Below are positions 1 to 37,337 of a DNA stretch of 37,337 bases, piece by piece; within the stretch, counting starts at the first letter, position 1; each line of letters begins with the position of its first letter. The stretch comes from Synechococcus sp. AG-679-B05 (GTDB lineage: Bacteria > Cyanobacteriota > Cyanobacteriia > PCC-6307 > Cyanobiaceae). Under the pieces are notes generated by a model that searched no databases, was not told the origin of the DNA, and was given only the letters and a program-made list of their open reading frames with translations. The translations under genes and the position numbers were made by a program. Location: assembly GCA_003210795.1 (NCBI GenBank), contig QCUJ01000016.1:1-37337 (forward strand). Reading direction: 5' to 3'.

Positions 1-98
1 ACACCCTTGAGGAAGCAGCTGACGAAACCGGTGTTTTCGGCCATCGTGTGCGCCTTCTTGGTGCCTTCACGAAGCTGAGCGGCCAGGGTTACGGACAT
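1..98 (-). CDS. ho1: Heme oxygenase, N-terminal part (cut by window edge)
   Basis: Only the first 32 codons lie in the window. The frame reads MSVTLAAQLREGTKKAHTMA and continues ENTGFVSCFLKG. This is the start of bacterial/cyanobacterial heme oxygenase, which opens heme to biliverdin for phycobilin chromophores using reduced ferredoxin. The His in KKAHTMAEN matches the proximal heme ligand of the family. The ATG at 96-98 on the minus strand is the natural start, because the family begins just before the SVTLAAQLREGT block. The gene runs out of the window leftwards. Upstream of it is about 150 bases without a convincing gene, then a decayed reading frame. Identification rests on a short stretch, but that stretch is distinctive. 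Confidence 0.88.
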   Translation of the reverse strand, partial: MSVTLAAQLREGTKKAHTMAENTGFVSCFLKG

Positions 99-246
99 TG
101 GAAATCAAGCGACAACCTTTGACAAAACCCTATAAGCAGTGGTCCCTTCGTCGAACAAAGCCGTTGCGAAGGGTTACGCCGCTGTATCGGACGCTTCTGA
201 ACCACTGAACAGATCGAACAGGTCGCGGCAGATCTGGTGAAGATGA

Positions 247-642
247 TCACCAATGGGGTTGGGGCAGATGAGGACCTTCCGGGTTCCAGGATCCGACCGT
301 CGCCAGACGCCAGCGTTCGCCCTCGTAGTAGGTAATGCCTCGTATGAGGACACCCAACAATTGGAGTCCACGAGCCTCGGCACGTGGTTAAACACTCAAC
401 TGCAGCAACAGGCTGCGGCATTGCAAGAGAGGAGACCCATCGGGGAAGTGAAAGGCAAGGTCGAGCGATTCAGGTTCATGCCATAGACGGGTCAGGCGAT
501 CGTCCAACCAAAGCGTGAGATTCACCTGAGCCGCAGGAAAGTGATGCCGCAGCAAGGTGACGACGGAGGCCAGGGCTTGCCTCTGTTCAACACTTTCAAC
601 CGACTCACCCGCTTTCACAAAACTTGCTAGGCATCCGACCAT
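247..642 (-). pseudogene. Small unknown protein gene interrupted by an in-frame stop
   Basis: The frame starts with MVGCLASFVKAGESVE and has a good protein-like composition for 84 codons. It then meets TAA at 388-390. The same frame stays open and protein-like after the stop (PRAEARGLQLLGVLIRG, then ITYYEGERWRLATVGSWN) until TGA at 247-249. The most economical reading is one gene of about 131 codons broken by a single nonsense change. I do not recognise the family. It has no clear signal peptide or membrane segment, and its central part is rich in Leu, Arg and Trp. A second minus-strand frame (174-395, GTG start) also looks partly protein-like near its end, so the true 3' end is uncertain. 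The gene is divergent from mtnN with a gap of about 55 bases. Confidence 0.55.
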
Positions 643-696
643 GCTGAAGAGGCTCGCTAACCGACGCCGTTACGGTTGCGCCAGGTTCACAATTCC

Positions 697-1437
697 ATGA
701 CCCGCGCGCTGCACATCGGCCTGCTGGGAGCCATGCCGGAGGAGATCGGCTCAGATCTGAGCCATCTGCGGCAGCTCAGCAGCAGCACGCACGGCGACCT
801 CACGCTTCATCACGGTGTCTGGGGTGATGGCATCCAGCTGACCCTGGCCTGGAGCGGCTGGGGGAAGGTCTGCGCAGCACGCGCGGCGACCCGACTTCTG
901 GCCGCGGCCCCAGATCTCGACCTGCTGATTTTCACCGGGGTAGCGGGAGCAGCCAACTCAGATCAAAACCAGTGGGACATCCTGCTGGCCGATGCGGTAG
1001 TGCAGCACGACATGGACGCCAGTCCGCTGTTTCCCCGCTTCACCCTTCCTCCCCTGAATCGGGACCGGTTGGAGCCGGAGCCAGACTGGTTCACCTGGTC
1101 AGTCCAGGCATTGAAGAGCGCAGCAGGCAATGGGGAGCTTCAGGGTTTCGGTGGCGTCAGCTCGGGATTGATCGCCACCGGAGATCGCTTCATTGGGGAT
1201 GCCTCCCTTAGGCAGGAGCTTCGGGACGCCCTACCGGGCCTGCAAGCGGTTGAGATGGAGGGCGGTGCGGTCGCTCAAGTGGCCGAACAGGAAGGGATTC
1301 CCTGGCTTTTGATCCGCGTGATCTCCGATGGGGCAGATGAGAGCGCCGCCCAGAGCTTCACCGATTTCGTGCAGGTGTACGAGCAGCAAGCCTGGAGGCT
1401 GATCGAGGCCTTACTTCGCCGGCTGAACAACCCATGA
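697..1437 (+). CDS. mtnN: 5'-methylthioadenosine/S-adenosylhomocysteine nucleosidase
   Basis: This enzyme cleaves adenine from methylthioadenosine and S-adenosylhomocysteine, recycling by-products of polyamine synthesis and methylation in the cytoplasm. The family signatures are present in order: LLGAMPEEI at the start (first catalytic Glu), FTGVAGAA, ATGDRFIGD, the substrate-binding AVEMEGGAVAQVA and the catalytic Asp in RVISDGADESA. The length from the chosen start is about 246 codons, slightly above the usual 230. I chose ATG at 697 because it directly precedes the conserved core; a TTG at 676 would add seven residues. The stop overlaps the start of the next gene by an ATGA, so the two are probably co-transcribed. 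It is intact although the genes on both sides are damaged. Confidence 0.9.
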   Translation: MTRALHIGLLGAMPEEIGSDLSHLRQLSSSTHGDLTLHHGVWGDGIQLTLAWSGWGKVCAARAATRLLAAAPDLDLLIFTGVAGAANSDQNQWDILLADAVVQHDMDASPLFPRFTLPPLNRDRLEPEPDWFTWSVQALKSAAGNGELQGFGGVSSGLIATGDRFIGDASLRQELRDALPGLQAVEMEGGAVAQVAEQEGIPWLLIRVISDGADESAAQSFTDFVQVYEQQAWRLIEALLRRLNNP

Positions 1438-2641
1438 ACTCCACGGTCCTGCTGAACAAACTCGGCCGGTACGGTGCCATCGGCGTGCTGGCAGCGGCGG
1501 TGCACACGGGGGTGCTTCTGTTTCTGGGCAGCGGGATCGCGTTGTACCTGGCCAATCCGATCGCCTTTCTGGCTGCATCGATTGCGGGGTACTTCGGTCA
1601 TGCTCTGGTGACCTTTCGAGAGGAGACCGGCGGCCGTCGCTTCGCGCGTCGTTGGCTGCTGCTTCAGTACGGCGTGAATCTCAGCGTCTGCGCATTGCTG
1701 CCCCTGGTGCAGGCTCCAATGCTGGTGCTGGTGTTCACGCCGACGATACTGAATGCATTGATTTGGAACAGGGCCGCAACGTTCAGCCGGGATCAACAAA
1801 TCAGCGCGGGAAATCAGGCTCTCCATGCCGATGACCTCGGACTGACACCCGGAGTGGATCAAGCCATTCTCGCGTTGATGAGCACAGGGCAATTGGATGG
1901 AGCCAGTCTTCTGGTGAATGGTCCAAGCGCCACTTCAGCCGTTTCGGCATGGAAGGAGATTGCATCCCGCCAGCCTTTGACGTTGCACCTCTGTCTTAGT
2001 GAAGGCCCAACACTGGAGCATTGCCAGAATCTGCCTGCCAGCTTTGGGCAGCTGCTGCTGGCTTCGTTCTGGCCACCCCAGGGCCGCCAACTGCGACCTC
2101 AGCTGAAACGGGCCATCCGTCATCAGATTCAGCGCTACCAAGAGCTCACCGGTGAATCGCCGCAGCGTCTCGATGGCCACCAGCACATTCACCTCGTGCC
2201 GCTTGTGTTGGATGTGGTACTGCAACAGCGAGAAATTCGCTGGGTCCGCACCACCAGCGAGCCGCTGCCCTCGAACCTGCCGCTGAAGCTCTGGCTGTCC
2301 GCGGTGCGGAACGGTGGACTGCTCAAGTGGCTGGTGCTTCAGCTGCTCACAGCCTTGGCCCGACCCCGACTCAGGACTTGCGGGATCGACACCAACCCGC
2401 ATTCGCAGGTGTGCTTTTCACAGGCCGCATTGCCGGTGAAACGCTGGAGGCCGCTATCGGTGCACTAGAAGAAGGCGACCTGGTGCTGGCTCATCCCGCA
2501 GCAGCAGAGGAGGAGGTGACATTGCTCCAAGAAGGGTTTGGACTCTCCTCAACGTTCCTCGAATCAAGCTGGCGCCAACGCGAATGGCATGCACTTAAGA
2601 GTCGTGCACTGCGCGAACAAAGTAGTGAGGACGACGTTTGA
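1434..2641 (+). pseudogene. GtrA membrane domain fused to YdjC/ChbG-like deacetylase, frameshifted
   Basis: Residues 1-120 form a GtrA-type membrane domain with about four hydrophobic segments (start RYGAIGVLAAAVHTGVLL). GtrA proteins are linked to polyprenyl-phosphate sugar transfer. From about residue 130 the frame becomes a YdjC/ChbG-type carbohydrate deacetylase: LHADDLGLTPGVDQAIL carries the metal-binding Asp pair and DGHQHIHLVPLV the metal-binding His. The first frame ends at 2466-2468 after a meaningless tail, while the family's expected end (FAGVLFTGRIAGETLEA, then GDLVLAHPAA) continues in another frame to 2641. The switch lies near 2400, in ACCAACCCGCATTCGC, and one added base would restore it. 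The gene overlaps mtnN by ATGA at its start and the convergent glycosyltransferase by 47 bases at its end. A sequencing error is possible, but the convergent partner is also broken. Confidence 0.75.
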
Positions 2642-3529
2642 CGTTGGTATAAATCCTACCGATGTATTCCCCAAGAACGCCGATACCGATCAGCTGAATG
2701 CCGCCCAGAAACAGAATCGCCACGATCAGTGAGGCGTAACCCGGCAGATCCGCACCGATCAGCAGGGTGCGCAACACGATCAAAGCGGCATAGATAAAGC
2801 TCAGCAGCGAGATCACCGCACCGATCACACCCCAAACTTTCAGCGGCTTCACCGTGAAGGAGAAGATGCCGTCAAGGGCATAACGCCAGAGCTTGAGCGA
2901 GCTCCAGGAACTCCTCCCACCAGCCCTGGCCATGCGGCTATAGAAAATTTCAACGCTGCGGTAACCCGTCCAGGGCATCAGTCCTTTGGAAAAACGTGTG
3001 GCCTCCCTCATCTGGGTCACGGCTGCCACCACCGGTGCGCTGAGCAGTCGGAAATCGCCGGCACCCTCCTGCAGCTGAATCGAGTCCACCAGACGATTGA
3101 ACACCCGATAAAACCAAGAAGCCGTGGCCACTTTCATCAGGTCCTCCTCATCGCGGTCATCCCGCACCGCCGTCACCACCTCGGCTCCCTCTCGCCAGGC
3201 GGTAGCCATGGCGGGGATGCGCTCCGGTGGATGCTGCAGATCCGAATCGATCAAGATCACTGCACCGCAGCGACCATCAGCAAATCAGGGGCAGCCAACA
3301 TGGCAGCCTCCTTGCCGAAATTGCGGGTGAGTTCGAGCAGGGTCACGCCCGCTCCAGGATGAGCACGCTGCTACGTCCGGATCTCGGCCACCGTGGCATC
3401 ACTGGAGCCATCATCAATCAACAGAAGATGATTCACATCGGGTTGAACCAGCACCCGCTCAATGAATTGGGTGATCACCCGTGACACGTTGAAGCACGCT
3501 GCCACCACCCAGAGCTGCTCGCTGGCCAT
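2595..3529 (-). pseudogene. GtrB-like glycosyltransferase family 2, with a stop and a frameshift
   Basis: The intact 3' part (2595-3260) reads as a polyprenyl-phosphate glycosyltransferase of the GtrB/DPM1 type. It has the acidic motif LIDSDLQHPPERIP, the GAGDFRLLS block and two C-terminal membrane segments, ending with GVLGEYIGRIYTNVKRRP. The expected N-terminus is found further upstream from ATG at 3529: MASEQLWVVAACFN, then LLLIDDGSSDATVAEI. It is cut by TAG at 3371-3373 (codon 53), continues as LLELTRNFGKEAAMLAA, and then loses frame between about 3280 and 3296 before ADGRCGAVILID. Two independent lesions make a functional product unlikely. With the convergent GtrA-YdjC gene it forms a classic GtrA/GtrB pair that would have placed and trimmed a lipid-linked sugar. 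Confidence 0.8.
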
Positions 3530-3611
3530 CACATCACTTGAGGTGCAAAAGAAACCGTAGGGCTACCCGCACGGTCATAGGCTCGGCCTGCTGATGCCCG
3601 AGCAACCATCC

Positions 3612-5036
3612 ATGGCCCAGTTTGAGAAGCTCACCGTCCCCAGCCAGGGCACTCCAATCCGCTTCGAGAACGGTCAGCCCGTGGTGGCCAGTGATCCGAT
3701 CATTCCCTTCATTCGTGGCGATGGCACGGGCGTTGACATCTGGCCCGCCACCCAGCAGGTGCTCGACGCTGCAGTGGCCAAGGCCTACGGCGGGAGCAAG
3801 CGCATCGAATGGTTCAAGGTCTATGCCGGTGATGAGGCATGCGACCTCTACGGCACGTATCAGTATCTGCCGGAGGACACCCTCGAAGCAATCCGAACCT
3901 ATGGCGTCGCCATCAAAGGTCCGCTTACCACACCCGTGGGAGGAGGCATCCGTTCGCTGAACGTGGCCCTGCGACAGATCTTCGACCTGTACTCATGCGT
4001 GCGGCCTTGCCGCTACTACGCCGGCACCCCGAGTCCTCACAGGCGGCCGCAGGATCTGGACGTAATCGTTTACCGGGAGAACACCGAAGACATCTACATG
4101 GGTGTTGAGTGGGCAGCTGACGATGCCGTCGGTCAGGAGCTTCGCAAGCACCTCAATGAGGTGGTGATCCCCGCCAATGGCAAGCTCGGCAAACGCCAAA
4201 TCCCCGAGGGCTCAGGCATCGGCATCAAGCCGGTGAGCAAGCACGGCAGCCAGCGCCACATCCGCAAGGCGATACAGCATGCCATGCGCCTTCAGGGGAA
4301 CAAGCGCCACGTCACCTTGGTGCACAAGGGCAACATCATGAAATTCACAGAAGGGGCCTTCCGTGACTGGGGCTACGAGCTGGCCACCACCGAATTTCGT
4401 GATGTCTGCATCACCGAGCGGGAGAGCTGGATTCTCGGCAACCTCGAAAAGGATCCATCGCTGAGCGTGCAGGCCAACGCCCGCATGATCGAGCCTGGCT
4501 ACGACAGTCTTACGCCCGAGAAAAAGTCTGACATCGACGCCGAAGTACAAGCAGTGATCGACTCCATCGGCAGAAGCCACGGGAATGGTCGCTGGAAAGA
4601 CATGGTTCTCGTGGATGACCGCATCGCCGACAGCATCTTCCAGCAGATCCAGACCCGGCCCCAGGAGTATTCAATCCTCGCCACGCTCAACCTCAACGGC
4701 GACTACATCTCCGATGCCGCAGCTGCAATGGTGGGTGGTCTGGGCATGGCCCCTGGCGCCAACATCGGTGAGAACGCGGCGATCTTCGAGGCAACCCATG
4801 GCACGGCGCCCAAGCACGCCGGCCTCGACAGGATCAATCCAGGCTCGGTCATCCTCAGCGGCGTGATGATGCTGGAGTTCCTTGGTTGGCAGGAAGCCGC
4901 AAACCTCATCACCAAGGGACTGAGTGCCGCTATCGCTGATAAGCAGGTCACGTATGACCTGGCCCGGCTGATGGAGCCGCAGGTCGACCCAGTGAGCTGC
5001 AGCGGCTTCTCTAAAGCAATCATCCAGCGGTTCTGA
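3612..5036 (+). CDS. icd: NADP-dependent isocitrate dehydrogenase
   Basis: It converts isocitrate to 2-oxoglutarate, the carbon skeleton for ammonium assimilation and the nitrogen-status signal in cyanobacteria. Visible family blocks are IPFIRGDGTGVDIWPA, the substrate loop GGGIRSLNVALRQ, the phosphate/isocitrate block YRENTEDIYMGVEW, KHGSQRHIRKAIQ, HKGNIMKFTEGAFRDWGYE, and EATHGTAPKHAGLD near the nucleotide site. It is complete at about 474 residues. I chose ATG 3612 (MAQFEKLTVP); an ATG at 3594 in frame would add six residues. It is a single-gene unit, with the decayed glycosyltransferase diverging upstream and about 300 non-coding bases downstream. Confidence 0.96.
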   Translation: MAQFEKLTVPSQGTPIRFENGQPVVASDPIIPFIRGDGTGVDIWPATQQVLDAAVAKAYGGSKRIEWFKVYAGDEACDLYGTYQYLPEDTLEAIRTYGVAIKGPLTTPVGGGIRSLNVALRQIFDLYSCVRPCRYYAGTPSPHRRPQDLDVIVYRENTEDIYMGVEWAADDAVGQELRKHLNEVVIPANGKLGKRQIPEGSGIGIKPVSKHGSQRHIRKAIQHAMRLQGNKRHVTLVHKGNIMKFTEGAFRDWGYELATTEFRDVCITERESWILGNLEKDPSLSVQANARMIEPGYDSLTPEKKSDIDAEVQAVIDSIGRSHGNGRWKDMVLVDDRIADSIFQQIQTRPQEYSILATLNLNGDYISDAAAAMVGGLGMAPGANIGENAAIFEATHGTAPKHAGLDRINPGSVILSGVMMLEFLGWQEAANLITKGLSAAIADKQVTYDLARLMEPQVDPVSCSGFSKAIIQRF

Positions 5037-5342
5037 GGACACTCCTGAGCAGGAGAAAATGAGCCTGATCAATACAGTCTCTCCTGGGTTAAATCACCCC
5101 AATCAAGGCAGACAAGCCTTTTTCTAAAACAAGAACCAGATCAATCAATCGCTTTAATTAGCAGTTACTGCGACAAATCGACCATGGCGGAACACGAGGG
5201 ACGAAATATTCCATACATTCATGCTAAAAACTTTTAATGCGAGATATATTGAAAATATTGCAGATCCATGCTGCAAAGCCAACCAGATCAGACAAGCTTT
5301 GTCTATCTTTTCAAGGATTGTGCCATTGGCCGCGAGCTGAAA
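5037..5342. other. Non-coding gap between icd and dld
   Basis: About 300 bases without a gene I can support. Composition turns AT-rich here, in contrast to icd. It contains a weak terminator-like hairpin near 5105-5123. An in-frame extension of dld back to an ATG at 5273-area coordinates (open from 5268) has no similarity to the Dld family, so I treat it as leader. The promoter for dld should lie in the AT-rich stretch 5140-5260, but no clear -10/-35 pair stands out. Confidence 0.5.
5105..5123 (+). terminator. Weak candidate terminator after icd
   Basis: AAGGC at 5105-5109 can pair with GCCTT at 5116-5120 across a six-base loop, followed by a short T run (TTTTT, partly in the stem). The stem is only five pairs, so strength is doubtful. 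Its position 70 bases after the icd stop fits a terminator. Confidence 0.35.
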
Positions 5343-7052
5343 ATGAGAAATGACCGCTTGGAGGAGCTTAAAAAGGGGCTGATTGCAATCGTAGGCCAGC
5401 AACAGGTCTTGACTGACGATCAAAAAACAAGGCCCTATCGAACAGGCATTCGTGTCGGCAAAGGTGTGGCCTGCGCTGTTGTAATCCCAGGAAATTTATT
5501 GCAGCTATGGCAAGTGCTGAAGCTCTGTGTCCAGCTGGACAAAATCATCATTATCCAAGCGGCTAACACGGGCCTCACGGGAGGCTCCACGCCCGATGGT
5601 GATGACTACGACAGAGATGTTGTCATCATCAGCACCTTAAACCTCGATCAACTGATCCTTTTGAATCGTGGAACCCAGGTTGTCGCAGCTGCAGGTTCAA
5701 CGTTGTATCAACTTGAAGAGAGGCTCGCAAAACTCGGCAGAGGCCCACACTCAGTCATTGGCTCCTCTTGCATCGGGGCGTCGATTGTCGGCGGTATCTG
5801 CAACAATTCAGGCGGAAATCTGGTCAACCGCGGCCCCGCATATACCGAATACTCCCTATTTGCACGCCTACGAGCAGATGGAGAGCTTGAGCTAATTAAT
5901 CACCTAGGAATAGAACTCGGAGAAACTCCAGAAGACATTCTGACAACTCTTCAACAAGTCAACTTCAACACAGAAGCATTACCGGAATGCCAGGGTCAAG
6001 CATCTGACCAAGACTACAAAAACCGCGTTCGAGACATTGAATCCCCAGTTCCAGCCCGATTCAATGCTGACAAAAGACGATTACAGGAAGCCAGTGGTTG
6101 CGCGGGAAAACTGGCTGTATTTGCTGTTCGCCTGGATACATTTCCAAAGCCCGAGGAAGAACAGATTTTTTATGTTGGCACAAATCAACCTCAACACTTA
6201 ACGACTTTACGCAAACAAATCCTCTCAAATTTCAAGCAACTACCAGACATGGGCGAATATCTTCATCGCAGCTATTTTGACGGCGCTGATTTTTACTGTA
6301 AAGACGCTTATCTTGCCATTAAATATTTTGGCACGGGATTTATACCCACGCTGTTCAGTATCAAGCGACAGGTTGACCAAATTGTTTCGCAATGGCCCCT
6401 ACCCTTATTCCAGGATCACTTTTCTGACAAGGCATTACAGTTCGCAGCCCAATTATTCCCCGATCATCTACCAGCCAGGATGAGGGAATATCGAAATCAG
6501 TATGAACATCACATGATCATTTTAGCCAGTGATCATTCGATCCAAGAAACAAAAGAACTGCTCCAGCAAAGCTTCGCAAGAGCTGACGAGGAATGTTCCT
6601 ATTTTGAATGCAGTGAGTCGGAAGGAAAAGCAGCTTTGCTACACCGATACGTTGCAGGGAATGCCCCGGCTCGCTATCAAATTCTAAACGCAAATGAATC
6701 CGGAGAACTTCTCCCTTTAGATGTAGCATTGCCCAGGAATTGCGAAACATGGTACGAGATACTTCCTCAGGAAATTCTCTGCCAAATGGCCGAGACGTTC
6801 CAGATGTCCCATTTTTTATGCATGGTTTTTCATTGGGACTTTGTTGTAAGGAAAGGAGTAGATGCTGCTGATTTAAAAGCAAAGATCCTCAGCATTCTCG
6901 ACAAAGCAGGTGCGAAGTATCCTGCAGAGCACAATGTTGGACACTTGTATAAAGCCGAAACAGACCTCTCTAATTTCTACAAAAAGATCGATCCCACTAA
7001 CAGCTTCAATCCTGGCATTGGGAAAATGTCAAAACTCAAAGATCACCAATAA
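5343..7052 (+). CDS. dld: Quinone-dependent D-lactate dehydrogenase
   Basis: This is the peripheral-membrane FAD enzyme that oxidises D-lactate to pyruvate and passes electrons to the quinone pool. The protein follows E. coli Dld almost block by block: LTDDQKTRPYRTGIRVGKG, the FAD-binding stretch IQAANTGLTGGSTP and DYDRDVVIISTL, PHSVIGSSCIGASIVGG, ICNNSGGNLV and RGPAYTEYSLFAR, SSGCAGKLAVFAVRLDTF-like ASGCAGKLAVFAVRLDTF, and the C-terminal PAEHNVGHLYKA and DPTNSFNPGIGK. From ATG 5343 it has 569 residues, the usual length; the open frame starts at 5268 but the extra 25 residues have no counterpart. Codon use is more AT-rich than in the neighbouring core genes, which suggests acquisition or low expression. 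lldD follows in the same direction after 117 bases. Confidence 0.94.
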   Translation: MRNDRLEELKKGLIAIVGQQQVLTDDQKTRPYRTGIRVGKGVACAVVIPGNLLQLWQVLKLCVQLDKIIIIQAANTGLTGGSTPDGDDYDRDVVIISTLNLDQLILLNRGTQVVAAAGSTLYQLEERLAKLGRGPHSVIGSSCIGASIVGGICNNSGGNLVNRGPAYTEYSLFARLRADGELELINHLGIELGETPEDILTTLQQVNFNTEALPECQGQASDQDYKNRVRDIESPVPARFNADKRRLQEASGCAGKLAVFAVRLDTFPKPEEEQIFYVGTNQPQHLTTLRKQILSNFKQLPDMGEYLHRSYFDGADFYCKDAYLAIKYFGTGFIPTLFSIKRQVDQIVSQWPLPLFQDHFSDKALQFAAQLFPDHLPARMREYRNQYEHHMIILASDHSIQETKELLQQSFARADEECSYFECSESEGKAALLHRYVAGNAPARYQILNANESGELLPLDVALPRNCETWYEILPQEILCQMAETFQMSHFLCMVFHWDFVVRKGVDAADLKAKILSILDKAGAKYPAEHNVGHLYKAETDLSNFYKKIDPTNSFNPGIGKMSKLKDHQ

Positions 7053-7169
7053 GCCTTCTCAGCATTAACAAACCCATCAAAGCCAAAATATATGAATTAT
7101 TAAGCATCAATCCTGCGATTGCCTGCATGGCAGTACAATGAAGAAGATTAACTTGTCCAGACGCCTGGA

Positions 7170-8345
7170 ATGAATCAAAATGTCTCCGCTCCCAGAGTGG
7201 TAAATATCTCTGATCTCCGTGACCTAGCGAAGAAACGTTTGCCGAAAATGGTTTTCGGATACATTGATAGTGGAGCAGATAGAGAGCAAACATTAGCGCA
7301 AAATTGTAGTGCTTTCAATGAAATACTTTTTCGACCTCGATGTGCGGTAGCCACGCCATCAGTTGAATTAAAAATCTCGGTTCTCGATCAAACTTTTGAG
7401 CTTCCATTCCTGCTTGGACCAGTCGGCAGCAGCAGAATGTTTTACCCAAAAGGGGAGGTGGTCGCTGCAAGAGAGGCAGGAAAAGCTGGCACGGGTTACA
7501 CCCTCTCAACACTCTCAGGATGCCTACTTGAAGATGTCAAACAGGCCACCAACTGCCCCGCCTGGTATCAGCTTTATCTGCTTGGGGGACGGGACGTTGC
7601 CCTGAAAACCATTGCGAGAGCAAAAGCAGCCGGCTTTTCTGCAATCGTCTTGACGATTGACACTCCGGTTTCAGGATTGCGTGAACTTGATGTGCGCAAT
7701 GGAACCAAGGAACTTCTATCTCAGAACCCCCTGACAATGTTGCCGTTTCTACCTCAGATGCTGGCAAAACCTTGTTGGTTAACCCAGTGGTTTGGCGACG
7801 GGGGGCTGATGAATTTTCCCAATGTTCAACTGGACGATGGGCCTATGGGATATACCGAGATTGGTCCCGCCCTAGAACAATCTGTTGTCACGTGGGATGA
7901 CCTGAAATGGATCCGGGAAGCCTGGGGAGGCAAGTTAATCATCAAAGGCGTTCACATTGGAGACGACGCCCGAAAGGCCATTGACCTCGGAGTTGATGCT
8001 GTTGTTGTCTCCAATCATGGTGCACGTCAACTGGATAGTGTGGCACCCACAATTCGAGTCCTTCCTGAAATTGTTGATGCCGTCAATGGTGAAATGGATG
8101 TGCTTCTCGATGGTGGGATTCGTCGCGGGAGTGATGTCGTCAAGGCATTTTGTCTGGGTGCCAAAGGCGTTCTGATTGGCAGGGCCTATGCCTACGGACT
8201 TGCCGCCGGAGGTGGCCCAGGTGTGGCAAGGGCGATTGAAATTTTGAAGACAGATGTGGTGAGAACAATGAAATTGCTTGGGTGCGATTCTGTTCACAAC
8301 CTTGATCGTTCATACGTGCAGATACCATCTGCCTGGGAGTGCTGA
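7170..8345 (+). CDS. lldD: FMN-dependent L-lactate dehydrogenase / alpha-hydroxy-acid oxidase family
   Basis: A TIM-barrel flavoprotein that oxidises L-lactate or a related 2-hydroxy acid (such as glycolate) at the alpha carbon. Family blocks: FGYIDSGADREQTL near the start, FLLGPVGSSRMFYPKGE, AWYQLYLLGGRDV, LTIDTPVSGLRELD, the active-site VVVSNHGARQLDSV with its catalytic His and Arg, and the FMN-phosphate region LLDGGIRRGSDVVKAFCLGA followed by GVLIGRAYAYGLAAGG. At 391 residues it has family length. Its position after dld favours lactate over glycolate, so the pair would let the cell use both lactate isomers as electron and carbon source. Substrate cannot be fixed from sequence; lactate is an inference from the neighbour. 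Confidence 0.85.
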   Translation: MNQNVSAPRVVNISDLRDLAKKRLPKMVFGYIDSGADREQTLAQNCSAFNEILFRPRCAVATPSVELKISVLDQTFELPFLLGPVGSSRMFYPKGEVVAAREAGKAGTGYTLSTLSGCLLEDVKQATNCPAWYQLYLLGGRDVALKTIARAKAAGFSAIVLTIDTPVSGLRELDVRNGTKELLSQNPLTMLPFLPQMLAKPCWLTQWFGDGGLMNFPNVQLDDGPMGYTEIGPALEQSVVTWDDLKWIREAWGGKLIIKGVHIGDDARKAIDLGVDAVVVSNHGARQLDSVAPTIRVLPEIVDAVNGEMDVLLDGGIRRGSDVVKAFCLGAKGVLIGRAYAYGLAAGGGPGVARAIEILKTDVVRTMKLLGCDSVHNLDRSYVQIPSAWEC

Positions 8346-8461
8346 AGGGAGTTAAATCCTGGGTTACCTCCCAATGCATCTGAACCTCAACTGGCAGGTT
8401 CTCATGCAGTCTGCACTTCAATTTTCAATTGAAAACAACTACAGATGGTGACCAGCAATCC

Positions 8462-9871
8462 TCAGGCCCCATACTCCATCAGCAGCCAGGCCTGCCTGAG
8501 TGTTTCAGGATCACCGAGATTTCCTGGAAAAGTGACCACCGGCAAAGCCGCGGAAAAATCTGCTGAGTGATCGGCTCCCACCATCGCCAACACCAGTGAC
8601 AAACCTGGCAGAAGCTGCCCTTCAAGATCAACAGAGGAGAGATCAAACCCATCCCGCAGAAGGGTTCCTGTCGTGATTCCACCCTTGCTGATCACATAGC
8701 CCAGTTGGGGCACAAGGCTGGCCACCAGCCTGGCCATCACTCTCGCCAGCTGCATTCCAAAAATGAGGCGCAGCTCAGCAGCCGCTTCACCGGAGCCGAA
8801 ATGCAGTTCACCGCGGCTGGTGAACAGAACCGGAGTATGGCCGGAGCGCAGAACTGCCTCGATGAATCCCTGCAATTCCTTCTCCAGATCCGGCAACAAC
8901 AGATCGGGCGTTCCACCCTCGAGGATGCGTGCTACCCGTGCCACCGGCAATTCCACACCGATGCACCTGGAGTCCAACAGCAGGTGTTCAATCTGTTGAT
9001 CCGCCAGTCGCACATGGGAACCGACCACCACCAGTCCCGGCAAGCCGTCGCCAGAACAATCCCGCCGGCGCAATCCAGTTAGAGCTTTTGCATCGCGAGG
9101 CTGCGGCCCAAGAGGTTCAGAACCGGAATCCGCCAGTCCGTTGAGAAGGCTTGCCGCAGAACGGAACAGGAAGCGTTTGCGACCCTGCAGCTGCCGGATG
9201 GCAACACCAAGGGACTGAAGATGCTCAGGCCGCGACGCATCCACCACCACAGAACGATTGCCTCCCAGTGCCTCCAACCAGCGCACAAGTTCGGGTTCTT
9301 CGCCCTCAAGTTGCTCGATTTTCAGACGCAACACCGACGTTGCACTAATGCTTCCTCCACTCTTTTCCTCCAACCACGCGGCCAGATCACTGGTGCTGAA
9401 CCCGAACAGTTGATCGCGGGCAAAAACCGTTGTGTGAACAGGCTGGTCCTGCAGAAAATGAATCCCATCTCTGGTGACACGACCACCCTCGAAAAAAGCG
9501 GGAATGTGAAAGGTCGCGTCGATGGCGCCAAAGCGAAGCGACCATTCCTTTGCCAGCACCTCCGGCTCCAGCACCCCATGACCTCGCAGAGTGGAGTCGC
9601 CACGGCTCACTAGCAAAATCGAGCTCTCAGGAATGTCTTCGAGGGTGAGAGCCTCTGCCAGGGCATTGACAATCTCACGATTGCGACGGGCTGCTTCACC
9701 AGGCGTCAGAGCCCTTGTGTTCGCGAGCACGAACAGCAGCTGTGAGGGGTGGCGCAGACCCCGACGCAGACATGCCACATCCCAGGCGAGCAACAACGGA
9801 CAGCTGTGCACCGTCTGTGAACCGGTGGGATCGTCGTCAATAACAACAATCTTGAGAGGAAGCCTGCTCAT
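8462..9871 (-). CDS. Four-carbon acid-sugar kinase family protein (YgbK/DtnK-like)
   Basis: The family phosphorylates four-carbon sugar acids such as threonate or erythronate. The N-terminal substrate domain begins KIVVIDDDPTGSQTVHSC, the hallmark of the family, with LVSRGDSTLRGHGVLEPE and HIPAFFEGGRVTRDGIHF following. The C-terminal nucleotide-binding domain shows VVVGSHVRLADQQIEHLL, VLFTSRGE and the glycine-rich VISKGGITTGTLLRDGF. The product has 469 residues from ATG at 9871, a normal length; the open frame continues upstream to 10006 with no family support and overlaps the next gene. It is downstream of the mutarotase (36-base gap) on the same strand and converges with lldD. The exact substrate is unknown, and no aldolase or dehydrogenase partner of the known threonate/erythronate routes is visible here. 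Confidence 0.8.
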   Translation of the reverse strand: MSRLPLKIVVIDDDPTGSQTVHSCPLLLAWDVACLRRGLRHPSQLLFVLANTRALTPGEAARRNREIVNALAEALTLEDIPESSILLVSRGDSTLRGHGVLEPEVLAKEWSLRFGAIDATFHIPAFFEGGRVTRDGIHFLQDQPVHTTVFARDQLFGFSTSDLAAWLEEKSGGSISATSVLRLKIEQLEGEEPELVRWLEALGGNRSVVVDASRPEHLQSLGVAIRQLQGRKRFLFRSAASLLNGLADSGSEPLGPQPRDAKALTGLRRRDCSGDGLPGLVVVGSHVRLADQQIEHLLLDSRCIGVELPVARVARILEGGTPDLLLPDLEKELQGFIEAVLRSGHTPVLFTSRGELHFGSGEAAAELRLIFGMQLARVMARLVASLVPQLGYVISKGGITTGTLLRDGFDLSSVDLEGQLLPGLSLVLAMVGADHSADFSAALPVVTFPGNLGDPETLRQAWLLMEYGA

Positions 9872-9906
9872 GGGACCAAAAACCACACAGCGGTGATGGG
9901 TGGTTA

Positions 9907-10761
9907 TCAGCCGATGGCATAACGGCAGCGCAGAGTCTGCACTGCGGCCGGTGCCAGCTCCAGCTTGCGATCGCCGCTGATCAAAGCCTGGCGTGGCCCG
10001 GTCCATGGCTCAAGGCAGACCATTCGGCGGGGTGGATCAGTCCAAACGACCGTTAGATCCAAAGGGGCCTGATGCTGCAACTGCAGCTGCCGTCCATTGC
10101 AGTCATCAATCAACGTCACGGGACCCGCTGGCCGACAGAGGAAATCAACACCCTGGGGCAAACAGGACAGCTGATTGGCTGTGGCGGCATCGGCCATCTC
10201 CAGATGATTCAGGCAGCGCTCCGGAAGTCCGGTCAGCCGGGTCTGCCCGAGATCACTCACATGAAAGTAGGGATGCAGTCCGAAACTGAAGGGCATCGGG
10301 CGATGTCCACGATTGAGAACCGTGGTGGTGATCTCCAGAGCGTCAGCAACAGGACGTATCTCCATCTCCAAAAGGAAAGGAAAGGGGTAGGCCTTGAGGG
10401 TGTCAGCGTTGCTGGTGAGGCTCAGGCGCACACCGCTCTGATCATCCAGCAACTGGAGCTGCCAAGGCAGATCCCGAGCGAAGCCATGTTGAGAAAGTGT
10501 GTGATCGAGGCCATCCACCTCGAGCCGATCATCCGGAAGATTGCCGCAAATCGGGAACAGCACTGGAATGCCGCCACGAATACTCTTGGAGGGATCGGCA
10601 TAGCGCTCCTCATCGAAGTAGAGCACCTCTCGATCACCACAGCGCCATGCACTGACGAGGCCACCTCGCTCGGGGATGACCCGCAGACGATCGCCACTGG
10701 TGGGATGCAGGAACTCCCAGTGGCTGTAAGGAACCTTTTGCTGCGTAAGCGTCATCGGCAT
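9907..10761 (-). CDS. Aldose 1-epimerase family protein (hexose or hexose-6-phosphate mutarotase)
   Basis: A galactose-mutarotase-like beta-sandwich enzyme that interconverts sugar anomers. Motifs: GGIPVLFPICGNLPDD with the substrate-binding region, LSQHGFARDLPWQL (conserved His and Arg), FGLHPYFHVSD with the catalytic His, and VCLEPWTGPRQA with the catalytic Glu. The subfamily resembles YeaD-type glucose-6-phosphate 1-epimerases more than classic GalM. Length is 284 residues from ATG 10761; two more codons down is another ATG (10755). The open frame upstream to 10848 overlaps the alpha/beta hydrolase and is not part of the protein. It lies 24 bases after the hydrolase on the same strand, so the two with the downstream kinase may form one transcript. 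Confidence 0.82.
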   Translation of the reverse strand: MPMTLTQQKVPYSHWEFLHPTSGDRLRVIPERGGLVSAWRCGDREVLYFDEERYADPSKSIRGGIPVLFPICGNLPDDRLEVDGLDHTLSQHGFARDLPWQLQLLDDQSGVRLSLTSNADTLKAYPFPFLLEMEIRPVADALEITTTVLNRGHRPMPFSFGLHPYFHVSDLGQTRLTGLPERCLNHLEMADAATANQLSCLPQGVDFLCRPAGPVTLIDDCNGRQLQLQHQAPLDLTVVWTDPPRRMVCLEPWTGPRQALISGDRKLELAPAAVQTLRCRYAIG

Positions 10762-10784
10762 CCGCCGCGAAACAGAGGTGTTTC

Positions 10785-11711
10785 TTATGAGATAGCTACC
10801 GGATCCTTCCCTGACGGTGCTGGCGGTGATTCCAAGTTTTTCAACCACTCCTGTAACGCCGCATTCACCTGATCCGGCACTTCATCATGGGGGCAATGAC
10901 CCGCCTCCAGAACAACCTCCGTGGTGGCAGTTGGAGCGTGACGTTGAAAGGTAGAGCGTCTCCCGGGAGCATTGATCCAGGGATCACGGATCCCCCATAA
11001 CAGCAGCAGGGGAGCTGTGAGCTCAGCGAACAGCTCATCCAGGGGTTGTCCGGTTGGGATATCAAACACTGTCCTGAACACGCCGAACGCTCCAGGATCG
11101 AGGGATGGCCGACGGATCGACTCCACCAACCAGTCATCGACGTTGGTTTTGTCGACGTACACCTGGTTCAGAGTGCGGCGGATGGTGGCGGGACGACGCA
11201 GGTTCTCGAAAAGAAGCCGCTGCAGCAAAGGATTTTTCAACAGAGCCGTGCTGATGCTCTTGCGGGCGATGGCGGCCCAACCCTGAGGAGACTTTTGCTC
11301 ATCGCTGAAGGGGCCCGCCGCATTCAGTAGCACCACACCAGCGCAATCCTGTTTCAAGGCAGCACCAGCGGCCAATGCAGCAAAACCGCCAAGTGAATTT
11401 CCAGCAATCACCGTGGGACGGCCGATGACCTCCCTCACGTAATGAACCAGCTGATCACGCCAGAGGGCTCCCCCATAGCTCAAATTTCCTGGCTTGGCGC
11501 TGCGGCCAAACCCCAGGAGATCCAGGGCATATACAGAGTGACTTTCACTCAGAACGGGGATGTTGTGACGCCAGTGGTCGGTTGATGCACCAAACCCATG
11601 AACCAACAACAACGCAGGGCGATCGGATCGGTCCTGATCAGGGTGCTGCTGAACCGTGTGCACGGCATGGCCGAGATGGCTCCAGTTGATGCAATCCACA
11701 ACCAACTTCAA
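10785..11711 (-). CDS. Alpha/beta-fold hydrolase
   Basis: Substrate unknown. The fold is clear: the oxyanion motif LLLVHGFGASTDHWRHN (residues 35-50), the nucleophile elbow GNSLGG with Ser106, an acid in LLLLWGIRDPW (Asp243) and the catalytic His in EAGHCPHDEVP (His272). Proteins of this size (308 residues) next to sugar and isocitrate genes are common in picocyanobacteria and are annotated only to superfamily level. There is no signal peptide or membrane anchor, so it is likely cytoplasmic. It starts back-to-back with a small membrane protein (8 bases between start codons), implying that both promoters overlap the coding ends or lie inside the opposite gene. Confidence 0.85.
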   Translation of the reverse strand: MKLVVDCINWSHLGHAVHTVQQHPDQDRSDRPALLLVHGFGASTDHWRHNIPVLSESHSVYALDLLGFGRSAKPGNLSYGGALWRDQLVHYVREVIGRPTVIAGNSLGGFAALAAGAALKQDCAGVVLLNAAGPFSDEQKSPQGWAAIARKSISTALLKNPLLQRLLFENLRRPATIRRTLNQVYVDKTNVDDWLVESIRRPSLDPGAFGVFRTVFDIPTGQPLDELFAELTAPLLLLWGIRDPWINAPGRRSTFQRHAPTATTEVVLEAGHCPHDEVPDQVNAALQEWLKNLESPPAPSGKDPVAIS

Positions 11712-11719
11712 GTAGCGCG

Positions 11720-12067
11720 ATGCTAAGCAGCATTGAACCGGGCTGGATGGAGAGCTACGAGGTGATCAACGGCCCTCTGGCCGATGCGGCCGTGTGGCGT
11801 GGCGGACTGCTCTGGGCGTTAGCCCTGTATGTGCCGCTGAGTGCGCCCTTAAGCCGATTGGAATCAAGCCTCGAGGAAAGCAAACTGCCTGAGTCTTTAC
11901 GGCAACCCACTTTGGTGATCAGCAGTCTGCTGTTGGCCCTCGCCTTTGGCGTGGTGACACAGCTTGGATTGAGTTGGGTCCTTGGCCCAGGCTGGGCCTC
12001 CAGCCTGGGTGTCGTAGCCGTGGGCTGGAGTGCACTTCTGGTGCTCGCCAGCGGCGGAGAAGACTGA
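11720..12067 (+). CDS. Small conserved-type membrane protein, function unknown
   Basis: I do not recognise a characterised family. The 115-residue product has three hydrophobic stretches: residues about 27-42 (GGLLWALALYVPLSAPLS), about 67-88 (LVISSLLLALAFGVVTQLGL) and about 92-110 (WASSLGVVAVGWSALLVL), with an acidic C-terminus GGED. A second ATG at residue 10 (11747) may be the true start, because the segment after it reads most smoothly. The gene is boxed between the divergent hydrolase and the convergent antiporter with one base between the stops. The high coding quality of the frame and lack of an alternative support a real gene. Confidence 0.65.
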   Translation: MLSSIEPGWMESYEVINGPLADAAVWRGGLLWALALYVPLSAPLSRLESSLEESKLPESLRQPTLVISSLLLALAFGVVTQLGLSWVLGPGWASSLGVVAVGWSALLVLASGGED

Positions 12068-12068
12068 T

Positions 12069-13460
12069 TTAAGACGCTTCCCCCAGCGGATTCCCAACAA
12101 ATTCTTCGGGCACCTGATTGCCATCCTCTGGTGGCTTGTCTTTCAACACCAGTCGCAACAGAACCGGCGCAAGGAATGTGGTGCCAATCACCATCAACAG
12201 GATCGCTGCTTCCAGACCAGGGCTGAGCAGCTTAGCTGCTGTGCCCAGACCAAGGAAGATCAAACCAACCTCCCCACGGGGCAACATGCCCAGACCCACA
12301 ACCAAGTGATTCGTCTTCTGCTTGCCAAACACCGCCCAACCAGCGACCACCTTTCCGATGATGGCAACCACGAACATGAAGGCTGCAATCACCAGTGCCG
12401 AACGCGATTCGGGATCGGAAGGGTTGATCACTGAAAGATCCATCCCCGCACCCACCAGCACAAAGAACACCGTTGCAAAGAGGCCAACGATGGGTGTGAC
12501 AGCCGTCTGGATTTCGTGGCGATGCTTTGAGGTGCTGGCAATCAATCCAGCCGCAAATGCACCAAGGGCGGCCTCCAATCCAATGGCCGTCGCAATGAAG
12601 CAGCTGGCTCCAAGCAACAGATACGAGCCGACCAATTTGGCCTCAGGTGCCTTGAGCTGATCGATCATCCAATCAAAGGCGGGAGCAGCCTTGCGACTCA
12701 GCAGAAGGGCAACCACCACAAACAACACTGCCGCAACCACCAATTGGATGATCGGAGCGATTTCCAGGCTGCCACCAGCCGCCAGCGACACGACCACCGC
12801 CAAAATCACAATGCCCAGAATGTCGTCGAGAACTGCTGCTCCGATAACGATCTGTCCCTCTCGGGTGCGTAGATATCCCAACTCACCGAACACACTGGCT
12901 GTGATGCCGATACTGGTCGCCGTCATGGAGGCACCGGCAAAGATCGCTTGAATCGGGTCCACATGAAACAAGGCCATCAGTCCGAATGTGCCGAGGGCAA
13001 AAGGAAGCACCACACCCGCCACAGCGACCGAAAACGCCTGAGCACCGACGGCCATCAGTTCTTCAAGCTCACTCTCCAGACCCGTTAAAAAGAGGAGGGA
13101 ATAAAGCCCGAGATTGGAGACGGACCTCAACGATCCGAATCCCTCGTTGTAAATCGACGAGACCTCCTCTGGAGGCACGTGAGCCAGCCCCCCTACGGCG
13201 TTGGCAAAGGAATTATTGAGCTCCACCTGAGTCTCGGGCGGCACCAACAGATGCAATCCGGAGGCGCCGATGATCACTCCGGCCAACAACTCGCCAAGGA
13301 TTGTCGGCAACTCAAAACGAACCAGTATTTCTGCAAGCGTTCGGGCTGCCACAAAAATCAGCACGAAACGGAGCACACCGATAAGTGTTTCGGCGACTTC
13401 AAAGTCATGGCTGCTGATTTCGCTCAGCAGGGCAGGAAACAGCATGGAGCTGCGCAGCAC
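12069..13460 (-). CDS. CPA2-family cation:proton antiporter (Na+/H+ or K+/H+)
   Basis: An inner-membrane exchanger of the KefB/NhaS type with about twelve hydrophobic segments. Recognisable parts are LPTILGELLAGVIIGASGLH, the repeated-fold half LGLYSLLFLTGLE, the unwound-helix region AGASMTATSIGITASVFGEL, the ion-site VLDDILGIVILA, LGAFAAGLIAST, and the late block GLGMLPRGEVGLIFLGLG. There is no TrkA-N (KefB-like) domain at the C-terminus, which ends in a short acidic tail, so at 463 residues it is the short antiporter form such as cyanobacterial NhaS3-like proteins. Ion specificity cannot be told from sequence. ATG 13460 is used, but ATG 13445 is equally plausible. It diverges from glgP across about 230 bases. 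Confidence 0.88.
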   Translation of the reverse strand: MLRSSMLFPALLSEISSHDFEVAETLIGVLRFVLIFVAARTLAEILVRFELPTILGELLAGVIIGASGLHLLVPPETQVELNNSFANAVGGLAHVPPEEVSSIYNEGFGSLRSVSNLGLYSLLFLTGLESELEELMAVGAQAFSVAVAGVVLPFALGTFGLMALFHVDPIQAIFAGASMTATSIGITASVFGELGYLRTREGQIVIGAAVLDDILGIVILAVVVSLAAGGSLEIAPIIQLVVAAVLFVVVALLLSRKAAPAFDWMIDQLKAPEAKLVGSYLLLGASCFIATAIGLEAALGAFAAGLIASTSKHRHEIQTAVTPIVGLFATVFFVLVGAGMDLSVINPSDPESRSALVIAAFMFVVAIIGKVVAGWAVFGKQKTNHLVVGLGMLPRGEVGLIFLGLGTAAKLLSPGLEAAILLMVIGTTFLAPVLLRLVLKDKPPEDGNQVPEEFVGNPLGEAS

Positions 13461-13692
13461 GTAAGCCAGACATTAGTGGTGGATTCCGATTGAGACGCCT
13501 CACAAATGGTCCGGATCGTGCAAAACACACCTGCATCCGAAGACCTTCACGTGCAGAAAGACATCTGACGGCTACCTTCCTTTCAAACAGAGGTACTACC
13601 TGGAACTCGAGAGCAATGACGAGCTCCGGGGTTTCCTGCCACAGAAGACGCTCCAATCGCTTCGTACTTTCCCGTCCCTTCTTCCGTCACTC
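13461..13692. promoter_or_regulatory. Divergent intergenic region between antiporter and glgP
   Basis: This 232-base stretch separates two start codons facing away from each other, so it should contain both promoters. I see no strong inverted repeat, riboswitch or clear sigma70 box pair. A minus-strand open frame crosses it (13405-13656), but it overlaps the antiporter start and has no recognisable content. Confidence 0.4.
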
Positions 13693-16215
13693 ATGACGTC
13701 CCCTCAACCCCTCGATCTGCGCCTTCCCACCCCCGGCTGTTACAACGATCCAGAACGGGCCGGCCTCGATGCCAAGAGCGTGTTCGACGGCATGACCGAG
13801 CATCTGTTCTTCACGCTCGGAAAGCTCGCACCCACCGCCAGCCGCCATGACCTTTACATGGCGCTGAGTTACGCGGTACGCGATCGGCTAATGATGCGTT
13901 ACCTCGCCACCACTGAGGCGATGCGGGCGCATCCGCAGAAATCTGTGGCCTATCTCTCCGCGGAATTCCTGATTGGCCCACAGCTCAACAGCAACCTGCT
14001 GAACCTTGGTATCCAGGAGGAAGCCGAAGAAGCACTGCGCAACTTCGGGATCGAATCGCTGCAGCAGATCCTCGATGTGGAGGAAGAGCCAGGACTCGGA
14101 AATGGTGGTCTGGGACGCCTCGCGGCCTGCTATATGGAGTCGCTGGCCAGCCTGAAGATCCCAGCCACCGGATACGGCATCCGCTATGAGTTCGGAATCT
14201 TTGATCAACTGATCCGAGACGGATGGCAGGTTGAGATCACCGATAAATGGCTGAAAGGCGGCTGGCCATGGGAGCTGCCCCAGCCCGATGAAGCCTGCTT
14301 CGTGGGCTTCGGCGGACGCACAGAGAGTTATATCGACGACAAAGGCAACTACCGCTCCCGCTGGATCCCCGCGGAACATGCCATCGGCATCCCCCACGAC
14401 GTTCCAGTGCTGGGGTATCGCGTGAATATCTGCGATCGCCTGCGGCTCTGGCGGGCCGATGCCACGGAAAGCTTCGACTTCTACGCCTTCAACATCGGCG
14501 ACTACTACGGAGCTGTTGAAGAAAAGGTTGGCAGCGAAACCCTCTCCAAGGTGTTGTATCCCAACGACGGCACCGACGAAGGCCGTCGCCTACGGCTGAA
14601 ACAGCAGCACTTCTTCGTGAGCTGCTCCCTTCAGGACATGCTGCGCAGCCTCGACAACCGAGGACTGCCGATCGAGGACTTCCCGCTGTACTGGACCGTC
14701 CAGCTGAACGACACCCACCCTGCTATCGCCGTGGCAGAGCTGATGAGGCTGCTGATTGACGATCGCCACATGCAATGGGAAAAGGCGTGGGACATCACCT
14801 CCCGATCAGTCGCCTACACCAATCACACCCTGCTGCCGGAAGCCCTGGAAAAATGGGATCTCGACCTGTTCGGCAACCTTCTACCTCGTCACCTGGAGCT
14901 GATTTATGAGATCAACCGTCGCTTCCTCCAGCAGCTTCGGTTGAGGTATCCCGGCAATGACGCCATTCAGCGGAAGCTATCGATCATCGACGAGGACGGC
15001 AGCAAGGCCGTTCGCATGGCCCATCTGGCCACCATCGGCGCTCACCATGTGAATGGTGTGGCGGCATTGCATTCCGATTTGGTGAAAACCGACCTGTTGC
15101 CGGAATTCGCAGCCCTCTGGCCAGAAAAATTCACCAACGTCACCAACGGTGTCACCCCCCGCCGCTGGGTCGCGCTGGCCAACCCGGAACTCTCCCAGTT
15201 GCTGGATGAGCATGTTGGTCAGGACTGGATCTCCAACATGGAGAACCTCCGCAAACTCGAAGAGCATCAAAACGACCAGGGCTTCCTGGAGCTCTGGGGA
15301 AGCACCAAGTTGTCGGTGAAACGCAAGCTGGCCGGCTACATCCATCGCAACACCGGCGTGCTAGTGGACCCTGCCAGCCTATTCGACGTTCAGGTGAAGC
15401 GCATCCACGAATACAAGCGCCAGCATCTCAATGCCCTGCAGGTGATCACCCAGTACCTGCGGATCAAAAACGGAAGGGCTGACGGCATGGCTCCCCGCAC
15501 CGTGATCTTCGGCGGCAAGGCAGCTCCGGGCTATTACATGGCCAAGCTGATCATCCGTTTCATCAACGGCATCGCTGACACGATCAACGCCGATCCCGAC
15601 ATGGACGGGCGGCTTCGGGTGGTGTTCCTGCCGGATTACAACGTGAAACTGGGTGAACAGGTCTACCCAGCGTCTGATCTATCCGAGCAGATCTCCACCG
15701 CTGGCAAGGAAGCCTCCGGCACCGGCAATATGAAATTTGCCATGAACGGGGCTCTCACCATCGGCACTCTCGATGGGGCCAATGTTGAGATCCGCGATCT
15801 GGTGGGTGGCGAGAATTTCTTCCTGTTCGGAAAGACCGTGGAAGAAATCACCGCCCTCAAGCATGGCGGATACCGCCCGGCCGATTTCATTGCAGCCATG
15901 CCAGAGCTGCAGGAAGCCCTGCGCTTGATCGAGATGGGGCACTTCAGCAACGGTGATGGTGAGCTGTTCCGTCCGCTGCTGGACAACCTCACCGGTAATG
16001 ACCCCTTCTACGTGATGGCGGACTTTGCCGACTACCTACGCGCCCAAGAAGCGGTGAGCCTGGCCTGGACCGACCGGATGCACTGGAATCGAATGTCGCT
16101 GCTGAACACAGCGCGGACCGGTTTCTTCTCCTCCGACCGCTCGATCGCCGAGTACTGCCAAAACATCTGGTCCGTCGATCCTCTCAATGTTGAGATCACC
16201 TGCGACGTTCCCTAA
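13693..16215 (+). CDS. glgP: Glycogen phosphorylase
   Basis: It releases glucose-1-phosphate from glycogen with phosphate and pyridoxal phosphate, the night-time mobilisation step. The 840-residue frame carries the complete glycosyltransferase-35 fold: LSAEFLIGPQLNSNLLNLG, the EEEPGLGNGGLGRLAACYM active-site loop, YGIRYEFGIFDQ, QLNDTHPAIAVAELMRLL, NVTNGVTPRRWV, VQVKRIHEYKRQHLNALQ, the phosphate-binding FGGKAAPGYYMAK and the cofactor site GTGNMKFAMNGALTIGTL with Lys681 as the likely PLP lysine. Start ATG 13693 is the only sensible one. Immediately after its stop lies a remnant of acetate kinase. Confidence 0.97.
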   Translation: MTSPQPLDLRLPTPGCYNDPERAGLDAKSVFDGMTEHLFFTLGKLAPTASRHDLYMALSYAVRDRLMMRYLATTEAMRAHPQKSVAYLSAEFLIGPQLNSNLLNLGIQEEAEEALRNFGIESLQQILDVEEEPGLGNGGLGRLAACYMESLASLKIPATGYGIRYEFGIFDQLIRDGWQVEITDKWLKGGWPWELPQPDEACFVGFGGRTESYIDDKGNYRSRWIPAEHAIGIPHDVPVLGYRVNICDRLRLWRADATESFDFYAFNIGDYYGAVEEKVGSETLSKVLYPNDGTDEGRRLRLKQQHFFVSCSLQDMLRSLDNRGLPIEDFPLYWTVQLNDTHPAIAVAELMRLLIDDRHMQWEKAWDITSRSVAYTNHTLLPEALEKWDLDLFGNLLPRHLELIYEINRRFLQQLRLRYPGNDAIQRKLSIIDEDGSKAVRMAHLATIGAHHVNGVAALHSDLVKTDLLPEFAALWPEKFTNVTNGVTPRRWVALANPELSQLLDEHVGQDWISNMENLRKLEEHQNDQGFLELWGSTKLSVKRKLAGYIHRNTGVLVDPASLFDVQVKRIHEYKRQHLNALQVITQYLRIKNGRADGMAPRTVIFGGKAAPGYYMAKLIIRFINGIADTINADPDMDGRLRVVFLPDYNVKLGEQVYPASDLSEQISTAGKEASGTGNMKFAMNGALTIGTLDGANVEIRDLVGGENFFLFGKTVEEITALKHGGYRPADFIAAMPELQEALRLIEMGHFSNGDGELFRPLLDNLTGNDPFYVMADFADYLRAQEAVSLAWTDRMHWNRMSLLNTARTGFFSSDRSIAEYCQNIWSVDPLNVEITCDVP

Positions 16216-16216
16216 T

Positions 16217-16314
16217 GAGAAGCTCTGCCTGGTCCTCAACCTCGGCAGTTCCAACCTGAAGGCAGCCCTGGTGGATTACACCGGGGTTTGACCTTGGCTC
16301 AAGAATCGAAGTCT
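16217..16314 (+). pseudogene. ackA: Remnant of an acetate kinase gene (5' end only)
   Basis: Directly after the glgP stop a short frame reads EKLCLVLNLGSSNLKAALVD, which matches the phosphate-binding N-terminus of acetate kinases (family pattern: hydrophobic strand, LN-x-GSSS-LK). It has no usable ATG or GTG of its own, hits TGA at 16289-16291, and after that stop reads PWLKNRSLRP before any likeness fades. The rest of a roughly 400-residue kinase is absent: only about 100 bases remain before the convergent unknown gene begins its 3' end at 16388. The simplest view is a gene that once followed glgP, lost by deletion. I see no phosphotransacetylase nearby. Confidence 0.65.
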
Positions 16315-16387
16315 CCGGCCCAAAGAAATCCGGAGTTGGTGCTTTGCAGCTGGCAAGCGACACACACTCGGAACCTTTCTGGGCTGA

Positions 16388-16849
16388 TCAGCTGCGGTCA
16401 GGTAGGTCGGGAGTTTGGTGCAGCAGGCGATTCAAACGCAGCCGATCAAAGTTGAGAGGATCCGGAGCCAGCTCACCGGCGAGTTCCCTGAACTTCTGCT
16501 CGATTTCCTCGGGAACTCGCACATCAAATACACGTTCCATCAAGGCTTCGATAGAAAACAGATGGGCATTGATGTTCTCCAGGTCAGCCATGGCCTGCTG
16601 AAGGGCATCTGGAGACTCATCGGTCGCTGCAGCTGACACTGCAGGAGCTGCTCCCTGTTCCGGCTGCTGACGCAAACCCTGTTGCTTCTGCAGATCTTCA
16701 AGAACTCTGCCAGACATGGTCCGGAATGACTGCAAAGCGGCCCAATTGAGTTCCTGCTGCTGACGCAGCGTGGGGAATTCCCGGATCAACCGGTCGTGCT
16801 CGCGATAAAACCTTTGACAGTCCGGACATTGACAAGGCTCTTCCGGCAC
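16388..16849 (-). CDS. Unknown protein with an N-terminal Cys cluster
   Basis: Not recognised as a characterised family. The 153-residue product opens MPEEPCQCPDCQRFYREHDR, where three cysteines spaced C-x-C-x2-C could bind metal, followed by a helical Gln/Glu-rich part, an Ala/Pro/Gln linker around residues 60-80 and a second helical part (QQAMADLENINAHLFSIEAL). There is no signal or membrane segment. The start is GTG at 16849: the only earlier in-frame codons before a stop at 16874-16876 are not normal starts apart from a rare ATT. The gene converges on glgP and follows another small unknown gene on the same strand by 36 bases, so the two probably form an operon. Confidence 0.7.
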   Translation of the reverse strand: MPEEPCQCPDCQRFYREHDRLIREFPTLRQQQELNWAALQSFRTMSGRVLEDLQKQQGLRQQPEQGAAPAVSAAATDESPDALQQAMADLENINAHLFSIEALMERVFDVRVPEEIEQKFRELAGELAPDPLNFDRLRLNRLLHQTPDLPDRS

Positions 16850-16885
16850 TTCAGATCCTCGGTCTGAAATCCACTATGACACCCG

Positions 16886-17209
16886 TCAGGCAGCGAGAGG
16901 ACCGGACGCGTCTTCTCCATCAACGTCCTCCTGGACTGTTCCAGGCAAGGGAATCTCAATCGACGACACCACGCCGATCACATCCCGCAACCGCATCGAA
17001 TCGGCAAACCAGCCCATCGCCTGCTCTGTGTCGCCCCGGCGCTCCGCATCTCCAGCTTGATCTTCATGGGCTTCAGCCAGCAGTGCCAACCAGCACAAGC
17101 AGCGGGCCTGAACAACTGACAGATCGAGATCTGTGGGCTGGGTGTCGGCAATCCTTTCGCTTTCCTGCTGGACAAGGAGTCGCAGCCGGAGATCGTGTAA
17201 CTGGGTCAT
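16886..17209 (-). CDS. Small unknown helical protein
   Basis: I cannot assign a function. The product is about 107 residues from ATG 17209 (MTQLHDLRLRLLVQQESERI); the frame opens three codons earlier at 17218. It is predicted mostly helical, with the stretch CLCWLALLAEAHEDQAGDAE and a TPR-like feel around residues 45-75 (ERRGDTEQAMGWFADSMRLR), then an acidic C-terminus. It lies upstream of the Cys-cluster gene on the same strand and about 90 bases downstream (in minus direction) of tRNA-Arg. Confidence 0.6.
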   Translation of the reverse strand: MTQLHDLRLRLLVQQESERIADTQPTDLDLSVVQARCLCWLALLAEAHEDQAGDAERRGDTEQAMGWFADSMRLRDVIGVVSSIEIPLPGTVQEDVDGEDASGPLAA

Positions 17210-17301
17210 AGCACCCACCCGGTTTCAACAACCCTAGCGGTGGTGAGCGTTCTGCCCACCCCACCAGATGTAGCGGCGATTACCGATTTTGGCTGAGCTG
17301 A

Positions 17302-17375
<74 letters not shown>

Positions 17376-17383
17376 AGGGGTTG

Positions 17384-17397
17384 ATCACCCAGGTGAT
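17384..17397. repeat. Short perfect inverted repeat between tRNA-Arg and rnpB
   Basis: ATCACC-CA-GGTGAT lies 9 bases upstream of the tRNA-Arg 5' end and 31 bases upstream of rnpB. It could be an operator shared by two divergent RNA genes or chance; it has no T run to act as a terminator. Confidence 0.3.
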
Positions 17398-17428
17398 TTG
17401 ATTATGCCCGCGAGGCATGATGAAGACT

Positions 17429-17802
17429 GAAAGCAGGCGAGGAGGTTGCGGTCGATCCTTTCGAGGATCGGCTGAGGAAAGTCCGGGCTCCCCGATGGCC
17501 AGGCTTGCTGGGTAACGCCCAGTGCGGGTGACCGTGAGGAGAGTGCCACAGAAACACACCGCCGATGGCCGGTTCGCCGGCACAGGCAAGGGTGCAAGGG
17601 TGCGGTAAGAGCGCACCAGCAGCATCGAGAGGTGCTGGCTCGGTAAACCCCGGCTGGGAGCAAGGCCAAGGAACGACGGTTGGCCATCAGCCCCGTTCCG
17701 TCTGAACGCGCCGCTTGAGGCCGTCGGTAACGGCGGTCCCAGATAGATAACCACCCACCCTCCTTGGAGGTGTGAACAGAACCCGGCTTATGACCTGCTT
17801 TC
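17429..17802 (+). ncRNA. rnpB: RNase P RNA
   Basis: The catalytic RNA of RNase P, which trims the 5' leader of tRNA precursors. The conserved parts are in order: GAGGAAAGTCCGGGCTCC (P4 left side region), the TGCCACAGAAACA block, CGGTAAGAGCGCACCAGC, CGGTAAACCCC and the 3' conserved CAGAACCCGGCTTATG. Ends are set by pairing of GAAAGCAGG at 17429-17437 with CCTGCTTTC at 17794-17802 (P1), giving about 374 bases, usual for cyanobacteria. rnc starts 14 bases downstream, so it is probably co-transcribed with or immediately follows the RNA. Confidence 0.96.
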
Positions 17803-17815
17803 ACCTCTTGATGCC

Positions 17816-18532
17816 GTGATTCCATCCCGCCAAGCGGCCCTAACCCAACTGCTGCAACGGCTCGGGATCGAGGACACGGCTGACATGACCACCCTGCTCC
17901 TAATTGACCGAGCCCTGACCCACATTTCAACAGGGCTGGAACACAACCACGAACGATTGGAGTTCCTCGGCGATGCCGTCTTACGACTCACCGCCACGGA
18001 ATTCATCGACCGTCAGCACCCGACGTTGAGCGTGGGAGCCTGTTCCAATCTGCGGGCACAACTGGTGAGCGACCGCTGGCTAGCGGAACTTGGCCAACGG
18101 ATCGAACTGGAGCCGCTGCTGAATCTTGGTGCCAAAGCCCAGGGCGATGCCGCGGCTCGCGACACCCTGCTTGCGGATGCAACGGAAGCCTTGATTGGAG
18201 CCATTTATTCAGGCCAAGCGAGCTTGGAGCCCATCCATCGCTGGCTCACACCCCATTGGCAAACCACCAGTGCGGCTGTTCTGAGTGCACCGCACAAATA
18301 CAACAGCAAAAGCGGCTTGCAGGAATGGAGCCAGAGCCAAGGCCTGGGCCTACCGACCTACGTCACAGAACAACGGTCTCATGGCCACGGAGATCCGCAT
18401 CGGTTTGAAAGCAGCGTGTGGGTTGGTGAGCGGTTACTGGCTGAAGGGCAAGGACGCTCTCGCAAAGAAGCCGAGAAGAACGCTGCAACGGCCGCCCTTC
18501 AGTCATTACCAGAAAGCAGTGCTCCACAGTGA
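17816..18532 (+). CDS. rnc: Ribonuclease III
   Basis: An endonuclease for double-stranded RNA, used in rRNA maturation and mRNA turnover. The catalytic domain carries the signature HERLEFLGDAVLRL and the second acidic site ADATEALIGAIY. The C-terminal double-stranded RNA binding domain starts near residue 158 (NSKSGLQEWSQSQGLGLPTY) and ends GRSRKEAEKNAATAALQSL. Length is 238 residues. The start is GTG at 17816, 14 bases from the rnpB end; no ATG fits the domain start. Its last 34 bases overlap the convergent K+ channel gene. Confidence 0.95.
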   Translation: MIPSRQAALTQLLQRLGIEDTADMTTLLLIDRALTHISTGLEHNHERLEFLGDAVLRLTATEFIDRQHPTLSVGACSNLRAQLVSDRWLAELGQRIELEPLLNLGAKAQGDAAARDTLLADATEALIGAIYSGQASLEPIHRWLTPHWQTTSAAVLSAPHKYNSKSGLQEWSQSQGLGLPTYVTEQRSHGHGDPHRFESSVWVGERLLAEGQGRSRKEAEKNAATAALQSLPESSAPQ

Positions 18533-19323
18533 TCACAATGACGGGCGCCCTGTCGATGCCCTTTTCGACCGCAACTGGTGCAGAGCAGATCTGAACTCTG
18601 CCTGTTCTGGCGCACTCCAGACACCGTGAGAATGCCAGTTGGAATCGCGATGATCCCGAAACCGAGCATCATCACGACGGATGCCAACAGCCGCCCCAGA
18701 GCGGTTTGTGGCACCACATCGCCATATCCCACGGTTGTCATCGTGACGATGGCCCAGTACACACCGCTGGAGACCGTCTTGAACTGGGACGCCGGATTGG
18801 CGCTCTCGATCACAAAAATCGCGTAGCCCAGCACCACCTGGAGCAAAAAAACGAAGAAGAGAAAGACGCCGATGGTGCGCGCACTTCCACGCAATGCCTG
18901 GCCGAGAACCTTGGCTTCATCGATGAACTTGAGCAGCTTGAACACCCGCAGGATGCGGCCGAACTTGAACACCCAGAGCAGCAGTTCACTGCGCACCTGT
19001 GGCACAAAGAAAAAGAGCACCGCCGAGGCATCAATCAGGCCGGTGAAACTGAACAGGTAGCGGCGGGGCCGATCCACCAGAAGAAGATGCAGCAGGAAAT
19101 CGCCTGCAAACACGCCCAAACAAATGTTCTGAACCCAGTCAATCCAGAGCACCTCGGTCTGACGCAGCGCTGAATTGGCAATGGGGTCTGGCTCGAGCAG
19201 GAGAGCCAGGACACTCAGCAGAATGGCTCCGAAGATCGCCGCGTTGTAAGCCCGACCCGCAGGAGTAGCCGTTTCCAGCACGGTGGTGCGAAGACGCTGT
19301 CGAAGGCTGCTTTCAGAAGCCAT
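18499..19323 (-). CDS. Voltage-gated-type K+ channel with C-terminal zinc ribbon
   Basis: A six-transmembrane ion channel of 274 residues. S4 carries spaced positive charges (FKFGRILRVFKLLKF), the pore loop holds the K+ selectivity filter TMTTVGYGD, and S6 is ASVVMMLGFGIIAIPTGIL. After the membrane part there is a small cytoplasmic zinc-ribbon-like tail with two Cys pairs (CTSCGRKG and CDHCGALL) instead of the RCK domain of many bacterial K+ channels. Start ATG 19323 lies 4 bases from the ndhS stop, so the two genes are likely co-transcribed. Its 3' end overlaps rnc by 34 bases. Confidence 0.9.
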   Translation of the reverse strand: MASESSLRQRLRTTVLETATPAGRAYNAAIFGAILLSVLALLLEPDPIANSALRQTEVLWIDWVQNICLGVFAGDFLLHLLLVDRPRRYLFSFTGLIDASAVLFFFVPQVRSELLLWVFKFGRILRVFKLLKFIDEAKVLGQALRGSARTIGVFLFFVFLLQVVLGYAIFVIESANPASQFKTVSSGVYWAIVTMTTVGYGDVVPQTALGRLLASVVMMLGFGIIAIPTGILTVSGVRQNRQSSDLLCTSCGRKGHRQGARHCDHCGALLSGND

Positions 19324-19327
19324 GGGA

Positions 19328-19513
19328 TCAGGCCAGTTGCAGGGCCTTCAGGCGCAGGGTCACCAGCTTGTCCCAATTCCCCCCTTCAAACAGCACAGCG
19401 GCCCGATCACCACTGATTCGCTGAACGAAACCGGTGTAACCGTTGTAGATCGACGTGGCATCCTGCACGGTGACCGTGGAGCCGGGAAGGATTGGAGCTG
19501 CGGTGGTCGCCAT
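19328..19513 (-). CDS. ndhS: NAD(P)H dehydrogenase-like complex subunit NdhS
   Basis: A 61-residue SH3-like protein of the thylakoid NDH-1 complex, near the ferredoxin-docking site used in cyclic electron flow. The sequence [20 protein letters not shown] followed by [20 protein letters not shown] and DKLVTLRL has the NdhS pattern, the [15 protein letters not shown] block being diagnostic. The frame opens at 19678, but the homologous part begins at ATG 19513, and the longer form would run over the rimM start on the other strand. Assignment is by memory of the family motif. Confidence 0.75.
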
Positions 19514-19568
19514 AGCAAAGACACGGTCGGGTCTCGCGCCATTATCGGCAAAGCAACCCCGCAGGGGC

Positions 19569-20102
19569 ATGGCCGAGCGCGATGACTGGCTAATGGTGGG
19601 AAAGCTGGTGGGAGCGCAGGGATTGCGCGGGGAGCTGAAGGTGAATCCAGCCAGCGACTTTCCGGAACGGTTCACCAAACCAGGCCCCCGCTGGCTGCGA
19701 GCGCGGAACGGCGATCAACCGGCCGAGATTCATCTCCGCAGCGGTCGACAGCTACCCGGTCGGTCCTTGTTTGTTGTTCGGATGGACGGTGTGAATGACC
19801 GTGCAGCTGCCGAGGCTCTCATTGGCCATGACCTGTTGGTGCGAGGTGACGATCGCCCCGTACTCGAAGAAGGCGAATTCCATCTGCTGGACCTTGTGGG
19901 ACTGGAGGCGCGACTGAGCGAGCAAGGGGACGCGGTGGGCACGGTGACTGACCTGATCAGCGGCGGAAACGACCTGCTGGAACTGAAGCGCCCCGATGGG
20001 CGGACCCTGCTAGTGCCCTTTGTGGAAGCGATCGTGCCGGAGGTGCACCTTGATCAAGGCTGGCTACTTCTGACGCCCCCTCCTGGCCTTTTGGAGCTTT
20101 AA
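19569..20102 (+). CDS. rimM: Ribosome maturation factor RimM
   Basis: Assists late 16S rRNA maturation and binds ribosomal protein uS19. The N-terminal RimM domain starts [19 protein letters not shown], with the strand [19 protein letters not shown]; the PRC-like C-terminal domain includes [38 protein letters not shown] and [17 protein letters not shown]. From ATG 19569 it has 177 residues, the family's usual size; the upstream extension to 19455 is out of family and would overlap ndhS. manC follows after 72 bases in the same direction. Confidence 0.93.
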
Positions 20103-20174
20103 AGCCACCAGACGTTGCCCCCTCGACAACGGCACCACAAGTAGGCGAATCTTGGGTCCCGATCCGGGACAGCT

Positions 20175-21632
20175 GTGACCAAGACTCGCCTGATTCCAGT
20201 CATCCTCTGTGGTGGAACTGGTACGCGGCTCTGGCCCCTGTCCCGAGCCAGTTATCCAAAACAATATTGGCCCCTCAGCGGAGAGGGTGATGCAACCCTG
20301 CTGCAACAGACCCAACAACGTCTGCAAGGGTTGGACGGCCTGGAATCACCTCTGCTGATTTGCAACGAAGACCACCGCTTCATCGTGGCGGAGCAGATGC
20401 GGCAGATCGACGTGGTGCCCAGTGCCATCCTGCTCGAACCCATGGGTCGAAACACGGCTCCCGCCGTGACCGTGGCAGCGCTGCAAGCGACGGCTTGCGG
20501 CGAAGATCCCTTGTTGCTGGTACTGGCAGCAGATCACATGATTCGTGATGCTGCCGGCTTCCGTCAGGCCGTGGAATCCGGTCGCGGTGCGGCCGAAGCA
20601 GGACGACTTGTGACGTTCGGCATCGTGCCGACGGCTCCGGAAACCGGTTACGGCTACATCGAGGCCGCCGAACCCTTCCACCCCGGAAGACTCGCGGACG
20701 TGCCCATTGCGCGCTTTGTGGAGAAGCCGGATCAGGCAACTGCAGAGCAGTTCCTAGCGACGGGTCGCTTCACCTGGAACAGTGGAATGTTCCTGTTCAA
20801 AGCCAGCGCAATGCTGGCGGAACTCGAGCGATTGGCTCCGGATGTGGTGAGCTGCTGCCGAGCGGCCCTGGAACAAGACAGTGCCGATCTCGACTTTCTT
20901 CGCCTGGAGCGAGAAGCCTTCGCTAGGTGCCCAAACGTTGCCATCGATGTGGCGGTGATGGAACAAACCGCCCTGGGATCGGTGTTGCCTTTGGATGTTG
21001 GTTGGAGCGATGTGGGCAGCTGGAGTGCCCTCTGGGAAACAGGTAATCGCGATAGCGACGGAAATGTGCTGCAGGGGCGTGTGATCAGTCAGGGGAGCCG
21101 TAATTGCTACCTGCGCAGCGAGCACAGGCTGGTTGTAGGCCTTGGGGTGGAAAACCTGGTGGTGGTGGAAACCGATGACGCCGTACTGATCGCAGACCGG
21201 TCCAAAGCCCAGGACATCAAGACCGTGGTGAAGCAACTGGAGGCTGATGGCAGTCCGGAGGGCAAAGCCCATCGCAAGATCTACCGACCCTGGGGTTCCT
21301 ACACCGGAGTCACGGAAGGCAGCCGCTGGCAGGTGAAGCGAATCTCTGTGAACCCCGGAGCAAGCTTGTCACTTCAGATGCACCACCACCGAGCCGAGCA
21401 TTGGATCGTGGTGAAGGGAACTGCCATTGTTGAATTGAACGGTCAGGAGCAACTGCTGACCGAAAATCAGAGCACTTATATCCCGTTAGGTTGCAAGCAT
21501 AGGCTGAGCAATCCGGGGAAGATTCCTGTTGAGTTGATTGAAGTGCAGAGCGGTGAATATCTCGCAGAGGACGACATTGTCCGCTTCCAGGATCGCTACG
21601 GGCGCAGCGAGTTGATCCTCACTCAACCGTGA
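20175..21632 (+). CDS. manC: Mannose-1-phosphate guanylyltransferase / mannose-6-phosphate isomerase
   Basis: A bifunctional enzyme giving GDP-mannose for surface polysaccharide. The nucleotidyltransferase domain starts PVILCGGTGTRLWPLSRASY with PKQYWPL, and has LEPMGRNTAPAVTVAAL, LAADHMIRD, FVEKPDQATAEQFL and DVGWSDVGSW. The C-terminal cupin (isomerase) domain has RPWGSYTGVTEGSRWQVKRI, LSLQMHHHRAEHWIVVKGTA and the end YIPLGCKHRLSNPG. It has 485 residues, typical of type II enzymes. Start is GTG 20175. Its last 14 bases overlap the convergent glmS. Its product could feed the glycan genes further right, but it lies outside the AT-rich island. Confidence 0.93.
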   Translation: MTKTRLIPVILCGGTGTRLWPLSRASYPKQYWPLSGEGDATLLQQTQQRLQGLDGLESPLLICNEDHRFIVAEQMRQIDVVPSAILLEPMGRNTAPAVTVAALQATACGEDPLLLVLAADHMIRDAAGFRQAVESGRGAAEAGRLVTFGIVPTAPETGYGYIEAAEPFHPGRLADVPIARFVEKPDQATAEQFLATGRFTWNSGMFLFKASAMLAELERLAPDVVSCCRAALEQDSADLDFLRLEREAFARCPNVAIDVAVMEQTALGSVLPLDVGWSDVGSWSALWETGNRDSDGNVLQGRVISQGSRNCYLRSEHRLVVGLGVENLVVVETDDAVLIADRSKAQDIKTVVKQLEADGSPEGKAHRKIYRPWGSYTGVTEGSRWQVKRISVNPGASLSLQMHHHRAEHWIVVKGTAIVELNGQEQLLTENQSTYIPLGCKHRLSNPGKIPVELIEVQSGEYLAEDDIVRFQDRYGRSELILTQP

Positions 21633-23508
21633 CGCTTTTGGCCAGATTTCGGGGCTGATCGACATCCAGACCCCGATGTGCAGCGATGTGATAACTCAAT
21701 AACTGCATCGGAACAACCGTCAGCAGTGGGCTGACCCACTCGCTCACCTCTGGAACGGGCAGGAGTTCATCGAAAAGGTCCGTATCGGGTCCCTGGGGAG
21801 CAACCCCGATCAGCTGAGCATCCCTCGCTTTCGCTTCCTGGGCATTGCTGAGCACTTTTTCGAACACGGTTCCTGGCACTGCAATCGAGACCACCGGAAC
21901 ATTGGCATCGAGCAAGGCGATCGGACCATGCTTCATCTCGCCAGCCGGGTAACCCTCCGCATGGATGTAACTGATTTCCTTGAGCTTCAGCGCACCTTCG
22001 AGAGCAATCGGATAGTTAATGCCACGTCCCAAGAAGATCACATCCTGAGTGTCGGCAAAACGATGAGCCAGCCCCTCCAATCGCTGATCGTGAAGGTGAA
22101 CTAAATCCTGCAGCTGCTGAGGCACTTCGCGCAGAACACCGGCAAGAAACTGAATCTCCTCAATCGAGCGTTGACCTCTTTGGGCTGCGAACGCAAGGGT
22201 TAGGCCGTAAAAGGCCAGCAACTGGCCGAGAAAAGTTTTGGTGGCAGCCACACCAACTTCGATGCCGGCACCTATATCCAAAATGTGAGCAACCTGGCGA
22301 GACAGTGAACTCTCCGGCCGGTTGGTCACCCCCAACTGACGCGGAGCAAAGCTGGGGTCGGGATGGCTCTGCCGCCGGTCAGCTTCCATCGCTAATGCAG
22401 CCAACGTATCGGCCGTTTCTCCAGACTGGGTCACACCAATCGTGAGGGTGTTGGGTGCCAGTGGTGGTGGGGCATAGCGGAACTCGCTGGCGTAATGAAC
22501 CGCCGTCGGAATACCCGCGAACTGCTCCAGCAGATGGGCACCAACAAGAGCGGCATGCCGACTGGTGCCGCAGGCCAGGATCTCGATCCGCTCAATCCCG
22601 GCGTAAAAGCTGTCGTCGAATGGCAGTGCGACGGGCCGATCCGCAGGCAGCCCCGCCGGCAGATGCCGAGCCACCCAAAGAGCAGCCGTCTCGGGCTGCT
22701 CATGGATTTCCTTGAGCATGAAATGGCGAAAATGCCGCTTGTCCGCCACCTGCTCGGTAGCGCTGAGCTGGGTCGGCAGTCGGTGCTGACGCTCACCTGA
22801 AGCGTCATACAGCTCCACCCCCAAAGGGGAGAGAAGCGCCACCTCACCATCCTCCATTGGCAGAATCGTGCGCGTGAATCCAGCCAACGCCGGCGTGTCA
22901 CTGGCGCAGAGGAATTCTCCTTCCCCGAGGCCGATCAGCAGCGGCGCTGCTTTGCGGGCCACAACCAGAGCACCCGGCAGCTGATCCCAGATCACCGCCA
23001 GGGCGTAGGCACCCTCAAGAAAGAACAACACAGCCTGCACAGCCTGCAGCAACAACGCAGCAGTGGCTGGTTCGCCAGCTGCAAGGCAGCGTTGCAGCTC
23101 TTCAGCCACAAGGTGGGGGATGACTTCGGTGTCCGTCTCTGACTGGAAGACAACCCCTCTGCTCTCGAGGGCTTCGCGCAGATTGCGATGGTTCTCAATG
23201 ATGCCGTTCTGGACGACCGCTACCGAACCGTCCTGGCTCAGGTGAGGGTGAGCATTGCGCTCTTCGGGTTTGCCATGGGTGGCCCAGCGGGTGTGGCCTA
23301 TACCGCATCGACCTGGAGCGCCTTCAGCATCGACGCGCGCCTTCAGGTTGACCAGCTTGCCTTTGGCTTTCAGAAGGCTGAGCTGACCCGGTGCATCCAC
23401 CGTGGCAATTCCGGCTGAGTCATAGCCGCGATATTCCAGTTGCCCCAGGCCATCCAATAACTGCGACGCAGCCTGTTGAGAACCAACAAGAGCAACGATT
23501 CCGCACAT
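21619..23508 (-). CDS. glmS: Glutamine:fructose-6-phosphate aminotransferase (isomerizing)
   Basis: It makes glucosamine-6-phosphate, the entry to UDP-GlcNAc for peptidoglycan and for PseB in the island. The glutaminase domain begins MCGIVALVGSQQAASQ with the nucleophile Cys right after Met, so the start at 23508 is fixed. Further blocks are RWATHGKPEERNAHPHL, the first SIS domain (ILACGTSRHAALVGAHLLEQ, TQSGETADTLAAL), the second SIS domain (FLGRGINYPIALEGALKLKE, YAEG-like HAEGYPAGEMKHGPIALLD) and the C-terminal PRNLAKSVTVE. At 629 residues it is complete. The start codon touches the T run of the psaC terminator, leaving no room for a normal ribosome binding site of its own. Confidence 0.97.
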   Translation of the reverse strand: MCGIVALVGSQQAASQLLDGLGQLEYRGYDSAGIATVDAPGQLSLLKAKGKLVNLKARVDAEGAPGRCGIGHTRWATHGKPEERNAHPHLSQDGSVAVVQNGIIENHRNLREALESRGVVFQSETDTEVIPHLVAEELQRCLAAGEPATAALLLQAVQAVLFFLEGAYALAVIWDQLPGALVVARKAAPLLIGLGEGEFLCASDTPALAGFTRTILPMEDGEVALLSPLGVELYDASGERQHRLPTQLSATEQVADKRHFRHFMLKEIHEQPETAALWVARHLPAGLPADRPVALPFDDSFYAGIERIEILACGTSRHAALVGAHLLEQFAGIPTAVHYASEFRYAPPPLAPNTLTIGVTQSGETADTLAALAMEADRRQSHPDPSFAPRQLGVTNRPESSLSRQVAHILDIGAGIEVGVAATKTFLGQLLAFYGLTLAFAAQRGQRSIEEIQFLAGVLREVPQQLQDLVHLHDQRLEGLAHRFADTQDVIFLGRGINYPIALEGALKLKEISYIHAEGYPAGEMKHGPIALLDANVPVVSIAVPGTVFEKVLSNAQEAKARDAQLIGVAPQGPDTDLFDELLPVPEVSEWVSPLLTVVPMQLLSYHIAAHRGLDVDQPRNLAKSVTVE

Positions 23509-23531
23509 AAAAAAACCTGGCTGAAGCCAGG
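23509..23531 (-). terminator. Rho-independent terminator after psaC, abutting the glmS start
   Basis: On the minus strand CCTGGC (23531-23526) pairs with GCCAGG (23521-23516) across a four-base loop, which can close further to seven pairs, followed by seven T (23515-23509). The next base begins the ATG of glmS at 23508. Position 29 bases after the psaC stop fits termination of psaC. Confidence 0.85.
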
Positions 23532-23559
23532 CGGAGCTTATTCGAGGTTGTTCGGCGAA

Positions 23560-23937
<378 letters not shown>

Positions 23938-24180
23938 ATGTCCCAGGAAGCGATCCTCGAGAAAGTCAGCTCGATCGTTGCTGAGCAACTCAGCGTCGAT
24001 GCCGGAGAAGTGAAGCCGGAATCCAACTTCCAGAACGATCTGGGAGCAGATTCTCTGGACACCGTGGAACTTGTCATGGCTCTGGAAGAAGCCTTCGACA
24101 TCGAAATCCCCGACGAAGCTGCTGAGGGCATCACCACAGTCGGCGACGCCGTCAAATACATCCAAGACAAACAGGCCTGA
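23938..24180 (+). CDS. acpP: Acyl carrier protein
   Basis: Carries growing fatty acids on a 4'-phosphopantetheine arm. The attachment Ser39 is in [19 protein letters not shown], followed by [18 protein letters not shown], the standard helix II-III pattern. It has 80 residues from ATG 23938 ([10 protein letters not shown]); an upstream ATG at 23914 in frame would add eight residues with no family support. fabF begins 8 bases after its stop, so it is the first gene of an acpP-fabF(-tktA) operon. Confidence 0.97.
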
Positions 24181-24188
24181 GGAACGGC

Positions 24189-25436
24189 ATGGTGGATGGT
24201 CTCCATCGCGTCGTCATCACCGGTCTCGGCGCGGTCACACCGATCGGCAATACGGTTCAGGACTACTGGCACGGCCTGACGTCAGGCAGGAATGGTGTGG
24301 AAGGCATCACCCTCTTTGACGCCTCAAAACACGCCTGTCGCTTCGCGGCCGAAGTCAAAGACTTTGACCCTGCAGGCCTGATCGAGCCCAAAGAAGCAAA
24401 ACGCTGGGATCGATTTTGCAAATTCGGCGTTGTTGCAGCCAAACAAGCTGTGGCGGATGCAGGCCTTGAGATAACAGAGTCCAATGCTGAGCGCATTGGC
24501 ACGATTATCGGATCCGGAGTGGGTGGACTGCTCACGATGGAGACCCAGGCCCATGTTCTGAACGGCAAGGGGCCCGGCAGGGTGAGTCCATTCACCGTGC
24601 CGATGATGATTCCCAACATGGCCACAGGATTGGCGGCCATCGCACTGGGCACGAAGGGGCCTAGTTCCGCTGTTGCTACAGCCTGTGCTGCCGGGTCCAA
24701 TGCCATTGGCGATGCCTTCCGGTTGCTGCAGCTGGGGAAAGCGGACGCGATGGTTTGTGGTGGCGCTGAATCAGCGATCACTCCCTTGGGCGTCGCGGGA
24801 TTTGCAAGCGCCAAAGCCCTGTCGTTTCGCAATGATGATCCCGCCACAGCGAGTCGACCGTTCGACCGGGAACGAGACGGTTTCGTCATCGGCGAAGGCG
24901 CCGGAATTCTCGTGCTGGAGACTCTGGAACACGCACAAAGCCGTGGTGCCACGATCCTTGGCGAGGTGATCGGCTACGGGATGACCTGCGATGCCCACCA
25001 CATCACATCTCCAACGCCCGGTGGCGTCGGTGGTGCTGAAGCCATGCGTCTTGCATTGACCGATGCCGGCCTCGAGGCTGCCGAAGTGGACTACGTCAAT
25101 GCCCACGGCACCAGCACACCGGCGAACGACAAGAACGAGACGTCGGCCATCAAAAATGCCCTAGGGGAGCGGGCCCTGCAGATCCCCGTCAGCTCGACAA
25201 AGTCCATGACCGGCCACCTGCTGGGTGGCTCCGGCGGCATTGAAGCCGTGGCCTGCGTGCTGGCGCTGCAACACGGCGTCGTACCGCCCACCATCAACCA
25301 CTCCAAGCCGGATCCCGAGTGTGATCTGGATGTCGTGCCCAACCAGGCACGGGATCAGAGACTGGCAACCGTCTTGTCCAACTCCTTCGGCTTCGGCGGC
25401 CACAACGTCTGCCTGGCTTTCCGACGCGCCGCCTGA
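24189..25436 (+). CDS. fabF: 3-oxoacyl-[acyl-carrier-protein] synthase II
   Basis: Elongating condensing enzyme of type II fatty acid synthesis, working with the ACP encoded just upstream. The start VVITGLGAVTPIGNTV, the nucleophile in VATACAAGSNAIGDAF (Cys166), the two catalytic histidines in VNAHGTSTPANDKNET and KSMTGHLLGGSGGIEA, and the C-terminal SNSFGFGGHNVCLAF are all present. Length 415 residues is standard. ATG 24189 is 8 bases after acpP. tktA follows after 51 bases. Confidence 0.97.
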   Translation: MVDGLHRVVITGLGAVTPIGNTVQDYWHGLTSGRNGVEGITLFDASKHACRFAAEVKDFDPAGLIEPKEAKRWDRFCKFGVVAAKQAVADAGLEITESNAERIGTIIGSGVGGLLTMETQAHVLNGKGPGRVSPFTVPMMIPNMATGLAAIALGTKGPSSAVATACAAGSNAIGDAFRLLQLGKADAMVCGGAESAITPLGVAGFASAKALSFRNDDPATASRPFDRERDGFVIGEGAGILVLETLEHAQSRGATILGEVIGYGMTCDAHHITSPTPGGVGGAEAMRLALTDAGLEAAEVDYVNAHGTSTPANDKNETSAIKNALGERALQIPVSSTKSMTGHLLGGSGGIEAVACVLALQHGVVPPTINHSKPDPECDLDVVPNQARDQRLATVLSNSFGFGGHNVCLAFRRAA

Positions 25437-25487
25437 GCAAGACAGCTCGAACCATGCGTCACAATCGTCCCATCTTTCCTTAACTCC

Positions 25488-27497
25488 ATGGTCGCCGCGC
25501 CCGCATCCCTCGACACCCTCTGCATCAACAGCATTCGGATGCTGGCGGTCGATGCGATCAACAAATCCAACAGTGGCCACCCCGGCTTGCCAATGGGCTG
25601 CGCACCCATGGGTTATGCGCTCTGGGACAAGTTCCTCAATCACAACCCCAAGAACCCCAAGTGGTTCAACCGCGACCGCTTTGTGCTCTCCGCCGGTCAC
25701 GGCTGCATGCTGCTTTATGCGCTACTGCACCTCACCGGCTACGACTCGGTGAGCATTGACGACATCAAACAGTTCCGCCAGTGGGGCTCCAAGACTCCCG
25801 GTCACCCCGAAACCTTTGAAACCCCCGGCGTTGAAGTAACCACCGGCCCCCTCGGCGCTGGTATCGCCAACGCTGTGGGCCTGGCGATCGCTGAATCCCA
25901 CCTGGCCGCCAAGTTCAACAAGCCCGGCGCCACCCTCGTTGACCACTACACCTATGTGGTGATGGGCGACGGTTGCAACCAGGAAGGCATCTCATCCGAG
26001 GCTTGCTCGCTGGCTGGTCACCTCAAGCTGGGCAAACTCATTGCCCTGTATGACGACAACCACATCACAATTGACGGCCGCACCGACGTGTCGTTCACCG
26101 AGGACGTACTGAAGCGCTACGAGTCCTACGGCTGGCATGTGCAGCATGTGGCCGAAGGCAACACCGATGTGGATGCCATCGCCAAAGCAATCGCCGCCGC
26201 CAAGGCCGTCACCGACAAGCCGTCGATCATCAAGGTAACCACCACCATCGGCTATGGCTCCCCCAACAAAGCCGACACCGCTGGTGTTCACGGTGCTGCT
26301 CTTGGCGCAGAGGAAGCAGAATTAACTCGTCAACAACTGGGTTGGAATTACGCACCCTTCGAAATCCCCCAGGACGCCTACGAACAGTTCCGCCAAGCCA
26401 TCGACCGCGGCGCCAGCCTCGAGGCCGAGTGGAACCAGACCCTGACTACCTACCGCAACAAGTACCCCAACGAAGCCGCCGAGTTCGAGCGGATGCTGCG
26501 CGGTGAGCTGCCAGAGGGTTGGGACAAGGACCTGCCCACCTACAGCCCCGAAGACGGTGGCCTGGCCACCCGCAAACACTCCCAGATCTGCCTGGGTGCA
26601 TTGGGTCCCAACCTGCCCGAGCTGATTGGTGGCTCCGCTGACCTCACCCATTCGAACTACACGGACATCAAGGGTGAAGCCGGGTCCTACCAGGCCAGCA
26701 GCCCTGAGAAGCGCTACCTCCACTTCGGTGTGCGCGAGCACGCCATGGCCGCCATCCTCAACGGGATCGCATATCACAACAGTGGTTTGATCCCCTACGG
26801 CGGCACCTTCCTGGTGTTCGCCGACTACATGCGCGGCTCCATGCGCCTGTCTGCCCTGAGCATGCTGGGTGTGATCTACGTGCTCACGCACGACTCGATC
26901 GGCGTCGGCGAAGACGGCCCCACCCACCAGCCGATCGAAACCATCCCATCACTCCGAGCAATGCCAGGGATGTTGGTGTTCCGCCCGGGCGACGGCAACG
27001 AGACCAGTGGTGCATACAAGGTGGCGATCCAAAACCGCAATCGCCCCAGCTCCCTTTGCCTCAGCCGCCAAGGAATGGCCAATCAGGCGAACTCCTCAAT
27101 CGACAAGGTGGCCCTTGGCGGCTACGTGCTGGAGGACTGCGCCGGTACGCCCGATCTGATTCTGATTGGCACAGGTACTGAGCTCGACCTCTGCGTCCAG
27201 GCCGCCAAACAGCTCACAGCTGAAGGCAAGAAGGTACGCGTGGTATCGATGCCGTGCGTCGAGCTGTACGACGAACAGACAGACGCCTACAAGGAAGAAG
27301 TGCTCCCTAACGCGGTGCGAAAGCGCATGGTGGTGGAAGCAGCTGAATCCTTCGGCTGGCACCGTTTCATCGGCCTGGATGGCGACAGCGTCACCATGAA
27401 TCGCTTCGGAGCGTCAGCTCCGGGTGGAACCTGCCTCAAAGAATTCGGGTTCACAGTAGAGAACGTGGTATCCAAGGCCAAAGCGCTTCTAAGCTAG
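25488..27497 (+). CDS. tktA: Transketolase
   Basis: Thiamine-diphosphate enzyme of the Calvin cycle and pentose phosphate pathway. Visible are the N-terminal [20 protein letters not shown]-type block ([12 protein letters not shown]), [33 protein letters not shown], the cofactor motif [16 protein letters not shown] with the distant Asn in [38 protein letters not shown] and [16 protein letters not shown]. It has 669 residues, complete. It ends the core block: a strong terminator lies 28 bases after the stop, and the AT-rich island begins straight after it. Confidence 0.97.
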
Positions 27498-27524
27498 GCC
27501 TTACTTTTAATTTCGATAACCCTT

Positions 27525-27551
27525 GGAGCTCTCTAGGAGAGCTCCTTTTTT
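27525..27551 (+). terminator. Strong Rho-independent terminator after tktA
   Basis: GGAGCTCTC (27525-27533) pairs perfectly with GAGAGCTCC (27537-27545) across a three-base TAG loop, followed by TTTTTT (27546-27551). It lies between the tktA stop and the pseB start (27565), marking the edge between core and island. Confidence 0.93.
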
Positions 27552-27564
27552 GTCAAGAAAGCAC

Positions 27565-28584
27565 ATGGCCTTTAACTCCAACTCACGCCTACTAATCACT
27601 GGCGGAACAGGCAGTTTTGGTAAAGCCTTTATCACGCGGGTACTCAATGGTTATCCAGATATACGAAGGCTGGTGATCTACAGCAGGGACGAGCTAAAAC
27701 AATGGGAGCTACAACAGAAATTTCCAAAAGATCAATATCCACAATTACGATTTTTTCTAGGCGATGTAAGAGATCAAAATCGACTCCGAAGAGCACTTGA
27801 GGGGGTCGATACTGTTGTACATGCAGCCGCCCTAAAACAAGTTCCAGCAGCTGAATACAACCCGATGGAATTTGTCAAAACAAATGTTCTTGGAGCTGAA
27901 AATGTGATCCAAGCCTGCTTGGACACATCAGTAGAAAGGGTAGTAGCACTAAGCACGGACAAGGCCGCAGCACCAATAAATTTATACGGAGCCACAAAGC
28001 TATGCTCGGATAAACTATTTACAGCAGCTAACAATATCAAAGGAAGCAGAGAGGTAAGATTCTCGGTAGTAAGATATGGAAACGTAATGGGGTCAAGAGG
28101 ATCCGTAATACCACACTTCATAAAGCAGGCAAGAGGAGGAAAGCTAACAATAACCGAACCATCAATGACAAGATTCAATATATCACTCAAAGAAGGAGTA
28201 AATATGGTTTTATGGACACTCAACAACATGATAGGAGGAGAAATATTAGTGCCCAAAATACCAAGCTACAAAATACTAGATGTGGCCGAAGCAATTGGAC
28301 CAAAATGCAGCAAAGAAATAATTGGAATAAGACCAGGCGAAAAAATACACGAAGAAATGATAACAACATCAGACAGCTTCAACACAATTGACCTCGGAAA
28401 ATATTACGCAATACTCCAAAGCGATGGCACTACAGAAGGGCAATACAAAGATAATAAAATAGAATTTTCAAGAGTTGAGCAAGGTTTCAGCTACAACTCA
28501 GGTTCCAACATAGAATTCATGAGTATAGATGAGATAAGGAAACAAATAAGAGAAAATATTGACGAGAGCTTCAAGCCACAATGA
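27565..28584 (+). CDS. pseB: UDP-GlcNAc 4,6-dehydratase (inverting), PseB
   Basis: First step of pseudaminic acid synthesis: dehydration and C5 inversion of UDP-GlcNAc. An extended short-chain dehydrogenase of 339 residues with the NADP loop LLITGGTGSFGKAFITRVL, SRDELKQWE, FFLGDVRDQNRL, HAAALKQVPAAEYNP, ALSTDKAAAPINLYGATKL with the Tyr/Lys pair, VRYGNVMGSRGSVIPHF and the C-terminal IGIRPGEKIHEEM. ATG 27565 is chosen; the open frame reaches back to TTG 27523, but that start sits in the tktA terminator. The first 250-350 bases are closer to core composition and the rest is AT-rich, so the edge of the transferred DNA may lie inside the gene. pseC overlaps its end by ATGA. Confidence 0.93.
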   Translation: MAFNSNSRLLITGGTGSFGKAFITRVLNGYPDIRRLVIYSRDELKQWELQQKFPKDQYPQLRFFLGDVRDQNRLRRALEGVDTVVHAAALKQVPAAEYNPMEFVKTNVLGAENVIQACLDTSVERVVALSTDKAAAPINLYGATKLCSDKLFTAANNIKGSREVRFSVVRYGNVMGSRGSVIPHFIKQARGGKLTITEPSMTRFNISLKEGVNMVLWTLNNMIGGEILVPKIPSYKILDVAEAIGPKCSKEIIGIRPGEKIHEEMITTSDSFNTIDLGKYYAILQSDGTTEGQYKDNKIEFSRVEQGFSYNSGSNIEFMSIDEIRKQIRENIDESFKPQ

Positions 28585-29759
28585 GAAAATACATACCATA
28601 TGGAAAACAGAAAATAGGGATCAGTGAAATATGGGAAGTACTGAAGACATTAAAAAGTGAATGGTTAACGCAAGGACCATTAGTCCGAAGATTCGAAAAA
28701 AAAGTAGAAAAAAAAGTTGAATGTAGACATGCAGTAGCCGTAAACAGCGCAACAAGCGCGCTACACATATCATGCTTGTCACTTGGCCTAAGAGAAAAAG
28801 AATGGGTTTGGACAGTACCTATTTCATTCGTAGCATCAGCAAACTGCGCAAAATATTGTAATGCCAAGGTAGATTTCGTTGATATAGATATAAATACTGG
28901 ATTAATAGATACAAAAAAACTAGAAAAGAAACTGATACAAGCAAAGAAGGAAAGAAAACTACCAAAGATTGTTATACCTGTACACCTAACAGGTGCAAGC
29001 TGCGACATGAAAGAGATAAATAGATTATCCAAAGTATACGATTTCAAAATAATAGAAGACGCAAGTCATGCAATAGGCGGCAAATACAAAGAGACAAAAA
29101 TTGGAAGTTGCGAATATAGCGACATAACTGTATTTAGCTTTCATCCGGTAAAAATAATTACAACCGGGGAAGGAGGAGTAGCTACAACAAACAATACAGA
29201 GATAAATAAAAAACTTAAATTGCTAAGATCACATGGAATTAGCAAAGACAAGGGAGAATTTATAGGCCAATGCCGTGAAGAATGGTACTACGAGCAGCAA
29301 TTATTAGGATATAACTATAGGATGACAGATATAGCAGCAAGCCTTGGTATAGCACAGATCAATAAACTAGATGGTTTCGTAATGAAAAGAAGAAGGATAA
29401 AAGATAAATATATTCAGGAACTGAGAGGGCTGAAATGCAAAGTGATACAGGACTCCGATCAGAATAAATCGTCAGTACATCTAGTAACACTAATGCTTGA
29501 CGATAAAATAAAACATTATAGAGATCAAATAGTTAAAAATCTAAGAGACATGAATATCGGAACACAAGTACACTATTATCCAATACATTTACAACCATAT
29601 TATAGAAATCTTGGATACAAGGAAGGAGATTTTAAAGAAGCTGAGAATTATGCCAAACGGGTATTATCACTACCAGTATATCCACATCTAAAGAAGAGCC
29701 AGCAAAGATATATCATTAAAACGTTGCAGGGAATACTAAGAAAAATACAAGAAGAGTAA
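28581..29759 (+). CDS. pseC: UDP-4-amino-4,6-dideoxy-AltNAc aminotransferase, PseC
   Basis: PLP enzyme of the DegT/DnrJ/EryC1 family that aminates C4 of the PseB product. Motifs: LKSEWLTQGPLVRRFE, AVAVNSATSALHISCLSLGL, IVIPVHLTGASCDMKEI, IIEDASHAIGGKYKE, the cofactor lysine in FSFHPVKIITTGEGG (Lys191) and the C-terminal GTQVHYYPIHLQPYYRNLGY, LSLPVYPHLKKSQQ. It has 392 residues. The start overlaps pseB (ATGA), so translation is coupled. Near codons 39-45 there are two A8 runs (28696-28703 and 28708-28715) which make the gene prone to slippage, though the frame is intact here. Its stop and the stop of the inverted acetyltransferase gene are one base apart. Confidence 0.92.
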   Translation: MRKYIPYGKQKIGISEIWEVLKTLKSEWLTQGPLVRRFEKKVEKKVECRHAVAVNSATSALHISCLSLGLREKEWVWTVPISFVASANCAKYCNAKVDFVDIDINTGLIDTKKLEKKLIQAKKERKLPKIVIPVHLTGASCDMKEINRLSKVYDFKIIEDASHAIGGKYKETKIGSCEYSDITVFSFHPVKIITTGEGGVATTNNTEINKKLKLLRSHGISKDKGEFIGQCREEWYYEQQLLGYNYRMTDIAASLGIAQINKLDGFVMKRRRIKDKYIQELRGLKCKVIQDSDQNKSSVHLVTLMLDDKIKHYRDQIVKNLRDMNIGTQVHYYPIHLQPYYRNLGYKEGDFKEAENYAKRVLSLPVYPHLKKSQQRYIIKTLQGILRKIQEE

Positions 29760-29760
29760 A

Positions 29761-30384
29761 TTAAGAAGAAAGCTTACGATACAAATAATGCGATTTCAGA
29801 AATGACGTCAAACTGTCATCAATTTGAAGAGAAGAAAAAATATCAGGCCTAAGCTCATTCAACTCGGATCTACGCTGAAACCACTGGTCTGAGCTAATAA
29901 ATAAAGAAATTGCATTTTCGACAGACTTAGAACTTGAGCGACTATAATTCAATTCAGAAGTCTCAATAAAACCTACAAAACGATTCGACATTCTGGCTTT
30001 TATATGCGTAGAGAGAACACTACCGATACAAGACTCTAAACAAAAAATTATAAAACCAATATCGAATAACAAATACATAATACAGGAAGAGGTGTAGCCA
30101 CCCCAAAATGATTTATCGCCAACAAACCAACCAAATTGGAAGGTTCCAGGTGGTGTACTCTCAGTAACATAGAAGGAAGCATTACCAATATGCGAATCGT
30201 GAGCATAAAAAGCAAGATTGAGTCTATCGCTGTCATCTCTTAAACCGTTGAGAACATAACTTCGGAGATCATCCAAAGAAAGAGTGGAAGGGACCTCAAG
30301 GAATTCATTCACATCTGGGTCAAGGAGCCAATTTAAATACTTAGGAGTACAGTGCTCTAACCCAAGGGGTCTAAAAGAATACAA
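29761..30384 (-). CDS. GNAT-family acetyltransferase, inverted in the pse cluster (PseH candidate)
   Basis: N-acetyltransferase of the RimJ/RimL-like GNAT type. The start YSFRPLGLEHCTPKYLNWLL and DPDVNEFLEV is typical for acetyltransferases of nonulosonic acid and O-antigen clusters, and GTFQFGWFVGDKSFWGGYTS corresponds to the acetyl-CoA loop region. In the pathway PseH acetylates the 4-amino group made by PseC, so this is one of two PseH candidates here. The gene is the only one on the minus strand in the island. It has no ATG: the start is a TTG at 30384, the only earlier choice being a CTG at 30408 just after a stop. The acetyl-CoA pyrophosphate loop is not perfect, so activity is not certain. 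Confidence 0.68.
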   Translation of the reverse strand: MYSFRPLGLEHCTPKYLNWLLDPDVNEFLEVPSTLSLDDLRSYVLNGLRDDSDRLNLAFYAHDSHIGNASFYVTESTPPGTFQFGWFVGDKSFWGGYTSSCIMYLLFDIGFIIFCLESCIGSVLSTHIKARMSNRFVGFIETSELNYSRSSSKSVENAISLFISSDQWFQRRSELNELRPDIFSSLQIDDSLTSFLKSHYLYRKLSS

Positions 30385-30475
30385 AGGTTGAAAGCTATAG
30401 TATAACAGCTAAAATAATAAATAAAAGGCAGCAGAGAAAGATAAAAAAACGCTAGAATAAAAAAAAATTTAAGGC
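30385..30475. promoter_or_regulatory. Divergent promoter region in the island with an A9 run
   Basis: 91 very AT-rich bases between the inverted acetyltransferase start and the fusion gene start. This is the only divergent gap inside the island and the natural place for the promoter of the right-hand operon. A run of nine A (30459-30467) ends eight bases before the ATG at 30476, where it could affect leader length or spacing. The short AAGG (30471-30474) before ATG gives little room for a ribosome binding site. Confidence 0.45.
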
Positions 30476-32515
30476 ATGGTACGCAAGAGAAAAACTGTTG
30501 TAATTATTCAGGCAAGGATGAATTCAACAAGACTCCCTGGAAAAGTACTAAAGGAATTAGACAACAAGCCAATGCTTGAATTCATGGTAAACAGGGTGAA
30601 AAAGAGTAAGGAAATAGATGATATATATATAGCGACAACAATAAGCAAGGAGGATGATGCTATAGAAGAGATCGGAAAAACGAAAGATATAAAAGTAGCA
30701 AGGGGAGATAAAAACGATGTACTAAGCCGATACAGTAAAATATCAAAAAAAAGCGAAGCGGAGATAATTATAAGACTGACAGGAGATTGCCCATTAATTG
30801 ATCCGGATATGATAGATACCCTAACAAGAGAATTTAAAAATAGTGGAGTGGATTATATGTGCAATTGCAATCCACCAACGTATCCAGATGGACTTGACAT
30901 AGAAATATTCAGCAGAGAAGTTCTAGATGAGGCAAATAAAAGGGCAAAATCGCCAGAAGAAAGAGAACACGTAACCCTATGGATGCAAAGCAATAAAGAA
31001 TTGAAGAAGGGAAATTACACAAGCAAAGAAGATTTATCAAACATAAGATGGACTGTAGATGAAAATTTAGATCTTATAACAATTAGGAGACTAGTGGCAA
31101 ATGTGGAAAATGCTCAGGATGCGAGTTGGCTAAAGTATCTTGAAGAGTACAAGAAAAATGAAAACAAATACAAAAAGAACGAAAGTATTAGTAGAAACGA
31201 AGGAAGCATAAAAAATAGCGGACAAAAACTATGGAGAAGAGCGATATGTAAGATACCGGGTGGAAACATGCTTTTGTCAAAAAGACCAGAATTATATTTA
31301 CCAGAGCAATGGCCCGCGTACTACAGCAAAGCAAAGGGCTGCACAGTTTGGGATCTTGATGGAAGGCCGCTTACTGACATGAGCATAATGGGAATTGGTA
31401 CAAATATACTAGGATATTGCAATGAGAATGTTGATAATGCGGTGAAAGAAGTAGTAGATATGGGTAATATGAGTAGTCTAAATTGCCCAGAAGAGGTTGA
31501 ATTAGCTGAAAAATTGGTAATGATGCATAGATGGTCGGATATGGCGAGATTTGCAAGATCAGGCGGAGAAGCAAATGCAATCGCAATTAGAATAGCGAGA
31601 GCGGCTACGGGTAAGGATAAAATTGCAGTATGCGGTTATCACGGATGGCATGATTGGTACTTAGCGTCTAATCTTGGAAACAATTCGAGACTAGAAGAAC
31701 ATCTTTTGCCAGGATTAGAGCCAATAGGAGTACCAAAGAATTTGAGAAATACTGTATTCCCTTTTAGCTATAATAACTTTGAGGAGCTGGAAAATATCGT
31801 AAACAATAATGAACTAGCAGCGGTAAAAATGGAAGTAGAAAGATCAATGAAACCAAGAGATAAGTTTCTTGAACGTGTCAGGGAGCTATGTACGCGTAAT
31901 GGTGTGGTGTTGATATTTGACGAATGTACGTCTGGTTTTAGGGAAGCATTTGGAGGCCTACACCTAAAGTATAAAGTAGATCCCGATATGGCAATGTTTG
32001 GCAAGGCATTAGGAAATGGCTATGCGATTACGGCTATAATTGGTAAAAAAGAGATAATGGAGGCAACACAGAATACGTTTATTAGTAGTACCTTTTGGAC
32101 AGAAAGAATAGGTCCGACAGCGGCATTGAAAACACTAGAAATTATGGAGAAGACAGAAAGCTGGAAGACTATTACAAAACAGGGGGAAAAAATAAGAAAC
32201 GGATGGCAGAAGATAGCTGATGAAAAAGGAATAAAGATAAAAATAGAGGGTCTGAATGCACTATCGGGTTACGGCATTATTAGTAAGAAAGCAAAAGAAT
32301 ATAAGACATTAATATCACAAGAAATGCTAAAAAGGGGGTATCTAGCTACAACATGCTGTTATACAGCAGTAGCGCATACAGATAAAATAGTAGAAGAATA
32401 CCTAGAAAATTTGAATGAGGTATTTGAAATAATACAGAAATGTGAAAATGGTAAGAATATAGATGAATTGCTAAACGGTCCGATATGCCATGATGGATTC
32501 AAAAGACTGAACTAA
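30476..32515 (+). CDS. Fusion: SpsF-like cytidylyltransferase + class III (GSA-type) aminotransferase
   Basis: A 679-residue two-domain protein. Residues 1 to about 235 are an SpsF/NeuA-related CTP transferase (VVIIQARMNSTRLPGKVLK, IIRLTGDCPLIDPDMI, DYMCNCNPPTYPDGLDIEIF), the likely CMP-activating step (PseF role). A Lys/Asn/Glu-rich linker (about 225-250) joins it to a class III PLP aminotransferase like glutamate-1-semialdehyde aminomutase: GIGTNILGYCNENVDNAV, RFARSGGEANAIAIRIAR, CGYHGWHDWYLA, LIFDECTSGFREAFGG and the cofactor lysine in MFGKALGNGYAITAI (Lys510). The aminotransferase is not part of the standard pathway, and its substrate is unknown; it may aminate a nonulosonic acid or its CMP form. 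All key residues seem present. The end overlaps the PIG-L gene by one base (TAATG). Confidence 0.85.
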   Translation: MVRKRKTVVIIQARMNSTRLPGKVLKELDNKPMLEFMVNRVKKSKEIDDIYIATTISKEDDAIEEIGKTKDIKVARGDKNDVLSRYSKISKKSEAEIIIRLTGDCPLIDPDMIDTLTREFKNSGVDYMCNCNPPTYPDGLDIEIFSREVLDEANKRAKSPEEREHVTLWMQSNKELKKGNYTSKEDLSNIRWTVDENLDLITIRRLVANVENAQDASWLKYLEEYKKNENKYKKNESISRNEGSIKNSGQKLWRRAICKIPGGNMLLSKRPELYLPEQWPAYYSKAKGCTVWDLDGRPLTDMSIMGIGTNILGYCNENVDNAVKEVVDMGNMSSLNCPEEVELAEKLVMMHRWSDMARFARSGGEANAIAIRIARAATGKDKIAVCGYHGWHDWYLASNLGNNSRLEEHLLPGLEPIGVPKNLRNTVFPFSYNNFEELENIVNNNELAAVKMEVERSMKPRDKFLERVRELCTRNGVVLIFDECTSGFREAFGGLHLKYKVDPDMAMFGKALGNGYAITAIIGKKEIMEATQNTFISSTFWTERIGPTAALKTLEIMEKTESWKTITKQGEKIRNGWQKIADEKGIKIKIEGLNALSGYGIISKKAKEYKTLISQEMLKRGYLATTCCYTAVAHTDKIVEEYLENLNEVFEIIQKCENGKNIDELLNGPICHDGFKRLN

Positions 32516-33210
32516 TGAAGGGAAAAAAAAAGATTCTTGTAGTTGCTGCACATCCGGACGATGAGGTACTTGGATGTGGAGGAACAATAGCGAGACACTC
32601 AGACGATGGAGAATGTGTAAAAATAGTCATCGTAGCTGAAGGTGCGACGTCGAGACAGAAAGAAAGAAACAGAGAGGAGGCGAGAGAGGAGCTAGCAGAA
32701 CTAAGAAGAGCAACTGAACAAGCAGGAAAAATATTAGGTGCAAGCGAAGTAATAAACTTAAATTATCCTGACAACAGACTGGACTCAATAGACAGATTAG
32801 ATATAATAAAAGGAATAGAAAAAATAATTAGTGATTATAAACCGGACAGAGTATATGTACATCATGCAGGCGACGTAAATATTGATCATAGAAGAATGCA
32901 TGAAGCTGTAGTAACAGCATGTAGGCCAATACCAGGAAGATCAGTTACCGAGTTATTAAGTTATGAAGTAAATAGCAGTACAGAATGGCAAACACCAGGA
33001 TCAGCTAGTTATTTTCAGCCAAATTATTTCGTAACGATAGAGAAGCAGTGGAAAAGAAAAGAAAGAGCATTAAGAATATACGAAAGTGAAATGAGGGAAT
33101 GGCCACATTCGCGCTCAATAAAAGCTGTGGAATACCTGGCAGCCTGGAGAGGTACACAAGTAGGGAAGGAGAAAGCAGAAGCTTTTCAACTGCTGAGAAT
33201 AATTAAATGA
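32515..33210 (+). CDS. PIG-L/LmbE-family deacetylase
   Basis: Zinc-dependent N-deacetylase of sugar derivatives. The metal motif VVAAHPDDEVLGCGG is near the start and the third zinc ligand follows in VHHAGDVNIDHRRMHEAV. It has 231 residues, standard for the family. In nonulosonic acid clusters such enzymes are thought to remove an N-acyl group so that another one can be added; this is inference. The start overlaps the fusion gene stop (TAATG) and the end overlaps pseG (ATGA), so it lies in one coupled operon. Codons 3-6 are a run of nine A (32523-32531), so a one-base slip here would switch the gene off. Confidence 0.88.
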   Translation: MKGKKKILVVAAHPDDEVLGCGGTIARHSDDGECVKIVIVAEGATSRQKERNREEAREELAELRRATEQAGKILGASEVINLNYPDNRLDSIDRLDIIKGIEKIISDYKPDRVYVHHAGDVNIDHRRMHEAVVTACRPIPGRSVTELLSYEVNSSTEWQTPGSASYFQPNYFVTIEKQWKRKERALRIYESEMREWPHSRSIKAVEYLAAWRGTQVGKEKAEAFQLLRIIK

Positions 33211-34318
33211 AAAAAGTAGTATTCAGGGCCGACAGCTCAGAGTTAATCGGATCTGGACATATAACAAGATGTCGAACATTGGCGAGGGAACTAGAGGCGA
33301 GGGGCATGGATATTATATTTATATGCCTGAATCTAAAAGGAAACTTGATAAGTGAATTAAAAAACGAATTTAAAGTGATCAGCATTGATCAGTGGAAAGA
33401 TTATAAAATAACTAAAATTGATAAAGTCAGGAACAAAGAGGCAATATACAGTGAGAGCAAACAATGCGGTCAAATCAGAGATGCAAAGGAGTGTATATCG
33501 GCAATGGAGATTAATAAGGTCGGAGATATAGAGTACATAATAGTTGATCACTATGGATTAGATGCAAAATGGGAAACATATATAAAAGAGGAAGCAAATA
33601 AGAAAAGTGGATGCAAAGTAGTGGTAATAGATGACTTGGGAATCAACAAACATAATTGTGAGATCTACGTCAACCAAAATTATATTCTCGAGCACGAAAA
33701 AAAAGATACGTGGAGAAAGTGCCAAAAGAATGCGAAATTAAGCTAGGCCCAAAATATGCATTACTAAGTAAAGAATATGAACAACTACACAAGATGGTCC
33801 CAACCAGAAAACATTTAGGAAGAATAATGGTATATTTTGGAGGAGTTGATGAATACAATTACACGATAAAGACAATCAAGGCAATGATGGCGTGGGACCT
33901 GAGAAATATAGAACTTGATGTAGTATTAGGTCAAATAAAAAATAGTGAAAAAGATATTATAAAGTTAATCAAAAAAAGGGGTAGAGTAAATGTACATAAG
34001 AACCTGCCAAGCCTTGCAGGACTAATGATTAGAGCAGATTTGAGTATTGGGGCAGGTGGTAGCACAACATGGGAAAGAGCTTGTATGGGATTACCAAGTC
34101 TAGTAATAGCTACAGCTGAAAACCAATTCAAGACATCAAATAATCTAAATGATAAAGGATATCATTACTTAATTGGGAATATGAATAATGTAACGGAGGC
34201 AGATATAAGGAGAAAAATAAGGTGGTTCAGGCAAAATAAAATGGTAGAGAAGAGTAGCCAATTGACTGATGGCAAAGGGGCAAGTAGAATTGGGAAGTTA
34301 CTGACGCATGGAGTATAA
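33207..34318 (+). pseudogene. pseG: PseG-like UDP-sugar hydrolase, split by a frameshift at an A8 run
   Basis: PseG removes UDP from the diacetamido sugar before condensation. The 5' part reads VVFRADSSELIGSGHITRCR (with the catalytic GSGH His), and YIIVDHYGLDAKWE, VVVIDDLGINKHNCEIYVNQ, then loses the family pattern after HEKKDTW and stops at 33744-33746. The family's second half (VPKECEIKLGPKYALLSKEY, GRIMVYFGGVDEYN, SIGAGGSTTWERACMGLPSL) continues in another frame to 34318. The switch point is the A run at 33697-33704: with nine A instead of eight the frame reads HEKKRYVEKVPKE and gives one protein of about 370 residues, the normal length. It may be a sequencing error, a phase-variable off state, or be rescued by slippage. 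Everything else in the gene is intact. Confidence 0.85.
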
Positions 34319-34326
34319 AAAAGATA

Positions 34327-35379
34327 ATGGTGACAGACGAAAAAGTGGAGAAAAGAAAAAAAGAAGAAAACAATAAAGCTTATATCATTGCGGAAATAGG
34401 TATAAATCACAATGGGCGAAAAGATTTGGCTATCGAGATGATACAGGCGGCAGCGAAATGTGGCGCTGATGCGGTAAAATTTCAGAATTATGAGACCGAA
34501 GATTTCATAACAGACAAAGAAATACTGTATACATATAAATCACAGGGGAGAGATAAAACAGAATCACAATATAAGATGTTCAAAAGATGCGAACTGAACT
34601 TTGAGTGGCTAAAAGAGCTAAAGATTGAGTGCGAAAGAGTAGGAGTAGATTTCATTAGTACACCTACAGGGAAAAGAGGGATCAGACAATTGGTAGAGTT
34701 AGGTGCAAATTATATAAAAAATGGGTCGGATTATCTTGGTAATCTCGAAATAATAAAATATATGGCTGAAACAGGTATACCAACAATATTATCCACAGGG
34801 ATGGCAAAAGAAGAGGAAGTAAGCGAAGCGGTGAAAACATTTTATGAGTCAGGTGGTAAAAAACTGGTATTACTTGCCTGTACGTCATCATATCCAGCTC
34901 CAAAGGAAAGCCTAAATCTGTTGAGAATAAAAACGCTTGGTGAAAAATACAGATGTACATCTGGATTTAGCGATCATTCAATAGGTAGTGATGCTGCGGT
35001 AGCAGCCGTATGCATAGGCGCCAAGGTAATTGAGAAGCATTTCACAACAAATAGAGAATACGAGGGGCCAGATCACTGGTTCTCGGCGACACAGGAGGAA
35101 TTGACAGAATTGATATGTAGAGTCCGAGAGGTAGAAATAATGATGGGTAACGAAAAACTAGAACCTTCAGAAGCAGAAATTGAATCAAGACAAAAATACA
35201 GATTATCTTGCGTAGCATCACATGAAATAGGGATTGGAAAACTGCTAACACGAGAAGACATAGTATTTCAAAGGCCAGGCACGGGAATTCCTCCAAATGA
35301 TGTAGATAAAATCATAGGAAAAAGATTAAAAGGCGTTAAACACAGGAATGAAGTGATTAAAGAGAGTGATATCAAATAA
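34327..35379 (+). CDS. pseI: Pseudaminic acid synthase (NeuB family), PseI
   Basis: Condenses the deacetamido sugar with phosphoenolpyruvate to form the nine-carbon acid. The TIM-barrel begins AYIIAEIGINHNGRKDLAIE and has GADAVKFQNYETEDF, FISTPTGKRGIRQLVELGA, PTILSTGMAKEEEV, LACTSSYPAPKESLNLLRI, GFSDHSIGSDAAVAAV, GAKVIEKHFTTNREYEGPDH. A C-terminal antifreeze-like (SAF) domain starts near residue 290 and contains FQRPGTGIPPNDVDKIIGKR. It has 350 residues, complete. The first 15 or so are a Lys/Glu-rich lead. Whether it makes pseudaminic or legionaminic acid is judged from pseB, pseC and pseG next door, which favour pseudaminic. It starts 8 bases after the pseG end. Confidence 0.9.
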   Translation: MVTDEKVEKRKKEENNKAYIIAEIGINHNGRKDLAIEMIQAAAKCGADAVKFQNYETEDFITDKEILYTYKSQGRDKTESQYKMFKRCELNFEWLKELKIECERVGVDFISTPTGKRGIRQLVELGANYIKNGSDYLGNLEIIKYMAETGIPTILSTGMAKEEEVSEAVKTFYESGGKKLVLLACTSSYPAPKESLNLLRIKTLGEKYRCTSGFSDHSIGSDAAVAAVCIGAKVIEKHFTTNREYEGPDHWFSATQEELTELICRVREVEIMMGNEKLEPSEAEIESRQKYRLSCVASHEIGIGKLLTREDIVFQRPGTGIPPNDVDKIIGKRLKGVKHRNEVIKESDIK

Positions 35380-35389
35380 AGACAATTAT

Positions 35390-36574
35390 ATGAGAAAAGA
35401 CATAGAAATCGTAGGCGGAGGAATAACTGGTTTAACTGCAGGACTGTATTGCAAAAAAAGGGGGATAGAATATAAGATAATAGAAAAAGAAGAAGAAAAT
35501 GGCGGAATTTTAAGAGACTGGAAGGTAAATGGGGACTGGTATTATAGAAACTGTCAATATCTTTCAGCAAGAGAAGAGTGGTTTAAGTTGTGGCCGGGGG
35601 AAGAGTTTGATATATTTACGGTAAAGTATGGATCATATACAGACATATGGGATATAGCATCAATAAGCATAGAATTTGCAGGCCCAGTATACCCAAATAG
35701 AATTAAAAAAAAGAAAATAACAAATAATGAGCAAGAAAGTCTAGCTCAAAGGTTAGACATATATCCAGAAGAGATAAGTGAAGGTCTAACTAAATGGGTA
35801 AACAAACTAGGATTTGATACACATGAGATACATAGTTCAAACTCAATAAGTTTACAAATATCAAGAATATTACCTACAAAAGACATAGACTATATAAAAG
35901 AACTCAAAAAAAGAGAAAGATTGGCTGATACAATATATGGACTATCAAGAAAAGAACTAGGTATTGGTCCAGATATAGGAGCATTACCAAAAAACGGATA
36001 CAATCAATTATTTAAAAAAATAGGGAAGGAGCTAAATATTAAAAACTCTACCAATTATCGGAACTATGCAAATTGCCAAAAGGAAAGTGAAACCAAAACA
36101 GATATAATATGGACAGGCAATCCAACACCACTTATAAATAATATAAGTGATTCAAGGATGAACTCACCGGCGACAAAGGCAAAGAATGTGCTAATAAAAA
36201 TAGATAAAAGTATAATATTGGAACCATTTTATATACAAGTATATGCAAAGAACACCAATATAACAAGAATATTTTGTTATCTAAATAAGATAACAATAGA
36301 AGCCATAAACGAGATGGAAGATAAAAACAGGATAGCATGGGAGGCAAGAAATATACTTGAAAAATTTTCTATAAACATCGGGAAAAGTATTGAAGTTTAC
36401 GAGAAACGAGAAATAAGACACTTCATTATTAGCAGAATGGATTACAAAGTAATAAAAAAATTTTTGATTGAATCAGAAAATACAGCCTTGATACCCGCTG
36501 CATGGCATGAATATTCACGTGATAGTAAGATTAATGGTATAATAAAGATGGTAAAGAGTAGACATTGTGTCTAA
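35390..36574 (+). CDS. FAD-dependent oxidoreductase of amine-oxidase / UGM-like type
   Basis: Function unknown. The N-terminus has a clear dinucleotide fold, IEIVGGGITGLTAGLYCKKR, followed by an acidic strand end and IIEKEEENGGILRDWKVNGD, as in amine oxidases, protoporphyrinogen oxidases and UDP-galactopyranose mutases. The middle contains GIGPDIGALPKNGYNQLFKK, the position where such enzymes bind substrate. It has 394 residues from ATG 35390; the frame opens at 35366 and overlaps pseI. The gene is not part of any standard pseudaminic route. It may oxidise a hydroxyl of the sugar, giving a ketone that the class III aminotransferase could aminate (inference). It overlaps the next gene by 8 bases. 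Confidence 0.72.
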   Translation: MRKDIEIVGGGITGLTAGLYCKKRGIEYKIIEKEEENGGILRDWKVNGDWYYRNCQYLSAREEWFKLWPGEEFDIFTVKYGSYTDIWDIASISIEFAGPVYPNRIKKKKITNNEQESLAQRLDIYPEEISEGLTKWVNKLGFDTHEIHSSNSISLQISRILPTKDIDYIKELKKRERLADTIYGLSRKELGIGPDIGALPKNGYNQLFKKIGKELNIKNSTNYRNYANCQKESETKTDIIWTGNPTPLINNISDSRMNSPATKAKNVLIKIDKSIILEPFYIQVYAKNTNITRIFCYLNKITIEAINEMEDKNRIAWEARNILEKFSINIGKSIEVYEKREIRHFIISRMDYKVIKKFLIESENTALIPAAWHEYSRDSKINGIIKMVKSRHCV

Positions 36575-37250
36575 AAACGAAGAAAATTTCTGGGAACAGA
36601 AGATATATGCAAAGGGAAAGCACCTTAATCGGTATCCTTATGACAGTGTTGTATCATTTATATATAATTACTACCCTAAAGAAAAAGAAAGGAGGAATAT
36701 CGGCATAGTAGAAATTGGATGCGGGGCAGGCAATAATATGTGGTTTTGTGCCAAGGAGGGATTTAATGTAGCAGGAGTAGATATCAGCGAGACTGCAATT
36801 AGTTATGCTAAAAATAGGCTATATAAGGATAATCTAAATGGAGATTTGCGTGTAGGTAATTTTAAAAAACTACCGTGGGAAAAAGAAACCTATGACTTAG
36901 GTATAGACCGCTGTTCAACAGTTTGTGTTGGTAGTGAAGAGCAAAGAATAGCGATAAAAGAAATGCATAGAATATTAAAAAAAGGTGGTCTATTTTTTTA
37001 TAATGGATATAGCTGCGAACATACAAGTGCAGCAAGTAGTGATAAGAGAAAGCTGGAAAGTGTTAAAGGTGTGAGAAAAGGATCGTTAGATGACATAGAA
37101 TCAATAAGTTATTTGTCTGAAGAACAAGTGAATCAGCTTTTTGCGAATCAATGGGAAATAATATCAATGAAGCTTGTAAATGAAATTGAAAGGGTGGAGA
37201 AAAGCAAGATGATAAACTCGGAATGGAGAGTTATTGCAAAGAAATTATGA
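36567..37250 (+). CDS. Class I SAM-dependent methyltransferase
   Basis: Rossmann-type methyltransferase with the SAM motif IVEIGCGAGNNMWFCAKEGF, the acidic strand end AGVDISETAISYAKNRL, motif II/III as DLGIDRCSTVCVG and post-motif EMHRILKKGGLFFYNGYS. It has 227 residues and starts with GTG 36567, inside the end of the FAD gene. Its likely role in this cluster is methylation of a sugar hydroxyl or amine, but acceptor and product are unknown. It overlaps the following acetyltransferase gene by ATGA. Confidence 0.82.
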   Translation: MSKNEENFWEQKIYAKGKHLNRYPYDSVVSFIYNYYPKEKERRNIGIVEIGCGAGNNMWFCAKEGFNVAGVDISETAISYAKNRLYKDNLNGDLRVGNFKKLPWEKETYDLGIDRCSTVCVGSEEQRIAIKEMHRILKKGGLFFYNGYSCEHTSAASSDKRKLESVKGVRKGSLDDIESISYLSEEQVNQLFANQWEIISMKLVNEIERVEKSKMINSEWRVIAKKL

Positions 37251-37337
37251 ACGAGACAATAATGAATCAACTAGCATTGCGAACTGGAAACAAGAATGAT
37301 GCAGATTTGCTGTATATTTGGAGAAATCAGCCGCATA
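37247..37337 (+). CDS. GNAT acetyltransferase, N-terminal part (cut by window edge; PseH candidate)
   Basis: About 30 codons are visible: MNETIMNQLALRTGNKNDAD followed by LLYIWRNQPH. The pattern LR-x(5-6)-DADLLY-x-WRN is typical of PseH and related sugar acetyltransferases (usual form LRxATExDADLLxxWRND). ATG 37247 overlaps the methyltransferase stop; ATG 37262 is an alternative closer to the family start. The gene runs out of the window, so the acetyl-CoA site cannot be checked. Its normal orientation in the operon makes it a better PseH candidate than the inverted gene at 29761-30384. Confidence 0.7.
   Translation, partial: MNETIMNQLALRTGNKNDADLLYIWRNQPH

Follow-up and report, generated by a model that had tools for sequence, protein, structure and literature searches.

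A conserved hairpin between psaC and the glmS start codon in Synechococcus sp. AG-679-B05 and its relatives, with a plausible double role

Introduction

In Gram-positive bacteria, a ribozyme-riboswitch sits before glmS. For hairpins at the start region of a gene, the closest described systems are gene e (lysozyme) and I-TevI of phage T4, in which, according to the available excerpts of PMC3014915, a stem at the start site is inhibitory in long transcripts; the same excerpts locate the late promoters of gene e within the 5′ strand itself, so that their transcripts lack the 5′ portion of the stem (PMC3014915). Cyanobacteria have no Rho, and most transcription units of S. elongatus end by no known pathway, as described in excerpts of PMC13289151, so that the shielding of a gene from a strong neighbour in a compact genome is a live question.

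For the two genes considered here, excerpts of PMC2518516 report an antisense RNA to psaC in strain MED4 (asMED4_18171), and glmS occurs in them once, in the reference list. Neither psaC nor glmS is mentioned in the available parts of the main texts of PMC5069720, PMC7368042 and PMC13289151, and no description of a psaC–glmS junction appears in the titles and abstract openings of the literature searched. Here we analyse this junction in a stretch of 37,337 nt from Synechococcus sp. AG-679-B05 (contig QCUJ01000016.1; hereafter the window), whose source genome is partial (1.88 Mb, 77% complete).

Results and Discussion

On the minus strand of the window, psaC (23560..23805), encoding the 81-aa iron-sulfur subunit of photosystem I (TIGR03048, 187.6 bits against a cut-off of 130.65), ends with a TAA at 23562–23560, and direct reading gives 51 nt from there to the ATG (23508–23506) of glmS (21619..23508, minus strand). 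The latter encodes a glutamine--fructose-6-phosphate transaminase of 629 aa with a Cys directly after Met (TIGR01135, 735.2 bits against a cut-off of 418.05). The first-pass annotation had fixed the GlmS start by this Cys, and the alignment to solved GlmS chains bears it out: the first residue is matched to residue 1 of PDB 4amv, and the second, the Cys, to the first residue of both 1jxa and 2j6h, so that the start position can be regarded as secure. At its other end, glmS overlaps a plus-strand frame of 485 aa (20175–21632) tail to tail by 14 nt (21619–21632), which leaves nothing between the two; we take this frame to resemble mannose-1-phosphate guanylyltransferase.

Within the gap, the octamer ATAAGCTC (23534..23541, minus strand) lies 1 nt 5′ of a hairpin (23515..23532, minus strand), which has a 7-bp stem with arms GCCTGGC (23532–23526) and GCCAGGT (23521–23515), an outer G-T pair and the loop TTCA. 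Seven T (23509..23515, minus strand) form the last bases before the glmS start; the first of them is counted twice, as the wobble partner of the stem and as a member of the run. The hairpin has the structure of an intrinsic (Rho-independent) terminator, with a T run directly behind a GC-rich stem, and is presumed to be that of psaC on the grounds of direct reading, a terminator scan and compensatory changes in relatives. Both the reading and the scan confirm that the glmS ATG directly follows the T tract of the psaC terminator.

The reading that we prefer, which we hold at somewhat less than an even chance, is that a terminator and a promoter are nested at this junction. The hairpin and T tract, whose structure is evident, would end most psaC transcripts, and glmS would be transcribed from a promoter of its own, with TAAGCT (23540–23535) of the octamer just 5′ of the hairpin as the candidate −10 element. 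Transcription usually starts at about the seventh or eighth base after a −10 element, and by this spacing the predicted start falls in the 5′ arm of the stem (23527..23528, minus strand). With G23528, the seventh base after TAAGCT, as the first base, the leader would be about 20 nt long and the full hairpin could not form. Read-through RNA from psaC, by contrast, would have the hairpin only a few bases upstream of the glmS ATG, inside the ribosome footprint, and would by computation be poorly translated. The outcome would be that glmS, a modest housekeeping gene, is insulated from psaC, a strongly expressed photosystem gene.

The tight junction is not peculiar to AG-679-B05 and is found in many relatives. 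Among 170 psaC loci, some of which stand for one genome represented in two collections, psaC and glmS are less than 250 nt apart in 165, and 138 of these gaps are distinct; the loci yielding no gap are L060 and L064, with no glmS in the stretch shown, L105, in which psaC was not found, and L071 and L101, in which glmS is visible and was missed by the search pattern. The titles of the psaC relatives in the named collection are Synechococcus, Cyanobium, Prochlorococcus and similar. A GC-rich stem is present in 81 of the 138 distinct gaps under strict criteria and in 86 under looser ones. The comparison with related genomes to which the first-pass annotation pointed finds the same junction recurring, the stem core ending 5–12 nt before the ATG in 55 of the 86 hairpin gaps (0–11 nt when the longest stem is taken instead), which supports the nested arrangement. 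Another 26 of the remaining 31 hairpin gaps have a psaC-type left arm, 18–49 nt from the ATG, with L027 set apart among them because it carries this arm via a secondary stem; a few of the 31 hold unrelated hairpins (L019, L085, L097, L187). Judged by record titles and general background, the 26 wide-gap rows are mostly Cyanobium and lake Synechococcus, and all labels of marine, freshwater, high-light or low-light origin have the same basis; exceptions to the habitat split are RCC307 (L003), at 27 nt, and L046 of a lake series, at 6 nt. In the genus of the window, 22 of 24 genomes have a psaC match and two are without one, and the gaps measure 50–63 nt. Outside the family, 7 of 20 cyanobacteria have glmS no more than 700 nt from psaC, with gaps of 146–411 nt, which indicates that the gene order predates the tight junction.

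This older gene order, together with the short gaps throughout the genus, could also be taken for plain compaction. In that case, transcription from the promoter of psaC, or from one inside psaC, would leak through the psaC terminator into glmS; the hairpin would at most tune how much passes, and would lie so near the ATG merely as a by-product of a small genome. Leakiness has a precedent, since excerpts of PMC13289151 describe intrinsic ends in S. elongatus as leaky to a degree, with less read-through where there are more U. Compaction nevertheless leaves the octamer, the promoter-like hexamers of relatives without a GC stem and the stems without a T tract unexplained, and we consider it unlikely, albeit the strongest of the rival explanations.

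Since rows were selected for possessing a stem, only base changes within it are informative on whether the stem is under selection. Across 79 stems (eight registers set by hand, two rows left out), pair 4 is C-G in 71, T-G in four, T-A in three and A-T in one, pair 5 is once T-A, pair 6 once A-T and once T-A, and pair 7 once G-C. In 51 sequences aligned with MAFFT, pairing holds in 94.4% of cells, a value reached in none of 500 shuffles, and slid stems pair at most at 53.4%. Changes on both sides occur at three pairs of this alignment against a shuffled mean of 0.8 (9 of 500 shuffles as high); however, a control stem slid by −3 columns gives five such pairs and a covariation score of 0.106 against 0.114, so that covariation is modest. 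Pairing is thus clear, with the controls moderately in favour of covariation, and the double changes at pairs 4–7 and at the three MAFFT pairs support the preferred reading. So does the survival of the stem beside a poor T tract, with at most four T in the next 8 nt, in 6 of the 55 near-stem rows (L008, L062, L084, L127, L151, L154); L166 also reads four T and was excluded because its register is off. On a quick tree these six rows are spread over four places, where its forks are weak. The stem of L127 (G267, a member of the genus of the window) is a perfect inverted repeat of 13 bp that ends directly at the ATG of glmS and lacks a T run.

The octamer is about as conserved as the stem, its letters occurring in 49, 51, 46, 44, 47, 45, 48 and 49 of 51 sequences at columns 15–22 of alignment A1. 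Among the matches listed, the octamer with its left arm, ATAAGCTCNGCCNGGC, has one exact occurrence per genome, at psaC, in seven of eight genomes, and G024 has at psaC a form of ATAAGCTCNGCCNGGC with two mismatches. This conservation and this restriction to psaC support the nested arrangement. Exact TAAGCTC is found in only 39 of the 55 near-stem rows, which tells against that arrangement. As a general feature of terminators the octamer is disfavoured, because TAAGCTC with at most one mismatch accompanies only 1 of 24 terminator-like sites, that of psaC, in a 400-kb sample of the same-genus genome G112. An antiterminator in which AAGCTC would pair with the 3′ arm was also considered by eye and set aside; it is seemingly compensated in L084 and not in L154, L170 and L172.

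Many relatives without a GC stem carry promoter-like hexamers at a similar place, which likewise supports the preferred reading. One Prochlorococcus clade has TAAGTT ending 13 nt before the ATG in 9 of 9 rows. Of 52 distinct gaps that lack a GC stem, 35 have TATAAT ending 15–18 nt before the ATG, against 0.9% in shuffles of these 35; the 35 were, however, chosen for this hexamer and come from close relatives. We regard the octamer, TAAGTT and TATAAT as putative −10 elements of glmS. Many Prochlorococcus loci that lack the GC stem show an AT palindrome, TTTCAATATAATTGAAA, whose end lies 4–16 nt before the ATG; it has TATAAT at its centre (L015, L044, L045, L056 and other Prochlorococcus), and its arms are lengthened in some genomes, to 15 bp in L056. 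Four further loci (L174, L242, L245, L251) have no hairpin beside the ATG and share the stretch ATCCTTTAGAAACAGCC about 20–37 nt before it, possibly another glmS promoter.

Several observations count against the nested terminator and promoter. TAAGCT matches TATAAT at only three of six positions, no −35 element was seen upstream of it, and a consensus promoter scan reported no promoter at the octamer; eight of the 55 near-stem rows have no TA...T at the octamer position (L008, L084, L154, L157, L163, L164, L170, L181). The middle letters of the octamer are conserved equally with the T, A and T of the −10 element in alignment A1. In addition, TA...T, which is frequent by chance in AT-rich DNA, is absent within 25 nt of the ATG in 6 of the 17 other hairpin-less gaps (L023, L063, L098, L152, L173, L174). 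Finally, the motif starts 7–9 nt before the stem in most rows and its distance to the ATG is not kept, a spacing which also fits a 3′-end element of psaC.

In that explanation, the octamer would be a processing or protein-binding site, the stem would protect the psaC mRNA, and the glmS mRNA would be released from read-through RNA by a cut close to the ATG. The persistence of the stem after loss of the T tract in the six rows fits it as well as the octamer spacing does. Against it, TAAGTT stays in place, 13 nt from the ATG, where the stem is gone, and TAAGCTC stands between psaC and glmS in none of the 20 genomes outside the family. We regard such a 3′-end element as improbable.

The first-pass annotation argued that glmS must be transcribed either by read-through or from a start at the terminator itself. 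This dilemma is real, because a promoter does not fit into the 6–9 nt that separate the stem from the ATG; the start in the T run that it put forward, with a leaderless glmS mRNA, is however disfavoured in the lineage of the window. The hexamers of hairpin-less Prochlorococcus would start transcripts about 5–12 nt before the ATG, and excerpts of PMC5607370 place 6–8% of the primary starts of MED4 within 10 nt of a start codon. In the window, on the other hand, the sole TA...T candidate close to the junction is situated 5′ of the stem, and the start predicted from it is about 20 nt before the ATG. A leaderless mRNA therefore seems very improbable here, and a start within the stem, with the octamer as its promoter element, would fit better.

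How unusual the junction is was judged against the G112 sample (20 stretches, about 17%). At 5 of its 24 strict terminator-like sites, an ATG, GTG or TTG of a frame of at least 120 aa lies within 10 nt past the stem, and psaC–glmS is the sole one of the five with a stem score of at least 20 (21; the others 15–18.5). A strong stem 5–12 nt before a candidate start is by itself not rare (13 of 1099 candidate starts), and psaC–glmS is the only one of the 13 with a T run after the stem, as judged by eye. The same strong-stem test finds none among 96 candidate starts in the window, because the window's own stem scores 17.5, below the threshold of 20. Folding of the 81-nt junction is not unusual either (z −0.52; 57 of 200 shuffles fold as well). 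The case for the junction is thus carried by its conservation among relatives.

Opening energies for −13..+13 were computed for 47 of the 55 near rows, the eight rows without TA...T being skipped. RNA from the predicted start opens more cheaply than read-through RNA in 46 of the 47 sequences, L046 going in the opposite direction, with mean costs of 9.9 and 16.7 kcal/mol, respectively; this supports the preferred reading, although the comparison is weak since a shorter RNA tends to fold less. The window itself gives 6.9 against 11.6 kcal/mol. With fixed leaders in the window, 23 nt gives no relief (11.9 against 11.6) and 16 nt gives 4.3, so that the exact start matters. The stem does not pair with the start codon, and Prochlorococcus is probably independent of Shine-Dalgarno pairing (excerpts of PMC5607370), so that occlusion in general is meant. 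The view of the first-pass annotation that the hairpin would burden the start region of read-through RNA is consistent with these computed energies.

Its further proposal, a coupling of GlmS to photosystem I expression, found no support. An attenuator of this kind, with GlmS made mainly from read-through RNA and a regulated opening of the hairpin coupling cell-wall sugar synthesis to photosystem I expression, could invoke the hairpin beside the read-through start codon and its high computed opening cost, but it is the least probable of the explanations, since no leader RNA, the glmS ribozyme included, was found at the Rfam gathering score in 21000–25500 of the window, no signal was identified, and inspection by eye established no conserved alternative fold. 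Insulation of glmS from psaC fits better than such a coupling.

An extension of the nested terminator and promoter, which we put forward tentatively and consider doubtful, is that one element of about 40 bp would be at once the terminator of psaC, the promoter of glmS and a translational blocker of psaC–glmS read-through RNA, as a housekeeping counterpart to T4 gene e. The blocker would then have outlived the terminator in several lineages, and this would show selection acting on translational insulation as such. The junction is real, conserved and tidy, and a double or triple role is plausible. Should the nested reading hold, a single short element would combine three functions and offer a case in which selection for translational insulation can be tested; should compaction be all there is, the junction is orderly but nothing out of the ordinary.

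Comparison with known systems

Like the ribozyme-riboswitch of Gram-positive bacteria, the psaC–glmS hairpin is placed before glmS; unlike it, the junction gives no such RNA at the Rfam gathering score. It resembles an ordinary cyanobacterial intrinsic terminator in its GC-rich stem and T run after psaC, and differs from one in that the T run touches the glmS start codon and that some relatives keep the stem with a poor T run. The very short leaders predicted in hairpin-less relatives recall the leaderless and near-leaderless mRNAs of Prochlorococcus described in excerpts of PMC5607370, whereas about 20 nt of leader is predicted in the lineage of the window.

Phage T4 offers the nearest parallel. 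In contrast to the stem of gene e, that of the psaC–glmS junction is also a presumed intrinsic terminator of the upstream gene, ends 6–7 nt before the ATG and leaves the ATG unpaired, and in place of a phage timing switch it stands before a housekeeping gene of the host. As the promoter and the translational effect are putative here, we do not claim membership of the same class. As in gene e and I-TevI, however, a hairpin lies at the start region of transcripts from upstream, and a promoter, here a putative one, would yield RNA without the 5′ part of the stem, so that the logic of the psaC–glmS junction would be like that of T4 gene e.
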